In this document: positions 1 to 64,000 of the stretch, in pieces
How the letters are laid out: every line of letters begins with the position of its first letter
Numbering within the stretch: the first letter of the stretch is position 1
Assembly: GCF_016025255.1 (NCBI RefSeq)
Contig: NZ_CP065592.1
Coordinates: 1,159,122-1,223,121, forward strand
From: Sphingosinicella flava
GTDB taxonomy: Bacteria; Pseudomonadota; Alphaproteobacteria; Sphingomonadales; Sphingomonadaceae
Length of the DNA stretch: 64,000 bases
Direction of reading: 5' to 3'
Notes under the pieces: generated by a model
Databases searched by the model: none
Told to the model about the DNA's origin: nothing
Seen by the model: only the letters and a program-made list of their open reading frames with translations
Made by a program: the position numbers and the translations under genes

Positions 1-1131
1 GATCGGCTGCTTCGACCAGCCGTCGCGCTTCGCGTCGATATAGGCGCGGTCCATATAATCGAGCGATGGGGCCATGATGATCCCGGCGGTGAGGTGATCG
101 CCGGGTTCGGGAAGACTGGTGAAGCGCGGCAGCTGCGACAGCGCCACGTTCATGCGGAAGGTCGCGGACTCGCTCGCCCAGCCCAGCATGCGGCGCCCGA
201 TTTCCGGCGCGACGGCGCCGTGCGGGATTAGCTTTTCGAAGAGCAATTTGGGATGGACGACCGCGACCACCGCCTTGGCGCAATAGGCCTTGCCGCCCGC
301 GAGCGCGCCGACCGCCTTGCCCTTTTCGACGATGATCTCGTCGACGGGCGTGTCGAGGACGATCTCCACGCCCTTTTCACGGCACGCCTTTGCCATGGCC
401 TGGGTAATCGCGCCCATGCCCCCGATCGCATGCCCCCAGGCGCCCGGCACCCCCGCCGCCTCACCGAACAGATGGTGAAGGAGGACATAGGCGGAACCCG
501 GCGTGTCGGGGCTTGCATAATTGCCGACGATGGCGTCGAAGCCGAACAGCGCCTTGACGATATCGGTTTCGAAATAGCGATTGAGAATGTCGCTCGCGCT
601 CTTCGTAAAGAAGTCGAGCAGGTGTCGCTGGTCCTCCAGGCCGAGGCCGCGCACTCCATTGCCGAGTTTCAGGAGAGCGAGGATGTCGGCGAGCCCTCCG
701 CCCGCATTGGGCGGCGCCCGGAGCAACCAGTCCTGGAGGATGCGGACGACCTTTTCCAGCGATGCGGAATAAGCGTCATAAGCCGCCGCGTCCTTTTCCG
801 AATGGCGTGCGATCTCCCGCCGCGTGAGGCCGTCGCGGCCTGAGAGCAGATAATCGCTGCCAAAGGTCGGCAGGAAATTGTCGATCTTGCGGAGCACGAC
901 CTTCAGACCATGGTCGTAGAGCCGCATGTCGCGGATGACCTTGGGATTGAGCAGACTGACAGTGTAGCTCGCCGTGGAGTTGCGGAAGCCGGGCGCGAAT
1001 TCCTCGGTCACCGCTGCGCCGCCGACGACATGGCGGCGTTCGAGCATGGTGACCTTCAGGCCCCTGGACGCGAGATAATAAGCGCAGACCAGGCCGTTAT
1101 GCCCCGCGCCGATGATGACAATGTCGCTCAT
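1..1131 (-). CDS. Phytoene-dehydrogenase-like FAD/NAD(P) oxidoreductase (PYROXD2 type), C-terminus cut by window edge
   Basis: The reading frame is open from an ATG at 1131 to the left edge, giving 377 residues without a stop. The protein starts MSDIVIIGAGHNGLVCAYYL, a classic Rossmann dinucleotide-binding loop (GxGxNG) of the phytoene dehydrogenase/PYROXD2 family, followed by LERRHVVGGAAVTEEF, the second FAD contact. Near the edge it reads DYMDRAYIDAKRDGWSK, as in the late part of these proteins. Full-length members have about 520-530 residues, so roughly 150 are missing. The substrate cannot be read from the sequence; neighbouring hmgA does not prove a role in tyrosine catabolism. Gene presence is firm, substrate unknown. 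Confidence 0.85.
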   Translation of the reverse strand, partial: MSDIVIIGAGHNGLVCAYYLASRGLKVTMLERRHVVGGAAVTEEFAPGFRNSTASYTVSLLNPKVIRDMRLYDHGLKVVLRKIDNFLPTFGSDYLLSGRDGLTRREIARHSEKDAAAYDAYSASLEKVVRILQDWLLRAPPNAGGGLADILALLKLGNGVRGLGLEDQRHLLDFFTKSASDILNRYFETDIVKALFGFDAIVGNYASPDTPGSAYVLLHHLFGEAAGVPGAWGHAIGGMGAITQAMAKACREKGVEIVLDTPVDEIIVEKGKAVGALAGGKAYCAKAVVAVVHPKLLFEKLIPHGAVAPEIGRRMLGWASESATFRMNVALSQLPRFTSLPEPGDHLTAGIIMAPSLDYMDRAYIDAKRDGWSKQPI

Positions 1132-1148
1132 TTACCCCTTACCCCCGA

Positions 1149-1224
1149 CACCGTTCGTGTCGAGCGAAGTCGAGACACGTAGGCCAGCGCAAGCGCTTCT
1201 CGACTTCGCTCGAAGCGAACGGTG
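1149..1224. repeat. Inverted repeat, family A (CGAGCGAAGTCGAGA type)
   Basis: Two arms face each other: CACCGTTCG followed by CGAGCGAAGTCGAGA at the left, and TCTCGACTTCGCTCG followed by CGAACGGTG at the right, about 22 bases apart. It fills most of the gap between hmgA and the downstream oxidoreductase. A relative lies inside the E2 gene at 25055-25129. Its type (REP-like, intergenic, high copy in sphingomonads) is from my recollection of such genomes. Confidence 0.85.
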
Positions 1225-1228
1225 AAGG

Positions 1229-2515
1229 TCAAGGCAATCGCGCCTTTGGAAAGCCGCCCCAGGCTTCGTCATAATCGCCCTGCAATTTGTCCGTCTCCAG
1301 CGCGAACCTGGTCGGCATATAGGGCCAGCAGCTTTCGACCATGAAGGCCATGGTGCCCTCGATCTTGTGCGGCTTCAGCTCGGCCTCGCTCGCGCCCTTC
1401 CAGCTCGCGACGTCGGGGCCATGACCAGCCATCAGATTGTGCAAGGACATCGCGCCCGGCGCAAAGCCGTCGGCCTTGGCGTCATAGGCGCCATGGATCA
1501 GACCCATGCACTCGCTCATCACGTTGCGGTGGAACCAGGGCGGGCGGAACGTGTCTTCCGCTACCATCCAGCGCGGCGGGAAGATGACGAAATCGGCATT
1601 GGCCCGGCCCGGCGTCTCGGACGGGCTGGTGAGAACGGTGAAGATGGACGGATCGGGATGGTCGTAGCTGACCGTGCCGATCGTGTTGAATTTGGAAAGG
1701 TCGTATTTCCACGGCGCGAGCGTGCCGTGCCAAGCAACGACATCGAGCGGCGAGTGGTCGAGCGTGGTGGTCCAAAGGCTGCCCAGATATTTCTGGATCA
1801 GCTCCACCTCCCCTTCCGCATCCTCAAATTGCGCGACCGGCGTCAGGAAATCGCGGGGGTTGGCGAGGCCGTTGGAACCGATCGGGCCAAGCTCGGGCAG
1901 GCGGAACAGGGCGCCGTGATTTTCGGCGACATAGCCGCGCGCCTTACCGTCCGGCAGCGCGGCGCGGAAGCGGACGCCGCGGGGGACGAGTGCGACTTCG
2001 CCCGGACCGATGTCGATGCGGCCCATCTCGGTGTAGAGCGTCAGGCGCCCCTGTTCCGGAATGAACAGCATCTCGCCATCGGCATTGAAGAAGCAGCGAT
2101 GCTGCATGTCCTTGTTGGCGGCATAGAGGTGCACCGCAACGCCGGTCAGATCGGCCGGATCGCGATTGGCCATCATCGTCACCATGCCGTCGATCAGGTC
2201 GGTCGACTGCGCCGGGAGGTCGATCGGGTTCCAGCGCAAGCGATTGGGCGCGACCGGCGCCTTCACAATGCCAGGCGCGAACAATTGCGCGCCTTCATAC
2301 CGGCGGTAGGGCGGATGCTCCGCGCTCGGCCGCATCCGGTAAAGCCAGGAGCGGCGGTTTTCGTGACGCGGCGCGGTGAAGGCGGTGCCGGAAAGCTGTT
2401 CGGCATAAAGGCCGAAGGCAGGCCGCTGCGGCGAATTGCGGCCTTCGGGGAGCGCGCCCGGCACGGCCTCCGTCGCGAAATGACTGCCGAAGCCTCCGGA
2501 TTGATAGCCTTCCAT
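1229..2515 (-). CDS. hmgA: Homogentisate 1,2-dioxygenase
   Basis: A 428-residue protein of normal length for the family, starting [20 protein letters not shown], a recognisable HmgA N-terminus. It opens the aromatic ring of homogentisate to maleylacetoacetate in tyrosine and phenylalanine breakdown. The Fe(II)-ligand region reads [18 protein letters not shown] and then [12 protein letters not shown], holding the expected His, Glu and His ligands. The usual companions (hpd, maiA, fahA) are not in this window. It is transcribed in the same direction as the downstream oxidoreductase but a repeat separates them, so co-transcription is uncertain. Confidence 0.95.
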
Positions 2516-2541
2516 GTTCCTCTCCGCTGGCCTTGTGGCTC

Positions 2542-3885
2542 TTATTTCATCAGCACCAATTCTTCGGCCATTGATGGATGAAGCGCCACCACCTCGTCAA
2601 ACTGGCTTTTCTTGAGTTTGGCCTTCACCGCGATGGCGGCGGCCTGCAGGATTTCAGGCGCATCGGGGCCGATCATATGGACGCCGACAACGACATCGGT
2701 GTCGCCATTCACGACCAGCTTGTAGAGCGCGCGCTCGTTTCGCCCGGCCAGCACGTTCTTCATCGGGCGGAAGTCGGAGGTGAAGATCTTCACCGATCCC
2801 AAGGTGTTGCGCGCCTGGCTCTCGGTGAGGCCGACGCCCGCGAGCGGCGGGTGGCTGAACACGGCGGAGGGAATGCAGCTATAGTCCACCTTGGTCGGCT
2901 TGTTGCCGAAGAAAGTGTCGGCGAAGGCCTGCCCCTCGCGGATCGCGACCGGCGTTAATTGCACCCGGTTCGTCACGTCGCCGACGGCGAAGATGGAGGG
3001 GCAGGTCGTGCGGTTCACGTCGTCCACCACCACGGCGCCGTTCTTGTCGATCTCGACGCCCGCGCTCTCCAGCCCCAGCCCCTTGGTATGCGGCACGCGG
3101 CCGATGGCGAAGAGCAGGATGTCGGCCTCGATGGGATCGTGGCTGGACATGTGGATGCGGAGCTTGCCGTCGACTTTCTCGACCTTCGTGAATTCATTGT
3201 GGAAGAGGAATTCGATCCCCTTCATCGTCGAGATTTGGAGCAGGCGGTCGCGGATCTGCGTGTCGTAGTGACGCAATATCTTGTCGCTCCTGTTGACGAG
3301 CGTCACCTTGCTTCCGAATTCGTGGAAGATGCCGGCGAATTCGTTGGCGATATAGCCGCCGCCCGCGATCACGATCCGTTCGGGGAGCTTGTCGAGGCCG
3401 AACACTTCGTTCGACGTGATGCCATGCTCGCGGCCCTCGACCGGCGGGATGGCGGGCCAGGCGCCGGTCGCGATCAATATCTTGCCCGCGCTGATCGTGC
3501 GGCCGCTCGCCAGCGTCACTTCATTGGGCCCGCTTACCGTCGCGCGCTCGTGGAAGATTTCGACCTTATTGTTTTCGAGAGTCTGGGTGTAGAGCCCCTC
3601 GATCCGGGTGACGTCGGCGGCGACATTGTCGCGCAGCACCGGCCAGTCGAACTTGCATTCCTTGATGTGCCAGCCGAAGCGGGCGGCATCCATCACGTCC
3701 TCGGCGAAATGGGCGCCGTAGACGAGCATCTTCTTGGGTACGCAGCCCCGGATGACGCAGGTGCCGCCGACGCGATGCTCCTCCGCCACCGCGACCTTCG
3801 CGCCATGGGCGGCCGCCACGCGAGAGGCGCGCACGCCCCCCGAACCAGCGCCGATGACGAAGAGGTCGTAATCGTAATCAGCCAT
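2542..3885 (-). CDS. gor: Glutathione-disulfide reductase (class I pyridine nucleotide-disulfide oxidoreductase)
   Basis: 447 residues with the start placed at the ATG at 3885, preceded by GGGAGAAGAGA as ribosome-binding site. A longer in-frame start at 3939 would add 18 residues read from a palindromic repeat and is rejected. FAD loop [11 protein letters not shown] (12-22), redox-active Cys43 and Cys48 in [16 protein letters not shown](P) loop [11 protein letters not shown], and the C-terminal HPSMAEE with the catalytic His. The protein keeps NADPH-dependent reduction of glutathione disulfide in the cytoplasm. The redox loop is CVIRGC, as in alphaproteobacterial and plant glutathione reductases rather than CVNVGC of dihydrolipoamide dehydrogenase, which argues against its being the E3 for the bkd operon. 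Confidence 0.92.
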
Positions 3886-3900
3886 TCTCTTCTCCCTGCC

Positions 3901-3972
3901 GTCACTCCAGCGAAAGCTGGAGTCTAGACGGAGCTGCAATTACCGCATGACTCCAGCTTTCGCTGGAGTCAT
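3901..3972. repeat. Inverted pair of family B hairpins
   Basis: ACTCCAGCGAAAGCTGGAGT at 3904-3923 and its reverse complement at 3950-3969. Each unit is a hairpin with an 8-base stem and GAAA loop, and the two units form a larger inverted repeat. It lies between pgi and gor and ends three bases before the pgi stop codon, so it may also work as a transcript terminus. Confidence 0.9.
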
Positions 3973-3974
3973 GC

Positions 3975-5480
3975 TTAGGTGTTGGCGGCGGGCCCGAAGG
4001 CGCGCTCGATCAGCGCCTGGGTCGACGGATCGAACTCGAAGCCGCCGCTGTCGATGGCCTTGGCCATCTCCTTGCCCAATTCCACGCCAAACTGATCGAA
4101 GGCGTTGATGTTAAGCAGCACGGCGTTGGCAAAGGTGCGCTGTTCGTAAAAAGCGATCAGCGCGCCCAATGTGCGGGGATCGACGCTGTCGAGGAGGATC
4201 GTCGTCGAAGGCCGGTCGCCCGGATAGGAGCGGGCGGGATCGTCGGCCTGCTTGCCGGTCATCAGCGCTGCACCTTGCGCGAAGCAATTAATCAGCAGCT
4301 GGCGGTGATGGTCGAATTCCAGCCCATGTTCCGGCTCGACGGCGGCGACGAATTCGACCGGCACAAGGTGGGTACCCTGATGGAGAAGCTGGAACACGGC
4401 ATGCTGCGCGTCGGTGCCGACGCCGCCCCAGGTGATCTGGGACGAGGCGCGCCCAACCGGCTGCCCGCCCACAGTGACGCTCTTGCCGTTCGATTCCATC
4501 TCGAGCTGCTGGAGATAGGGCGGGAGAAGCCGCAGCCGCTCGTCATAGGCGAAGACCGCGCGGGTCTGCGCGCCGCGCACATTGGCATAATAACGGTCGG
4601 CAAAGGCCGCGAGGACCGGTGCATTCTCCCGCAGCGGCGCCGTGCGGAAGTGGCGGTCCATGGTCGACGCGCCTTCGAGCAGGCTCTCGAACGCGTCCCA
4701 GCCGAGCGCCAGCGCGGCCGGAAAGCCGATAGACGACCAGAGCGAATAACGGCCGCCTACCGTTTCGGAGAAGGGCAGGATGCGGGTTTCGTCGACGCCG
4801 AATTCGATAGCTTTGTCGGGAGACGCGGTCAGCGCGACGACGCGGCCGTAGGGATCCTCGACTCCATGTTCCTCCAACCAAGCGAGCGCCGAGCGGGCGT
4901 TCAGCATCGTCTCGGTCGTCGTGAAGGTCTTGGACGCGACGACCACTAGGGTCGCGGTCGCGTCGAAGCGGCGGATCGCCTCCTCTAGCGCCGCGCCGTC
5001 GACGTTGGAAACGACCGCGACATCGTAGCGGCTCTCGTCGCGCCCGATGGCATCGACCAGGAAGTCGGGGCCAAGCGCTGACCCGCCGATGCCGATATGC
5101 AGGATATGGCGGATGGGTCCGAAGGCTCCCGCCTCGATCGCGTCGATCAGGCTCCGCATGCGGGCGTGGAAGGCCTGGGCGCGCTCGACGCTTTCCGGCG
5201 TCCCATGGCCGCGCTCGGCGCTATGCTCGGCGGCCCGCCCTTCGGTGACATTCACCTTCTCGCCCGCGAACAGGGCATCGCGAGCGCGGTCGAACTGCAT
5301 GGCGTCGGCCAGCGCCTCGAACGCCTCGAGAAGCTCTTGAGTCAGGTGCGTCTTGGAAAAATCGAAGCGAATGCCGCCTTCCTCGACGGTCAGGCGCGAA
5401 AGGCGATCGGGTTCGGCCGCGAACAATTCGGTCAGCCGCTTCGCCGGCGCCCGTTCCACTGCGGCCCACGCGTCACTCAT
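3975..5480 (-). CDS. pgi: Glucose-6-phosphate isomerase
   Basis: 501 residues, normal for the bacterial family. It interconverts glucose-6-phosphate and fructose-6-phosphate; in an Entner-Doudoroff organism it mainly returns fructose-6-phosphate to glucose-6-phosphate for Zwf. Seen: HIGIGGSALGPDFL (phosphosugar loop), SKTFTTTETMLNA (SIS signature), GGRYSLWSSIG, and the C-terminal QFGVELGKEMAKAI with the family PROSITE-like pattern. The gene ends inside a repeat shared with gor and is divergent from lepB. Confidence 0.96.
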   Translation of the reverse strand: MSDAWAAVERAPAKRLTELFAAEPDRLSRLTVEEGGIRFDFSKTHLTQELLEAFEALADAMQFDRARDALFAGEKVNVTEGRAAEHSAERGHGTPESVERAQAFHARMRSLIDAIEAGAFGPIRHILHIGIGGSALGPDFLVDAIGRDESRYDVAVVSNVDGAALEEAIRRFDATATLVVVASKTFTTTETMLNARSALAWLEEHGVEDPYGRVVALTASPDKAIEFGVDETRILPFSETVGGRYSLWSSIGFPAALALGWDAFESLLEGASTMDRHFRTAPLRENAPVLAAFADRYYANVRGAQTRAVFAYDERLRLLPPYLQQLEMESNGKSVTVGGQPVGRASSQITWGGVGTDAQHAVFQLLHQGTHLVPVEFVAAVEPEHGLEFDHHRQLLINCFAQGAALMTGKQADDPARSYPGDRPSTTILLDSVDPRTLGALIAFYEQRTFANAVLLNINAFDQFGVELGKEMAKAIDSGGFEFDPSTQALIERAFGPAANT

Positions 5481-5553
5481 GCCTTATCTCCCTTGGTTCG
5501 CCGCCTATCTAGGGAGCGTGAAGCGGAAAGCCTAGCTCTTCTCCTCGCTCGGA

Positions 5554-5575
5554 CCCTCCCCCATCAGGGGGAGGG
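5554..5575. repeat. G/C-run hairpin, family C half-element
   Basis: CCCTCCCCC, a four-base loop, and GGGGGAGGG, followed by CTTTTGG, in the divergent pgi-lepB region. The same C-run/G-run element occurs as a long inverted pair before era (7146-7255). It could terminate plus-strand reading but no plus-strand gene ends here. Confidence 0.7.
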
Positions 5576-5618
5576 CTTTTGGCTTGACCCGGCATCGCCC
5601 CCAAGCGAAAGCGCCGCT

Positions 5619-6458
5619 ATGGATCGCAGCGACATGGCCGACACGATGACACCTGCGCCGCCCGCGAAGCAGCGGAGCGGCCTGGTGGAAACCACGCGGT
5701 TCCTGCTTCTTCTCTTCGTCATCGCCGTGTTGTTGAGGAGCTTCTTCGTCGCCGCCTTCAGCATCCCGTCGGGGTCGATGCTGCCACGCATGATGATCGG
5801 CGACTATCTGTTCGTCGCCAAATGGCCTTACGGCTATTCGCGCTACAGCTTCCCCTTCGATCTCCTGTCCTTCGACGGCCGCATCCTCGGCACGCCGCCC
5901 GAACGCGGCGATGTCGTCGTGTTTCGCTATCCTGGCAGCGAGCAGGATTATGTGAAGCGCCTGATCGGCCTTCCGGGCGACATGATCCAGGTCCGGCAGG
6001 GACAGCTCTACATCAATGGCGAAGCGGTGGAGCGCACGCGGATCGCCGATTTTCCGATGCCCGTATCGCCCAACAGCCCTTGCCGCTTCGTCGATCCCAG
6101 CCGGAAGCGTGAAGTTCAGGGTGAGGATGGCGAAACGCTCTGCGCCTATCCGCGCTATCGCGAAACGTTACCCGGCGGCAAAAGCTACGACGTGATCGAT
6201 CAGGCCGACAGCCTGGCCGACACGACCGAGGTGTTCATGGTGCCCGAAGGCCATGTCTTCGTCATGGGCGACAATCGCGACGACAGCCTCGACAGCCGGT
6301 TCCCGGTGAGCCAAGGCGGGGTCGGCATGCTTCGGCAAGAGAATTTGATCGGGCGCGGCCTCATCACCTTCTTCTCGACCGATGGGTCGGCCGAATGGGC
6401 GAAGCCGTGGACTTGGGTATCGGCGGCGCGCTGGGACCGGATCGGCGAGACTTATTGA
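5619..6458 (+). CDS. lepB: Signal peptidase I
   Basis: 279 residues from the ATG at 5619; a second ATG at 5634 is almost as good, and an upstream open stretch reaching into the antisense of pgi is not coding. One N-terminal transmembrane segment (about residues 25-45), then the catalytic Ser in IPSGSMLP and the general-base Lys in DYVKRLIGLPGD, then GDNRDDSLDSR near the C-terminus: the S26 family boxes B, D and E. It cleaves signal peptides at the periplasmic face of the inner membrane. First gene of lepB-rnc-era; its TGA overlaps the rnc ATG. Confidence 0.93.
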   Translation: MDRSDMADTMTPAPPAKQRSGLVETTRFLLLLFVIAVLLRSFFVAAFSIPSGSMLPRMMIGDYLFVAKWPYGYSRYSFPFDLLSFDGRILGTPPERGDVVVFRYPGSEQDYVKRLIGLPGDMIQVRQGQLYINGEAVERTRIADFPMPVSPNSPCRFVDPSRKREVQGEDGETLCAYPRYRETLPGGKSYDVIDQADSLADTTEVFMVPEGHVFVMGDNRDDSLDSRFPVSQGGVGMLRQENLIGRGLITFFSTDGSAEWAKPWTWVSAARWDRIGETY

Positions 6459-7123
6459 TGAGCGGCGCCGTCATCGCCTGGGTCGAAGCCGCGACCGGCC
6501 ATAAGCCGAAGGATCCCGCCCTCTTCATCCGCGCCCTCACCCATTCGAGCCGGGGGGGAGACCATTATGAGCGGCTGGAATTTCTCGGCGACCGCGTCCT
6601 CGGCCTCGTCGTCGCCGACTGGATCTACAGGCTCTTTCCGACCGAGCCCGAAGGGGTGTTGTCGCGGCGGCTGAATGTCCTCGTATCGCGGGAGACATGC
6701 GCCGACGTCGGGCGGCAATTGGGTGTCGGCGCGCAAGCGATCCTCGGCAAGCAGGCGCGCGAGGATGGCGCCACCGAAAGCGACAATGTCCTCGGCGACA
6801 TCGTCGAGGCGCTGATCGGCGCCCTTTATCTGGAGGGCGGCCTGCCCCTCGCCGCCGGCTTCATCCGCACCGCTTGGGGCGACCGCGCGGAACGGCACGG
6901 CAAAGCGCCCAAGCATCCCAAATCCGCGCTCCAGGAATGGGCGGCGGCGAACAACAAGCGTCCGCCGGTTTATGAAATGAAGGGCCGCACCGGTGCCCAT
7001 CATGCCCCCCGTTTCGTTGTGGCGGTGGCGATCAAGGGCGTCGGGGAGGCCGAGGCCGAAGGCACAAGCAAGCAGGAAGCCGAGACGGCCGCCGCGAAAG
7101 CATTGTTGGAGAAGGTGAGTTGA
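6458..7123 (+). CDS. rnc: Ribonuclease III
   Basis: 221 residues. The start is the ATG that overlaps the lepB stop as TGATG; an in-frame ATG 63 bases upstream lies inside lepB and is rejected. The RNase III signature is HYERLEFLGDRVLG, where most family members have GDAVL, followed by the second acidic cluster DIVEALIGALYLEGG. The C-terminal double-stranded RNA-binding domain begins at PKSALQEWAAANN and ends TSKQEAETAAAKALLE. It processes rRNA precursors and cuts structured mRNAs. Confidence 0.95.
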   Translation: MSGAVIAWVEAATGHKPKDPALFIRALTHSSRGGDHYERLEFLGDRVLGLVVADWIYRLFPTEPEGVLSRRLNVLVSRETCADVGRQLGVGAQAILGKQAREDGATESDNVLGDIVEALIGALYLEGGLPLAAGFIRTAWGDRAERHGKAPKHPKSALQEWAAANNKRPPVYEMKGRTGAHHAPRFVVAVAIKGVGEAEAEGTSKQEAETAAAKALLEKVS

Positions 7124-7145
7124 CGACGTTTAGTATCGCGATGAA

Positions 7146-7255
7146 AGCCCCTCCCCCTCGATGGGGGAGGCTGGGTGGGGGTGATGCTCGACGTAGGGCA
7201 ATAATCTTCCCCGGCATCACCCCCACCCAACCCTCCCCCATCGAGGGGGAGGGCT
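7146..7255. repeat. Long inverted repeat, family C, ending at the era start
   Basis: A left arm of 42 bases (7146-7187) and a nearly perfect complementary right arm (7214-7255), separated by 26 bases. Within each arm a C-run and a G-run form a smaller hairpin. The right arm ends two bases before the era ATG and contains its purine-rich ribosome-binding site. Confidence 0.92.
7245..7253 (+). promoter_or_regulatory. Ribosome-binding site of era, supplied by the repeat
   Basis: GGGGGAGGG lies three bases before the ATG at 7257; the GGGGGA part has normal spacing. It is the outer part of the right arm of the family C inverted repeat, so pairing with the left arm would hide it. Seen directly; the regulatory consequence is inference. 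Confidence 0.6.
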
Positions 7256-7256
7256 C

Positions 7257-8150
7257 ATGAGTGAAAGATGCGGCCTCGTCGCCGTCGTGGGCGCGCCCAA
7301 TGCGGGGAAGTCCACTTTGGTCAATGCGCTGGTCGGCCAGAAGGTCGCCATCGTCAGCCCCAAGGCGCAGACGACGCGCGTTCGCCTGATGGGCATCGCG
7401 ATACTGGGCGAGGCGCAGATCCTGCTGATGGACACGCCGGGCATCTTCGAACCCAAAAGGCGGCTGGACCGGGCGATGGTCGCCGCAGCCTGGGGCGGAG
7501 CGCAGGACGCCGATCTGATCGCGCTCGTGGTGGACGCGAAGACCGGTCTCTCGCGGCGGATCGAGGAGATGCTCGACACGCTGAAGCAGCGGCGGGAGCC
7601 GAAGATCCTCGTCCTCAACAAGGTGGACGTGACGCCGAAGGAAGAGCTGCTGACGCTCACCGCGCGCCTGTCCGAAAGGCTGGATTTCGAGGACATTTTC
7701 ATGGTGTCCGCGACGACGGGCGATGGGGTTACGGACCTCAAGAAAGCCCTCGCCGCCCGCATGCCGGAGGGCCCGTGGCATTTCCCGGAAGATCAGGTGT
7801 CGGACGCCACCGACCGCATGCTTGCCGCCGAAGTCACCCGCGAACAGCTCTATCATCAGCTGCATGCCGAACTGCCCTATGAAAGCGCGATCGAAACCGA
7901 GAAATATGAGGAAAGGAAGGACGGCTCCGTTGCCATCCACCAGCAGATCCTGGTCGGGCGCGACAGCCAGAAGGCGATCGTGCTCGGCAAGCGCGGCACC
8001 CGCATCCGCGAAATCGGCGAGGCGGCACGCAAGGAATTGAGCGAACTCCTGGGCCGCAAGGTCCACCTCTTCCTTCACGTAAAGGTCAACCCGAAATGGG
8101 AGGAAGACCGCGGCCTCTATCGCGAGATCGGGCTCGACTGGGTGGAATAG
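7257..8150 (+). CDS. era: GTPase Era, 16S rRNA maturation factor
   Basis: 297 residues, full length. G1 loop VVGAPNAGKST, G3 DTPGIF, G4 NKVD, then the C-terminal KH domain with VGRDSQKAIVLGKRGTRIREIG, which binds the 3' end of 16S rRNA. It acts in 30S subunit assembly. Third gene of the conserved lepB-rnc-era group, but separated from rnc by a 110-base inverted repeat that provides its ribosome-binding site. Ends one base before the stop of the convergent sirtuin gene. Confidence 0.96.
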   Translation: MSERCGLVAVVGAPNAGKSTLVNALVGQKVAIVSPKAQTTRVRLMGIAILGEAQILLMDTPGIFEPKRRLDRAMVAAAWGGAQDADLIALVVDAKTGLSRRIEEMLDTLKQRREPKILVLNKVDVTPKEELLTLTARLSERLDFEDIFMVSATTGDGVTDLKKALAARMPEGPWHFPEDQVSDATDRMLAAEVTREQLYHQLHAELPYESAIETEKYEERKDGSVAIHQQILVGRDSQKAIVLGKRGTRIREIGEAARKELSELLGRKVHLFLHVKVNPKWEEDRGLYREIGLDWVE

Positions 8151-8151
8151 C

Positions 8152-8856
8152 TCAAGAAGCCAGCATCTCCTCGACCCATTGCGGTACTAGCTCCCCCGCC
8201 AGGCCGACGCGGCTTTCGTGGAAGAAGATGCTGCCCTGGCTCGGCTCCAGGTTCATTTCCAAGGTGCGGACGCCGAGATAGCGGGCGGTCTGGACGAAAC
8301 CGGCGGCGGGATACACAGCGCCGGACGTGCCGATGCTGACGAAGAGATCGGCCTTATGCAGCGCGCGTTCGATGCGCTCCATTTCGTAGGGCATTTCACC
8401 GAACCAGACGATGTCGGGACGAAGACGGCCCGATGCGCCGCAGGAAGGGCAGGGCGGACCGCCCAGCAAATTCTCCTCCCATCTCACCCGCGCATCGCAG
8501 GCGAGGCACCAGGCGGATTTGAGTTCGCCGTGCATGTGAAGGACGCGCCCCGCCCCGGCGCGCTCGTGGAGATCGTCGACATTCTGGGTGACGACCAAAA
8601 GCTCGCCCGGCCATTCCGCATCCAGCCGCGCCAACGCGCGATGGGCAGCATTCGGCTCGACGGACCTCAATTTCGCCCGCCGCTGATCGTAGAAGGTCTG
8701 CACCAGCTCCGGATCGCGCGCAAAGGCTTCCGGCGTCGCAACATCCTCGACGCGATGCCCTTCCCACAGGCCGTCCGGCCCCCGGAACGTCGCGACGCCG
8801 CTCTCCGCGGAAATGCCGGCGCCGGTCAGGATGACGATGTTCTGGATGTCCGCCAT
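8152..8856 (-). CDS. cobB: NAD-dependent protein deacylase (sirtuin, CobB type)
   Basis: 234 residues. NAD-binding GAGISAESGVATFRG near the N-terminus, TQNVDDLHERAG with the Asn-Asp pair, catalytic His in VLHMHGELK, and two Cys pairs (CLAC, CPSC) for the structural zinc. DIVWFGEMPYEM and SIGTSGAVYPAAGF complete the sirtuin pattern. The residues between TFYDQRRAKL are compatible with the Tyr/Arg pair of class III desuccinylating sirtuins. It removes acyl groups from lysines using NAD. Monocistronic, convergent with era. Confidence 0.94.
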   Translation of the reverse strand: MADIQNIVILTGAGISAESGVATFRGPDGLWEGHRVEDVATPEAFARDPELVQTFYDQRRAKLRSVEPNAAHRALARLDAEWPGELLVVTQNVDDLHERAGAGRVLHMHGELKSAWCLACDARVRWEENLLGGPPCPSCGASGRLRPDIVWFGEMPYEMERIERALHKADLFVSIGTSGAVYPAAGFVQTARYLGVRTLEMNLEPSQGSIFFHESRVGLAGELVPQWVEEMLAS

Positions 8857-8945
8857 ACCGTCGCCATTGCCAGAACGGCCAAGTCATCGCCAGAGCGGAG
8901 CACAATATGGTTCTCATGGTCGTAGACAGCGGCTAGGGCCGCGTC

Positions 8946-10355
8946 ATGCATGCACTGGTGGCTCATGATCGGCATTTGTGGCGCGCCGAGGCGCGGGCGA
9001 CTGCGTCGCTCGCTTATCCGATCGTGCTCACCAATGTCGCCCAAGCGCTGATCCACGCGACGGACGTGGTGCTTTTGGGTTGGGTCGGGGCCCGGACGCT
9101 CGCGGCGGGAACGCTCGGCATCAATCTTTATTTCGCTTTCCTCATCTTCGGCATGGGCCTCGTCACCGCGGCCTCGCCGATGATCGCGCGGGAACTGGGG
9201 CGCAAGGCGCATAGCGTGCGCGACGTGCGGCGCACCGTGCGGCAGACAATGTGGGCAGCCGTTGCGATCGCGGTCCCGATCTGGGCTATCACCTGGAATG
9301 CCGAAGCCATCCTGCTCGCCTTTGGACAGGAGCCCGGACTGGCCCGCGACGCCGCGGCGTTCGTGCGGTCGCTGCAATGGGGTCTTCTTCCCTATCTGCT
9401 CTACCTCGTTCTGCGTAATTTCCTCGCCGCGCTGGAACGGCCGGGCTGGTCTCTGGCGGTCGGAATCGCCGCCGTCTGCGTCAACGCAATCGTCAATTAC
9501 GGCCTGATCTTCGGCAAGTTCGGACTGCCCGCTCTCGGCCTCATGGGGGCGGGAATCGGTAGCTCTCTGTCCAATCTCTTCATGTTCGCCAGCATGGTTC
9601 TGGTGGTCACGTTCCATCCGCGCTTCCGCCGTTACCGCCTGTTCGGTCATTTTTGGCGCAGCGACTGGGAGCGCTTTCGCGAGGTGTGGAAGCTCGGTCT
9701 GCCCATCGCGGTGACGCTAGGGCTCGAAGTCACCATCTTCAATGCCGCCGTGTTCCTGATGGGCCTGATCGGGGCCAGCTCCATCGCCGCCCACGCCATC
9801 GCGATCCAAGTCGCCGCCTTCACCTTCATGGTGCCAATGGGCCTGGCGCAGGCGGCAACGGTGCGTGTCGGTACGGCTTATGGCCGCAACGACCGCGAAG
9901 GGATTACCCGCGCGGGCTGGACCGCATTCGCGCTGGGCACCGGTTTCATGACCCTGATGGCCCTGGTGATATGGAGCATTCCGGACACCCTGATCGCCGC
10001 CTTCCTCGACACGAAGGATCCCGCCAATGCGGAGGTGGTGGCGCTTGCCGCCGCCTTCCTGTCCGTCGCGGCGCTGTTTCAAATCGTCGACGGCGCGCAG
10101 GTGATCGGCGCGGGCATGCTGCGCGGGCTGCACGATACGCGCATTCCGATGATTTATGCGGCGATCGGATATTGGGCGGTCGGCCTCGGCACATCCATCC
10201 TGCTGGCCTTCTGGGCGGGCTGGGACGGTGTCGGCGTCTGGACCGGCCTCGCCGCCGGGCTCGCCGCCGTATCGGTGTTGATGATCTGGCGCTGGACGAG
10301 GCGCGAAAGGCTGGGGCTGGTCGACGGTTGCGCTTCGTCCGCCCCGCGCCCATGA
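8946..10355 (+). CDS. MATE family multidrug/sodium antiporter
   Basis: 469 residues with about twelve hydrophobic segments in two similar halves. The first half begins ASLAYPIVLTNVAQALIHATDVVLLGWVGARTLAAGTL, typical of NorM-like MATE exporters; the second repeats LGLPIAVTLGLEVTIFNAAVFLMGLIGASSIAAHAIAIQ. These carriers expel cationic drugs from the cytoplasm using sodium or proton gradients. Substrate unknown. The next gene, dapB, follows after 21 bases on the same strand. Confidence 0.9.
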   Translation: MHALVAHDRHLWRAEARATASLAYPIVLTNVAQALIHATDVVLLGWVGARTLAAGTLGINLYFAFLIFGMGLVTAASPMIARELGRKAHSVRDVRRTVRQTMWAAVAIAVPIWAITWNAEAILLAFGQEPGLARDAAAFVRSLQWGLLPYLLYLVLRNFLAALERPGWSLAVGIAAVCVNAIVNYGLIFGKFGLPALGLMGAGIGSSLSNLFMFASMVLVVTFHPRFRRYRLFGHFWRSDWERFREVWKLGLPIAVTLGLEVTIFNAAVFLMGLIGASSIAAHAIAIQVAAFTFMVPMGLAQAATVRVGTAYGRNDREGITRAGWTAFALGTGFMTLMALVIWSIPDTLIAAFLDTKDPANAEVVALAAAFLSVAALFQIVDGAQVIGAGMLRGLHDTRIPMIYAAIGYWAVGLGTSILLAFWAGWDGVGVWTGLAAGLAAVSVLMIWRWTRRERLGLVDGCASSAPRP

Positions 10356-10376
10356 AGCGACTGGAAAGGGGCTTTG

Positions 10377-11069
10377 ATGATCAGGATCGGATTGTTCGGC
10401 GCGGGCGGACGAATGGGCAAGGCCATAATCGGCGCGGCGCACGGCATTGCCGATATTGTCGATGAAAGCCCAGACGCCTTCATCGACTTTTCCGCGCCTG
10501 CGGCTTTGAAATCCAATCTGGACGCGGCGGTGGCGGCGGGAAAGCCCATCGTGATCGGCACCACCGGCCTTACGCTCGACCATCATGCCGCATTGGACGA
10601 AGCCGCCCGTGCCGTTCCGGTGCTGCAGGCCGCGAACATGTCGCTCGGCGTCAACATTCTCGCCCACATCGTCCGGGAAACGGCGGCACGGCTGGGGCCG
10701 GATTGGGACATCGAAATCCTGGAGATGCACCACCGGCACAAGGCGGACGCCCCATCCGGCACGGGCTTGCTGCTCGGTCGGGCAGCGGCAGCGGGCCGCG
10801 GCGTCGATCTCGATGCCGTCAGCGACAAGGCCCGCGACGGGATTACCGGTCCGCGCGAGGAAGGCCATATCGGTTTCGCGGTCATGCGCGGCGGATCGGT
10901 GGCGGGCGACCATCAAGTGGTATTCGCCGGCGAAGGCGAGAGGATCGAGCTCGGCCACCGCGCCGAAAGCCGCGCCATCTTCGCCCAAGGGGCGCTGAAG
11001 GCCGCGCAGTGGATCGTGGGCAAACCCGCCGGACGCTACACTATGGATGACGTACTGGGCCTTTCGTGA
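10377..11069 (+). CDS. dapB: 4-hydroxy-tetrahydrodipicolinate reductase
   Basis: 230 residues. ATG at 10377 chosen because GGAAAGGGG precedes it; the TTG three bases earlier is less likely. NAD(P) loop IGLFGAGGRMGKAI, IVIGTTGLTLDHH, and the signature EMHHRHKADAPSGTG with the catalytic His and Lys. Reduces the cyclic intermediate of the lysine and meso-diaminopimelate pathway. It is shorter than most family members (about 240-270) because the stretch between the first helix and DAFIDFSAPAAL is compressed to IIGAAHGIADIVDESP. Overlaps nth by four bases (GTGA). Confidence 0.93.
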   Translation: MIRIGLFGAGGRMGKAIIGAAHGIADIVDESPDAFIDFSAPAALKSNLDAAVAAGKPIVIGTTGLTLDHHAALDEAARAVPVLQAANMSLGVNILAHIVRETAARLGPDWDIEILEMHHRHKADAPSGTGLLLGRAAAAGRGVDLDAVSDKARDGITGPREEGHIGFAVMRGGSVAGDHQVVFAGEGERIELGHRAESRAIFAQGALKAAQWIVGKPAGRYTMDDVLGLS

Positions 11070-11755
11070 ACAAGACGGAAGTCGAGACCTTCTACGCCCG
11101 GCTGGCGGAGCGGACGCCCAATCCGAAGACCGAGCTTGAATATGTGAATACCTACACCCTGCTCGTCGCCGTCGTGCTGTCCGCGCAGGCGACGGACGCA
11201 GGCGTGAACATCGCCACTCGTCCCCTCTTCAAGACGGTGCAGACGCCGCAGGCAATGCTGGAGCTGGGCGAGGACGGCGTGCGCGAGGCGATCAAGACGA
11301 TCGGCCTCTTCCGCACCAAGGCGAAGAACGTCATCGGCCTCAGCCGCATGCTTGTCGACCATTATGGCGGGGAAGTACCGCGCACGCGCGAGGAACTGGA
11401 GGCCCTGCCCGGCGTCGGCCGCAAGACCGCAAACGTCGTGCTGAACACCGCGTTCGGCGAGGAGACCTTCGCCGTCGACACCCATATCTTCCGCGTCGGC
11501 AACCGCACCGGCCTCGCGCCCGGCAAAACCCCGCTCGCGGTCGAGTTAAAGCTCGATAAGGTGACGCCGGGGCCCTATCGCAAGGACGCTCACCATCTCC
11601 TGATCCTCCATGGCCGCTACGTCTGTAAGGCGCGCGTGCCCGAATGCTGGCGATGCGTGGTGGCCGATCTATGCCGTTACAAGTCGAAAACACCGCCGCC
11701 CGGCACAGATGCTGGATCCAAGGCGTCGAAGCGGCGGGGCGAGCAGAAAGCCTAA
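11066..11755 (+). CDS. nth: Endonuclease III (DNA glycosylase/AP lyase)
   Basis: 229 residues from a GTG that overlaps the dapB stop. Helix-hairpin-helix LPGVGRKTANVV with the catalytic Lys, catalytic Asp in FAVDTHIFRV, and the [4Fe-4S] ligands in the spacing C-x6-C-x2-C-x5-C (VCKARVPECWRCVVADLC). Removes oxidised pyrimidines from DNA in base excision repair. A basic tail after the cluster (KSKTPPPGTDAGSKASKRR) is extra. Confidence 0.95.
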   Translation: MNKTEVETFYARLAERTPNPKTELEYVNTYTLLVAVVLSAQATDAGVNIATRPLFKTVQTPQAMLELGEDGVREAIKTIGLFRTKAKNVIGLSRMLVDHYGGEVPRTREELEALPGVGRKTANVVLNTAFGEETFAVDTHIFRVGNRTGLAPGKTPLAVELKLDKVTPGPYRKDAHHLLILHGRYVCKARVPECWRCVVADLCRYKSKTPPPGTDAGSKASKRRGEQKA

Positions 11756-11853
11756 CTTATGCGAAAGGCCAATAAAGGGCACCGGCCCAGGCTGGCCTGC
11801 GAAAAGCCCTAGCCCCTGCGGCCTTGCTTTGCTAAGCGCCCTCCATTGCGCCG

Positions 11854-11930
11854 GCACCCGTAGCTCAGCTGGATAGAGCGTTGCCCTCCGAAGGCAAAGG
11901 CCAGAGGTTCGAATCCTCTCGGGTGCGCCA
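11854..11930 (+). tRNA. tRNA-Arg (anticodon CCG)
   Basis: Acceptor stem GCACCCG pairs with CGGGTGC, then discriminator G and encoded CCA. D-arm region TAGCTCAGCTGGATAGAGC, anticodon stem TTGCC/GGCAA with loop CTCCGAA (anticodon CCG, reads CGG), and T-arm AGAGGTTCGAATCCTCT. All four stems pair by eye. Length 77. Confidence 0.97.
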
Positions 11931-12038
11931 ACCCCATTCCCTTCTCTTGCCATCATGCCGGCCACCGCGTGCGGTCAGCCTGTTCGAGGCTGTTGAAAAG
12001 CGGCTTTCAAACAAGACCATGATCGATAGAAAGGCCTG

Positions 12039-14102
12039 ATGGGTCTTTTCCGGAAAAAAGTGCCGCTGGATCCCCTCGTGGACGATCCTTTTGACTATCC
12101 AATGACGCCGGGGGCCGATCCCCGAGGGGCGGCGGACGCGAAGCTCCCCCCGCGCTGGCGGTGGTGGAAGCGCGGCTTTTACGCCTTTTCAGCGATCTTT
12201 TTCCTGCTCATCGCCTGGCTCGCGATCACCGCGCCCTTGTCGAAATCGCTGCAGCCGATCGCGCCGCCCAGCATCACCCTGCTGTCCGCCGACGGTCAGC
12301 CGATCGCGCGGCGGGGCGCCGTGATCGCCGAGCCGGTGGTCCTCTCGGAGTTGCCCGATCATGTTACCGGCGCCTTCACGGCCATCGAAGACCGGCGGTT
12401 TCAGAGCCATTGGGGCATCGATCCGCGCGGCATTGCACGGGCGATGTGGAACAATCTCAAAGCCGGAGGCATGCGCGAGGGCGGCAGCACGATCACCCAG
12501 CAACTCGCCAAAATGTCCTTTCTGTCCAACGATCGCACCTTCGGTCGCAAAGCGCAGGAAGCGGCGATCGCCTTGTGGCTCGAAGCCTGGCTGACCAAGG
12601 ACGAGATCCTCACCCGGTATCTGTCCAACGCCTATTTCGGCGATAACGTCTATGGCCTGCGTGCGGCGGCGCGCCACTATTTCAATCGTGATCCTGAAGA
12701 CCTGAACGCCGGACAGGCGGCCTTGCTGGCCGGATTGATGAAGGCGCCCTCCCGTCTTGCGCCGACGAAGAACCTGAAAGGCGCGCGCGAACGGGCGAAA
12801 CTGGTGGTCGGCGCGATGGTCGAAACCGGCGTCCTGACCCAGGCGGAGGCAGACCGGTTGAAGCCGGTGAAATTGAACGTCGGGCCGGTCAAGGATCTGC
12901 CTACCGGCACTTACTTCGCCGATTGGGTACTCGGCGAGGCGCGGGCCAGGGCGGACACGGGCTATGGCGAGCAGACGATCGAGACGACGCTCGACAGCCG
13001 CCTGCAGGCGCTGGCGAACCGGGTCGTGCGCCGCGCAGGGCTTGGGCGGCATCAGGTGGCCCTGGTCGCGATGCGGCCGGATGGCCGGGTCGTCGCGATG
13101 ATCGGGGGCAAGAGCTATAAGGACAGCCCGTTCAATCGCGCCACGCAAGCCAAGAGGCAGCCGGGATCGACGTTCAAATTGTTCGTCTACCTTGCCGCCC
13201 TGCGTGCGGGCATGACGCCGGAAAGCCGGATCGAGGATGCTCCCGTGACAATCGGCGATTGGTCTCCGCGCAATTCGGACGGACGGTATCGCGGGACGAT
13301 CTCCCTGCGCGATGCGTTCGCCCGGTCGAGCAATGTCGCCGCCGTTCGTCTGCAGGAACGGGTAGGCCGGAACAATGTGACGCAGGCGGCGCGCGACCTT
13401 GGCCTCTCCGGCGCGCTGACGCCGCAGCCGAGCCTGGCCCTCGGCACGTCTGGCGCGACGCTCCTGGAAATGACGTCCGCTTATGCCGCTGTGGCCGCCA
13501 ACCGTTATCCGGTCGCCGCCCATGGCCTGCCGCAACCCGAAGAAGGCTGGTTCTCGCAGATGTGGAACGGCCCCAAGAGCTTCGGCAACCGCACTTGGCA
13601 GATGCTGCTCGACCTTTTGTGGGCATCGGCCAACGAAGGCACCGGCCGCGCAGCCGCCTTGCCGGTGCCGACTTTCGGAAAAACCGGCACGACCCAGGAC
13701 AGCCGCGACGCCATCTTCATCGGCTTTGCCAAGGATCTGGTGGTCGGGGTGTGGATCGGCAATGACGACAACAGCCCCCTTCCCGGCGGCACGGCCGGCG
13801 GCGGCCTGCCGGCGCGTATCTGGCGCGATTTCATGGGCGGGGCGCTGGGTGTTGGAGTGCGGGCCGCCCCTGCGACCACTCAAGAGACGGAACCGGATAT
13901 TTCAAATGAAAATCTGTCCATCGACGCGGTCATCGGCGACGATAGTGGCATCGTAAACCTTGAGATCGACACCCCCGCGCTAGATGTGACGATACCAATC
14001 CCTGTCAGGCCTGGGGATGACGAGGAAATCCCGGAACCGTCGGTCGTAATCGCACCCCCGCCGTCACGAGAACCGGCCGGTCAAACCGGCGAGAGGCGTT
14101 GA
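12039..14102 (+). CDS. Class A penicillin-binding protein (transglycosylase/transpeptidase)
   Basis: 687 residues. Cytoplasmic N-terminus, one transmembrane segment (about residues 47-67), a GT51 glycosyltransferase domain with EDRRFQSHWGIDPRGI and GGSTITQQLAK, then a transpeptidase domain with SxxK in QPGSTFKLF, SxN in RSSNVA and KTG in FGKTGTT. It polymerises and crosslinks peptidoglycan on the periplasmic side of the inner membrane. The C-terminal 90 residues after RIWRDFMGGALG are acidic and proline-rich (VIAPPPSREP). Close to PBP1a/PbpC-like proteins; I cannot choose one symbol. Start supported by GAAAGG upstream. Confidence 0.93.
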   Translation: MGLFRKKVPLDPLVDDPFDYPMTPGADPRGAADAKLPPRWRWWKRGFYAFSAIFFLLIAWLAITAPLSKSLQPIAPPSITLLSADGQPIARRGAVIAEPVVLSELPDHVTGAFTAIEDRRFQSHWGIDPRGIARAMWNNLKAGGMREGGSTITQQLAKMSFLSNDRTFGRKAQEAAIALWLEAWLTKDEILTRYLSNAYFGDNVYGLRAAARHYFNRDPEDLNAGQAALLAGLMKAPSRLAPTKNLKGARERAKLVVGAMVETGVLTQAEADRLKPVKLNVGPVKDLPTGTYFADWVLGEARARADTGYGEQTIETTLDSRLQALANRVVRRAGLGRHQVALVAMRPDGRVVAMIGGKSYKDSPFNRATQAKRQPGSTFKLFVYLAALRAGMTPESRIEDAPVTIGDWSPRNSDGRYRGTISLRDAFARSSNVAAVRLQERVGRNNVTQAARDLGLSGALTPQPSLALGTSGATLLEMTSAYAAVAANRYPVAAHGLPQPEEGWFSQMWNGPKSFGNRTWQMLLDLLWASANEGTGRAAALPVPTFGKTGTTQDSRDAIFIGFAKDLVVGVWIGNDDNSPLPGGTAGGGLPARIWRDFMGGALGVGVRAAPATTQETEPDISNENLSIDAVIGDDSGIVNLEIDTPALDVTIPIPVRPGDDEEIPEPSVVIAPPPSREPAGQTGERR

Positions 14103-14288
14103 CCTAAAACGGTTTTTCCGATTTCCGGCACGATCGTGGCTTATACATCACAGGTAACAAGCGTTTTTGCGAGGACAAGATTAGAGCCTTAAACCTGTAA
14201 CAGAATCGGCGTAGGCGCGCCTCGTTCGCTGCACCGCAACACGCGGCGATGGTTCGATTCGGGCTACTAGCCTTTCTGGGGGTATATC

Positions 14289-17200
14289 GTGAGAATTCTT
14301 CCGTTTCTTTGCGCAACCAGCGCGCTTATCATGCCTGTTGCCGCTTATGCGCAGCAGATTACAACCGAAATCGGCGGTCAGGTGACCGATCAGACCGGTG
14401 CGAGCCTTTCCGGCGCGACCGTGATCGTCACCGATACCCGGACCGGTGCGGAGCGCACCTTCACGACCGGCGCAGACGGCACCTTCTCCGCCCGCGGCCT
14501 CACCACGGGCGGTCCTTACACCGTCACGGCGACCATCCCCGGTTACCAGGGGCAAACGGTGGAGCAGGTTTTCACGAACCTCCAGGGCGAGACGCGCCTC
14601 ACCTTCGCTCTCGAAAGCGAGCAGACGGCCGGCGACAACACCATCGTCGTGACCGGATCGCGCGTCGGCCTGACGCAGCTTGCCACGGGCCCCGGCACAT
14701 CCTTCGGCGAGGAAGTCCTTGCCAATGCCCCTAGCTTCAACCGCGACGTCCGCGACATCATCCGTCTCGATCCGCGCGTCAGCCTCGACCGCGACGATGG
14801 CGGTTCGGGTCAGGACCGGATTTCCTGCCTCGGCGGTAACGACCGCGGCAACACCTTCACCGTCGACGGCATTCCGCAGAGCGACGTTTACGGCCTCAAC
14901 GACACGGGCTTTTCGGCCCGCAGCTCGACCCCGCTGCCTTATGACGCGATCCGCGAAACGCAGGTTCAGTTCGCGCCCTTCGACGTCGATTATGGCCAGT
15001 TTACCGGCTGCGCGATCAACGTCGTGACCAAATCGGGCACCAACGATCTCCGCGCGGGTGGCTTCTTCGAATATTCGGATGCGAGCCTCCGCGGCAAGAA
15101 GGTCGCAGACCGCGACGTCGCGGCAATCCGCCCCGAAAAGCGCTGGGGCGTTTCGCTTGGCGGCCCGATCATCCGCGATACCCTGTTCCTGTTTGGCGCC
15201 TATGAGCATCATGAGGCCGGCCAGTCCCAGGATGACGGCCCCGCCGGCGCCGAACCCGCTTATGCCAACCCGCAGACGGGCATCACCGAAGCCCAGTTCA
15301 ACGAAATCCGCGAGGTGCTGCGCAGCACCTACGGGATCGATACCGGCGATCTGGTTTACAGCCGGGATTATACCAGCGACCGCTACTTCCTGCGCGGCGA
15401 CTGGCAGATCAACGACGATCACCGCCTAGAAGCAACCTACCAGCGTCTCGAAGAAGCAACCGTTCGTCCGGACGACCTGTTCACAGGAAATTCGCCCCAA
15501 GCGATCGGCCGCAACACTTTCCACATTAGCGGTACCCTCTCAAATTATTATTCGGGCCGCCTTTATTCGCAGTGGACGGACAACGTTTCGACCGAACTGC
15601 GCTACTCCCGTTCAGAAATTACCGACCGGCAGGATCCGATCGGCGGCGGCGAGGCTCAGTCCGACAACCCCATCCCGCGCATCATCGTCGGCATCGACAA
15701 TCCGACTGGCCCCGATGGCGCCGTGCTGGCCGGGCCGGGCAATTCGCGTTCAGCCAACGATCTGCGCACCAAGGTCGAACAATATCGTGCGGTAATCAAC
15801 CTTGATGCTGGCAATCACCGGTTCAAGCTGGGTGCCGAGCTCAACGAGGCAGATCTGTTCAATCTTTTCGTCCAGAATGCCACTGGAACGCTGGTCTTCC
15901 GCAATATCGCCGATCTTCGCGCTGGCCGGCTTTCCCCTGGCACGGTGCCGACGAACCGAGCCTGCACCTCTGCGACGACGACGACCACTCCGGTCAACAT
16001 CATCAACGGCTGCACCTACGGTGCCTTCGGTAACTTCACGCCCACAGGCGACATCACTGAAGCAGCTGCGGAATTCAAGCGCAGCCTCTATTCGGTCTAT
16101 GCTCAAGACGATTGGAGCATGAACGATGCGCTCGACGTCACGGCCGGTGTCCGGATCGATTGGTATGATGGCGGGCGTCCGGATTATAATCCGGTGTTCG
16201 AACGCCGCTACGGCATTCCTAACAACACCAGTTTCAGCAACATCGATCCGGTCATTTTGCCGCGCGTCGCTGCGACCTACGACCTTGGCGATTTCAGCCT
16301 GTTCCGTCGCGCCCAGGTTCGCGCAGGCGTCGGCGTCTTTTCGGGCGGCGACCCGCTCGTTTGGTTCGGCAACGCCTTCCAGAATGACGGCAGCACATTT
16401 GCAACGGGCAACAGCAGCGCAACGGGCTGCCCGCGTGGCCAGATCAGTGTGCTGACCAATGGCACCTTCACCGGCGTACCGCAGTGCATCCAGGCTGCGG
16501 CGCAAGCAAGCGCTGCAGCTGGCCAGGGCAACACCCAGTCGATCGATCCCGACATTCAAATGCCGACCGTGCTGCGCGCGAATATCGGTTTTGAAACCGA
16601 GCTGAATTTCGCGTCCAGTGGTTTCTTCAGCGGCTGGGATCTCGATGCCGACTATATCTACAGCAAGTATCGCAATCCTTTCACGCTGGTCGATCTTGCC
16701 CAGGCGGTGAATCCGGCGCGCGGTCTCAACGGCTTCACCCGCGACGGACGCCCAATCTATACCTCTATCGATCTGCTGGCGACGGGCTGTAACGGCAAGC
16801 TCGTGGATGCAGGCGCTCCGCCGGTTTACGAGAACCTGACGTCGCAATGCTTCACGGGCAGCCGCGGCGGCGAACTGATGCTCACCAATTCGGACGGCTA
16901 CCGCAGCCAGATCGCCTCGTTCCTGCTGTCGAAGAATTTCGAAGGGGGCGTGATCACCGAGGGCGGTTCGACCTATATCACGCTCGGCTATGCCTATACC
17001 GACGCGCAAGACCGCCGGAATATGTACAACTCGACAGCTGGCTCGAATTACAGCCTTTCGGCCGCATTCGATCGCCAGAATCCGGCCGCGTCGACCGGAT
17101 TCTACGAAAGCCGCCACAACATCGCTTTCTCGGCTAACTTCCGGAATGAGTTCTTCTCGGACCTGGGAACGTCGCTGAGCTTGAGCTTCGTGGCGCGCTC

Positions 17201-17774
17201 GGGCCGTCCGTACAGCCTGACCTTCACTGGCAACGGCGTGTTCAACACCACCAATGGCGGTCTCACGAGCAACGACAACGCCCTGCTCTATGTCCCGAGC
17301 GGCATCGACGATCCGAACATTTCGCCACTGTCGAACGCAACGGAAGTGGCGGAGCTCGTCGAGTTCGTGAACAGCCTGGATTGCGCCCGCGAGTATCGCG
17401 GTGCATCGATCAAGCGCAACTCGTGCCGGAACGACTGGTATTTCGATCTCGACCTGACGCTGTCCCAGGAACTGCCTGGGCCGGGCCGCCTGTTCGGCCG
17501 GAACGATCGCATGCGTGCGTTCGCCACGGTGGATAATTTCCTGAACCTTCTCGACAAGAACTGGAACGTGCAGAATCGCCGGAACTTCTCCGGCCTGCAG
17601 GACGTCGCGTCGCTCGGCAGCAGGACCGTGAACGGGATCGTCTATAACGGCGTCGACGCGGACGGCAGGTACATCATCAATACCTTCACCGGCGACACGT
17701 TCGACAGCGACAACGGCGTCAACATTTCGTCATCCGTATGGCGCCTCAAGGTTGGCCTGAGCTACGAATTCTAA
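14289..17774 (+). CDS. TonB-dependent receptor with N-terminal carboxypeptidase-regulatory-like domain (Oar type)
   Basis: 1161 residues from a GTG with GGGGG seven bases upstream. Signal peptide MRILPFLCATSALIMPVAAYAQQ, then a beta-sandwich domain (about 25-110: GGQVTDQTGASLSGATVIVTD), then a plug beginning NTIVVTGSRVG and containing FTVDGIPQSD and INVVTKSGTN, then a large outer-membrane barrel ending WRLKVGLSYEF with the terminal aromatic residue. Substrate unknown; there is no linked enzyme or transporter that would point to one. It stands alone, with a 186-base leader and a strong terminator. Confidence 0.92.
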   Translation: MRILPFLCATSALIMPVAAYAQQITTEIGGQVTDQTGASLSGATVIVTDTRTGAERTFTTGADGTFSARGLTTGGPYTVTATIPGYQGQTVEQVFTNLQGETRLTFALESEQTAGDNTIVVTGSRVGLTQLATGPGTSFGEEVLANAPSFNRDVRDIIRLDPRVSLDRDDGGSGQDRISCLGGNDRGNTFTVDGIPQSDVYGLNDTGFSARSSTPLPYDAIRETQVQFAPFDVDYGQFTGCAINVVTKSGTNDLRAGGFFEYSDASLRGKKVADRDVAAIRPEKRWGVSLGGPIIRDTLFLFGAYEHHEAGQSQDDGPAGAEPAYANPQTGITEAQFNEIREVLRSTYGIDTGDLVYSRDYTSDRYFLRGDWQINDDHRLEATYQRLEEATVRPDDLFTGNSPQAIGRNTFHISGTLSNYYSGRLYSQWTDNVSTELRYSRSEITDRQDPIGGGEAQSDNPIPRIIVGIDNPTGPDGAVLAGPGNSRSANDLRTKVEQYRAVINLDAGNHRFKLGAELNEADLFNLFVQNATGTLVFRNIADLRAGRLSPGTVPTNRACTSATTTTTPVNIINGCTYGAFGNFTPTGDITEAAAEFKRSLYSVYAQDDWSMNDALDVTAGVRIDWYDGGRPDYNPVFERRYGIPNNTSFSNIDPVILPRVAATYDLGDFSLFRRAQVRAGVGVFSGGDPLVWFGNAFQNDGSTFATGNSSATGCPRGQISVLTNGTFTGVPQCIQAAAQASAAAGQGNTQSIDPDIQMPTVLRANIGFETELNFASSGFFSGWDLDADYIYSKYRNPFTLVDLAQAVNPARGLNGFTRDGRPIYTSIDLLATGCNGKLVDAGAPPVYENLTSQCFTGSRGGELMLTNSDGYRSQIASFLLSKNFEGGVITEGGSTYITLGYAYTDAQDRRNMYNSTAGSNYSLSAAFDRQNPAASTGFYESRHNIAFSANFRNEFFSDLGTSLSLSFVARSGRPYSLTFTGNGVFNTTNGGLTSNDNALLYVPSGIDDPNISPLSNATEVAELVEFVNSLDCAREYRGASIKRNSCRNDWYFDLDLTLSQELPGPGRLFGRNDRMRAFATVDNFLNLLDKNWNVQNRRNFSGLQDVASLGSRTVNGIVYNGVDADGRYIINTFTGDTFDSDNGVNISSSVWRLKVGLSYEF

Positions 17775-17800
17775 TCGAATTCAAACTCATGGCCTGAAAT

Positions 17801-17833
17801 AAGACCGGCGGTGAGGTTCACCGCCGGTCTTTT
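17801..17833. terminator. Rho-independent terminator, probably bidirectional
   Basis: AAGACCGGCGGTGA, a three-base loop, TCACCGCCGGTCTT then TT. The stem is perfect over 14 pairs and has T-runs on both sides, so it can end the receptor transcript from the left and the small minus-strand gene from the right. Confidence 0.93.
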
Positions 17834-17836
17834 CAT

Positions 17837-18040
17837 TTAACGAGGGTTGGAAGTGCGCACCTTCCGCCGATCGTAATATTTCTTCGCCACATATCCCCCG
17901 GCCACAGCCAGCCCGAGAGGCCCGAAGGCGCGGCGGGCGAGGATTGGCGCGGCCCAGCCGAACAGGGCGCCCTTCGCGCCCCGGCCGCTTCGTTCCGCGA
18001 TCTTTTCGCCGATGATCGCACTCGCGATTTTGCCAAGCAT
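17837..18040 (-). CDS. Small conserved hydrophobic protein, function unknown
   Basis: 67 residues. Start taken at the ATG at 18040 (MLGKIASAIIGEKIAERSGRG), which has GGAGAAAATC before it; an ATG four codons upstream lacks one. The middle is hydrophobic and glycine-rich (GALFGWAAPILARRAFGPLGLAVAGGYVAKKYY), long enough for one or two membrane passes, with a basic tail RKVRTSNPR. I recall similar short proteins in sphingomonads but no function. Divergent from the AI-2E permease gene. Confidence 0.7.
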   Translation of the reverse strand: MLGKIASAIIGEKIAERSGRGAKGALFGWAAPILARRAFGPLGLAVAGGYVAKKYYDRRKVRTSNPR

Positions 18041-18125
18041 GATTTTCTCCATTCCCGTCGATACGGATTTGGATGAAAGAGCGCGGCAGTCGGGTTATGG
18101 TTCCACCACCGTTACGGGAGCTGTC

Positions 18126-19175
18126 ATGACCGCGCCGAAGAATACGATCAGCCACCGCGTTTATGTCGAACGGCTTTGCCTCACGCTGCTGATCGGCGGG
18201 CTGGCGTTGATTTTCTGGCAAATCCGAGACGTTCTGATCCTGATCTTCGCGGCCGTCCTGGTCGGCGTAATCTTCCGCATCCTGGCCAATCCGATCGAGC
18301 GGCGCCTGCATATTCCAAGGGCGCTCGCGCTCGCCATCGCCGTCACGATCATGCTCACGTTGCTCGCGGCATCGGCCTGGCTGTTCGGCGCCGAAATCGT
18401 GGCGCAATCGAGCACCCTCGAAGAGGCGATACCACGCGCCTGGACAGTGGTCCTGGAACGGCTGGACGCAGTACGGCTCGGCCAGCCGGCGCGGGCGTGG
18501 GTGAAGAGCCTCGGCGAAGGCGACGGCGTCCTTTCCGGCATCGGCGGCATCGCGCTTTCCTTCGGCAGCGGCCTCGCCGACGCGCTGCTCGTCCTGTTCG
18601 GCGGCATCTATCTCGCCGCCCAGCCGGACCTCTACCGGCGCGGCGTCATCAAGCTCATCCCGCCGCGCGGCCGGGGCCTCGCGGCCCGCGCGCTCGACGA
18701 TAGCTGGAAGGCACTGCGCCTGTGGTTGATCGGACGGCTGGTTTCGATGAGCGTGGTCGGCATCCTGACCGGCATCGGTCTGTCGATCATCGGCATACCG
18801 GCGGCCCTGACGCTCGGCATACTGTCCGGAATCCTCGAATTCGTGCCTTTCATCGGGCCGATCATCTCCGCGATCCCGGCCGTCCTCCTGGCCCTCGCCG
18901 TCGATCCGGAGGCGGCCTTGTGGACGATCGGCCTCTACCTTGTCGTCCAGCAGATCGAGGGCAATTTGCTGGAACCCCTGGTCCAACAACGCGCCGTCAG
19001 CCTGCCGCCCGCCCTCCTACTTTTCTCCATCGTCATCGGCGGCCTGCTGTTCGGCATTCCCGGCATCCTGGTCGCGGCCCCCTTGCTGGTCGTCATCTAT
19101 GTGATGGTGAAACGGCTTTACGTTCGCACCGCGCTTCATACCCGCACGCCCATTCCCGGCGAAAAGGCGCATTAG
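18126..19175 (+). CDS. AI-2E family (PerM/YdiK-like) permease
   Basis: 349 residues from the ATG at 18126, preceded by CGGGAG; longer in-frame starts overlap the divergent small gene and are rejected. About eight hydrophobic segments, with the family pattern YVERLCLTLLIGGLALIFWQIRD at the start, a soluble central part, FGGIYLAAQPDLYRRGV, and LEFVPFIGPIISAIPAVLLAL near the end. The family includes quorum-signal exporters and sodium/proton antiporters, so the substrate is open. Its stop codon overlaps that of the convergent AceE-like gene. Confidence 0.9.
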   Translation: MTAPKNTISHRVYVERLCLTLLIGGLALIFWQIRDVLILIFAAVLVGVIFRILANPIERRLHIPRALALAIAVTIMLTLLAASAWLFGAEIVAQSSTLEEAIPRAWTVVLERLDAVRLGQPARAWVKSLGEGDGVLSGIGGIALSFGSGLADALLVLFGGIYLAAQPDLYRRGVIKLIPPRGRGLAARALDDSWKALRLWLIGRLVSMSVVGILTGIGLSIIGIPAALTLGILSGILEFVPFIGPIISAIPAVLLALAVDPEAALWTIGLYLVVQQIEGNLLEPLVQQRAVSLPPALLLFSIVIGGLLFGIPGILVAAPLLVVIYVMVKRLYVRTALHTRTPIPGEKAH

Positions 19176-21523
19176 CCGATCAACAGCTCCGCCACCGCAT
19201 CGACAACCGCATCGGCATCGAGGCGATAGTAGCGATAAAGGTCGCCGAGATTGCCGGTCTGGCCAAAGCGGTCGAGGCCAAGCGGGCTGACGCGGTGGCC
19301 ATGCACGCCGCCAATCCAGGAGAGGGCGGCTGGCGAACCGTCCAGAAGCGTCACCAAGCCCGCGTTGCGGGAAAGCCGAGCAAGGAGGTTCTCGATGTGC
19401 GAGACAGCCCCTCCACCGCCGTTCCGGCGGTCCCCCTCCCCGTCCCGGGGAGGATTTTTCCACCGGGCGCTCATGCGCTGGCTCCAGTCGCGGTGGAGGA
19501 GGTCGGGCGAGGTGACGGCAAGGAGGCCGAGGCCGGGAAGATCGTCCTTCAGCGCTTCCCACGCGGCGAGGGCTTCGGGCGCGATGGCGCCGGAATAGAC
19601 GATGGCGGCTTCGGCGCCCGGCGCGGGTTCGCGGAGCCAGTAGGCGCCCGCGATGGCGTCCGCCTTCCAGCTGTCGTCCGCGCGCACGGGCTGCGCGATG
19701 CTGCGGGTGGTGAGGCGGAGATAGACGCTCTCGCCCTCCTCGCGCTGCATCAGGCGGAAGCCTTCCTCCATGAAGAGCGCCAGTTCGTCGACGAAGGCGG
19801 GTTCGTAATGGCGGAGACCCGGCTGGCCCATGGCGATGAGCGGCGGGTTGATCGATTGGTGTGCGCCGCCTTCCGGCCCAAGCGTCACGCCGGACGGCGT
19901 CGCGACCAGCATGAAGCGCGCGTCCTGATAGCAGGCATAGTTGAGCGCATCGAGGCCGCGGGCGATGAAGGGATCGTAGACGGTGCCGATCGGGAACAGC
20001 CGCTCCCCGAACAGGTCGCCCGCGAGGCCCATGGCGGCGAGCATCAGGAACAGATTGTTTTCCGCGATGCCGAGTTCGACATGCTGGCCCGCTTTGTGGC
20101 CGCTCCATTTTTGAGGGGACGGGATCTTCGCCTTTGCGAAAACGTCGGGGAGTTCACCGCGCCGGAACAGGCCGCGCTGATTGACCCACGCGCCGAGATT
20201 GGTGGAGACGGTGACGTCGGGCGATGTCGTGACGATCCGGTCGGCGAGCGCGCCGCCGCTGCGGGAGAGATCGAGCAGGATCTTGCCGAAGGCGGCCTGC
20301 GTCGATTGCTCCTCGCCTGCGGGAGGCTGGATGGCGGGAACGTCCGCGACATTCCAGGGCCGCTGGCGCTTTTCGCGGGCGATGCGGGCGCGCTCGACCA
20401 CGGTCTTCACGGCCTCCGCGCTGTTACCGCCGAGGCCCGCATAGGGTGCCCACTCCTCGCCTTCCGCGATGCCGAGGCGTTCGCGGAGAGCGGCGATCTG
20501 GCCCGGGTTCATGAGGCCGGCATGATTGTCCTTGTGGCCCGCGAAGGGCAGCCCCTGCCCCTTCACCGTATAAGCGATGAAGAGGGTCGGCACATCGTCC
20601 TGCGCGCCGTCGAAGGCGTCGACGAGCGCGGCCATGTCGTGCCCGCCGAGATTGGTCATCAGCGCGTGGAGCGCGTCATCGTCGCGGCCGTCGAGGATCG
20701 GCTTCGCCTCCGGCGCCTCGTTCAGCAGCCGCTCGCGCCAAGCCGCGCCGCCGAGATAGGTAAGCGCGGCATAATCGGCGTTGCTCACATCCTCGAGCCA
20801 CGCCTTTAACGCCTCGCCGCCCTTCTCTGCAAACGCGGCCTCCAGCAGCTTGCCATATTTCAGCGTGACAACGCGCCAGCCGCAGCTCGCGAAAATCTCG
20901 TCGAAGCGGCGGAACATGCGGTCGGCGGTGGTGGCGTCGAGCGACTGGCGATTATAATCGACGATCCACCAGCAATTGCGGATGTCGTGCTTGTAGGCTT
21001 CGATCAGGCATTCGTAGATATTGCCTTCGTCGAGCTCCGCATCGCCCATCAAGGCGACCATGCGGCCGGTGTCTTCCGGCTGCATAATGCCGTGGGCGAG
21101 GAGATAATCCTGGATGAGGCTGGCAAAGGCGGTGATCGCGACGCCGAGACCGACCGAGCCTGTCGAGAAATCGACCGGGATCTTGTCCTTGGTCCGGCTC
21201 GGATAGCTTTGCATGCCGCCGAAGCCGCGAAAATTCTGGAGCTGCTCCAGGCTTTGCGAGCCGAGCAGATAATGGATGGCGTGAAGGACCGGCCCGGCAT
21301 GGGGCTTCACCGCGACCTTGTCGTTGGGGCCGAGCGCATGGAAATAGAGCGCCGCCATGATCGCCGTCATCGACGCGCAAGACGCCTGATGCCCGCCGAC
21401 CTTCAGCCCGTCTGTGCTTTCACGCAAGTGATTGGCATTGTGGATCGTCCAGGCAGACAGCCAGCGCAGGCGGTCGTCGAGGAGACGCAGGGCTTCAAGG
21501 TCGGGAGCGGTCTTTTTCAGCAT
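19172..21523 (-). CDS. Transketolase/AceE-like thiamine diphosphate enzyme (putative 2-oxoacid dehydrogenase E1-type)
   Basis: 783 residues. It resembles homodimeric pyruvate dehydrogenase E1 (AceE) and the 2-oxobutyrate dehydrogenase MdeB: NANHLRESTDGLKVGGHQAS, the ThDP motif GDAELDEGNIYECLIEA through WWIVDYNRQSLD, then the pyrimidine-domain part TSPDVTVSTNLGAWVNQRG and VELGIAENNLFLM with the catalytic Glu, and GGAHQSINPPLI. Such proteins are often annotated simply as transketolase. No lipoyl E2 or E3 gene adjoins it, though a bkd operon lies 2.7 kb away. About 16 residues near 690-704 (KNPPRDGEGDRRNGGGG) are read from a family C repeat. Reaction not certain. Confidence 0.75.
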   Translation of the reverse strand: MLKKTAPDLEALRLLDDRLRWLSAWTIHNANHLRESTDGLKVGGHQASCASMTAIMAALYFHALGPNDKVAVKPHAGPVLHAIHYLLGSQSLEQLQNFRGFGGMQSYPSRTKDKIPVDFSTGSVGLGVAITAFASLIQDYLLAHGIMQPEDTGRMVALMGDAELDEGNIYECLIEAYKHDIRNCWWIVDYNRQSLDATTADRMFRRFDEIFASCGWRVVTLKYGKLLEAAFAEKGGEALKAWLEDVSNADYAALTYLGGAAWRERLLNEAPEAKPILDGRDDDALHALMTNLGGHDMAALVDAFDGAQDDVPTLFIAYTVKGQGLPFAGHKDNHAGLMNPGQIAALRERLGIAEGEEWAPYAGLGGNSAEAVKTVVERARIAREKRQRPWNVADVPAIQPPAGEEQSTQAAFGKILLDLSRSGGALADRIVTTSPDVTVSTNLGAWVNQRGLFRRGELPDVFAKAKIPSPQKWSGHKAGQHVELGIAENNLFLMLAAMGLAGDLFGERLFPIGTVYDPFIARGLDALNYACYQDARFMLVATPSGVTLGPEGGAHQSINPPLIAMGQPGLRHYEPAFVDELALFMEEGFRLMQREEGESVYLRLTTRSIAQPVRADDSWKADAIAGAYWLREPAPGAEAAIVYSGAIAPEALAAWEALKDDLPGLGLLAVTSPDLLHRDWSQRMSARWKNPPRDGEGDRRNGGGGAVSHIENLLARLSRNAGLVTLLDGSPAALSWIGGVHGHRVSPLGLDRFGQTGNLGDLYRYYRLDADAVVDAVAELLIG
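19401..19463. repeat. Family C repeat inside the AceE-like gene
   Basis: CCCTCCACCGCCGTTCCGG, GCGGTCCCCCTCCCCGTC and CCGGGGAGGATTTTTCC form a C-run/G-run element of the type often seen between sphingomonad genes. Here it is translated in frame into a Gly/Arg-rich insert. Confidence 0.8.
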
Positions 21524-21638
21524 GGGGCGGCTTTAGCGTTATTGCGGGGAAAGCTGGACTCTCTTTTCCCCATACTACCTCGACCGAACGGTAGCCGACA
21601 TTAAGGAAAAATCAGGAACCATTTTCTAAACACCTTAT

Positions 21639-22196
21639 ATGAAAAAAGATGGGACGACCGTGCCGGCAGACGAGGAGATAGTGCGGATATCCAGGCCTAT
21701 CTTATTGCCCATACTGCTCGGAATAATATGGCTCATGATGGCTCCAGGTATTGTACTGGCCGCATTCGCATTATTGGGCTTTCTCATCAATGCGTTCAAC
21801 GGCGAATTTCCACCTGTGCATGACTGGTTCGTTCTGTTCTGCCTTTTATTCTTGATGCCTATCGGGTGGATATTCATTGGTCATCTGTTGTGGCAGAGAT
21901 TTAAATGTCGAGGCTCTCCACTCGCGATCGTCTCCTCGAGAGAAATTTCTCTGCCTTTCTGTCGCCCTGAACGACTACTGTGGACGGATATACGCACGGT
22001 AGAAATATCGCATTTTGCAGGAAGAAAGTTCATCCGCTTTGTTCTTTGCAATCCTGACGAAATCCTTTCGCCACGGCAGCGGCGGAAGGCATGGCCTTTT
22101 AGCGATAGCGTCTTAGTTCTCCTCGATATCTTCGGTAGCGGTGAGAAATTGCATGTCGCAGCCGTCAAAGCACATGCTCAAGCCAGTCTCAGATAG
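21639..22196 (+). CDS. Small membrane protein, STM3941/PH-like, function unknown
   Basis: 185 residues. Two long hydrophobic segments (about 21-50 and 63-88: ILLPILLGIIWLMMAPGIVL, WFVLFCLLFLMPIGWIFIG) are followed by a soluble part with alternating strands (PLAIVSSREISLPFCRPERLLWTDIRTVEIS), like the STM3941 or PH-domain membrane proteins. I rate that match as moderate. The gene is visibly AT-richer, with codons such as TTA, ATA and AGA that neighbours avoid, and has no clear ribosome-binding site: signs of transfer. It is divergent from the AceE-like gene. Confidence 0.7.
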   Translation: MKKDGTTVPADEEIVRISRPILLPILLGIIWLMMAPGIVLAAFALLGFLINAFNGEFPPVHDWFVLFCLLFLMPIGWIFIGHLLWQRFKCRGSPLAIVSSREISLPFCRPERLLWTDIRTVEISHFAGRKFIRFVLCNPDEILSPRQRRKAWPFSDSVLVLLDIFGSGEKLHVAAVKAHAQASLR

Positions 22197-22262
22197 CCAA
22201 GAAGGCTCGCCTCTTCGCTACGCAGAAACTGACACTGTTGATCCTTTCGCACGACCAATCTG

Positions 22263-22685
22263 TCAGCTTTGACAGTTTCCGGGCGTGTCGAGCCGGTCCG
22301 TTACCCGATCGAGTGCCCGCAGGGTGCGGAACAGCGCGCGGTGATCCGATCTTTGGACGAAGCCGATGAGGCGCCCACGATAGTAACGGGGGATGAGCAT
22401 CACATCGTCCCTGGTGCCCGGCAATGCGGCCTCCAGCGCGACATCGGCGCCACGGGCAAAATCCTGGGCGGCATCCCAGGCGGCGGCGAAACTTTCGGCG
22501 CCGGGCTTGGCGCGCAGCGCGTAAGCGGTCTGGCGGCTCTTGCCTTCGCGGCGGGCGGCGGCGGACGGCCCCAAGCCGCGCGCGAGGGAGAGGATGAAGC
22601 GGCGTTGAGCAGCCTCCGTCCAGCCATCGTGGCGCGCCCGGGTGGAGACGGGCGTGAAGCGCAGGAAATCGGGAAGAGCGTCCAT
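22263..22685 (-). CDS. Small helix-turn-helix protein, probable DNA-binding
   Basis: 140 residues: FTPVSTRARHDGWTEAAQRRFILSLARGLGPSAAARREGKSRQTAYALRAKPGAESFAAAWD. This resembles a sphingomonad-specific family with a helix-turn-helix (LGPSAAARREGKSRQTAYALR, about 37-57). The rest, DDVMLIPRYYRGRLIGFVQRSDHRALFRTLRALDR, is also typical. Its target is unknown. No operon partner is visible. Confidence 0.7.
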   Translation of the reverse strand: MDALPDFLRFTPVSTRARHDGWTEAAQRRFILSLARGLGPSAAARREGKSRQTAYALRAKPGAESFAAAWDAAQDFARGADVALEAALPGTRDDVMLIPRYYRGRLIGFVQRSDHRALFRTLRALDRVTDRLDTPGNCQS

Positions 22686-22798
22686 GGCGGCGAGCCTAAG
22701 CCAATGGGCATGCTGTAGGAAAATGGTTTTTTGAGGCGCGGGTCGGCGGAGCTTCGGGCGGATCCGTGGGTTGTTTCGCCAAGAGCGAGGACAGGGCC

Positions 22799-23077
22799 AT
22801 GGACGAAACCGAAGCCGATATCGTCAAAGCGGAAGTGGTGGCAATCCAGGCCGTGCTGATGGCCGTTTTCCGCCGTCTCGCCACGGACCGGGCCGATCTG
22901 GCGCCGCTCTTCTGCCGCGCGTTCGACGAAGCGGAGACGATCCTCGCGGGAGTGGCCGTGAAGCTGGGACTGGAAACGCCGCTTTCTTCCATGACCGGCG
23001 CCATGACCGTATTGGAGGAATTCCGCCGCGCCGTCCTGGGCGACGAAAGCGGCTGCCACGACGCCGTGCGCGATTGA
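22799..23077 (+). CDS. Small alpha-helical protein, function unknown
   Basis: 92 residues from the ATG at 22799 (GAGGACAGGG upstream). Predicted all-helical and mildly acidic: MDETEADIVKAEVVAIQAVL, AVFRRLATDRADLAPLFCRAFDEAETIL. Ends 11 bases before the PagL-like gene on the same strand, which starts with its own good ribosome-binding site, so the two are probably co-transcribed. I recognise no domain. Confidence 0.6.
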   Translation: MDETEADIVKAEVVAIQAVLMAVFRRLATDRADLAPLFCRAFDEAETILAGVAVKLGLETPLSSMTGAMTVLEEFRRAVLGDESGCHDAVRD

Positions 23078-23088
23078 GGGAGAAAAAG

Positions 23089-23613
23089 ATGAGGATGATT
23101 GTCGCCGCCGGACTATCCGTTGCGCTGCCCTGGGCCGGTTCCGCCCGGGCGGACGAGATATTCGGCGGCCTCCACACCCAGGATGTCGATACCGTCTTCA
23201 CCAAGAGCGGGATCGAGGAGGGCGTCGCTCTGCAGCTCGGCTGGCGCGGCGACAGGATCGGCGCCTTGGGATTTATCGGCCGCCCTTCCCCCCACGCCTT
23301 CGTTTCGGTGAGCACGGATGGAGGCGCGAATTTCGCCGCGGCGGGCCTCAGCTGGAAATTCGGAAAGACGGTCTATGCGCGGCCCGGCATCGGGATTGCG
23401 ATCCACGACGGGCCCGGCGGAGAGATCGACCGGCGCGATCGCATCGTCTTCGGGTCACGCGTGCTGTTCGAGCCGGAAATCGCGGTGGGATATCAAGTCA
23501 GCGGGCGCGTGTCGGTGGAGGCAAGCTGGGTGCATTTGAGCCACGCGCAGCTGTTCAGCCGGCAAAATCCCGGGATCGACAATATCGGGATGCGGGTGAA
23601 TTACCGGTTTTAG
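23089..23613 (+). CDS. PagL-like acyloxyacyl hydrolase/lipid deacylase of the outer membrane
   Basis: 174 residues from the ATG at 23089 behind GAGGGAGAAAAAG. Signal peptide MRMIVAAGLSVALPWAGSARA, then alternating beta strands and a C-terminal aromatic residue (NYRF), as in small outer-membrane barrels. The PagL catalytic pattern is visible as His149-x-Ser151 in EASWVHLSHAQLF. The position of Glu140 of Pseudomonas PagL is Asp164 here (NPGIDNIG). PagL removes the 3-O acyl chain of lipid A; sphingomonads mostly carry glycosphingolipids instead, so the substrate may differ. Confidence 0.75.
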   Translation: MRMIVAAGLSVALPWAGSARADEIFGGLHTQDVDTVFTKSGIEEGVALQLGWRGDRIGALGFIGRPSPHAFVSVSTDGGANFAAAGLSWKFGKTVYARPGIGIAIHDGPGGEIDRRDRIVFGSRVLFEPEIAVGYQVSGRVSVEASWVHLSHAQLFSRQNPGIDNIGMRVNYRF

Positions 23614-23641
23614 CGTTTGGCATCGGAGCCGAAGAGGAAAG

Positions 23642-23713
23642 GAGATTCCAGCTTTCGCTGGAATGACGGTTTAATTTTTAGGTTCACGTCATTCCAGCGA
23701 AAGCTGGAATCTC
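23642..23713. repeat. Inverted pair of family B hairpins, left of the GIY-YIG gene
   Basis: A 27-base unit at 23642-23668 and its perfect reverse complement at 23687-23713. The core of each is ATTCCAGCGAAAGCTGGAAT or its complement. Confidence 0.95.
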
Positions 23714-23738
23714 ACTTCACTTCCGCTAGCTTCGACGC

Positions 23739-24029
23739 ATGCACGGCGGCTGGACATACATCATGACGAACCGGGCGCGCGGTGTTCTTTACATTGGCGT
23801 CACGTCCGATCTGGCCGCGCGTGTGTTCCAGCACCGGAACGGCGAGGGGTCGGACTTCTGCTGCCGCTACCGGCTGGCGCGGCTGGTGCTGGCGGAACGG
23901 CATGAGCGGATCGAGGATGCGATCGTGCGGGAGAAATTGCTGAAGACGTGGCAGCGGGCGTGGAAGATCGAGCTGGTGGAGAAAGCCAATCCAGGTTGGC
24001 GGGATTTATTTGAAGATATCAATCGGTAG
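23739..24029 (+). CDS. Small GIY-YIG nuclease domain protein
   Basis: 96 residues: GGWTYIMTNRARGVLYIGVTSDLAARVFQHRNG carries the GIY-YIG core (TYI then LYIG), the conserved Arg (AARVFQHR) and, after the central strand, the metal-binding Glu in AIVREKLLKTWQRAWKIELVE. The ending NPGWRDLFED is typical of the YhbQ-like single-domain group. Biochemical role of these stand-alone domains is unclear. It starts 26 bases after one repeat pair and ends 9 bases before a cluster of three more units, so it is embedded in the repeats. No other domain is present, so it is not UvrC. Confidence 0.9.
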   Translation: MHGGWTYIMTNRARGVLYIGVTSDLAARVFQHRNGEGSDFCCRYRLARLVLAERHERIEDAIVREKLLKTWQRAWKIELVEKANPGWRDLFEDINR

Positions 24030-24037
24030 GGGAAGAG

Positions 24038-24157
24038 AGATTCCAGCTTTCGCTGGAATGACGAGGGGCTTTGGAGCTGTATTAAGAAGTGAGATTCCAG
24101 CTTTCGTTGGAATGACGATTTTTGGAGTCACGTCATTCCAGCGAAAGCTGGAATCTC
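24038..24157. repeat. Cluster of three family B hairpin units, right of the GIY-YIG gene
   Basis: Two units in one orientation (24038-24063 and 24091-24117; the second has one change, GTTGG for GCTGG) and one in the opposite orientation (24131-24157). The last ends 17 bases before the E2 stop codon. Confidence 0.95.
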
Positions 24158-24173
24158 TCTTCCCCTTCAACCC

Positions 24174-25481
24174 TCACCGCATCGACAGCAATTTCAGCGG
24201 GTTTTCGATCAGCTTTTTCAAATCCTGCATGAAGCTCGCCGCGTCCCAGCCGTCGACGACGCGGTGGTCGCAGGAGATGGAGAGGTTCATCCGCTTGCGG
24301 ATTTCGAGCTCGCCGTCGATCACGGCCGGCTTTTCCTCCACCTTGTTGACCGCGATGATCGCGACTTCGGGGCGGTTGATAACCGGGGTCGAGACGACGC
24401 CGCCCATGGGCCCAAGGCTCGAAATGGTGATGGTGGAGCCGGAGAGTTCCTCGCGGGTCGCCTTGCCTGCGCGGGCGGCGTCGGCGAGGCGCTTGATCTC
24501 CGCTGCAAGGCCCCAGAGGTCGCGGCTTTCGGCATTGCGGATCACGGCGACGGACAGGCCCTGATCGGTCTGCGTCGCCATGCCCATATGGACGGCGCCC
24601 GAACGGGTGATGACATTGGCTTCGTCATCATAGCGGGCGTTGATCTGCGGATAATCGGCCAGCGTCCGGCTCATCGCGGTGATGAGGAAGGGGAGCATGG
24701 TGAGCTTCGGATTGCCGCCGCGATCCGCGTTCATCATCGCGCGCGTTTGCTCGAGCGCGGTGACGTCATATTCCTCGACATAGGTGAAATGCGGGATGCG
24801 GCGCTTCGCTTCCTGCATATTCTCCGCGATCTTGCGGCGGAGGCCGACGACCTTGATCTGCTCGTCCTCGCGCGGCGCGGAACCGCGCGCGGAGACCGAG
24901 CCGCCATTGTAAAGGAGATAGGCGTCGAGATCGGCGTGGCGGATGCGGTCGGAGGCGGTGCGGACCTGGCTGAGGTCGATGCCGAGATCGCGGGCGCGCT
25001 GGCGGACGGCGGGAGAGGCGAGGACATGGGCTTTCTTGTCTTCCGCACCATTTTCGTTCGTGGCGAGCGCAGTCGAGGCGCGCTGTTCGGTTTGCGTGAC
25101 ACGCCCCTCGACTTCGCTCGGGACGAACGTTTCTTGGGTGGAGGGAATGGCTTCCTCAATCTGGGGCGTCGGTTCGATCAGGCCGTCTCCCAACGCGACA
25201 GTGTCGCTCCGCTCGGCTTCGGGAGGAGCGGCAACCTCACCCTCGGTCTCAAACACGACGAGCACGGATCCGATGGCGATCTGGTCACCAACTTCGCCCG
25301 CAAGCGATACGACCTTGCCGGACACCGGCGCTTCCATCTCCACCGTCGCCTTGTCGGTCATCATGTCGGCGATCTGCTGATCTTCCTTGACGGTGTCGCC
25401 GACCTTGATGTGCCATGCGACGATCTCGGCCTCGGCAATGCCTTCGCCGATGTCGGGCAGCTTGAATTCGAAGCGCGCCAT
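24174..25481 (-). CDS. bkdB: Branched-chain 2-oxoacid dehydrogenase E2, dihydrolipoyl acyltransferase
   Basis: 435 residues from the ATG at 25481 with GGAGG ten bases upstream; a TTG overlapping the previous stop is less likely. One N-terminal lipoyl domain with Lys44 in DKATVEM, a peripheral-subunit-binding domain (about 152-186: VLASPAVRQRARDLGIDLSQV), and the catalytic acyltransferase domain with SCDHRVVDGWDA near the end. It transfers the acyl group from E1 to CoA. The linker (about 118-146) holds FVPSEVEGR and ASTALATNENG, read from a family A repeat. Last gene of the bkd operon; no E3 gene follows. Confidence 0.93.
   Translation of the reverse strand: MARFEFKLPDIGEGIAEAEIVAWHIKVGDTVKEDQQIADMMTDKATVEMEAPVSGKVVSLAGEVGDQIAIGSVLVVFETEGEVAAPPEAERSDTVALGDGLIEPTPQIEEAIPSTQETFVPSEVEGRVTQTEQRASTALATNENGAEDKKAHVLASPAVRQRARDLGIDLSQVRTASDRIRHADLDAYLLYNGGSVSARGSAPREDEQIKVVGLRRKIAENMQEAKRRIPHFTYVEEYDVTALEQTRAMMNADRGGNPKLTMLPFLITAMSRTLADYPQINARYDDEANVITRSGAVHMGMATQTDQGLSVAVIRNAESRDLWGLAAEIKRLADAARAGKATREELSGSTITISSLGPMGGVVSTPVINRPEVAIIAVNKVEEKPAVIDGELEIRKRMNLSISCDHRVVDGWDAASFMQDLKKLIENPLKLLSMR
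25055..25129. repeat. Family A repeat inside the E2 linker
   Basis: CGTTCGTGGCGAGCGCAGTC at the left and CCTCGACTTCGCTCGGGACG at the right are diverged copies of the arms seen at 1149-1224. It is read in frame in bkdB. Confidence 0.85.
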
Positions 25482-25486
25482 GAGGG

Positions 25487-27858
<2,372 letters not shown>

Positions 27859-27906
27859 TCAAAGGCGCGGAATTCCGCGACGAACGCTAGAAAAGGGGAG
27901 GTTCTT

Positions 27907-28389
27907 ATGAAGCGGTTCATGCTGGCGGTCATGCTGCTGATTCTCGGGGCGTGCACGACCGCGACCGCGATGCCGCCCGCACCCGCTTTCTATGTGATAC
28001 GGCATCTCCACACGCCGGAGGGCGTGACCGATCCCGATTTGACGCAGGAAGGACAGGAAGCCGCCCGCCTGCTCGCGGCCCGGTTCGGCAAAGGCGCCAT
28101 TGCCGCCATTTATGTCAATTCGACGAAGCGCACGCAGCAGACGGCGGCGCCGCTTGCCGCCAAGCTCGGCCTGACGCCGAAATTTTACGATCCGCGCGAC
28201 ACGGCGGGATTGGTCGCGATGTTGAAGGCGGAAACGGGGCCGGTGCTGGCCGTCGGCCACAGCAATACGGTGCCGGATATCGTGGCGGGGCTTGGCGGGG
28301 AGCGGCCCGCGCCGCTCACCCACCCGGATTTCGGAGACATTTGGAGGGTCGAGCGCGACGGCACGACCGTTCGGGATAAAATCCGCTAA
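27907..28389 (+). CDS. Histidine phosphatase family lipoprotein (SixA/phosphoglycerate-mutase fold)
   Basis: 160 residues from the ATG at 27907, behind GGGGAGG. Lipoprotein signal MKRFMLAVMLLILGAC with a lipobox LGAC, so lipid-anchored in the periplasm. The phosphatase core has FYVIRHLHTPEG (catalytic RH motif), STKRTQQTAAPLAAKL and AVGHSNTVPDIVAGLGG with the second His. Substrate unknown. It is divergent from bkdA1 and followed by a repeat pair. Confidence 0.85.
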   Translation: MKRFMLAVMLLILGACTTATAMPPAPAFYVIRHLHTPEGVTDPDLTQEGQEAARLLAARFGKGAIAAIYVNSTKRTQQTAAPLAAKLGLTPKFYDPRDTAGLVAMLKAETGPVLAVGHSNTVPDIVAGLGGERPAPLTHPDFGDIWRVERDGTTVRDKIR

Positions 28390-28395
28390 TCACGC

Positions 28396-28460
28396 GCTCC
28401 AGCGAAGGCCGGAGCCCAGCGGCACTCATTGAGCGACTGGACCCCGGCGTTCGCCGGGAT
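28396..28460. repeat. Family B repeat pair, GCTCC/ACCCC variant
   Basis: GCTCCAGCGAAGGCCGGAGC at 28396-28415 and ACCCCGGCGTTCGCCGGGAT at 28441-28460, in opposite orientation, between the phosphatase gene and the end of the psp operon (convergent genes). Confidence 0.85.
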
Positions 28461-28468
28461 ACGATTGC

Positions 28469-28702
28469 TTAAAGGTCCACCACTTCGGCGATGGTTTCGA
28501 GTTTGCGGATGCGCTCCTTGAGCGCCGCCATCTCGATCCGTTCGAAGGCGGTCTGGCCGTTCGTGTCCGGGCGGCGCCCCGCAAGCTCCAGCCGCTTCAA
28601 GTCGAGCCAGCCCTGCCAACCCTTGAGCCCGGCGAAAGCGGCGATACCGAGGCCGGAGAGGCTGGCGGTCGCGATGGTGATGAGGGTGAAAGGATCGCTC
28701 AT
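28469..28702 (-). CDS. pspB: PspB-like small membrane protein of the phage-shock operon
   Basis: 77 residues. One N-terminal transmembrane segment (LITIATASLSGLGIAAFAGL) and a C-terminal helix with ERIEMAALKERIRKLETIAEVV, like the leucine-zipper end of enterobacterial PspB. It follows pspC by 26 bases on the same strand. Assignment rests on size, topology and position; here the order is A-C-B rather than A-B-C. In the known system PspB and PspC sense membrane stress and hold PspA. Confidence 0.65.
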   Translation of the reverse strand: MSDPFTLITIATASLSGLGIAAFAGLKGWQGWLDLKRLELAGRRPDTNGQTAFERIEMAALKERIRKLETIAEVVDL

Positions 28703-28728
28703 AAGTTCCTCCCTTGTCCTATTCTGTC

Positions 28729-29094
28729 TCAGCGCAATTCTTCGATTTCGCGCGCGAGGCTGGTGTTGGCGTTGGTGACGTAGCTTTCGACGCTGGCGAG
28801 ACGATGGTCGATGTCGCGCATGCTGGCCTGGACGTCATAGGTCGAGCTGCGCGGCAGCGGCCGTTCGAGATCGAAGCGCGGATCGGTCTTCCAATCGCCG
28901 CGCGCCTTGGGGGCCAGCCACCCGGCAAGGCCGTAGGCGATCAGCGTCCAGGGAAAGGCGCCCAGGACGGTCACGGCGACGATGCCGATGCGGACGAAGG
29001 TGACGTCCCAGCCCATGGTGCGGGCGATGCCGGAGCAGACGCCCAGCCATTTGGCATTGGCTTTGTCGAGTGCGAATTTGCGGCGGATGGTCAT
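28729..29094 (-). CDS. pspC: Phage-shock protein C
   Basis: 121 residues. The PspC domain is clear: FALDKANAKWLGVCSGIARTMGWDVTFVRIGIVAVTVLGAFPWTLIAYGLAGWLAP (about 7-64), with one long hydrophobic segment. The C-terminal half ends in a predicted coiled coil (MRDIDHRLASVESYVTNANTSLAREIEEL). Inner-membrane partner of PspA in envelope stress. Starts 23 bases after pspA stops. Confidence 0.92.
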   Translation of the reverse strand: MTIRRKFALDKANAKWLGVCSGIARTMGWDVTFVRIGIVAVTVLGAFPWTLIAYGLAGWLAPKARGDWKTDPRFDLERPLPRSSTYDVQASMRDIDHRLASVESYVTNANTSLAREIEELR

Positions 29095-29117
29095 GGCGTA
29101 TCTCCCTTGATCTTTGT

Positions 29118-29795
29118 TCAGGCCGCTTCCCCGGCGGCGATGTGGCGGCGCTTCAGCGCTTCCAGTTCGGCTTCGATCGTCTCCGCCTTGCGGAGATCGG
29201 CGATTTCTTCTTCCAGTGTCTTCGGCGGGGCGCCGAGCGCCAGCGCATCGACATGGCTTTCGGCGAAGTCGACGCGGCGTTCGAGGACGTCGAAGCCGCT
29301 AAAGGCTTCCTCCGTCTTGGCCCCGGCATACATTTCGCGAAGGCGGACGCGGTTGTGAGCGCTTTCCATGCGGCTCGCGATCGCGCTCTGGCGGGCACGG
29401 GCCTCGCGGAGCTTGGCCTGCACTTTCTGGATGTCGGCCTCGGAAGCGCGCAGGCCATCTTCGAGGACGGCGATCTCAGCCTCCAGGCTTTCGGCGAGAC
29501 TTGCGGCCTTCTGCTTTTCGACCAAGGCGGCCTTGGCGAGATCCTCGCGGTCCTTCGACAGCGCGAGCTCGGCCTTTTCGACCCAATCGTCCTGAAGGCG
29601 TTGCAGCTTCGTGATCTGGCGGCGCATTTCCTTCTGGTCGGCGATCGACCGCGCGGCCGAAGCGCGGACCTCGACGAGCGTTTCCTCCATTTCGAGGACG
29701 ATCATGCGGATCATCTTCGCCGGGTCTTCCGCGCGGTCGAGCAGGTCCGTCACGTTGGCGGCGATGATGTCGCGGGTGCGGGTGAAGATGCTCAT
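29118..29795 (-). CDS. pspA: Phage-shock protein A (ESCRT-III-like membrane repair protein)
   Basis: 225 residues from the ATG at 29795, with AGGAG upstream; longer open frame before it is non-coding. MSIFTRTRDIIAANVTDLLDRAEDPAKMIRMIVLEMEETLVEVRAS is the family start with its amphipathic first helix, followed by long coiled-coil helices to about residue 200. In known systems PspA binds stressed inner membrane and restrains the activator PspF. Second gene of the psp operon; pspF is not in the window. Confidence 0.95.
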   Translation of the reverse strand: MSIFTRTRDIIAANVTDLLDRAEDPAKMIRMIVLEMEETLVEVRASAARSIADQKEMRRQITKLQRLQDDWVEKAELALSKDREDLAKAALVEKQKAASLAESLEAEIAVLEDGLRASEADIQKVQAKLREARARQSAIASRMESAHNRVRLREMYAGAKTEEAFSGFDVLERRVDFAESHVDALALGAPPKTLEEEIADLRKAETIEAELEALKRRHIAAGEAA

Positions 29796-29901
29796 CAGCG
29801 GAAACTCCTGAAAGAAACTGGGCCGTGCCGGTTTCGGCCGGGCGGTCCGTTCCCTGGGCATGAAGAAGGGAAGCAGATCGGCCCGGCCGACGGTGATCAC
29901 G

Positions 29902-30069
29902 TCAGGCATTGACGCGGCCCGCATCCGGCGTGGCGGCGGCAGTGGTGAGGGGCGTCGTTTCGATCGCCCGCGCCGGGCCGATGGCGGCGCCGACGAAGGT
30001 GGTGGTGAGAAGGAACGTGCCGGCGACGGAGACGGCGACACGTTGGATGTCTGATTTGAAGTTGAACAT
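29902..30069 (-). CDS. Small exported protein upstream of pspA, function unknown
   Basis: 55 residues from the ATG at 30069, which has AGGGAG upstream. MFNFKSDIQRVAVSVAGTFLLTTTFVGAAIGPARAIETT looks like a signal peptide cleaved after ARA, leaving about 20 residues. I recall similar short proteins before pspA in other sphingomonads. It lies first behind the candidate sigma-54 promoter, so it should respond to the same stress. Confidence 0.7.
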   Translation of the reverse strand: MFNFKSDIQRVAVSVAGTFLLTTTFVGAAIGPARAIETTPLTTAAATPDAGRVNA

Positions 30070-30135
30070 GATGCGGCTCCCTAAGTCCTTGGCCATTCCA
30101 TCCGTCGGATCGTCCGGCGGCTTGTCTTCTCTTTT

Positions 30136-30150
30136 TCAAGAGGCGTGCCA
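30136..30150 (-). promoter_or_regulatory. Candidate sigma-54 promoter of the psp operon
   Basis: On the minus strand TGGCACG, four bases, TTGA. The consensus is TGGCACG-N4-TTGC, so 10 of 11 fixed positions agree, including the -24 GG; the -12 GC is GA. A start about 12 bases on would leave a leader of about 55 bases before the ATG at 30069. Enterobacterial psp is a classic sigma-54 operon. Confidence 0.65.
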
Positions 30151-30203
30151 ATTGGTGAAAGCCGCGGAAAACCGCTCTTTTCTTGGACTAGCGCATCATG
30201 TCG

Positions 30204-30239
30204 GGGAAATTCATTTGCCATTCATCGGCGAAATTTCCC
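30204..30239. promoter_or_regulatory. Inverted repeat, possible enhancer-binding-protein site
   Basis: GGGAAATT and AATTTCCC are separated by 20 bases and centred about 75 bases upstream of the candidate sigma-54 promoter, which fits an activator (PspF-like) site. Function is inference. Confidence 0.4.
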
Positions 30240-30277
30240 ACATTTTGGGATTGGCTTGCCGCCGAGGGCGGGCGCAC

Positions 30278-30304
30278 GAGATTCCAGCTTTCGCTGGAAT
30301 GACG
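30278..30304. repeat. Single family B hairpin unit
   Basis: A perfect copy of the 27-base unit found at 23642-23668, here alone instead of paired. Confidence 0.9.
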
Positions 30305-30384
30305 GTGACTGTGATGAGTGGCGATGTGGGCTGAACGGGCGGTGCCTGCCGGAAAGGCGGCCGATGACGGCGCCCTCCCCGGCC

Positions 30385-30657
30385 TCAATCGACCACGGTT
30401 TGGCGGATGGGCGGGGCGCGGAAGGGGCCGGGGCGGACCAGCCGCACGGCGGGTGGGCGCACCGCGTCCAATATCTTGCCGCCCGCCATGAAGACCGCGA
30501 CGGTGCAGGCCAGGAAGAGAAGCACGCCCGGCAAGCCCGGATATTGTTCGAGATAGTCCATGCCGCGGCTGGTGGTGCCGAGCGCGAGGGCATAGATGAT
30601 TGCAAAAGCCTCGAAACGGGTCTTGATGGTGAACAATCGGGCGAGGCGGTTCCACAT
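30385..30657 (-). CDS. Small two-helix membrane protein, function unknown
   Basis: 90 residues from the ATG at 30657. MWNRLARLFTIKTRFEAFAIIYALALGTTSRGMDYLEQYPGLPGVLLFLACTVAVFMAGGKILD has two hydrophobic segments (about 17-30 and 45-62), then a proline-rich basic tail (VRPPAVRLVRPGPFRAPP). An in-frame start at 30735 would add a duplicated stretch and is unlikely. No recognised domain. Same direction as the psp operon but separated from it by 315 bases with a promoter. Confidence 0.65.
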   Translation of the reverse strand: MWNRLARLFTIKTRFEAFAIIYALALGTTSRGMDYLEQYPGLPGVLLFLACTVAVFMAGGKILDAVRPPAVRLVRPGPFRAPPIRQTVVD

Positions 30658-30699
30658 GCCGGGCCTAGAGCAATTATTGCCGGGCCTAGAGCAATTATT
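30658..30699. repeat. Perfect 21-base tandem duplication
   Basis: GCCGGGCCTAGAGCAATTATT occurs twice in a row, directly before the start codon of the small membrane protein gene. Confidence 0.95.
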
Positions 30700-30845
30700 G
30701 GACCAAGTACGGTTCCGCGCCATTTCTGAATTCACCTGGTTAACGACGTGTCAATATTTTCGACAGGCGAACGCTGCGGCGAAGACGTGCGTTCCCGGTG
30801 CGAGGCGGGATAAGCGGCGAACCGAATGAGCGTGACGGCGGGGCG

Positions 30846-31214
30846 TCAGTCCAGGTGGGCGCGGGCCTGGACTGCGAGGGTCATCGGATCGAAAGGCTTG
30901 GCGATCACGCCCTTGACGCCCATTTCCTTGAATTTCTCTACCTCATGCGCCTGGGTGCGCGCGGTGATGAAAACGACCGGGATCGCCGCCGTCACCGCAT
31001 TGCAGCGCAGCCGCGCCAGGGTCGTGGGACCATCCATGCCGGGCATCATGACGTCGAGGAGGATGATCGCGGGCTGCCATTCCGCCGCGGCGACCAAGGC
31101 GTCGAAACCGGAAGAACAGGTCCGCACCTCAAGCTCCGGATCGAGCTCCAGCGCCATGGCCGCGACCTCGCGGATATCGTCTTCGTCGTCCACATAAAGA
31201 AGACGCGTCGTCAT
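30846..31214 (-). CDS. Single-domain response regulator
   Basis: 122 residues, only a receiver domain. Acidic pocket DDEDD near residues 9-13, phospho-acceptor Asp54 in LLDVMMPGMDG, Thr in FITARTQ and Lys in VIAKPFDP. No output domain, so it works by protein contact or phosphorelay. It overlaps the hybrid kinase gene by four bases (ATGA) and is surely translated with it. Confidence 0.95.
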   Translation of the reverse strand: MTTRLLYVDDEDDIREVAAMALELDPELEVRTCSSGFDALVAAAEWQPAIILLDVMMPGMDGPTTLARLRCNAVTAAIPVVFITARTQAHEVEKFKEMGVKGVIAKPFDPMTLAVQARAHLD

Positions 31215-33724
31215 CCTGCCATCCTTTCCTGATCGCGCGGCGCGCCCACAAGGCTTTCCACCGTATCGACCAGCCGGCCGAGACTGGCCCGCGATTTGGT
31301 GAGCACCGCGTCGACCGCGCGCGCCAGTCGGGGGTCGGCGTCCTGGGCGGAAAAGATGACGACCGGAATCGGCTCGCCATCCGCGCGGCGCAGGTCCGGC
31401 AGGAGCTCCAGGCCGGAGCCGTCGGCGAGGCCGAGGTCGAGGATGACGAGATCGAACGTCTGTCCGGCAAGCGCCGCGCGCGCCGTTTCAAGGCCGGGCA
31501 CCGAGCAGACGGCGGCTTTCCGGTCGAATGCGGTCGCGACGATGTTGAGCACATCGGGGTCGTCGTCGACATGCAGGATGCGCGGCTGGCCGTTGCGATG
31601 GGTTTCGAGCATTTCTCGGACGCGCGCCGTCAGGCGATCCAGCGGCAAGGGCTTTTGCAGCCAATCGACGATGGGCAGCGCATGGGAAATCTCTCCGTCC
31701 GCGGCCGATGCCTGGCCCGATACCACGATGATCGGCGTGGAAGCGTGGCGTTGGTCCGCGCGCAGCGACCGGATCAGGCCGATGCCGTCTTCATCGGGCA
31801 GCAGCAGATCGAGAATGATCGCCGCATAGCGCGTTTCTTCCAGGCGGCCGTGCAATTGATCGGCGCTGCCGACCACGTCGCAGACGAAATCGGCATCGGT
31901 CAGCGCCCGTTCGATTTCCTCAGCGGAGGCGGCGTCGCTGTCGCAGATCAAAATGCGCTGTTCGCTGCCGGCACGGGCGGCGTCTCCCGGCACGGCGGGC
32001 AAATCGACATTGAAGACGGTGCCCTCGCCCTCCACGGTTTCGAAGCTCACCGACCCGCCAAGCCGCGCCACGATTTCCTTGACGATACTGAGGCCGAGGC
32101 CCGTCCCGCCCTTTTGCCGGGCATCGGAGGAATCCGCCTGGGCAAACTTGCTGAATATGCGGGATTGGAAAGCGGCCGGAATGCCACCGCCATGATCGGT
32201 GACGGTGATGCGGCATCGCCGGTCGAGCGCGCTGGTGCCGATGCGGACCGTTCCGCCAGCCGGCGAGAATTTGACCGCGTTGGAAATGAGGTTGGTCACG
32301 ACCTGAATAAGCCGGTCGTGATCCGCGAGCACATGCATATTCTCGTCCCCCGGTTCGAGAGCGAGGTGCACGTCGTAGGAATCGGCGAACCCCTGATTCG
32401 CCTGCACCGCCTGGCGCAGCAGCGGCTGGATGAGGACCGGCCGGATGTCGAATTCGATCCTGCCGGATTCGATCTTCTCGATATCGAGAATGTCGTTGAT
32501 GAGGCGGACGAGCCGTTCGCTGTTGGAATGGGCGATCTGAATGAGGCGCGCCGCGCGTTCCGGCAAGACGCCCGCCGCCCCGCCCAGAAGCAGGCCGAGC
32601 GAGCCGGCGATCGAGGTGAGCGGCGTGCGCAATTCGTGGCTGACGGTGGACACGAATTCGCTCTTCATCTGTTCGATTTCGCGGCGTTCGGTAATGTCGC
32701 GCACCACGGCGACGAAATGCGTGCCGTCGGCAAGGTCCATCGGACTGAGCGACACTTCGACGGGAAAGGCCGTGCCGTCGCTCCGGCGCGCCCAGATTTG
32801 TTCCGAAGAGGCGATCTTGCCGTTCGAGCGGCGGCGCAGGCGTTCGATGAAGCTGCCCGCATCGCCGCCGTCCGGCGCGATTTCGAACAGCACGCCCACG
32901 TCGCGGCGCAGGAGGGCGCCGCCGTCGTAACCGAACATCTTTTCGGCGGCGCGATTCGCGGTTTCGAGGCTGCCGCTGGGATTGAGGGTGATGATTCCGT
33001 CGCTGGCGCTGTCGAGAATGGCGAGCTGGCGCGCCGTGGTGTCCTCCAGCAGGTCGAGCGCCCGCCGCCGCGCCGAGAGGGAGCGCGCATTCAATATGGC
33101 GGCGAAGGTCAGGAAGACGGCAAGGCCCACGAGCAGGCCGAAGGTCCAGAGCAGGATTCGCTTGCGCAGGGCCCTGGCCTGTTCCTGAGCATCGCTCATC
33201 CAGATGCGTTGCGCGCCGTCGAGGCGGGAAATGCGCGCGCGGATCGCGTCCATCAGCCTCTTGCCCTCCCCGCTGCGCACCGTGGCGATCATTTCGGCCC
33301 TGCGGCCTTCGTCGTTGAGGCGAACGGTCAGGTCGGCGAAGGCGAGCTTGGCCTCCGCGATCTCGGCGAGCCGGGTCATTTCCGGCTGGAGTTCCGGCCG
33401 GAGGTCGGCTTGGCTGGTCAGGCTGCCCAGATCGCGCTTCAGCTGGCTGCGCGCGACGAGGTAAGGGGCGAGGAATTGCTGATCCCCGGTCAGCAAATAG
33501 CCGCGCTGGCCCGTTTCGACATCCTGGAAAAGGGAGAGAAGCGATTGAAACCGGTCGCGCTGCTCGACCGAACGGTCGATCTGGTCGCGCAGAGCGATGC
33601 TGGTCCGGAATTCCTGCGCGAGCAGCAGAACGAGCAGGAGGAGAACGAGCGGAATCGCGGCGATCCCAACGTTCAACAGCCATTTATGTTCGTGTTTCCC
33701 GGCGGCGGCCGTCGTTTCTGCCAT
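31211..33724 (-). CDS. Hybrid sensor histidine kinase: CHASE3-PAS-HisKA-HATPase-REC-REC
   Basis: 837 residues. Two transmembrane segments (about 15-36 and 190-211) enclose a CHASE3-like periplasmic domain (DVETGQRGYLLTG). Then a PAS domain (about 230-345), HisKA with His363 in VSTVSHELRTPLTS, HATPase with N-box NLISNAVKFSP, DHGGGIP and GTGLGLSIVKE, and two receiver domains with Asp639 (LDLLLPDEDG) and Asp763 (LDLGLADGSG). Signal unknown. With the downstream receiver there are three phospho-acceptor Asp residues for one kinase, suggesting a branched relay. Confidence 0.94.
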   Translation of the reverse strand: MAETTAAAGKHEHKWLLNVGIAAIPLVLLLLVLLLAQEFRTSIALRDQIDRSVEQRDRFQSLLSLFQDVETGQRGYLLTGDQQFLAPYLVARSQLKRDLGSLTSQADLRPELQPEMTRLAEIAEAKLAFADLTVRLNDEGRRAEMIATVRSGEGKRLMDAIRARISRLDGAQRIWMSDAQEQARALRKRILLWTFGLLVGLAVFLTFAAILNARSLSARRRALDLLEDTTARQLAILDSASDGIITLNPSGSLETANRAAEKMFGYDGGALLRRDVGVLFEIAPDGGDAGSFIERLRRRSNGKIASSEQIWARRSDGTAFPVEVSLSPMDLADGTHFVAVVRDITERREIEQMKSEFVSTVSHELRTPLTSIAGSLGLLLGGAAGVLPERAARLIQIAHSNSERLVRLINDILDIEKIESGRIEFDIRPVLIQPLLRQAVQANQGFADSYDVHLALEPGDENMHVLADHDRLIQVVTNLISNAVKFSPAGGTVRIGTSALDRRCRITVTDHGGGIPAAFQSRIFSKFAQADSSDARQKGGTGLGLSIVKEIVARLGGSVSFETVEGEGTVFNVDLPAVPGDAARAGSEQRILICDSDAASAEEIERALTDADFVCDVVGSADQLHGRLEETRYAAIILDLLLPDEDGIGLIRSLRADQRHASTPIIVVSGQASAADGEISHALPIVDWLQKPLPLDRLTARVREMLETHRNGQPRILHVDDDPDVLNIVATAFDRKAAVCSVPGLETARAALAGQTFDLVILDLGLADGSGLELLPDLRRADGEPIPVVIFSAQDADPRLARAVDAVLTKSRASLGRLVDTVESLVGAPRDQERMAG

Positions 33725-33844
33725 GGCAAGAGTGATAAGCCCGATCCCGCGCCTGGCAAGAGAGAACCGGATGGAAGGGTTTTCGCCCCGCCCCCCTCTA
33801 TTCGAGACCGGCGCCGCCTTGCCGCGGGCGGCGCCGGTTCGCGA

Positions 33845-35155
33845 TCAGACTTGGAGCGGCACCTCCGCCATGTCGACATCGGTATGCGGACGGCGGGCAT
33901 AATAGCCGAAGGCCGCGATGCCGAGATAGCAGATGGCGGGCACGATGAAGGCGAAGCGGATCGACGAGGCGTCCGATACGAGGCCCGCGAGCGGCGGCAC
34001 GATCGCGCCGCCGACGATGGCGGTGGCGAGGAGGCCGGAGCCTTCCGCCGCGCGCGATCCCAGCCCTTCCGAAGCAAGGCTGAAGATGGTCGGGAACATG
34101 ATCGAGTTGAAGAGGCCGATCGCGAGCAGCGAATAGCCCGCCACCGTGCCGGTCGTGTTCGCCGAAACGAGCAGCAGCAGGACGTTGATCAGGGCATAGG
34201 TCGTCAGCACCTTGCCGGGCGAGAAAACGCGCAGGATCGCCGAGCCGACGAAGCGCCCGACCATCGCGCCGCCCCAATAGAGGCCGACGAGATGGCCCGC
34301 CGACACCTGATCGATGCCGAGCACGTCGCTTTGGGTGAGATAGAGGACGATGTAGGAGCCGATCGCGACTTCGGCGCCGACATAGAGGAAGATGCCGAGC
34401 GTGCCGAAGGCGAAGCGCGGACGCTTCAGGAGGTCGAAGGCGCCGAACAGGCTGCGCGGCGGGTTCTTCTCTTCGGCAAGGCGGTCGCGGCGGAGCCACA
34501 CGGCGCCCGCGACGATGGCGAGCGCGACGGCGAGGCCAATATAGGTTTGCGTCACGACCCGCGCCTCGTCGGCGCGATAGGCGGTGAGCGCGTCGCCCGA
34601 CAAGGCGGACGGATCGACCGTCGCGAGCGCGCCGAGGATCAGCGAAGAGCCGACGATCGGGAAGATCGTGGTGCCGAGCGAGTTGAACGCCTGCGCGAAG
34701 GTCAAACGGCTATGCGCGGTCTGCGGCTTGCCGAGCAGGGAGATGAGCGGATTGGCCACGACCTGAACCACCGTGATGCCCGCCGCCAGCACGAAGAGCG
34801 CGGCGAGGAAGGTGACGAACAGGCCGGAAGACGCCGCCGGGATGAAGAAGAGACAGCCCGCCGTCATGGTGAGCAGGCCGATCATCGCCGTGCGCATATA
34901 GCCGAATTTCCGAACCAGGCCCGCGGCGGGAATGGAAATGAGGAAATAGGCGCTGAAGAAAGCGGACTGGATCAGCATCGCTTCGAAGTCGGAAAGGACG
35001 AACAGATCCTTCAGCTTCGGAATGAGGACGTCGTTTAGGCTGGTGATGCCCCCGAAAACGAAGAACAGGACAAAGACGAAGATGCGCAAATCCGCCGGTG
35101 CGTTGTCGCCCGGCGCCGCGGCGTGCGTGCCCGCGGAGGCTGGAGCCATGGCCAT
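33845..35155 (-). CDS. FucP/GluP-type MFS sugar:proton symporter
   Basis: 436 residues from the ATG at 35155, with GGGAGGGG upstream; a start 27 bases earlier is rejected. Twelve hydrophobic segments. FucP family features: FFVFGGITSLNDVLIPKLKDLF at the start, QSAFFSAYFLISIPAAGLVRKFGY, and VVANPLISLLGKPQTAHSRLTFAQAFNSLGTTIFP. It should carry glucose or a related sugar across the inner membrane. It follows the halogenase-like gene by 84 bases on the same strand within the glucan locus. Confidence 0.9.
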   Translation of the reverse strand: MAMAPASAGTHAAAPGDNAPADLRIFVFVLFFVFGGITSLNDVLIPKLKDLFVLSDFEAMLIQSAFFSAYFLISIPAAGLVRKFGYMRTAMIGLLTMTAGCLFFIPAASSGLFVTFLAALFVLAAGITVVQVVANPLISLLGKPQTAHSRLTFAQAFNSLGTTIFPIVGSSLILGALATVDPSALSGDALTAYRADEARVVTQTYIGLAVALAIVAGAVWLRRDRLAEEKNPPRSLFGAFDLLKRPRFAFGTLGIFLYVGAEVAIGSYIVLYLTQSDVLGIDQVSAGHLVGLYWGGAMVGRFVGSAILRVFSPGKVLTTYALINVLLLLVSANTTGTVAGYSLLAIGLFNSIMFPTIFSLASEGLGSRAAEGSGLLATAIVGGAIVPPLAGLVSDASSIRFAFIVPAICYLGIAAFGYYARRPHTDVDMAEVPLQV

Positions 35156-35239
35156 TTTCTTACCCCTCCCATGTGAAATCATGTCGTCGGCAGACTTGCC
35201 GCCATCAGACCCTTTGTCGAGCCTTTATTGAAGGCATCG

Positions 35240-36742
35240 TCAATGAAGCGGCGCCGCGCAATGGGCGGCGATGAAATCCGCGTGAAGCGGCATGCGGCCG
35301 GCCTCGTGGCGGAGCAACCTTTCCATGTCGGCGAGAAACCCCTTCAGATCCGCTTCGCCGATGGCGTCGGCCAGCGGATGATGGCTTTCGGGCACGATTC
35401 CCTGGCCCAGCAGAACCTGCACCCACCCGGCTTCCGTGAACAATTCCTCATGCTCGCGCGACACATAGCCATGGGCGCGGAAACGGTCGATCTTGTCGCG
35501 CAAGGTGTCGGGTACCGCCATGTCGCGGCATTCCCGCCAGAACGGCCCTTCGCGTTCGACCGCTTTGTAATGAAGGACGATGAAATCGCGGATCCGCTCC
35601 CATTCGAAATCCGATTGGCGATTGAACTCGGCGATATCGGCGGCGCTGAAATCGCGATTGGGCAGCATCTCAAGCAGGCGGGATATCGCGGCCTGGACGA
35701 GATGGATGCTGGTCGATTCCAGCGGCTCCATGAAACCGGCGGCAAGGCCGAGCGCGACGACGTTCCCTACCCACATGCGCCGCCTCTTCCCCGACGTGAA
35801 GCGGAGGGGCCGGGGATCGGCGAGCGCCTCTCCGTCGAGATTGGCGAGGAGCGTGGCGGCGGCCTCGTCGTCGCTCACATAGCGGCTGCAATAGACATAG
35901 CCGTTGCCGGTGCGATGCTGCAGCGGAATGCGCCATTGCCAGCCGGCCTCTCGCGCCGTGGAGCGGGTATAAGGCGTGAATTCGCCGCCGCGCGCGCACG
36001 GCACGGCCATGGCGCGGTCGCACGGCAGATAGCGGCTCCAATCCTGGTAGCCCGCCGCCATCGCGCCTTCGATCAGGAGGCCGCGAAAGCCCGAGCAGTC
36101 GATGAAGAGATCGCCCGCGACGTCCTCTCCATCGGCCAGGCGGACCGAAACCACATTGCCGCTCATTCCGTCGCGCGCGGTGTCGGCGATCCGCCCCTCG
36201 ATCCGCCGCACCCCGCGACCCTCGGCATAGCGGCGCAGATAGGCGGCGTAGAGGGACGCGTCGAAATGGAAGGCATAAGGCATGTCCGGAGCCGGCGAAC
36301 CGGGCCGCGGCGCGACGCGCGCGAACTTGCCCGCGAGCGCCGCCATTTCGTTGAGATTATAAGCGCCGATCGGCGCCGCGACGCCAAGCGCGCGGGCGCG
36401 AAGCCAATAATGGTGGAAAGAGAGAAGCCCGAGGCCGCGCCCGACCGGACCGAAGGCATGCATGTAGCTGTGGCCCGGACGGAGCCAGTCGACGAACTGG
36501 ATGCCGAGCTTGAGCGTGCCCTGCGTTTGGCGGAGGAACTCGTCCTCGTCGAGACCGAGGGCCTGGTTGAACAGCCGGATTTGCGGGATCGTCGCCTCGC
36601 CGACGCCGATGGTGCCGATCTCGTCGGATTCGATGAGGGTGATGCGATGCGTCTTGCCCGCGAACCGCGCCAAGGCCGCGGCCGTCATCCACCCGGCAGT
36701 CCCGCCGCCGACAATGACGATGTTCCTGATACCCTCTGTCAT
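35240..36742 (-). CDS. Tryptophan-halogenase-like FAD-dependent oxidoreductase
   Basis: 500 residues from the ATG at 36742; a TTG five codons upstream is the alternative. FAD loop [18 protein letters not shown], then IGVGEATIP, and [12 protein letters not shown], whose Lys (residue 78) matches the Lys that guides hypohalous acid in PrnA. The halogenase motif WxWxIP is seen as WQWRIPL. Relatives often sit beside TonB receptors for sugars in sphingomonads, Caulobacter and Xanthomonas; their substrate is unknown and halogenation in vivo is unproven. Upstream of the FucP-type carrier, downstream of the TonB receptor's terminator. Confidence 0.88.
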
Positions 36743-36758
36743 GCGCCGTCCGGACAAG

Positions 36759-36789
36759 AAAAACCCCGCCAGACTTTCGCCGGGCGGGG
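36759..36789 (-). terminator. Rho-independent terminator of the TonB receptor gene
   Basis: On the minus strand CCCCGCC, a 12-base loop, GGCGGGG and TTTTT. It lies 18 bases after the receptor's stop codon and 17 bases before the next ATG, so read-through would be needed for the halogenase gene unless it has its own promoter. Confidence 0.85.
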
Positions 36790-36806
36790 TGTTCCTGTCT
36801 AGCCTA

Positions 36807-39614
36807 TCAGAATTTGTAGCCGAAGCCTGCGAGGAAGCGGCGGCCGTAGCTCTGATGGTTGCGAACCTGAAGGCGCTCGCCCGGATCGATGGTGACGAAA
36901 GGCTCGTCGGTCAAATTCTGTGCCTGGAGGAAGAGAGATAATCCTTCGAGCGTGGAACCCGGCTGGAAATCATAGCCGATCTGAGCGTCCAGGATGGTTT
37001 CGGCGAGCGCACGGCGACGCTCGCGGCTGCCGCCGAAGCCCGAAATTTCACCGGCGAAGCTAGAGCGATGACGAACGCTGGCGCGTGCGGAGAAGCCCCA
37101 TTTTTCAAAATAGGCCGTCCCGTTCGCCACCCACTTCGAATAGCCCGGCAGTTCTTCGGGATCCTGATTAGGCCGCGGCGAAATGCTAGTCTTGGTGTAA
37201 GACACGCCGCCCGTCAGGCCAAAGCCGTCGAGAGCCGAAGTGAAGGTGTCGAGAGGCAGGGTGGCAGCGAATTCAGCGCCGTAAAGTTTGCCGCCCTTGC
37301 CGTTGATCGGAACGTTGACGTCACCGGTATAATCGATCGGGATAGGCCGTGGCGGCAACGGACCCGCCGGACCATCGGGATCGAACGTTCCGGGATTGCC
37401 CACCGGATAGCCGGTAAAATCGAAATCCACATTGTCATTATAAATGTAGGACTTCAGATCCTTCCAGAACAGCTGGAGGGCAATATAGCCCTTGAGGCCG
37501 AAATACTTTTCGAAGGTGAGGTCGACCGCATTCGCCCGCCACGGACGCAGTTCCGGATTGCCCGAGCTGCCGCGCACCGTCGCCACGTTCGGTTGCACGT
37601 CGTAGTTGAAGCCATAGGAAAGGCTCGCCTTCAGATCGTCCAGACGCGGACGGATGATCTCGCGGGCGGCGCCGACGCGGATAACGAAGTCGCTCGGCAG
37701 GCGAAGCGAGAGGTTAAGGCTGGGCAGAATGTCGATATATTCCGCGCCTTCGTTGCGCGGAATGCCCACGATGTTGGGCGACCCGTTCGGGTTGTTGCCA
37801 ATCTGGGACGCCTGCGCACCGCGCGAACGCTGATCGGTCAAAACCGCCTGAACGCCGAAATTACCCGTCAGCTGGCTTGCCCCGAGCATCGTGTCGATAT
37901 TGCCCTGGGTGTACCAGGTCATGATCTCTTCGCTGATGTCGTAGGACTTGACGACGACATCGCCATAGGGGTTGCGCACAAGCTGGTAGATGCCCGCGTC
38001 CAGCAATTCGCGAGGATCGTAGCTGATGACCGGACCGAGCCCGAGATAGCGCAGGTTAGTCGTCCCCCGGCGATATTGCTCAGGCACGACGACGCTGGTC
38101 CTGCCGTCCGTATTGGCGACGAGACCTACGAAATATTCGTCCGGAACCAGGGACTTCTCACGATCGGTATAGTTGAAGCCAAACTGTACGCTGCGGACGG
38201 CGCCTTCCAGCTCCTTCTCGATTTCAAAGCGGTACTGCCACAGCTCGTCTTCGATGATGCGGTTGTTGTAATAACCGTCCTGGCCGCCGCGAATGCGCGT
38301 GCCGTCAACCGCGGTTTGGTCGCCGCCCCAGCCGAGCGGGCTGGTCAGCTGGATCAGGTTGTAATCGCCGTAGTTGAGGGTGGGGCGGAAGGTCGTGCCG
38401 TTCCGGCCGCTGCGGAACGCGATCGTGTCGGTCGCGCCCACGCCGCCGCCGCGCCCAGTGCCGGCATTGGTTTCGAAATTCAGCTCGTTGCGGTCGGTTT
38501 TCGAAAAGCCGATGTCGGCCATGACGTTCCAACCGTCATCGCCTTCATACTTGCCGTTCCAACCGAAGGAATAAAGCTGGGCATTGCGGACAAAAAGGTC
38601 GTTGCGTACGACGCCTTCGACGCCCGCAAACGTGCCGCTAACGATCTGACCATCGACGACATCGCCCGGCGTCAGCGACGCGCCGCTCCAGAAAAGCGGA
38701 AGCTCGATACCGCGCTTGATCTGCTCGTCCTTGAAGTCAGAATAGAAACCGTCAACGGTGGTGGTGAATTCAGGTGCGGGGCGCCACTGAACGGTTCCCT
38801 GCAGGCCCAACCGCTTCAGCTGCGTCGAGGTTACATAAGGCTTCACGCCGCCGATAACGCGATTGCCGCCCGGTCCTTCTGCGTAACCCCAGGCTTCAAA
38901 TTCCTCGATATGATAAGGCTCGTCCGTGTAGCTCGCGGACAGCGCCACGCCCAACGTATCGTTGGCGAATTGGTCCACATATGTGCCGTAGACACGGTAG
39001 CCCATGTCGTTGGATCCGGCGTTGAGCTTGCCGATGTCGGCATAGCTGCCGCGCGCGCCGACCGAAATGACCTGACGGCCGAAATCGATGGGACGGATGG
39101 TGCGGAGGTCGACTGTGCCCGACAGGCCCTGGCCAACGAGGCTCGCCATCGGCGTCTTGTAGACCAGAACCTGGTTGACGACTTCGGAAGGATATTGATC
39201 GAATTCGACGGCGCGATTGTCCCCGGTCGACGTCTGCTCACGCCCGTTCAGGAGCGTGGTCGAAAAGTCGGGCGCGAAGCCGCGAATGGAAATGGAGGTC
39301 GCGCGGCCCGACAGCCGCTGGGAGGTGAGGCCCGGAAGGCGCGCGATCGATTCCGCGATCGAGGCATCGGGCAGCTTGCCGATATCTTCTGCGGAAATCG
39401 ATTCGACGATCTGGTCGCGATCCTTCTTCTCGGCGACGGCGCTTTCAAGCGATGCGCGGAAGCCGGTGACCACGATCTCCTGCTCGCCCTCGACGGGCTG
39501 AGCCGCGTCCCGAGACTGCGTGTTCTGCGCGTAAGCCGGCGCTCCGGCCGTCAGCGCGACCATCGCGGCGCCGCCCATCAATACGAAACGGCGAAAATCC
39601 TTGTTCAACGTCAT
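36807..39614 (-). CDS. TonB-dependent receptor, probable maltodextrin transporter (MalA/SusC-like role)
   Basis: 935 residues from the ATG at 39614 (GGGAGG upstream). Signal peptide ending GAPAYAQ, TonB box-like [10 protein letters not shown], plug with [28 protein letters not shown], then a 22-strand type barrel ending [11 protein letters not shown]. The opening [30 protein letters not shown] is typical of TIGR01782-type receptors for plant sugars. Maltodextrin is inferred from the divergent GH13 genes and shared operator. The promoter (-35 TTGAAC, 18 bases, -10 AATAAT) overlaps an operator at 39777-39790. Confidence 0.9.
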
Positions 39615-39776
39615 GGCGAACCTCCCACTACCGGACCGCAAATCCCCACGACGGTCCTTTAAATTGCATCCAGACGAACCCATGCGCGGAACGCATGAGT
39701 TCGCATTCTCCTGGTCCGCCATCTGGCGCCCCCGTCGCGATCGGCCTCGTTCATGGTGCGAGGTCTCACTTCGACC

Positions 39777-39790
39777 CGCAAATTATTGCA
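39777..39790 (-). promoter_or_regulatory. LacI-type operator over the receptor promoter
   Basis: CGCAA-ATTA-TTGCA. On the minus strand it covers the -10 hexamer AATAAT (39782-39787), whose -35 TTGAAC is at 39806-39811, spacer 18. Confidence 0.7.
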
Positions 39791-39910
39791 AATATTTTAC
39801 CCGTTGTTCAAGCCGCTATTTCGTGTGGCGTGGCGGGCGTGTCCGGAATGTCACAGGTAAGTCTCTAAACCAGCGTTTAGCTTGGGAAATTATAAATTGC
39901 CGGCGCTTGC

Positions 39911-39945
39911 TTGACGGGAAGCGGCGCGTTCTGCAAATAATTGCA
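39911..39945 (+). promoter_or_regulatory. Promoter and LacI-type operator of the GH13 genes
   Basis: -35 TTGACG at 39911-39916 and -10 AATAAT at 39936-39941 (spacer 19). The perfect palindrome TGCAA-ATAA-TTGCA at 39932-39945 covers the -10. GGGAGGG precedes the ATG at 39984. Confidence 0.7.
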
Positions 39946-39983
39946 AAACACAAGTATCGTGGAAACTTTAGGGAGGGTAGATC

Positions 39984-41807
39984 ATGTCTTTTCGTCGCTG
40001 GGCGCGGCTCATCATGCTTGCCCTTCCCCTTTCCGCTTCGCCCTTGGCCGCCGCTGCGCAGGTTCCCACCCATCTCGACCGCATACCCGAGGACGATTTC
40101 ATTTACTTCGTCCTGCCGGACAGGTTCGAGAATGGCGACACGTCGAACGACAAAGGCGGCCTTTCGGGCGACCGGCTGAAGACCGGCTTCGATCCGGCGC
40201 ATAAGGGATTCTATCATGGCGGCGACCTTAAAGGCTTGACTGACCGGCTCGATTACCTCTCCGGCCTTGGCGTCACCGCGATCTGGCTCGGCCCCATTTA
40301 CAAGAACAAGCCGGTCCAGGGTCCGCCCGGAGGGGAATCGTCGGGTTATCACGGCTATTGGATTACCGACTTCACCCAGGTCGATCCGCATTTCGGCACG
40401 CGCGGGGACATGAAGCGTTTCGTCGACGCGGCGCATGCGCGCGGCATCAAAATCTATCTCGACATCATTACCAACCATACGGCGGACGTGATTAAATATC
40501 GCGAATGCCCGCAAAATGATTGCGGCTATCGCAGCCAGGCCGATTATCCTTATTCCGCCAAAGGCGGGGTCGAAGGCGCGCGCATCAACGAAGGGTTCGA
40601 AGGAGTCGAGGCGGCCGGCCAGCGCAGCGGCAATTTCGCCAAATTGACCGACCCCACTTACGCCTACACCCCCTATGTTCCCAAGGGCGAGGAGAAGGTG
40701 AAGGTTCCGGCCTGGCTCAACGACCCGATCTATTATCACAATCGCGGCGATTCGACGTTCCGGGGCGAAAGCTCGACCCATGGCGATTTCGCGGGACTTG
40801 ACGATCTCTTCACGGAAAATCCCCGCGTCGTCGACGGCTTCATCGAGATTTTCGGGCAGTGGATCGACGATTTCGCCATTGACGGCTTTCGCATCGACAC
40901 CGCCCGGCACGTGAATCCGGAATTCTGGCAAGCCTTCGTTCCCGCCATGCAGGCGCGCGCCAAGGCACGGGGCATTCCGAATTTCTATATTTTCGGCGAA
41001 GTGTACGAGCCGGATCCCGGCGCGCTCGCCCGTTTCACCCGGGTCGACGGCTATCCGACCGTGCTCGATTTCGCTTTCCAGTCGGCGGTGAGCGATGTCG
41101 TCGCGCGGGGCGCGCCGACCGAGCGGCTGACGACTTTGTTCAAGATGGACGCGCTCTATGAAGGCGGCGAGGCGACGGCGCGCAAGTTGCCGACCTTCCT
41201 CGGCAATCACGACATGGGCCGCTTCGCCACCTTCGTGCGGCAGGCCAATCCAGCGGCGAGCGAGGAGGAAATAACCCGGCGCTACCTGCTCGGCCACGCC
41301 ATGCTCATGTTCTCCCGCGGCGTCCCGGTCCTTTATTATGGCGACGAGCAAGGCTTTTCCGGCGACGGCGGCGACCAGGATGCGCGCGAGGACATGTTCC
41401 CGAGCCAGGTCGCGGTCTATAACGACAACCGGCTCGTCGGTTCGGCCGCGAGTACGGCGCAGTCGAATTTCGACACGGCCAATCCCATCTACCAGGCGAT
41501 CGCGCGCATGGCCGCGATCCGGAAGAGCGATCCGGCATTGCGGTCGGGGGAGCAGGTGGTGCGGGCTTATGGCAGAACGCCGGGCCTGTTCGCCTTTTCG
41601 CGGCGCGCGCCTTCGGGCGGCGGCGAAACGCTGGTCGCGTTCAATACCGGTGCGACGCCGGTTTCGGCCAATGTGCAGGTGGATACCGCCTCGCTCGGGT
41701 GGACCGCGCTGCACGGTTCCTGCGCGCCCGCGGCCACCGCGCCCGGCAGCGTCAAGGTGGAGATCGCGCCGTTCGACTATATTGTCTGCAAAGCGAATAA
41801 ACGGTGA
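39984..41807 (+). CDS. Secreted GH13 alpha-amylase family enzyme
   Basis: 607 residues with a signal peptide (to about residue 25, PLAAAAQ). A (beta/alpha)8 GH13 domain: region I DIITNHTA, region II DGFRIDTARH with nucleophile Asp305, region III FGEVYE with Glu339, region IV FLGNHD with Asp410. The N-terminal FYHGGDLKGLTDRLDYLSGLGVTAIWLGP is typical for neopullulanase/cyclomaltodextrinase-like secreted amylases. Expected to cut starch or maltodextrin in the periplasm or outside. Overlaps the next gene by four bases (GTGA). Confidence 0.93.
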   Translation: MSFRRWARLIMLALPLSASPLAAAAQVPTHLDRIPEDDFIYFVLPDRFENGDTSNDKGGLSGDRLKTGFDPAHKGFYHGGDLKGLTDRLDYLSGLGVTAIWLGPIYKNKPVQGPPGGESSGYHGYWITDFTQVDPHFGTRGDMKRFVDAAHARGIKIYLDIITNHTADVIKYRECPQNDCGYRSQADYPYSAKGGVEGARINEGFEGVEAAGQRSGNFAKLTDPTYAYTPYVPKGEEKVKVPAWLNDPIYYHNRGDSTFRGESSTHGDFAGLDDLFTENPRVVDGFIEIFGQWIDDFAIDGFRIDTARHVNPEFWQAFVPAMQARAKARGIPNFYIFGEVYEPDPGALARFTRVDGYPTVLDFAFQSAVSDVVARGAPTERLTTLFKMDALYEGGEATARKLPTFLGNHDMGRFATFVRQANPAASEEEITRRYLLGHAMLMFSRGVPVLYYGDEQGFSGDGGDQDAREDMFPSQVAVYNDNRLVGSAASTAQSNFDTANPIYQAIARMAAIRKSDPALRSGEQVVRAYGRTPGLFAFSRRAPSGGGETLVAFNTGATPVSANVQVDTASLGWTALHGSCAPAATAPGSVKVEIAPFDYIVCKANKR

Positions 41808-43441
41808 CGAGCCTGGTCCTGGACAAGGCGCCCAAAGGACTGGCCGGCGCCGGTGCCGGCAGCGAACCCTGGTGGAAGGGCGCCGTCATCTACCAAATCT
41901 ATCCGCGCAGCTTCGCGGATTCGAACGGCGACGGCGTCGGCGACCTGCCGGGCATCACCGCGCACCTCGATCACGTCGCCTCGCTTGGCGTGGACGGGAT
42001 CTGGCTGTCGCCCTTCTTCACGTCTCCGATGAAGGATTTCGGATACGACATCGCGGATTATTGCGGCGTGGATCCGATTTTCGGAACCATGGCGGATTTC
42101 GACGCCTTGCTGGCGCGCGCGCACGACCTGGGGCTCAAGGTCATCATCGACCAGGTCTATGCGCACACGTCGGACCAGCACGCATGGTTCAAGGAAAGCC
42201 GGTCGAGCCGCGACAATCCGAAAGCCGACTGGTATGTCTGGGCGGATGCCAAGCCGGACGGTTCGCCGCCCAACAACTGGCTGTCCGTCTTTCACGGGCC
42301 GGCCTGGACCTGGGACACACGGCGCGGCCAATATTATCTGCACAATTTCCTGAGCAGTCAGCCCAACCTTCACGTCCACAATCCGCAAGTGCAGGAGGCC
42401 TTGCTGGAAACCGCGCGCTTCTGGTTCGACCGGGGCGTCGACGGCTTCCGCCTCGATGCGATCAACTTTTCGATGCACGATCCGGCGCTGACCGACAATC
42501 CGCCCGTGCCGCCGGGCTTTGGACGCGGCATATTGCCGTTCGATTTCCAGCATCATTTCCACAACCAGTCGCATCCCGACATTCCCCAATTCCTGGCGCG
42601 GGTGCGGGCCTTGGTCGACAGCTATGACGGCGACCGCTTCACCGTCGCGGAAGTCGGCGGCGAACAGGCCAATGAAGAGATGCGCCTCTATACGAGGGGC
42701 GCCGACCGGCTGCACAGCGCCTACGGCTTCAACTTCCTCTATTCGAAGGACGTGACGCCCGCGCTTATCCACGAGACCATCGACATGTGGCCGCAGGCGG
42801 CGGGAGAAGGTTGGCCGAGCTGGGCATTTTCCAACCACGATGCGCCGCGCGCGGTGTCGCGCTGGCTCCACGGCCGCGACCGCGATGCGTTCGCGCGGCA
42901 AGCGATGCTGCTGTTGATGGCGCTGCGCGGCAACATATTCCTCTATCAAGGCGAGGAACTCGGACTGCCGCAAGCCGATGTGCCGTTCGAGCGGCTGCAG
43001 GATCCCGAAGCGATCGCCAATTATCCCGAAAGCCAGGGCCGGGACGGCGCGCGGACCCCCGTGCCGTGGAAGGCCGACGCGCCGCAGGCCGGCTTTTCGC
43101 CGGTCGAACCGTGGCTGCCGCTGGATCCCGCGCATGTTCCGCTGGCCGTCGACCGGCAGGAAGCCTGTCCCGACAGCATGCTGCACTATACCCGGCACCT
43201 GATTGCATTCCGCAAGCGGCATCCGGCTCTCCGCCTTGGATCGATCCGGCCGATCGACGCGCCGGAGCCGATCCTCGCCTTCGAGCGCATTCATGGCGGC
43301 GAGCGCCTGCTGTGCGTCTTCAATCTTGGCACCGGCAGCGCGGACTGGACCTTGCCCGCAGGCTGGACGGTGATCGAAAGTGCCGGCGATGTCTCGGGAA
43401 CGGCGCTTGGACCCCATTCGGGTTTGATCGCCAGCCTTTGA
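41804..43441 (+). CDS. GH13 alpha-glucosidase (oligo-1,6/maltase type)
   Basis: 545 residues from a GTG that overlaps the previous stop; no signal peptide, so cytoplasmic. WWKGAVIYQIYPRSFADSNGDGVGDLPGI is the hallmark of alpha-glucosidases of the GH13_17/23/31 type. Nucleophile Asp218 in DGFRLDAINF, acid/base Glu283 in VAEVGGE, and SNHDAPR with the third Asp. Releases glucose from maltose and short dextrins. Convergent with the LacI-type regulator gene, 11 bases apart. Confidence 0.94.
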   Translation: MTSLVLDKAPKGLAGAGAGSEPWWKGAVIYQIYPRSFADSNGDGVGDLPGITAHLDHVASLGVDGIWLSPFFTSPMKDFGYDIADYCGVDPIFGTMADFDALLARAHDLGLKVIIDQVYAHTSDQHAWFKESRSSRDNPKADWYVWADAKPDGSPPNNWLSVFHGPAWTWDTRRGQYYLHNFLSSQPNLHVHNPQVQEALLETARFWFDRGVDGFRLDAINFSMHDPALTDNPPVPPGFGRGILPFDFQHHFHNQSHPDIPQFLARVRALVDSYDGDRFTVAEVGGEQANEEMRLYTRGADRLHSAYGFNFLYSKDVTPALIHETIDMWPQAAGEGWPSWAFSNHDAPRAVSRWLHGRDRDAFARQAMLLLMALRGNIFLYQGEELGLPQADVPFERLQDPEAIANYPESQGRDGARTPVPWKADAPQAGFSPVEPWLPLDPAHVPLAVDRQEACPDSMLHYTRHLIAFRKRHPALRLGSIRPIDAPEPILAFERIHGGERLLCVFNLGTGSADWTLPAGWTVIESAGDVSGTALGPHSGLIASL

Positions 43442-43452
43442 TGGACGGAAGA

Positions 43453-44469
43453 TCAGCCGCCGCAGGATTCCCGGACGATGAGGTCGGTCGGCATGCGTTC
43501 GGAGCGCATGTCCCCCGACCCGCCGGTGTCGAGCAATTTGGACACGAGCAGGCGGCCCGCGCGCGCCGTATCCTGCATGATCGTGGTGAGCGCGGGGCGG
43601 CTGTAGCGGGCAAAGGGCACGTCGTCATAGCCGACCACCGACACGTCTTCGGGAACGCGCAGGCCATGGTGAAGCAGCGAGCGGATCGCCCCCAGGGCGA
43701 TGAGATCGGAAGCGGCCACCACGCCGTCGACGTCAACGCCGCGCGCAATGATCGCATCCATCGCCGCTTCGCCCGATTCCACGGTGAAATGGGCGGAAAC
43801 GAGAAGGTTGGGATCGGGATCGAGACCGGATTGTTCCAGCGCCTCGAAATAGCCGCGCAGCCGTTGCTTGACCTCCGGCGCTTCCGTATCGCCCAGATAC
43901 ACGATGCGCTTGCGGCCGAGACGGGCGAGGTGGAGCGTGGCGCGGCGGCCGCCCAGCAGATTGTCGCTGCCGATCGAGCAATAAGTCTGGTCGGGAAGCT
44001 GGGCGCCCCAGACGGCGAAGCGCCCTTCGGTCTCGGAAAGGCGATTGAAGGCGGGGTGCAGCCCGCTTTGGCCCAGGAAGATCACGCCATCGGCCCGGCT
44101 GGTCGTCATGGCGGCAAGCAGATCGTCGTAACTGGTGGGCGCGAAGTGGCTGACGACCAGGTCGCAGCCCCGTTCGCGCGCGGCATCGGCGGCACCCGCG
44201 AAAAGCTCGAGCGTGAAGGGATCGTCCAGTTGCACCTCGCGCGCCTGCGGGCGGGGCACGACGAGCGCGATCGTCCCCGTCGCGCCGATCGGGCCCGCGG
44301 GCATGTGGCGGCGAAAAGGGTAATCATGCTCCCGCGCCAGTTTCCAGATCAGCTGCTTGGTGCGGTCGTTGACTGCCGGGCTGTCGTTCAAGGCGCGCGA
44401 CGCGGTGGAAATCGACACGCCGGCCAGCTCGGCTATGTCTTCGAGCCGGGTGTTGCGGCGCGCGGTCAT
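43453..44469 (-). CDS. LacI family transcriptional regulator of the glucan locus
   Basis: 338 residues. Helix-turn-helix RLEDIAELAGVSISTASRALND at the start and hinge region to about 60, then a periplasmic-binding-protein-like sugar domain (GTIALVVPRPQAREVQLDDPFTLELFAGAADAA) with DGVVAASDLIALGAIRSL near the end. Likely represses the operators at 39777 and 39932 and releases them on binding a sugar. Divergent from GH97, so the 83-base gap probably also mediates its own control. Relative of Caulobacter MalI and Xanthomonas maltose regulators by context. Confidence 0.92.
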   Translation of the reverse strand: MTARRNTRLEDIAELAGVSISTASRALNDSPAVNDRTKQLIWKLAREHDYPFRRHMPAGPIGATGTIALVVPRPQAREVQLDDPFTLELFAGAADAARERGCDLVVSHFAPTSYDDLLAAMTTSRADGVIFLGQSGLHPAFNRLSETEGRFAVWGAQLPDQTYCSIGSDNLLGGRRATLHLARLGRKRIVYLGDTEAPEVKQRLRGYFEALEQSGLDPDPNLLVSAHFTVESGEAAMDAIIARGVDVDGVVAASDLIALGAIRSLLHHGLRVPEDVSVVGYDDVPFARYSRPALTTIMQDTARAGRLLVSKLLDTGGSGDMRSERMPTDLIVRESCGG

Positions 44470-44486
44470 GCAAATTTTGCTGCAAA
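44470..44486. promoter_or_regulatory. Variant operator sites between lacI-type gene and GH97
   Basis: Two overlapping odd palindromes, GCAAA-T-TTTGC (44470-44480) and TTTGC-T-GCAAA (44476-44486). A weaker CGCAA-AAAT-TTTCA is at 44516-44529. They keep the GCAA/TTGC half-sites but not the spacing of the two strong operators, so binding may be weaker. Confidence 0.4.
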
Positions 44487-44552
44487 GATTTTCATGAGAC
44501 TAACTGCACAGCCTTCGCAAAAATTTTCAAGCCCCATGGCAAAGGACGACAG

Positions 44553-46577
44553 ATGATCGGACGCTTCCTCTCCATCGTTGCCGCCGGCTTCATCGCCGCG
44601 CCCGCTTTCGCGCAAACCCCCGCCAAGGTCAGTTCGCCCGACGGCACGCTGACCGTGACGGTGGAGGTGAATGGCGAGGGGCGACCGGAATATCAGGTGC
44701 AACGGAGCGGACGCACGATCATCGACCGGTCGCGGCTCGGCTTCATCTTCACCAACGCGCCGAAGATGGAGCGCAATTTCGAGATCGCCGATGTGCAGGT
44801 GCGCGCGGCCGACACGACGTGGGAGCAGCCATGGGGCGAACGCCGCTTCGTGCGCGACAACCACCGGGAAATGCGCGTCCGCCTCACCGAGAAGACCGCG
44901 CTGAAGCGCAGCCTGGACGTCGTGTTCCGCGTGTTCGACGATGGGGTCGGCTTCCGCTACGAATTCCCGGATCAAGCGGCGCTGAAGGATGTGAGGATCG
45001 GCGAGGAGCTGACCGAATTCGCCGTCGCGGGACCGGCGACCGCCTGGTGGATTCCGGCGCTGCAATGGAACCGCGAGGAATATCTCTACGGCAAGACGGC
45101 GATCACCGAGGTCGGGCTCGCGCAGACGCCGATGACGATCCGCACGGACGACGGCCTCCATATCGCGTTTCATGAAGCGGCGCTCACCGATTATGCGGGC
45201 ATGAACCTGCTCAACGAGGGCAAGGGCCGCTTCCGCGCCATGCTCACTCAAGCCTCCGAAGGGCCGAAGGTGCAGCGCGCAGCCCCCTTCGCGACGCCGT
45301 GGCGGACGATGCAGATCAGCGACACGGCGGGCGGCCTCGTCACCAACGATCTGATCCTCAATCTCAACGAACCCAACAAGCTGGGCGACGTCAGCTGGGT
45401 CGAACCTTTCAAATATGTCGGCGTGTGGTGGGAAATGCACCTCGACAAATCGAGCTGGGGCGCCGGCCCGAAGCATGGCGCGACGACGCAGAATGTGAAG
45501 CGCTATATCGACTTCGCGGCGAAGCACGGCTTCCGCGGCGTGCTGGTCGAAGGCTGGAACGAGGGCTGGAACGACGACTGGTTCGCCAATGGCGAGGATT
45601 TCAGCTTCACCAAACCCTATCCGGATTTCGACATCGAAGCGCTCGCCGCTTACGCCAAGCAGAAGGGCGTGCGGCTGATCGGCCATCATGAAACGGCGGG
45701 CAACATCGCCGTCTACGAGCCGCAAATGGGCGCGGCCTTCGACCTTTACGAGCGGCTCGGCATCGACGCGGTGAAGACCGGCTATGTCGCCGACGCGGGC
45801 GGCATCCAGGTGCGGCGCCCGGATGGCGGGATCGGCTTCGAATGGCATGAAGGCCAGATCATGTCGCGCCATTCCCTCGACGTGGTGAAGGAAGCCGCCA
45901 AGCGGAAGATCGCCATCAACGCGCATGAGCCGTTCAAGGATACCGGCCTCCGCCGCACCTATCCCAATTGGGTCTCCCGCGAGGGCGCGCGCGGCATGGA
46001 ATTCAACGCCTGGGGACAGCCGCCCAACCCGCCGGAGCATGAAGCGAACCTCGTCTTCACCCGCATGCTCGCCGGGCCGATGGATTTCACGCCCGGTATC
46101 CTGAGCCTGGAAGGACGTGGCCAGCCGATCCAGTCGACGATGGCAAAGCAGCTGGCGCTCTACGTCGTCCTTTATTCGCCCATCCACATGGCGGCCGACC
46201 TTCCCGAACATTATGAAGCGAACCTAAAGCCCTTCCAGTTCATCAAGGACGTGCCGACCGATTGGTCGGAAACGCGCGTCCTCAACGGCGAGATCGGCGA
46301 TTATGTCACCATCGCGCGCAAGGACCGGAAGAGCGAGGATTGGTACCTGGGCGCGGTGACGGACGAGAATGGCCGCGCGCTTTCCACCCCCCTCTCCTTC
46401 CTGGCACCCGGCAAGCGCTACCGCGCGCAAATCTACCGCGACGGCGAAGGGGCGGATTACAAGAGCAATCCAAAGAGCATCGCCATCGAGGAAAGGATCG
46501 TGACCAGCGCGGACACGCTGACTCTGAACCTTGCCGCCGGCGGCGGTCAGGCGATCCGCTTCGTGGCGCTGCGCTGA
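44553..46577 (+). CDS. GH97 alpha-glucosidase (SusB-like)
   Basis: 674 residues with signal peptide MIGRFLSIVAAGFIAAPAFAQ. N-terminal beta-sandwich (SPDGTLTVTVEVNGEGRPEYQVQRSGRTII), TIM-barrel with GVWWEMHLD, FRGVLVEGWNEGW, LIGHHETAGN, AINAHEPFKDTG and GARGMEFNAWG, C-terminal beta domain. Glu in HHETAG, HEPFK and GMEFN match the three acids of inverting GH97 alpha-glucosidases (SusB), not the Asp nucleophile of the retaining branch. Periplasmic cleavage of maltose and maltodextrin to glucose. Stop overlaps the esterase start (TGATG). Confidence 0.94.
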   Translation: MIGRFLSIVAAGFIAAPAFAQTPAKVSSPDGTLTVTVEVNGEGRPEYQVQRSGRTIIDRSRLGFIFTNAPKMERNFEIADVQVRAADTTWEQPWGERRFVRDNHREMRVRLTEKTALKRSLDVVFRVFDDGVGFRYEFPDQAALKDVRIGEELTEFAVAGPATAWWIPALQWNREEYLYGKTAITEVGLAQTPMTIRTDDGLHIAFHEAALTDYAGMNLLNEGKGRFRAMLTQASEGPKVQRAAPFATPWRTMQISDTAGGLVTNDLILNLNEPNKLGDVSWVEPFKYVGVWWEMHLDKSSWGAGPKHGATTQNVKRYIDFAAKHGFRGVLVEGWNEGWNDDWFANGEDFSFTKPYPDFDIEALAAYAKQKGVRLIGHHETAGNIAVYEPQMGAAFDLYERLGIDAVKTGYVADAGGIQVRRPDGGIGFEWHEGQIMSRHSLDVVKEAAKRKIAINAHEPFKDTGLRRTYPNWVSREGARGMEFNAWGQPPNPPEHEANLVFTRMLAGPMDFTPGILSLEGRGQPIQSTMAKQLALYVVLYSPIHMAADLPEHYEANLKPFQFIKDVPTDWSETRVLNGEIGDYVTIARKDRKSEDWYLGAVTDENGRALSTPLSFLAPGKRYRAQIYRDGEGADYKSNPKSIAIEERIVTSADTLTLNLAAGGGQAIRFVALR

Positions 46578-47512
46578 TGCTGCGCGGCCTGCTGCTCTGC
46601 GCCCTTCTCTTCGCCGGCGCTGCGGCGCCGGCGAAGGAGCCCGGGCGGCTGATCCGCTACGACAATGTGCAATCCGCCAACCTGCTGCCGCGAAGCCTGA
46701 CCATTTGGCTGCCGCCCGGCTACGATGGGTCGGATGAGCGTTACCCGGTCCTTTACATGCATGACGGGCACAATCTGTTCGATGCCGCCACCTCCAACTT
46801 CAACAAGGAATGGGGCGTCGACGAGGCGATGGAGCGCCTTGTCCTGGAGGGGACGGTGCGGCCGGCGATCGTCGTCGGCGTCTGGGCCACGGAGCAGCGC
46901 CTGCGCGACTATATGCCGGCGAAGGTGGCGGCCGCCCTTCCCGAACCCTATCGCGCCCAGCTGCGGGAGCTCCACAAGGGACTGCCGCTTTCGGACGACT
47001 ATCTCCGCTTTCTCGTGAAGGAATTGAAGCCCTGGGTGGACCGCAGCTTTCGCACCCTGCCCGGCAAGGACAATACCTTCATTTCCGGATCGAGCATGGG
47101 GGGCCTCATCTCCCTCTATGCCATGGCTGAATATCCGGAGGTTTTCGGGAAGGGGGCGGCGATCTCGACCCACTGGCCCCTGTTCCTGTCCTGGCCGGTC
47201 GAGCCACGCCCGGACGCTGAAAAAGCGGCGGTGACGGCGGCGTTCGAAACATGGCTGGAGACGGCCTTGCCGTCACCGACAACCCACGCCCTTTATTTCG
47301 ATCATGGGACGGAAACGATCGACGTCCTCTACGCCCCGTATCAGGAACGGGTGGACAGGGTGGTCCAGAAGCGCGGCTACAGGCGAGGCGAAAATTGGCT
47401 CACCTGCCCGTTCCCTGGCGCCGCGCATGAAGAGAATGCCTGGCGCGAGCGGATCGACATCCCCCTCCTCTTCCTCCTTGGTAAGGCCCCGGCAAAGGAA
47501 TGTTCCCGATGA
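46577..47512 (+). CDS. Exported alpha/beta-hydrolase, esterase D/YieL-like, copy 1
   Basis: 311 residues from the ATG overlapping the GH97 stop. Signal peptide MLRGLLLCALLFAGAAAPA. Esterase (PF00756-like) fold: LPRSLTIWLPPGYDGSDERYPVLYMHDGHNLFD, nucleophile in ISGSSMGGLISLY, His in FPGAAHEENAWRER, and the acid probably in YFDHGTETID. Substrate unknown: perhaps acyl groups on sugars. Tandem with a second related gene and translationally coupled on both sides. Confidence 0.85.
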   Translation: MLRGLLLCALLFAGAAAPAKEPGRLIRYDNVQSANLLPRSLTIWLPPGYDGSDERYPVLYMHDGHNLFDAATSNFNKEWGVDEAMERLVLEGTVRPAIVVGVWATEQRLRDYMPAKVAAALPEPYRAQLRELHKGLPLSDDYLRFLVKELKPWVDRSFRTLPGKDNTFISGSSMGGLISLYAMAEYPEVFGKGAAISTHWPLFLSWPVEPRPDAEKAAVTAAFETWLETALPSPTTHALYFDHGTETIDVLYAPYQERVDRVVQKRGYRRGENWLTCPFPGAAHEENAWRERIDIPLLFLLGKAPAKECSR

Positions 47513-48465
47513 TCCGTGCGTTCGCCGTCCTGTCCGCTTGCCTGATCGCGATGGCGATGCCCCAGCCCGGCGCGGCGGCGCCCTGGGGGCCCGGGCAGCT
47601 CAATCACTATCGCGCCTACCCCTCGCGCTTCGCGGCGCCGCGCGATGTTTCGGTTTGGCTTCCGCCCGGCTACGACCGCGGCGGCGCGCCCTATGCCGTC
47701 CTCTATGCGCATGACGGACAGAATCTGTTCGATCCTTCGACCGGATATGGCGGCAAGGAATGGGGGCTGGACGAAACGGCGGCGCGGCTGATCGCGGAAG
47801 GCAAGGTCAGGCCGTTCATCATCGTCGGCATATGGAACACACCGAAGCGGATGCAGGAATATCTGCCGGGCCGCGCCTATGCCGGAATTCCGTCCATCTA
47901 TCGCAAGGATATCGAGGCTTATTATGGCGGCCCCGCCCTCGCCGACGGCTATCTGCGCTTTATCGCGGAGGAACTGAAGCCCTTCATCGACCGGCATTAC
48001 AACACCGCACCGGGGCGGGAGAGCACGTTCGTCATGGGATCGAGCATGGGCGGCATCGTATCGCTGGCGGCGATCGCGCACTATCCCCAGATATTCGGCG
48101 GCGCGGCGTCGCTCTCCACGCATTGGCCGATGCGCTATGGGGGCCCCGACATGGCGGTGACCCGCGCCGAAATCGCGGCATCGATGAATTCGGCCGAAGC
48201 CTATCTCCGCGCCGCTTTGCCGAGGCCCGGGCGGCACCGCCTCTATATCGATAGCGGCGCCGAACTGGACCTCCCGGACTATGCGGCCTATCAAAAGCGG
48301 ATCGATGCGATGCTGAAAAGCCGGGGATGGACAGACGGCAAGGACTGGTTAAGCCGCGCCTATCCTGGAATGCCGCATAATGAGGATGCCTGGCGGGCAA
48401 GGGTCGATGTGCCCTTGCAATTCTTGTTGGGGAAGGAAACCGCTGGTGCTCAAGGAAAGCGCTAA
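47509..48465 (+). CDS. Exported alpha/beta-hydrolase, esterase D/YieL-like, copy 2
   Basis: 318 residues from the ATG at 47509, overlapping the preceding stop (ATGA). Signal peptide MIRAFAVLSACLIAMAMPQPGAAA. Same layout as copy 1: DVSVWLPPGYDRGGAPYAVLYAHDGQNLFD, nucleophile in VMGSSMGGIVSL, His in YPGMPHNEDAWRARVDVPLQFLLG. Similarity of the two over their whole length makes them tandem paralogues. Its last 20 bases overlap zwf. Confidence 0.85.
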   Translation: MIRAFAVLSACLIAMAMPQPGAAAPWGPGQLNHYRAYPSRFAAPRDVSVWLPPGYDRGGAPYAVLYAHDGQNLFDPSTGYGGKEWGLDETAARLIAEGKVRPFIIVGIWNTPKRMQEYLPGRAYAGIPSIYRKDIEAYYGGPALADGYLRFIAEELKPFIDRHYNTAPGRESTFVMGSSMGGIVSLAAIAHYPQIFGGAASLSTHWPMRYGGPDMAVTRAEIAASMNSAEAYLRAALPRPGRHRLYIDSGAELDLPDYAAYQKRIDAMLKSRGWTDGKDWLSRAYPGMPHNEDAWRARVDVPLQFLLGKETAGAQGKR

Positions 48466-49906
48466 CACGCTGCTGCTGTTCGGTGCGACGGGCGATCTTG
48501 CCCAGCGCATGCTGTTGCCGTCGCTCTACGGCCTCGACCTCGACGGCCTGCTGCCCCCCGCGCTCCGCATCGTCGCGACGGCGCGAAGCGACCTGGATAC
48601 CGAGGCCTTCCGGACGGCGGCGGAGGGGGCGCTGAAGCGCTTCGTGGATGCGGATTATCTGAAGGACGAAGCTGTCGCGCGCTTCATTGCGCGGCTTAGC
48701 TATGTCGCCCTCGATGCATCGGACATCGCGCAATATGGCCGCCTGGCCGAGGCGGTGGGTTCGACCGAGAAGGGCCTGGCCATCTTCCTGTCGACGGCTC
48801 CCTCGCTGTTCAAGACGACGATCGCGGGCCTGCAACGAGCGGGGCTGGCGGGCGACAATGTCCGCCTCGCGCTCGAAAAGCCGCTCGGCACCGATCTCGC
48901 CTCCAGCCGCGACATCAACGATGCGGTCGCCGCCGTCTTCCCAGAAGAGCGGACGTTCCGCATCGACCATTATCTCGGCAAGGAAACGGTGCAGAACCTC
49001 CTTGCCCTGCGCTTCGGCAATGCGCTGTTCGAGCCGTTGTGGAATGCCGGCCATATCGATCATGTCCAGATCACCGTCGCCGAGACGGTCGGGCTGGAAG
49101 GCCGCGTCGGTTTTTACGACGGCACCGGTGCGCTCCGCGACATGGTTCAGAACCACATGCTCCAATTGCTCGCACTGGTGGCGATGGAGCCACCCAATCA
49201 GTTCAGCGCGACCGAGGTCCGCGACGAGAAGGTGAAGGTGCTGCGCGCGCTTCGCCCGATTGATGCAAGCGCCGTCGAGACGAATAGCGTCACCGGCCAG
49301 TATCAGGCGGGCGCGATCGGCGGTTCGGCCGTCCCGGCTTATGCCGAGGAGCTTGGCCAGCCTTCCGGCACCGAGACCTTCGTGGCGCTCAAGGCCCATG
49401 TCGACAATTGGCGGTGGAAGGGCGTGCCTTTCTATCTTCGCACCGGCAAGCGCCTGCCGCAGCGCCAGTCGATGATCGTCATCCAGTTCAAGCCGGTGCC
49501 GCATTCCATCTTCGCGTCGAAGGGCGCGGCGCTGAAGGCCAACAAGCTGATCATCAACCTGCAGCCGCAGGAGAATATCCGTCTCCTCACCATGGCGAAG
49601 CAGCCGGGGCTGGACCGGGACGGCATTCGGTTGCGCGAAGTGCCGCTGGACCTCGGCATGGCCAATGCCTTCGCCGACACGCGGCGGCGCATTGCTTATG
49701 AACGGCTGCTGCTTGACCTGATCGAGGGCGACCCCACCTTGTTCGTGCGGCGGGACGAAGTCGAAGCGCAGTGGGAATGGATCGACGCCATTCGCAACGG
49801 CTGGGCGGCCAAGGCGATGACTCCCAGGCCCTATGCGGCGGGCAATTGGGGGCCTTCAGCCGCCATTGCGCTGACCGAGCGCGACGGCGTGAGCTGGCAT
49901 GAATAG
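48446..49906 (+). CDS. zwf: Glucose-6-phosphate 1-dehydrogenase
   Basis: 486 residues from the GTG at 48446 (GGAAGGAAA upstream), overlapping the esterase gene; an ATG 66 bases earlier is inside that gene and unlikely. NADP loop LLFGATGDLAQRMLLPSLY, active site FRIDHYLGKETVQNLLALRF with the catalytic His, then FYDGTGALRDMVQNHMLQLL and YLRTGKRLPQR. First oxidative step of the Entner-Doudoroff route. Normally followed by pgl, which is absent. A repeat separates it from edd. Confidence 0.96.
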   Translation: MLKESANTLLLFGATGDLAQRMLLPSLYGLDLDGLLPPALRIVATARSDLDTEAFRTAAEGALKRFVDADYLKDEAVARFIARLSYVALDASDIAQYGRLAEAVGSTEKGLAIFLSTAPSLFKTTIAGLQRAGLAGDNVRLALEKPLGTDLASSRDINDAVAAVFPEERTFRIDHYLGKETVQNLLALRFGNALFEPLWNAGHIDHVQITVAETVGLEGRVGFYDGTGALRDMVQNHMLQLLALVAMEPPNQFSATEVRDEKVKVLRALRPIDASAVETNSVTGQYQAGAIGGSAVPAYAEELGQPSGTETFVALKAHVDNWRWKGVPFYLRTGKRLPQRQSMIVIQFKPVPHSIFASKGAALKANKLIINLQPQENIRLLTMAKQPGLDRDGIRLREVPLDLGMANAFADTRRRIAYERLLLDLIEGDPTLFVRRDEVEAQWEWIDAIRNGWAAKAMTPRPYAAGNWGPSAAIALTERDGVSWHE

Positions 49907-49914
49907 CACATTGT

Positions 49915-49979
49915 GCTCCGGCGCAGGCCGGAGCCCAACGGCACCCCCCGAGCGGCTGGACCCCGGCCTTCGCCGGGGA
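49915..49979. repeat. Family B repeat pair between zwf and edd
   Basis: GCTCCGGCGCAGGCCGGAGC at 49915-49934 and ACCCCGGCCTTCGCCGGGGA at 49960-49979, in opposite orientation. Begins 8 bases after zwf and ends 17 before edd. Confidence 0.9.
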
Positions 49980-49996
49980 ACAAGTTGGATTGAGTT

Positions 49997-51874
49997 ATGA
50001 CGAACCTTCACCCTGAAATCGCGGCGGTCACCGACCGCATCATCGAACGGTCGCGGCCTTCGCGGCAGCGTTATCTCGACCTGATCCGGAGCGAGCGCGA
50101 GAATGGCATTTCGCGGCCGCGCATGAGCTGCGGCAATTTCGCCCATGGCTTCGCGGCGGCGGGCGAGGACAAGCCGGCGATCCGCGGCAATGCGGGCATG
50201 AATATCGGCATCGTCACCGCCTATAACGACATGCTGTCGGCCCATGCGCCTTATTATCGCTACCCTGAGCAGATGAAGGTCTTCGCCCGCGAAGTGGGCG
50301 CGACGGCGCAGGTTGCGGGCGGCGTTCCCGCCATGTGCGACGGCGTGACGCAGGGCCAGGCGGGCATGGAACTCTCGCTGTTCAGCCGCGACACGATCGC
50401 CATGTCCACCGCCATCGCCCTCTCTCATGGCATGTTCGAGGGCGCGGTCCTGCTCGGCATTTGCGACAAGATCGTGCCGGGCCTGCTGATCGGCGCGCTG
50501 CGCTTCGGGCATCTGCCGACCATCCTCATTCCGGCGGGCCCCATGCCGTCGGGCCTCGCCAACAAGGAAAAGCAGCGCGTCCGCCAGCTTTATGCGGAAG
50601 GGAAAGCCAGCCGCGAGGAATTGCTGGAGGCCGAGGCCGCTTCCTATCATGGCGCGGGCACCTGCACCTTTTACGGCACCGCCAATTCGAACCAGATGAT
50701 GATGGAGGTGATGGGCCTCCACATGCCGGGCGCGGCCTTCGTCAATCCGGGCACGAAGCTGCGGCAGGAGCTGACCCGTGCGGCCGTCCACCGGCTCGCC
50801 GAGATCGGCTGGAAGGGCGAAGATTATCGTCCGCTGGGGGCTTGCGTCGACGAGAAGGCGATCGTCAACGCGGCGGTCGGCCTGCTCGCGACCGGCGGCT
50901 CGACCAATCACGCCATTCACATTCCCGCCATTGCGCGCGCCGCCGGGATCGTAATCGATTGGGAGGATCTCGATCGTCTTTCGGCCGCCGTGCCGCTGAT
51001 CGCTCGAGTCTATCCGAATGGATCGGGCGACGTGAACCATTTCCAGGCGGCGGGCGGCATCGGCTTCACGATCCGGACCTTGCTCGACAACGGCCTGCTC
51101 CACGACGACATCATGACGGTGGCGGGATCGTCGCTTCGGGATCATGCCAGAGACCCCCGATTGTGTTCCCGCGAAAGCGGGAACCCAGAAGATGGCGCCG
51201 CTGGGCTCATGCCTTCGCAGAAGCACAATGTGGTTTGGGCCGATGCGCCGGAGCAAAGCCTCGACGAAACCATGCTGCGTCCGGCGAGCGATCCGTTCCA
51301 GCCGGACGGCGGCATGCGCCTGCTCAAGGGCAATCTTGGTCGCGGGATCATCAAGACGAGCGCGGTCGAGCGCTCGCGCTGGACGATCGAGGCGCCCGCG
51401 CGCGTCTTCGCCGATCAGGATGAAGTGCTCGCCGCGTTCAAGGCGGGCGAGCTTGAAAAGGACGTGATCGTGGTCGTCCGCTTCCAGGGGCCGCGCGCCA
51501 ACGGCATGCCGGAGCTGCACAAGCTGACCCCCGCACTCGGCGTCCTTCAGGATCGCGGCTTCAAGGTCGCTTTGGTGACGGACGGGCGTATGTCCGGGGC
51601 GTCCGGCAAGGTGCCCGCCGCCATCCACGTCACCCCCGAAGCCTTGGGCGGCGGTCCGCTGTCGAAGCTGCGGGACGGCGACATCCTGCGCGTGTCGGCG
51701 GATAGCGGAGAGATCGTGGCGCTGGTCGAGGATCTCGATGCGCGCGATCCGGCAAAGGCGCCGCCCGCACCGGTCGGCACGGGCCGGGAGCTTTTCGCGC
51801 TGATGCGCCACACCGCCGACAGCGCCGAAAAGGGTGCGTCGGCCATGCTACATGCCATGGAGGAAGCCCTGTGA
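49997..51874 (+). CDS. edd: 6-phosphogluconate dehydratase with repeat-derived insert
   Basis: 625 residues, about 20 longer than usual (E. coli 603). IlvD/Edd family: [15 protein letters not shown], Fe-S cysteines in [11 protein letters not shown] (Cys156) and [14 protein letters not shown] (Cys223), [37 protein letters not shown]. Converts 6-phosphogluconate to KDPG. Residues about 388-405 ([17 protein letters not shown]) come from a family B hairpin at 51165-51184 and replace part of a variable loop before [13 protein letters not shown]. The conserved motifs on either side are intact, so the enzyme is probably active. Confidence 0.95.
51165..51184. repeat. Family B hairpin inside edd
   Basis: GTTCCCGCGAAAGCGGGAAC: perfect 8-base stem, GAAA loop. 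Read in frame within edd. Confidence 0.9.
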
Positions 51875-52842
51875 CCGAAATCGTCGCAGTCGATATCGGG
51901 GGAACGCACGCGCGTTTCGCCCTTGCGGAAGTGGCGGGGGGGCGCGTCGTCTCGCTCGGCGAGGAATGCGTGCTGAAGACCGCCGAACATGCCAGCCTGC
52001 AAACCGCCTGGGAGGATTTCGAAAGCCGCATCGGCCGCCCCCTCCCCCGCGCCGCGGGCATCGCCTTTGCCGGGCCGGTGCAGGGCGACCTGCTGAAGCT
52101 CACCAACAATCCATGGGTCATCCGCCCGGCGCTTATCAAGGAGCGGCTGAACGTCGACCGCTATAGCCTCGTCAACGATTTCGGTGCGGTGGGCCATGCG
52201 GTGGCGCAGTTGGGTCCGGACAATTTCCGTCATCTCTGCGGGCCGGACAGGTTGCTGCCGGAAGACGGCGTCATCACCATTGTCGGCCCCGGCACTGGGC
52301 TTGGCGTCGCGCAGCTGCTGAAGCGCGGTGGGCGCTATCATGTGATCGAAACTGAAGGCGGTCATATCGACTTCGCGCCGCTCGACGGGTTGGAGGATAA
52401 GATCCTCCACAAGCTGCGCGAACGTTATCGGCGTGTGTCGGTGGAGCGGATCGCTTCTGGACCAGGTCTCGCCAGCCTCTACGAAGCGCTGGCAGCCATC
52501 GAGAACCGGCAGGTCCAGTATCGCGACGACAAGACCTTGTGGGCCGCCGCACTCGGCGCGGAGGATAGCCTCGCCTCTGCCGCCCTCGACCGTTTCTGCC
52601 TGAGTCTCGGCGCGGTGGCGGGCGACCTTGCCCTCGCCCATGGTGCATCCGCCGTGGTGATCGCGGGCGGCGTCGGCCTGCGTATCGCCGATCACCTGCC
52701 GCGCTCCGGCTTCCGCGACCGCTTCATCGCCAAGGGGCGGTTCGAACGGCGCATGGATGAAATGCCGGTGAAGCTCATCACCTACGACCAGCCGGGCCTG
52801 TTCGGCGCCGCCGCCGCCTTTGCCGGGGAGTTTCACGAATGA
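51871..52842 (+). CDS. glk: Glucokinase
   Basis: 323 residues from a GTG overlapping the edd stop (GTGA). ATP-binding [17 protein letters not shown], sugar site LTNNPWVI and [25 protein letters not shown], and [13 protein letters not shown] with the conserved Glu and His. The C-terminal [16 protein letters not shown] is the adenosine contact. Phosphorylates intracellular glucose for Zwf. Overlaps eda by four bases (ATGA). Confidence 0.96.
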
Positions 52843-53450
52843 CGAGGATCGACACGATCATGCGCACATCGCCGGTCATTCCGGTGCTGGTGATCGAGGA
52901 TGCTGCCCATGCACGGCCCATCGCCGAGGCTTTGGTGAAGGGCGGCCTTCGGGTGCTGGAAGTCACCCTCCGCACCGAAGCGGCGCTCGACGTCATTCGC
53001 GAAATGAAGAAGGTGGAGGGCGCGATCGTCGGCGCGGGGACCGTGCTCAACGAACAGGATTTGCGGCGGAGCATCGACGCGGGCGCCGAATTCATCGTGT
53101 CGCCGGGGCTCACCGAGTCGCTTGGACGGGCGGCGATTGCAAGCGGCATTCCGTTCCTGCCCGGTGTCGCCAATGCGGGCGACATCATGCGCGGGCTCGA
53201 CATGGGCCTGGACCGTTTCAAATTCTTCCCGGCCGAAGCGTCAGGCGGATTGAAGGCGCTGAAGGCCCTCGCCGGGCCGTTCGGCAACGTGCGCTTCTGC
53301 CCAACCGGCGGGATCACCGCCGAAACGGCTCCAACCTATCTCGCCGAAGAGGCGGTGCTGTGCGTCGGCGGCAGCTGGTTGATCGGCAAGGGGGCGCCGG
53401 ACGTGGCGGCGATCGAAGATATGGCGCGGAAGGCGGCTTCGCTCGCCTGA
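52839..53450 (+). CDS. eda: 2-keto-3-deoxy-6-phosphogluconate aldolase
   Basis: 203 residues. VIPVLVIEDAAHARPIAEALVKGGLRVLEVTLRTEAAL with the active-site Glu, VGAGTVLNEQD, Schiff-base Lys in DRFKFFPAEASGG, and CPTGGITAETAPTYL. Splits KDPG into pyruvate and glyceraldehyde-3-phosphate. Last gene of zwf-edd-glk-eda. Followed by a repeat pair that may end the transcript. Confidence 0.96.
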   Translation: MTRIDTIMRTSPVIPVLVIEDAAHARPIAEALVKGGLRVLEVTLRTEAALDVIREMKKVEGAIVGAGTVLNEQDLRRSIDAGAEFIVSPGLTESLGRAAIASGIPFLPGVANAGDIMRGLDMGLDRFKFFPAEASGGLKALKALAGPFGNVRFCPTGGITAETAPTYLAEEAVLCVGGSWLIGKGAPDVAAIEDMARKAASLA

Positions 53451-53454
53451 TTGG

Positions 53455-53518
53455 GTTCCTGCGAAAGCAGGAGTCCAGTCTACCGATCGGCGCCGCTGGT
53501 TCCTGCTTTCGCAGGAAC
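53455..53518. repeat. Family B repeat pair after eda
   Basis: GTTCCTGCGAAAGCAGGAGT and, in opposite orientation, GTTCCTGCTTTCGCAGGAAC, in the convergent eda/trhO region. Confidence 0.9.
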
Positions 53519-53522
53519 ACGA

Positions 53523-54341
53523 TTATTGGGTGCAGTGAGGGCAGCTTACCCCCTCGACATAAAGCGGCGATCTCCGCTCTTCCGCGCTGACCGGACGGCC
53601 GCAAGGCTTGCAGAGGACGTGCGTGCCAATCTCCAGCCCGTGGCCGACCGACACCCGTTCGTCGAACACGAAACATTCGCCCTGCCACAGGCTTTCCTGG
53701 CGCGGCACGGTTTCGAGATATTTGAGGATCCCGCCGTCGAGGTGGTAGACTTCTTCGATCCCCTCGGCCTTCAGGAACGCCGTCGCCTTTTCGCAGCGTA
53801 TGCCGCCGGTGCAGAACATCGCGACCCTCGGCGCCTTTTCCAGTTCCTTGCGATGCGCGCGGAACCATTGCGGGAATTCGCGGAAGCTCTCCGTCTTGGG
53901 GTCGACCGCGCCCTTGAAGGTGCCGATGCCGACTTCGTAATCGTTGCGCGTATCGATGACGACCGTACCGGGATCGGCGATGAGCGCGTTCCAATCCTCT
54001 GGCGCGACATAGTGGCCGGTGCCCTGAAGGGGATCAACGTCGGGCTCCCCCATCGTGACGATTTCCTTCTTCAGCCGCACTTTCATGCGGCCGAAGGGCA
54101 TGGTTTCGGCATGGCTGTCCTTGAAGGAGAGGCCCGCGCAGCCGGGCAGCGCGCGGATCGCTGAGAGCGCGGCTTCTATGCCGTCATGACTCCCGGCAAT
54201 CGTGCCGTTAATGCCTTCGCGTGCGATGAGGAGGGTGCCGTTGATCCCGGCCGCCGCGCAGGCATCGTCGAGCCGCGCCTTGACCGCGGCGGGATCTTCG
54301 AAGGGCGTGAACTTGTAGAGGGCGGTGACGCGAATGGTCAT
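53523..54341 (-). CDS. trhO: tRNA uridine(34) hydroxylase, rhodanese-like
   Basis: 272 residues. N-terminal UPF0176/acylphosphatase-like part ([50 protein letters not shown]), a rhodanese domain with the active Cys in [15 protein letters not shown], and a C-terminal zinc-ribbon-like stretch ([17 protein letters not shown]). It forms 5-hydroxyuridine at the wobble base of some tRNAs with oxygen. Overlaps the upstream MFS gene by four bases (ATGA). Confidence 0.94.
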
Positions 54342-55831
54342 TGCGTGGTTCGGCTGAGCCTCAACGATGCCGCCGCCGCCGCGACCATGAAGCCGCCGCC
54401 GATCAGGAAGGAAACGACCGGCGCCTCGGGATAGAGATGGCGGACGAGCGCGCCCATCACCGTCGCGACGACGAGCTGCGGCAGGACGATGAAGATGTTG
54501 AACAGGCCCATATAGATGCCGAGCTTATTCTGCGGCAGCGCGCCGCAGAGGATGGAATAAGGCAGGCTGAGGATCGAGGCCCAGGCCATGCCGATGCCGA
54601 CCATCGAGACCATCAGCAGGTTGGGATCCCCGATCACCGCGAACGAAGCGAGGCCGAGACCACCCGCGACAAGGTTGAGGGCATGAAGCCGCGCCGTGCC
54701 GATCCGCGCCGCAATGGCGGGAATGGCGAAGGCATAGAGCGCGGCGATGCCGTTATAGACGGCGAACAGGACGCCCACATAATCCGCGCCTTCATTATAG
54801 GCGACCGAGGCGGTGTCGGTAGAGCCGAACTGATATTGCGTGACGATCGGGGTCGCATAGACCCAGAGGATGAAGAGCGCGAACCAGGACAGGAACTGGA
54901 TCACCGCCAGCCGCCGCATCGTTTGCGGCATCGACCAGAGATCGCTGAGGATATGACCGAGCACGCCGGCGCTCCGGCCGCTTGCCGCCCGGACGTGGTT
55001 GGCGATCTGCGCCGCGCCGAATGCGGCGAGGCCGAAGCCCAATATGTAAAGCGGATTGTCGAGGCCGAGGGCGGAAACCAGAGCGACGATGACGGCCCCC
55101 GCCGCGATCCAGGCGAAAGCGCCCACCAGGCTCGGCACGGCAGCGGCATGCGGGGTTTCCGGGCCCGTTTCTCGCGTGAATTGCGCCATCTGGTCCGGGG
55201 AATATTCCCGGGTGGTGAGGACGGTCCACAGAACGGCGCCGAGCGCCATCGCCGCGCCGAGATAGAAGGACCAGCGCACCGAATCCGGCACCACGCCTTC
55301 GGGCGCGACGTTGGACACGCCGAACACATTGTTGAGCAATGCCGGCGCCAGCGACGCGACGACCGCGCCCGCGCCGATGAACACCGTCTGAAAGGCATAG
55401 CCCGCCGTGCGTTGCCGTTCGTCGAGCATGTCGCCGACGAAAGCGCGGAACGGCTCCATCGATATGTTGACCGACGCGTCGAGCATCCAGAGCAGGCTCG
55501 CCGCCATCCACAAGGCCGAGGAATTGGGCATGGCGACCAGGGCGATCGAACAGAGGATCGCGCCGCCCAGGAAATAGGGACGGCGGCGGCCGAGCGGGCC
55601 CCAGGTGCGGTCGCTGAAATAACCAATGAGCGGCTGGACGAGGAGGCCGGTCACCGGCCCCGCGATCCACAGGATCGGCAGATCATCGATGGAGGCGCCG
55701 AGCGTCTGAAAGATGCGGCTGACATTCGCATTCTGAAGCGCGAAGGCGATCTGGATCCCGAAAAAGCCGAATGAAATGTTCCACAAGCCCCAAAACCCGA
55801 GCAGCGGCTTTTTCTTCAACATGGTCGTCAT
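54338..55831 (-). CDS. MFS sugar transporter, SLC45/MalY-like
   Basis: 497 residues from the ATG at 55831 (GGGGA at proper distance); other in-frame ATGs at 55840 and 55822 are possible. Twelve hydrophobic segments. Features of the SLC45/plant-sucrose-carrier-like branch: [66 protein letters not shown]. Caulobacter MalY of this branch serves maltose uptake; here the gene is 0.9 kb from the glucan and Entner-Doudoroff genes, so maltose is plausible. Transcribed ahead of trhO. Confidence 0.88.
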
Positions 55832-56202
55832 GACTGGCATCCCCGGCTGTTGCGGCGCGATCCCCGGCCGCGCTCTTTGCACAGCAGTGACTCCGGCTCA
55901 CGGCCAAGTCCAGCGCGAATCCGTGGCTGCCTTTGCGAAATAAGACCTTCGCCGTTGGTTTTGCTAAGAAATTTTCAATTACTTCAAGGGAAAGGCAATG
56001 CTATGGCAGGATCGCCGGCTCCGGGGGGAGTCGCGCCCGCCTGGGCTGCGCGATAGTGGGGATAGATGACGCACGGTAATCGGAATGGAATGAGCGGGAG
56101 GACGTGTCACGAAAGCGTCACGGCACCTTCATCGTCCGCTCATCCGCGCGTCTTAACGGGCCGGTCCATGGCGATTACGTCCCCTTTCGACATGAGAATG
56201 GC
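55832..56202. other. Divergent intergenic region, MFS carrier/gspC (no clear gene)
   Basis: 371 bases. A short AT-rich part (about 55955-55995, CTAAGAAATTTTCAATTAC) could hold a promoter but I find no good hexamer pair. A GTG at 56104 extends the gspC frame, but with no known homologous start. No TGCAA-type operator and no repeat. Confidence 0.5.
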
Positions 56203-56835
56203 ATGCGGATGAAACTCGATCGGCGCACCGGCCGGCTGCTGCGCCGCCTTCCGCGCGTCACGGTTTATTCCGGGCTGGAAATCGCCTTGCTATCGCTCGT
56301 CGCGATCCAGTGCGCGCGCCTCGTCTGGGCGATCGTCACGCCGGTCGGCCCGGTCGGAGAATGGCGCGCGAGCCTGCCGGTTCAAACCGCCCAGACTATT
56401 CCGCCCTCCGCCTTCGCCGCCTTCGATCCCTTCTTTCGGTTGAACGGCGACACCGGACCGATGCAAGTCACCTCGCTCAACATCAAATTGTTCGGCGTCA
56501 GGGAAGATCGCGCCTCGGGCCGAGGATCGGCGATCATCAGCACGCCGGACGGCCAGCAGCAGAGCTTTGCCGTGGGCGATGAAATCGTGCCGGGCGTAAC
56601 GCTGACCGGCGTCAGCTTCGACAGCGTGACGATCAGCCGGGGGGGGGCGACGGAGCAATTGTTCCTCGATCAATCCCAGCCCGCACCGGTCGCCGGCAGT
56701 GGAACGCCGCAGCCCTCCGCCGCGCCCTCGCCTGCCTACACATCTTCCACCACACCGCCGCTGCCGGCCGTGACTCCGCCGCCTGCCGCGCAGCCGGTCA
56801 CGATCGTCAGTGCGCCGCCAAGAAAGACACCATGA
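56203..56835 (+). CDS. gspC: Type II secretion protein GspC
   Basis: 210 residues from the ATG at 56203; ATG 56209 or an upstream GTG at 56104 (243 residues) are alternatives, the latter adding sequence without family character. One transmembrane segment (about 20-40, SGLEIALLSLVAIQCARLVWAIV) and a periplasmic HR domain (LNIKLFGVREDRASGRGSAIISTPDGQQQSFAVGDEIVPGVTLTGV). A proline-rich tail lacks a PDZ domain. It links the inner-membrane platform to the secretin. First gene of the operon; overlaps gspD by four bases. Confidence 0.88.
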   Translation: MRMKLDRRTGRLLRRLPRVTVYSGLEIALLSLVAIQCARLVWAIVTPVGPVGEWRASLPVQTAQTIPPSAFAAFDPFFRLNGDTGPMQVTSLNIKLFGVREDRASGRGSAIISTPDGQQQSFAVGDEIVPGVTLTGVSFDSVTISRGGATEQLFLDQSQPAPVAGSGTPQPSAAPSPAYTSSTTPPLPAVTPPPAAQPVTIVSAPPRKTP

Positions 56836-58964
56836 AGCGTTTTCTGATCGGCCTGCTCATCGCCACGACGCCGGTGCCCGCTTTGTCCCAATATGTCCTG
56901 AATTTCCGGGACGCGGATGTGCGCGCTTTCATCCAGGATGCGAGCCGCGTCACCGGCCGCACCTTCATCATCGATCCTTCCGTGCAGGGTAAGGTTTCGG
57001 TGGTGACGGATCGTCCGCTATCGCGGTCGGAATATTTCGAGCTGGTGCTGTCGACGCTCCGCGCCAACGGCCTTGCCGCCGTGCCGGTCGCGGGCGGCGC
57101 GCTCCGCATCCAGCCTTCCTCTACCGCGGCGCAAGCGGGCGGGCGGATCGGCGGCAGCACCAGCCCCAATCGCTTCGTGACCGAAATCTTCCGGCTGCGG
57201 CACATCGATGCGGCCTCGGCGGTCGAAACCTTGCGCCCCTTGGTAAGCCGCGAGGGATCGATCACGGCGAACCGCAACACGCTGGTCGTCGCCGATTTCG
57301 GAGACAATGTCAGCCGCATCCGCCAGCTCATCGCGCAGATCGACCGCGACACGGCGACCACCACCATCGTGACCCTGCAAAATGCCGGTGCGCGGGACAT
57401 CGCCGGATCCCTCACCGCGCTCGCGGGCGGCGGAGAGGCCAAATCGGTGTCGGTCGTGCCGATCGACAGCTCCAACTCGCTCGCCCTGCGCGGCGATGCG
57501 GCGGAAGTCGCGCGCTTCGCCGAGCTTGCCCGCGATCTCGACGCGCGGGCGGCGAGCGGCGCCGAAGTGCGTGTCGTGTTCCTGGAGCATGCCGATGCCG
57601 CGCAACTGCTGCCGGTGCTGCAGCAATTGCTCGGTCAGTCCGCCGCGCCGTCCACGGCATCGGGTTTGAGCGACCGTCCCGCCGCGAGTGGTGGCGGCGC
57701 GTCCAACGCCCGTCCAGCCGCGCAACCGGCGGCGACGTCCGCGCCGGCCGCGCCCGCGACGGGAGAAAGCGTCTTCGGCCAGAAGAATGCCGTGGTAACC
57801 CGGTTCGAAGGCGCCAACGCCATCGTCATCGCCGCATCGCCAGATGTGCAGCGTTCGCTTGGCGAAGTGATCCGCCAGCTCGACACACGCCGCCAGCAGG
57901 TGCTGGTCGAGGCGATCATCGTCGAGATTTCCGATACCGCCGCCAAGGAGCTGGGTGTCCAATTGCTGCTCGCCGGCCTCGAAGGCAGCAACATTCCGTT
58001 CGCGGTCACCAATTACTCCAACGCCTCGCCCAACATCCTGAAGGTCGGCGCGGCGGTCGCGGCCGAACGATTGCGCAAGACGACGACAACCGTGAACGGG
58101 CAAGTCGTGACGACCAATCAAAACTCGGCGCTCGCCGACACGCTGCAGCAAGCGGCGGCGGCGGAAATATTGGGCGCGACGGGCGGCCTCGGCGGCGCGG
58201 CGTTCAAGGCGGGCAATGCGATCTTCGGCGCGATCATCAACGCCGTTCAATCCGACAACAAATCGAACATCCTGTCGACGCCGTCGATCATGACGCTCGA
58301 CAACCAGGAAGCGCGCCTGCTGGTCGGCCAGGAAATCCCGATCACCACAGGCGAGGCGCTGTCCGACAATTTCGATAATGCCTTCCGCACCGTGCAGCGC
58401 CAGAATGTCGGCATCAGCCTGGAGGTGAAGCCGCAGATCAATGCGGGCGGCACGATCAAGCTCGACCTGCGCCAGGAAGTGAGTTCGATCGCTGGGCCCG
58501 TGTCGCGCGACTTTTCCGATCTCATCCTCAACAAGCGCGAGCTCGAGACGACGATCACCGTCGACGATGGCGAGATCGTTGGCATCGGCGGCCTGCTCGA
58601 CGACAATGAGCGGCGGACGATCGAGAAGATCCCGTTCCTTGGCGACCTGCCTTTGCTCGGCAAGCTCTTCCAGTCGAAGGGCAAGGCGCGGGCGAAGACA
58701 AACCTGATGGTCTTCATCCGCCCGACCATCCTGCGCTCCGCCGAAGATGCGCGGGCGATGAGCGGGCGGCGCTACGATTATATCCGCGGCATGCAGGTCG
58801 AGCAGGATCCGGAGGCGGAGCCAAGCATCGACGAGCTGGTGCGCGATTATATGGGCGCGGTGCCGCCGAGCATCGCACAGACACCCGCGCAGGCCCTTCC
58901 CGTCCGTCCGGGCGATCAGGTGATCGAAGCGGTGCCGGTGCCGCCGAGCGAGTCCGTTCAGTGA
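56832..58964 (+). CDS. gspD: Type II secretion secretin GspD
   Basis: 710 residues. Signal peptide MKRFLIGLLIATTPVPALSQ, N0 domain (YVLNFRDADVRAFIQDASRVTGRTFIIDP), N1-N3 domains, an Ala/Pro-rich loop (about 278-312), and the secretin barrel with VLVEAIIVEISD, NILSTPSIMTLDNQEARLLVGQEIPI and DDGEIVGIGGLLDDNE. C-terminal extension ends VEQDPEAEPSIDE; no lipobox, so a pilotin, if any, is separate. Forms the outer-membrane channel. Confidence 0.95.
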   Translation: MKRFLIGLLIATTPVPALSQYVLNFRDADVRAFIQDASRVTGRTFIIDPSVQGKVSVVTDRPLSRSEYFELVLSTLRANGLAAVPVAGGALRIQPSSTAAQAGGRIGGSTSPNRFVTEIFRLRHIDAASAVETLRPLVSREGSITANRNTLVVADFGDNVSRIRQLIAQIDRDTATTTIVTLQNAGARDIAGSLTALAGGGEAKSVSVVPIDSSNSLALRGDAAEVARFAELARDLDARAASGAEVRVVFLEHADAAQLLPVLQQLLGQSAAPSTASGLSDRPAASGGGASNARPAAQPAATSAPAAPATGESVFGQKNAVVTRFEGANAIVIAASPDVQRSLGEVIRQLDTRRQQVLVEAIIVEISDTAAKELGVQLLLAGLEGSNIPFAVTNYSNASPNILKVGAAVAAERLRKTTTTVNGQVVTTNQNSALADTLQQAAAAEILGATGGLGGAAFKAGNAIFGAIINAVQSDNKSNILSTPSIMTLDNQEARLLVGQEIPITTGEALSDNFDNAFRTVQRQNVGISLEVKPQINAGGTIKLDLRQEVSSIAGPVSRDFSDLILNKRELETTITVDDGEIVGIGGLLDDNERRTIEKIPFLGDLPLLGKLFQSKGKARAKTNLMVFIRPTILRSAEDARAMSGRRYDYIRGMQVEQDPEAEPSIDELVRDYMGAVPPSIAQTPAQALPVRPGDQVIEAVPVPPSESVQ

Positions 58965-60502
58965 GGATCGGGCGGGGCGGCGGAATGGAGGTCGCCGACG
59001 AGGCGCTTCCGGCTGCGGACCTGCCGCTGCCCGTCACCATCCCCTACCCTTTCGCCCGCCGCTTCGGCGTCGCCTTGCTGAAGGAAGAAGGCGGCCACCT
59101 CGCCATCGCGATGCGCGAGGGAGCGGACCCGCGCGCGCTGATCGAGCTGCGCCGCTATCTCGCCCGGCCGTTCGACGTGCAATTCACCCCGGCCGACCAG
59201 TTCGACCATATCCTGTCCGAACGCTATGCGATGGACGGACAAGCGGCGGCCGATGCGGCGGGGTCACTCGGTCTTGGCGACGATCTCGCCTTGCTTGCCA
59301 GCGACTTGCCGACCGCCGACGACCTGCTCGACAGCGCTGACGACGCGCCCGCCATCCGCCTGATCAACGGCATCATCGCCGACGCCGCGCGGCAGGGCGT
59401 GTCGGACATTCATATCGAGCCTTACGAGACCGGCCTGTTCGTCCGAATGCGGGTCGACGGCGTGCTGCGCGAAACATTGCGCATGCCGCCCCACGTCGCG
59501 CCGGTGGTGGTGAGCCGCATCAAGGTGATGGCGCGGCTCGACATCGCCGAGCGGCGGATTCCGCAGGATGGGCGCATTTCGCTGAAGCTGGGCGGCAAAT
59601 TGCTCGACGTGCGCGTGTCCACCCTCCCCAGCCGCGCAGGGGAACGGGTGGTGCTCCGTATCCTCGACAAGGACAATGCCGGGATCGACCTCGACGTGCT
59701 CGGCATGCCGGAAGCGATCCACGCCGTCTTCCGCGATGCGCTGGCCGAGCCCAATGGCATCGTGCTCGTCACCGGCCCGACGGGTTCGGGCAAGACGACG
59801 ACACTTTATGCCGCATTGCGTCTTCTAAACGACGGCAGCCGCAACTTGCTGACCGTGGAAGACCCGGTCGAATATGCGGTGGAGGGTGTCGGGCAGACGC
59901 AAGTCAATCCGAAGGTGGGCCTCACTTTCGCCACCGGTCTTCGCGCGATCCTGCGCCAGGATCCCGACGTGGTGATGGTCGGCGAAATTCGCGACCGCGA
60001 GACGGCCGATATCGCGGTGCAGGCGTCGCTTACCGGCCACCTTGTCCTGTCGACCGTGCACACGAATGATGCGGTCGGCGCGATCACGCGGCTGCGCGAC
60101 ATGAAGGTGGAGCCGTTCCTGATCGCGTCGACGCTCCGCGCGGTGGTGGCGCAGCGGCTGGTGCGGCGGCTCTGCCCGGAATGCCGGGAGCCGGTTCAGG
60201 CCGAAGGGTCGGCGGCCGCGCTGCTCGGTTTCGACGCGGGCACGATCATCTACCGCGCGAAGGGCTGCAAGGCCTGCAATCATACGGGCTATAAGGGCCG
60301 GATCGGCGTATTCGAGGCGGTGCGGGTCGACGACACAATCCGGCGTCTCATCAATGGTGGCGGCGATGAAGCGGTGATCGCCAACCACGCCTTTCGCAAC
60401 GCGCCGAACCTCGGCGCGGCGGCGCGTGCCCTCGTCCGCGAAGGCGTGACGACGGCGGAGGAAGCGGTGCGCGTGTCGCGCCGCGAGGCGGACGATGCCT
60501 GA
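58961..60502 (+). CDS. gspE: Type II secretion ATPase GspE
   Basis: 513 residues from a GTG overlapping the gspD stop (GTGA); an ATG at 58985 is the alternative. N2 domain, then the ATPase core: Asp-box HIEPYETGLFVRMRVDG, Walker A GPTGSGKTT (272-280), Walker B DPDVVMVGEIRDRET, and the zinc module CPEC...CKAC near residues 405-435. Cytoplasmic motor that drives pseudopilus assembly. Overlaps gspF by eight bases. Confidence 0.95.
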   Translation: MRIGRGGGMEVADEALPAADLPLPVTIPYPFARRFGVALLKEEGGHLAIAMREGADPRALIELRRYLARPFDVQFTPADQFDHILSERYAMDGQAAADAAGSLGLGDDLALLASDLPTADDLLDSADDAPAIRLINGIIADAARQGVSDIHIEPYETGLFVRMRVDGVLRETLRMPPHVAPVVVSRIKVMARLDIAERRIPQDGRISLKLGGKLLDVRVSTLPSRAGERVVLRILDKDNAGIDLDVLGMPEAIHAVFRDALAEPNGIVLVTGPTGSGKTTTLYAALRLLNDGSRNLLTVEDPVEYAVEGVGQTQVNPKVGLTFATGLRAILRQDPDVVMVGEIRDRETADIAVQASLTGHLVLSTVHTNDAVGAITRLRDMKVEPFLIASTLRAVVAQRLVRRLCPECREPVQAEGSAAALLGFDAGTIIYRAKGCKACNHTGYKGRIGVFEAVRVDDTIRRLINGGGDEAVIANHAFRNAPNLGAAARALVREGVTTAEEAVRVSRREADDA

Positions 60503-61721
60503 TTTCGACTATCTGGCGCTCGACACCGCCGGGCGGGAGCGGAAGGGATCGGTGCGCGCGGACAGCGACGAAGCGGCGCGCGATCTGCTCATCAAACGGC
60601 GGTTGTTCGTCGTCAAGATGGAAGGGTCGACCCGGACGGCGGCGCCGTCTCTCCTGTCCGGTAGCCTGCTGACCCGGAAGAAGATCGGCGCCAAGCAGCT
60701 GACGCTGTTCACGCGCCAGCTCGCGACCCTGGTGCAGGTCAGCCCGCTCGAGGAGGCGCTGCGCACCATCGCGCGGCAGACCGAGCAGGCGCATGTCGCG
60801 GCGATCCTTGGCCGCGTTCACGCCTCCGTGACGGAGGGCCGCCGCCTGTCGGACGCGATGGGCCGGGAGGCGGCGAGCTTCCCTTCCCTCTATCGCGCGA
60901 TGATCGCGGCGGGCGAAAGCTCCGGCACCTTGCCGTCGATCCTCGACCGGCTCGCCGACCTGCTGGAACGGCAGGCGCAGGTGCGGTCCAAGGTGACGAC
61001 GGCGCTCGCTTATCCGGTCATCCTCGCCGTCGTCGCGACCTTCGTCGTCATCGCGCTGATGATCTTCGTCGTGCCGAAAGTCGTTGAACAATTCGACACG
61101 GTGGGGCAGCAATTGCCCCTCCTCACCCGTATCGTCATCGGCCTATCGGACTTTCTCTCGAATTGGTGGTGGGCCTTGATCGCCGCCTTTGCCGCGCTGG
61201 CGCTGATGGGCGCTCGGGCGATGAAGGATGAAGGATTGCGGCTCGCCGTCGACACGCGGCTCCTGCGCCTGCCGTTGCTGGGCCGCCTGATCCGCGACCT
61301 TCACGCCGCGCGGATGGCGCGGACCTTGTCGACCATGGTGGCAAGCCGCTTGCCATTGCTCGAAGGGCTGAAGCTCACCACGCAGACGGTGCACAACCGC
61401 GCATTGCGTGCCGCGTCCGCCGACATCACCGAGGCGATCCGCACCGGCGGCAGCATTTCCGCCGCCTTGCGCCGCGCGGGCGTATTCCCCCCGCTTCTCG
61501 TCTACCTCGCGGCGAGCGGCGAGGCGTCCGGCAAGCTGGACATCATGCTGGAGCGCGCCGCCGATTATCTGGAGCGCGAGTTCGACGCCTTCACCGCGAC
61601 CGCGCTGTCGCTGCTCGAGCCCGCCATCATCGTCCTCATGGGCGGGATCGTCGCCGTCATCGTGCTGTCGATCCTGCTTCCCATCCTTCAACTCGACACG
61701 CTTGCCGGAGGCGCTTTTTAA
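60495..61721 (+). CDS. gspF: Type II secretion platform protein GspF
   Basis: 408 residues with two repeated GspF domains (about 70-190 and 270-395), each of the form LTLFTRQLATLVQVSPLEEALRTIA and AARMARTLSTMVASRLPLLEGLKL, and three transmembrane segments (170-200, 218-240, 380-403). Inner-membrane platform for the pseudopilus. The next gene begins two bases after its stop. Confidence 0.95.
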   Translation: MPDFDYLALDTAGRERKGSVRADSDEAARDLLIKRRLFVVKMEGSTRTAAPSLLSGSLLTRKKIGAKQLTLFTRQLATLVQVSPLEEALRTIARQTEQAHVAAILGRVHASVTEGRRLSDAMGREAASFPSLYRAMIAAGESSGTLPSILDRLADLLERQAQVRSKVTTALAYPVILAVVATFVVIALMIFVVPKVVEQFDTVGQQLPLLTRIVIGLSDFLSNWWWALIAAFAALALMGARAMKDEGLRLAVDTRLLRLPLLGRLIRDLHAARMARTLSTMVASRLPLLEGLKLTTQTVHNRALRAASADITEAIRTGGSISAALRRAGVFPPLLVYLAASGEASGKLDIMLERAADYLEREFDAFTATALSLLEPAIIVLMGGIVAVIVLSILLPILQLDTLAGGAF

Positions 61722-61722
61722 G

Positions 61723-62202
61723 ATGGCCCGTTTCCTTAAAACCCGTCATCCCGGCGAAAGCCGGACTCTTCTGTCCAAATCGCGCCGAGATTCCGGCTTT
61801 CGCCGGAATGACGTTCGAAAAAGACGGAAGGATGAGGACGGCTTCACCCTCGTCGAACTGATGGTCGTCATCGTCATCATCGGCCTGCTCGCCACCGTGG
61901 TCGTGGTGAACGTCATGCCAGCGCAAGACACGGCGCGGGTCAAGAAGGCGGAGGCCGACATCGCGACGTTGGAGCAGGCTGCGGAACTCTACCGCCTCAA
62001 CCGGCTCAATTATCCGGCCGGCCTCGACGCACTGGTGAGCGAAGGCTTCATCAAGCGGCTGCCGACCGATCCGTGGGGCAATGCCTATCGCTATGCCGCG
62101 CCGGGGCGAAGCGGGGCGCCGTTCGACATTTACAGCCTTGGCGCCGACAATGCCGAAGGCGGCGAAGGGGACGATGCGGATATCGGCACCTTCGCGAAGT
62201 GA
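61723..62202 (+). CDS. gspG: Major pseudopilin GspG with repeat-extended leader
   Basis: 159 residues. The prepilin cleavage site is GFTLVELMVVIVIIGLL, with Glu at position 5 after the cut, and the C-terminus has the calcium-loop pattern TDPWGNAYRY and DIYSLGADN. The leader before the Gly is 40 residues, against the usual 6-15; residues 8-31 (RHPGESRTLL then RDSGFRRND) are read from a pair of family B hairpins at 61748-61809. No in-frame ATG, GTG or TTG lies between the repeat and the cleavage site, so the long leader seems real. Main subunit of the pseudopilus. Confidence 0.93.
   Translation: MARFLKTRHPGESRTLLSKSRRDSGFRRNDVRKRRKDEDGFTLVELMVVIVIIGLLATVVVVNVMPAQDTARVKKAEADIATLEQAAELYRLNRLNYPAGLDALVSEGFIKRLPTDPWGNAYRYAAPGRSGAPFDIYSLGADNAEGGEGDDADIGTFAK
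61748..61809. repeat. Family B repeat pair inside the gspG leader
   Basis: ATCCCGGCGAAAGCCGGACT at 61748-61767 and ATTCCGGCTTTCGCCGGAAT at 61790-61809, opposite orientation, translated in frame. Confidence 0.92.
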
Positions 62203-62623
62203 CGCGGGCTTCACGCTCGTCGAGCTGCTGATCGTCCTGGTCGTCATGGGCCTGCTGGCGTCGGTCGTGGTCGTCGCCATGCCCGATCCCAAAGGCTCCG
62301 TGATGGCCGAGGCGCAGCGTTTCGCGGCACGCGCCAAGGCGGCGCAGGACAAGGCGATCCTGGACGGGCGCGCGGTCGCGGTGCGGGTGAGCGCCGACGG
62401 CTACAGCTTCGAGCAAAGGCGGGACGGGGCGTGGCAACCGATGGCGCCGCCTTATTCCACATTCGAATGGCATGACAGGACGGCGGCGGCGATGACGGCG
62501 CCGGGACGCTTCCTGTTCGACGCGACCGGCATCGCCGAACCCGCCTCGCTGACCCTCACCCGCGATGGCGAGAGGGCTCGGGTGGAGATAGACGGCGGAG
62601 GGGCGGTCCGTGTCGGCGCGTAG
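62174..62623 (+). CDS. gspH: Minor pseudopilin GspH
   Basis: 149 residues from the ATG at 62174, inside the end of gspG (29-base overlap), with GAAGGGG upstream. Short leader MRISAPSRSDAG, then FTLVELLIVLVVMGLLASVVVVA with Glu5. C-terminal part YSTFEWHDRTAAAM and ASLTLTRDGERARVEIDGGG fits the GspH/FimT beta domain. Confidence 0.9.
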   Translation: MRISAPSRSDAGFTLVELLIVLVVMGLLASVVVVAMPDPKGSVMAEAQRFAARAKAAQDKAILDGRAVAVRVSADGYSFEQRRDGAWQPMAPPYSTFEWHDRTAAAMTAPGRFLFDATGIAEPASLTLTRDGERARVEIDGGGAVRVGA

Positions 62624-62987
62624 AGGCGAAAGCGGCTTCACCCTCATCGAGATGCTGGTGGCGCTCGCCATCTTCAGCCTCGCCGCGCTGGCTCTGCTGC
62701 GGCTCAACGGCGCCACGGTGACCAGCACCACGCGGCTGCAGGATCAGGCGATGGCGCAGATCGTCGCGCGCAACATCGCGGTCGAGACGCTGACCGATCC
62801 GATCCCGCCCGCCTTCGGCACGGCGAGCGGCGAAGTGACGAACGGCAACCGCCGCTGGTTGTGGACGCGGGTCACCAACCGGTCACCGGAAGCACGCATC
62901 CAGCAAATCGAGATCGAAGTGCGCAGCGTGAGCGGGCCGGAAGCGGCGAGGCTCACCGTCTTCCGATCGGCCGAGATTCCGGCATGA
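62610..62987 (+). CDS. gspI: Minor pseudopilin GspI
   Basis: 125 residues from a GTG overlapping gspH by 14 bases. Leader MSARRGESG, then FTLIEMLVALAIFSLAALALLRLNGA. QIVARNIAVETLTDP and NRRWLWTRVTNRSPEARIQQIEIEV match the GspI fold. Part of the GspI-J-K tip complex. Overlaps gspJ by four bases. Confidence 0.9.
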   Translation: MSARRGESGFTLIEMLVALAIFSLAALALLRLNGATVTSTTRLQDQAMAQIVARNIAVETLTDPIPPAFGTASGEVTNGNRRWLWTRVTNRSPEARIQQIEIEVRSVSGPEAARLTVFRSAEIPA

Positions 62988-63649
62988 GGGTGACACGCTC
63001 CTTGTGCTCCGGCGGAGGCCGGAGCCCAGCCGCGCGGAAGGTGCCGCTGGATTCCGGCTTTCGCCGGAATACTGAAACGGGCTTCACGCTTGTCGAGCTG
63101 CTCGTCGCCTTGTTCATTTTCGGACTGCTGGCCGCGACCGGCGTGGTGCTCCTCTCCTTCAGCGTGCGGGCCGAGGACAATGCGGCGACGCGGATGGAGG
63201 AAGTGAGCCGGATGCGCCGCCTCGGCACCCTGCTGACCGGCGATCTCGCCCAAGCGATGCGGCGCGTATCGCGCGACGAAAATGCGGCGCTGCGCCCGGC
63301 CTTTGCGGGCAGTGCGAGCGGCGGGCCGCTGCTCGCTTTCGTGCGGGCCGGGTGGGACAATCCGGAGGGTGCGCCGCGCGCTTCGCTGCAGAAGGTCGAA
63401 TATCGCCTGTCCGGCAATCGGCTGGAACGCGTCGCTTATCCTCATGTCGACGGCGCCGCGCCGCTGCCGCCGATGGTGTTGGCGGAAGACGTGCGGAGCG
63501 TGCGTCTGCGCTTCCGTGACGAGAATGGCGCGTGGCTCGACCGCTGGATCGTCGACAATGCCTATGCGATGCCCCGCGTGGTTGAGTTGGAGATCGTGAC
63601 CGGGCGGGAGGGCGTAGTGCGGCAGCTCTTCCTGGTGGGTGGGGCATGA
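62984..63649 (+). CDS. gspJ: Minor pseudopilin GspJ with repeat-extended leader
   Basis: 221 residues from the ATG overlapping the gspI stop (ATGA). Cleavage site GFTLVELLVALFIFGLLAA. The 33-residue leader (MRVTRSLCSGGGRSPAARK, then DSGFRRNTETG) is mostly read from a family B hairpin pair at 63006-63070. Body: RLGTLLTGDLAQAMRRVSRDENAALRPAFAG and VRLRFRDENGAWLDRWIVD, as in GspJ. Overlaps gspK by four bases. Confidence 0.9.
   Translation: MRVTRSLCSGGGRSPAARKVPLDSGFRRNTETGFTLVELLVALFIFGLLAATGVVLLSFSVRAEDNAATRMEEVSRMRRLGTLLTGDLAQAMRRVSRDENAALRPAFAGSASGGPLLAFVRAGWDNPEGAPRASLQKVEYRLSGNRLERVAYPHVDGAAPLPPMVLAEDVRSVRLRFRDENGAWLDRWIVDNAYAMPRVVELEIVTGREGVVRQLFLVGGA
63006..63070. repeat. Family B repeat pair inside the gspJ leader
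   Basis: GCTCCGGCGGAGGCCGGAGC at 63006-63025 and ATTCCGGCTTTCGCCGGAAT at 63051-63070, opposite orientation, translated in frame. The right unit is identical to the one in gspG. Confidence 0.92.
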
Positions 63650-64000
63650 GGCGCTTCCGGCCTTCGCAGCGGGAACGGGGCGCGGCGTTGCTGACCGTCC
63701 TGCTGCTCGTCGCGGTGATGGGCGCCATCGCGGTCGTCGCGCTGGAACGGATGCGGCTCGCCACTCGCCTCGCCATGAACAGCGTGGCGCTCGATCAGGC
63801 GCGGCAATTCGCCATCGGCGTCGAAGGGCTGATGACGCTCGCCATGAACGATCTGCTCGCCGCGAGCCCCGATGCAACCCTGCCCAATGGCTGGCAGGAT
63901 ACGACGCGCCAGATCCCGCTGCCGGGCGGCGGAATGGCGGAAGCGCGGGCGGCGGACGGGGGCAATTGCTTCAATCTGAACAGCCTGGCGACGGCGCCGG
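63646..64000 (+). CDS. gspK: Minor pseudopilin GspK, cut by window edge
   Basis: 118 codons are visible. MRRFRPSQRERG then AALLTVLLLVAVMGAIAVVALE: leader and hydrophobic helix without Glu5, as is characteristic of GspK. Then QARQFAIGVEGLM and GGNCFNLNSLA, matching the GspK pattern for the first alpha-domain. The rest of the gene and presumably gspL and gspM lie beyond the right edge. Confidence 0.9.
   Translation, partial: MRRFRPSQRERGAALLTVLLLVAVMGAIAVVALERMRLATRLAMNSVALDQARQFAIGVEGLMTLAMNDLLAASPDATLPNGWQDTTRQIPLPGGGMAEARAADGGNCFNLNSLATAP

Follow-up and report, generated by a model that had tools for sequence, protein, structure and literature searches.

A candidate small mobile element with CGTC-palindrome ends and a lone GIY-YIG nuclease gene in Sphingosinicella flava and related bacteria

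Positions 23687-24063 of the analysed stretch of Sphingosinicella flava DNA (64,000 nucleotides in length, hereafter the window) are likely to represent a small mobile element, which ends in CGTC palindromes, has a GIY-YIG nuclease gene as its sole gene and is the partner of the CGTC repeats. Comparison of sequences gives good support to the reading that the tag-to-tag block is one mobile unit bounded by matching CGTC palindromes, while catalysis by the nuclease is inferred, with no biochemical or genetic data. The gene is surrounded by five CGTC-tagged palindromes (CGTCATTCCAGCGAAAGCTGGAATCTC), and the features of the block, in window positions, are as follows.

23645-23668, minus strand: outer left CGTC unit, in a tags-inward pair with 23687-23710
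23687-23710, plus strand: inner left CGTC unit with outward-pointing tag, proposed left element end, in a layout common in relatives
23739-24029, plus strand: stand-alone GIY-YIG nuclease gene, 96 aa (PF01541 E 4.4e-11; 24-member alignment; AlphaFold2 pLDDT 94.3)
24040-24063, minus strand: inner right CGTC unit with outward-pointing tag, proposed right element end, in a layout common in relatives
24094-24117, minus strand: outer right CGTC unit with one stem mismatch
24131-24154, plus strand: outer right CGTC unit, in a tags-inward pair with 24094-24117
23687-24063, plus strand: proposed mobile unit of 377 bp, CGTC-hairpin / GIY-YIG gene / hairpin-GACG, inferred from copies elsewhere

All five units of the block end in a CGTC tag. 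The 8-bp stem ATTCCAGC, which begins with AT, and the 4-base loop GAAA meet the stem and loop criterion of CGTC-1 repeats, defined by a CGTC tag, an 8-bp stem starting with AT, a 4-base loop and a tail that is mostly CCA (PMC3733652). The unpaired tail of the window units is CTC; in relatives CCA was the commonest tail (41 of 87 on the left, 44 of 87 on the right), and CTC, CGC and CCC also occurred. The preliminary description of this DNA had placed a 96-residue GIY-YIG gene amid five hairpin repeats, with a perfect inverted pair on its left, in the densest repeat cluster of a window devoid of RAYT genes. These points were borne out: the PF01541 match and five CGTC units were confirmed, the left pair is identical over its 24-nt cores (94% complementary over 32 nt), 5 of the 7 units that the window holds under the strict definition lie within this 510-bp block, and the absence of RAYT extends to the whole host genome, where Y1_Tnp PF01797 had 0 matches at E 0.001.

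The CGTC repeat is multicopy and dispersed over the 2.42-Mb host genome. Allowing up to 3 mismatches, TTCCAGCNNNNGCTGGAA occurred 25 times within the 64-kb window, where shuffled sequence led to an expectation of 3.17 and a highest count of 11; the whole genome contained 165 matches at up to 2 mismatches, as compared to 46 for a reversed control pattern, at least 37 exact TTCCAGCNNNNGCTGGAA sites and 93 matches to the type-1 pattern, both strands taken together. Gene-less tags-outward pairs of the same repeat are also present in the host genome, which share the repeat and the short tail with the element and have spacers unlike the gene's flanks, as judged by eye. The spacers of the two tags-inward pairs flanking the gene (23668-23687 and 24117-24131) are related to each other (91% over 45 nt, family D2). 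It should be added that the tags-inward pair looks as if it were itself a repeated unit.

The 96-residue product consists of a GIY-YIG domain over nearly its full length (Pfam PF01541, E 4.4e-11). Residues Y7, Y18, G20, R28, H32, E65 and N84 are invariant in the 24-member alignment of the subfamily, and we take the catalytic residues to be among them. By domain signature and conserved residues the protein belongs to the GIY-YIG superfamily, and its AlphaFold2 model (pLDDT 94.3) met the criterion for the GIY-YIG fold. The top match of the model in Foldseek was 1zg2 (UPF0213 BH0048) at E 7.3e-3, followed by the GIY-YIG domains of Slx1 and UvrC, with nothing below E 0.001. By sequence, the family profile was closest to 1zg2 (E 1.4e-10) and 1ywl (E 8.6e-7) among the solved structures, and UPF0213 (1zg2, 1ywl) and Slx1 are the closest solved relatives by sequence or fold. 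Since the fold relative Slx1-Slx4 processes branched DNA, according to the titles of structure entries, an action of the nuclease on hairpins or cruciforms is plausible, albeit not shown. A PADLOC run returned no match, and Rfam gave only sub-threshold matches, mostly to microRNA hairpins, which were rejected.

Values of dN/dS were between 0.06 and 0.20 in 7 of 9 between-species pairs and 0.41 in one (7 changes), one pair yielding no value; across seven same-genome pairs, with few changes each, they ranged from 0.11 to 1.15. The invariant residues and the low between-species values count in favour of the element reading, the value of 0.41 and the same-genome values against it. The single further GIY-YIG match of the host genome lies inside a 641-aa frame, which is the size of UvrC. 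Genes of the family are labelled in plasmid records as ‘GIY-YIG nuclease family protein’, ‘hypothetical protein’ or ‘excinuclease ABC subunit C’; the last label is carried, for instance, by a member in AP027312.1 that is yet much shorter than UvrC.

Bracketing by CGTC units was assessed across relatives. The search of 41 genomes, the host's own and 40 relatives, resulted in 124 GIY-YIG matches, 38 of which were UvrC-like by frame and score. The order-level set comprised the best-scoring 60 of 85 non-UvrC genes (32 genomes), besides the window's gene, and the UvrC set 20 of the 38. By motif, 29 of the order-level genes belonged to the GHTDDL type and the other 32, five of them odd, to the GVTSDL type. 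Among the 26 regular GVTSDL genes other than the window's, 19 had a CGTC unit within 150 bp, 16 had units on both sides and 13 showed the inward layout (CGTC> gene <GACG), as compared to none of the 29 GHTDDL genes with a unit within 150 bp (p = 2e-9 against the regular GVTSDL genes). Such a unit was found at one of the five odd GVTSDL genes, and the UvrC genes had a unit in 4 of 20 cases, with none bracketed on both sides or in the inward layout. In the phylogenetic tree, the 29 GHTDDL proteins formed one clade (support 0.935); monophyly of the bracketed subfamily was not established.

A scan of GTDB contigs provided 580 confirmed relatives, the best 80 of which, mostly from alphaproteobacteria, were used. 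A unit within 150 bp was present at 69 of these 80 and missing from 11; units stood on both sides in 52, with the inward layout in 49. Size-matched ORFs of the same loci had any unit in 30 of 572 cases and random positions in 66 of 1327, neither control containing a single both-sided or inward case. Repeats are strongly enriched at these genes, and the lack of enrichment that the preliminary description had named as a refutation did not turn up. The greedy gene calls from these loci, a different set also numbering 572, had any unit in 113 cases, both sides in 6 and the inward layout in 1; the figure of 113 is inflated, since neighbours share the units of the GIY-YIG gene. Unit density was 12.1 per kb at 0-50 bp from the gene as compared to 0.12-0.19 per kb beyond 500 bp.

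The initial strict unit definition was the published consensus, later widened to GTC[AG] stems after reading the flanks of misses, and the 150-bp bracketing counts for the best-80 and order-level sets are therefore partly post hoc. With the strict consensus and a distance of up to 300 bp, 34 of the best 80 of the 580 relatives had units on both sides, 18 on one and 28 on none. Further loci were tested after the definition had been fixed: best-match loci from the class had any unit in 21 of 29 cases, both sides in 10 and the inward layout in 7 (one locus repeats a locus of the best-80 set), and those from the phylum had any unit in 22 of 26, both sides in 16 and the inward layout in 15. One genome (G163) yielded 12 matches, of which 11 were examined, and one of these, with a score of 50 bits, falls outside the subfamily. 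A unit within 300 bp, with differing stem types, was present at 6 of the 11 genes and missing from 5, and blastn detected no recent duplicate there.

Within the phylum to which the window belongs, 105 of 398 genomes have the family at E 1e-15 or better. A gene of Neisseria gonorrhoeae is embedded in densely arrayed CGTC-1 (dRS3-type) units without showing the inward layout, and for this reason its adjacency to the repeats says little. A gene of Planktothrix is near TGTCATTCTGAGTGAAACGAAGAATCTC-type repeats, which fail the unit definition. Plasmid p1 of Planktothrix agardhii carries a related GIY-YIG gene with an MmeI-like restriction gene on one side and DISARM drmA on the other, amid TGTCATTCTGAG repeats.

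The flanking palindromes belong to their own gene, as the stems match within a locus. Among 162 loci 87 were bracketed, with three loci duplicated across collections, and 85 bracketed loci remained without them. The first 8 bases of the left and right stems were identical in 54 of the 87; when partners were exchanged between loci in 2000 permutations, identity arose in 5.5 loci on average and in 14 at most. The length from tag to tag had a median of 382 bp (range 343-595), that of the window block being 377 bp. To locate the element boundary, we considered where homology between copies ceases in 2551 pairs with a usable match, which are not independent of each other. Most HSP ends fell inside the element, short of the unit (1370 of 1860 on the left, 1515 of 2072 on the right), so the boundary rests on the remaining ends; of those reaching a unit, 381 of 490 on the left and 401 of 557 on the right lay within 5 nt of the outer end of the tag.

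Taken with the stem matching and the nusA-ylxR comparison described below, these HSP ends meet the criterion of terminal inverted repeats bounding a mobile unit, as known from DDE-type insertion sequences; their other hallmark, a target-site duplication, was not met, with no excess of flank identity at 2-9 nt in the 85 bracketed loci. The base just outside the tag was mostly a pyrimidine in these loci (86% on the left, 78% on the right, read towards the tag). G was seldom seen among the 12 nt outside the tags when the strand was read in the direction of the tag. Both the scarcity of G and the pyrimidine at position -1 may reflect target choice.

Furthermore, copies of the block occur at different sites of the same genome, namely three in Erythrobacter sanguineus (L087, L104, L109) and two each in Erythrobacteraceae E2-1 (L089, L093) and Sphingobium arseniciresistens (L100, L107). 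They are 89-96% identical across the block, and homology past it extends for about 40 bp on the left and 0-35 bp on the right in E. sanguineus, 50 bp on the right in E2-1, and 90 bp on the left and 70 bp on the right in S. arseniciresistens, and no further. The three E. sanguineus copies share ATTCAGCTATCGACCCCGGAACGGACTT, about 40 bp to the left of CGTC and outside the tags, and the two E2-1 copies share TGTCCGCTAACGACCCAATTGCGGACATT, about 50 bp to the right of GACG and likewise outside; perhaps these stretches are another repeat serving as insertion target. The copies from Sinorhizobium meliloti and Shinella, with 77-78% DNA identity, align in one piece that runs from CGTC on the left up to the tag on the right, here GACA, their flanks otherwise sharing only further repeat copies and a truncated gene copy.

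The abundance of the repeats was compared with presence of the gene in 240 genomes of the class, 68 of which carried the subfamily (top hit at roughly 105 bits or above, with E of 2e-30 or lower; next best genome at 3.8e-17). At least 5 type-1 CGTC matches were found in 19 of these 68 genomes and in 6 of the 172 without the subfamily (odds 10.7, p = 2e-7), and at least 20 in 12 of 68 and 1 of 172, both without phylogeny correction. There were fewer than 5 type-1 matches in 49 of the 68 genomes with the gene, the pattern covering one stem class, and repeat-rich genomes without the gene also exist (G082 with 82 type-1 matches, G033 with 28 TTCCCGC matches).

Individual repeat families were tested in 41 genomes of the order, with genes from the best 60 of 85 only and again without phylogeny correction. 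TTCCCGC-type repeats numbered 11, 48, 6, 23, 6, 41 and 41 in the seven genomes with a gene flanked by that type and were commoner there than in the 34 other genomes (p = 3e-4), and GCTGAACTTG-type repeats numbered 16, 23, 8 and 40 in the four genomes with a gene so flanked and were commoner than in the 37 others (p = 2e-5). Cut-offs of 6 and 5 copies had been chosen post hoc, and the tests were rerun cut-off-free with flanking copies subtracted, which are the p values given; for G008 and G009 the adjacency of gene and repeat was read from coordinates after seeing the counts. Two genomes (G024 and G021) had 40 and 10 TTCCCGC matches and no gene flanked by that type among the best 60 of 85, and in G020 the gene stands beside a related GCCGAACTTG unit, yet no copy matches the GCTGAACTTG pattern. 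On this indirect evidence, uncorrected for phylogeny, the gene probably drives the repeats.

The chief rival explanation, in our view improbable and still to be taken seriously, is that a free-standing homing endonuclease lands in existing CGTC palindrome pairs and that the repeats owe their spread to another agent. Some homing endonucleases have GIY-YIG domains, free-standing ones exist, such as those of the phage T4 seg genes, and the 96-aa protein has a weak match to the homing endonuclease phrog_7168 (E 0.011); the gene-less tags-outward pairs of the host genome could be empty targets. Repeat abundance, which follows the matching gene type, and short gene-less sites between nusA and ylxR speak against it.

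The nusA-ylxR gap also shows the block as something that is either present or absent; 61 genomes of one genus were searched for it and 30 loci, from 30 species, were read. The gene was present in 3 species, in the same orientation in each, and absent from 27. One carrier (G545) is bracketed by definition, and the other two have variant CGTC hairpins on both sides, as seen by eye. In G545 the element measures about 460 bp from tag to tag, leaving about 41 bp outside the block, and in a sister species with a 90% identical NusA segment the whole nusA-ylxR gap is 43 bp. Ten of the 27 gene-less gaps are short (28-57 bp) and lack any CGTC unit that fits the definition, so that the ends seem to have arrived there together with the gene; a lone CGTC unit is present in one longer gap without the gene (L343).

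The stretch that follows the pyruvate dehydrogenase E2 gene, where the element sits in the window, was read in 24 of 25 relatives from the same genus, and none of the 24 had a GIY-YIG gene within 1.5 kb. A clean empty site was nonetheless rejected, since the neighbouring PagL-like gene is missing in the relatives too, and the locus cannot be called empty there. The search for empty sites, suggested in the preliminary description for the whole block, thus failed at the window's locus and succeeded as presence and absence of other copies. In the window, the E2 gene is followed by about 2.6 kb (21523-24174) that hold the GIY-YIG block as well as several small genes. In one relative (G009), the E2 gene is directly followed by a CGTC hairpin and then by an E1-type dehydrogenase gene, as seen by eye.

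Presence and absence were also observed in two other gaps. In the fnrL-regulator gap of Sphingobium plasmids, the element is present in 7 records and missing from 4, two of which (TomTYG74 and TomTYG64, L197 and L198) have a single hairpin tagged CGTC/GACG at both sides, one lacks such a hairpin and one has a TTCCAGC hairpin. In the gltA-lpxB gap of Sinorhizobium, strain Ak57 has the element and a truncated second copy, and strain K101 (L278) has one hairpin with CCTC and GACA ends plus a degenerate unit. The gene-less hairpins of L197, L198 and L278 look as if built from the outer arms of both end units. Such single hairpins may be excision scars, targets or slippage products; slippage between hairpin arms, which needs no enzyme, could yield these alleles, and this is a point against the element model.

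Mobilisation of gene and repeats in trans by an unrelated enzyme, a Y1/RAYT or other transposase, with the nuclease as cargo, appears to us very improbable. Many mobile elements do carry cargo, and the activity of the nuclease is only inferred. Against this reading, the host has no Y1 transposase, and at least 5 type-1 matches were found in 6 of 53 genomes with Y1 transposases as compared to 19 of 187 without (p = 0.8), a comparison restricted to the Y1 family. RAYT as partner of these repeats accordingly found no support: type-1 abundance in the 240 genomes tracks the GIY-YIG subfamily and not Y1, and a RAYT elsewhere in the genome with flanks of the same repeat, named beforehand as a refutation, did not turn up. 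PMC3733652 states in addition that CGTC units flank neither RAYT genes nor any other gene for an IS200 transposase. That CGTC hairpins merely gather at gene borders as terminators or mRNA stabilisers can hardly be upheld, despite the 113 of 572 other gene calls with a unit within 150 bp (inflated by shared units) and the mostly downstream position of REPs (PMC3733652), given both-side bracketing of 52 of the best 80 of 580 relatives versus 6 of 572 other gene calls (inward layout 49 versus 1), of 0 of 20 UvrC and 0 of 29 GHTDDL genes, as well as the HSP ends, stem matching and nusA-ylxR comparison. 

The suggestion of the preliminary description that gene and repeats form one selfish unit is, by the same bracketing, stem matching, tag-ending homology and presence/absence, strongly supported. 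Its other suggestion, a nuclease that nicks or spreads the palindromes, agrees with the genome comparisons and is inferred from them alone.

Several known systems resemble the proposed element in part. GTAG REPs are thought to be non-autonomous relatives of RAYT transposases. The REPtron and REPIN systems of GTAG REPs and RAYTs likewise have a gene flanked by a palindrome thought to be mobilised, and many gene-less repeats and pairs; their criterion of a gene flanked by a genome-dispersed repeat family is met in the host and also in other genomes. The criteria of a Y1 (HUH) transposase and GTAG tags are not, the enzyme here being a 96-aa GIY-YIG nuclease and the tag CGTC. IS200/IS605 elements have end palindromes, no target-site duplication and an HUH transposase; the element shares with them the palindromic ends and the lack of target-site duplication and differs in having no HUH transposase and in that both its ends are inverted copies of one palindrome. 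Free-standing GIY-YIG homing endonucleases are alike as stand-alone selfish genes, whereas the element is palindrome-bounded and, instead of being tied to a single allelic position, occurs at unrelated sites.

CGTC REPs are one of two super-families of bacterial REPs (PMC3733652), and the window units are like CGTC-tagged REPs, including Neisseria dRS3 and Rickettsia RPE-4 and RPE-6 (same source), in tag, stem, loop, short unpaired tail, dispersal and occurrence in pairs. CGTC REPs are described in that work as lacking a dedicated transposase, the autonomous elements having been suggested to be lost early (Di Nocera et al. 2013, PMC3733652). What differs here from the REPs as published there is that one GIY-YIG subfamily is bracketed by them and that the whole block moves. 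No word beginning with ‘GIY’ occurs in the main text of PMC3733652, the two genes share one gene list in the available part of PMC9465073 without any link being drawn, and among the open-access matches listed no title or abstract start linked GIY-YIG genes to REP or CGTC repeats. The novelty of the association rests on the statement about the missing transposase and on the absence of a linking paper among those matches.

In the mechanism that we propose, the nuclease would recognise its own family of CGTC hairpins, as a cruciform or a single-strand hairpin, and would cut at or near the tag; new sites could then receive, through repair or replication, a copy of the entire element or of palindromes and palindrome pairs that lack the gene. 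CGTC repeats scattered through the genome would be non-autonomous relatives of the element, and loss of the gene could leave orphan repeat families behind. These steps are inferred from genome comparisons alone. GIY-YIG nucleases are not known to bring about transposition unaided.

The data suggest that the nuclease is the missing helper that spreads the CGTC class, one of two large classes of small repeats in bacteria. We lean, by a narrow balance of judgement, towards an unrecognised class of autonomous elements, among the smallest known (about 340-600 bp, with a single gene that has about 96 codons), whose CGTC palindromes are mobilised by their own lone GIY-YIG nuclease and which is the source of the alphaproteobacterial CGTC repeats, perhaps of Neisseria dRS3 and possibly of related cyanobacterial repeats. 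If true, this would add a new nuclease class for transposition, explain the origin of CGTC repeats and provide a role for vaguely annotated GIY-YIG genes, and it would stand beside the RAYT transposases of GTAG REPs as a second solution to the same task. With a mobile gene partner whose flanking stems match, the origin of CGTC repeats becomes testable, as one host can offer the gene, the repeat family and the gene-less relatives.
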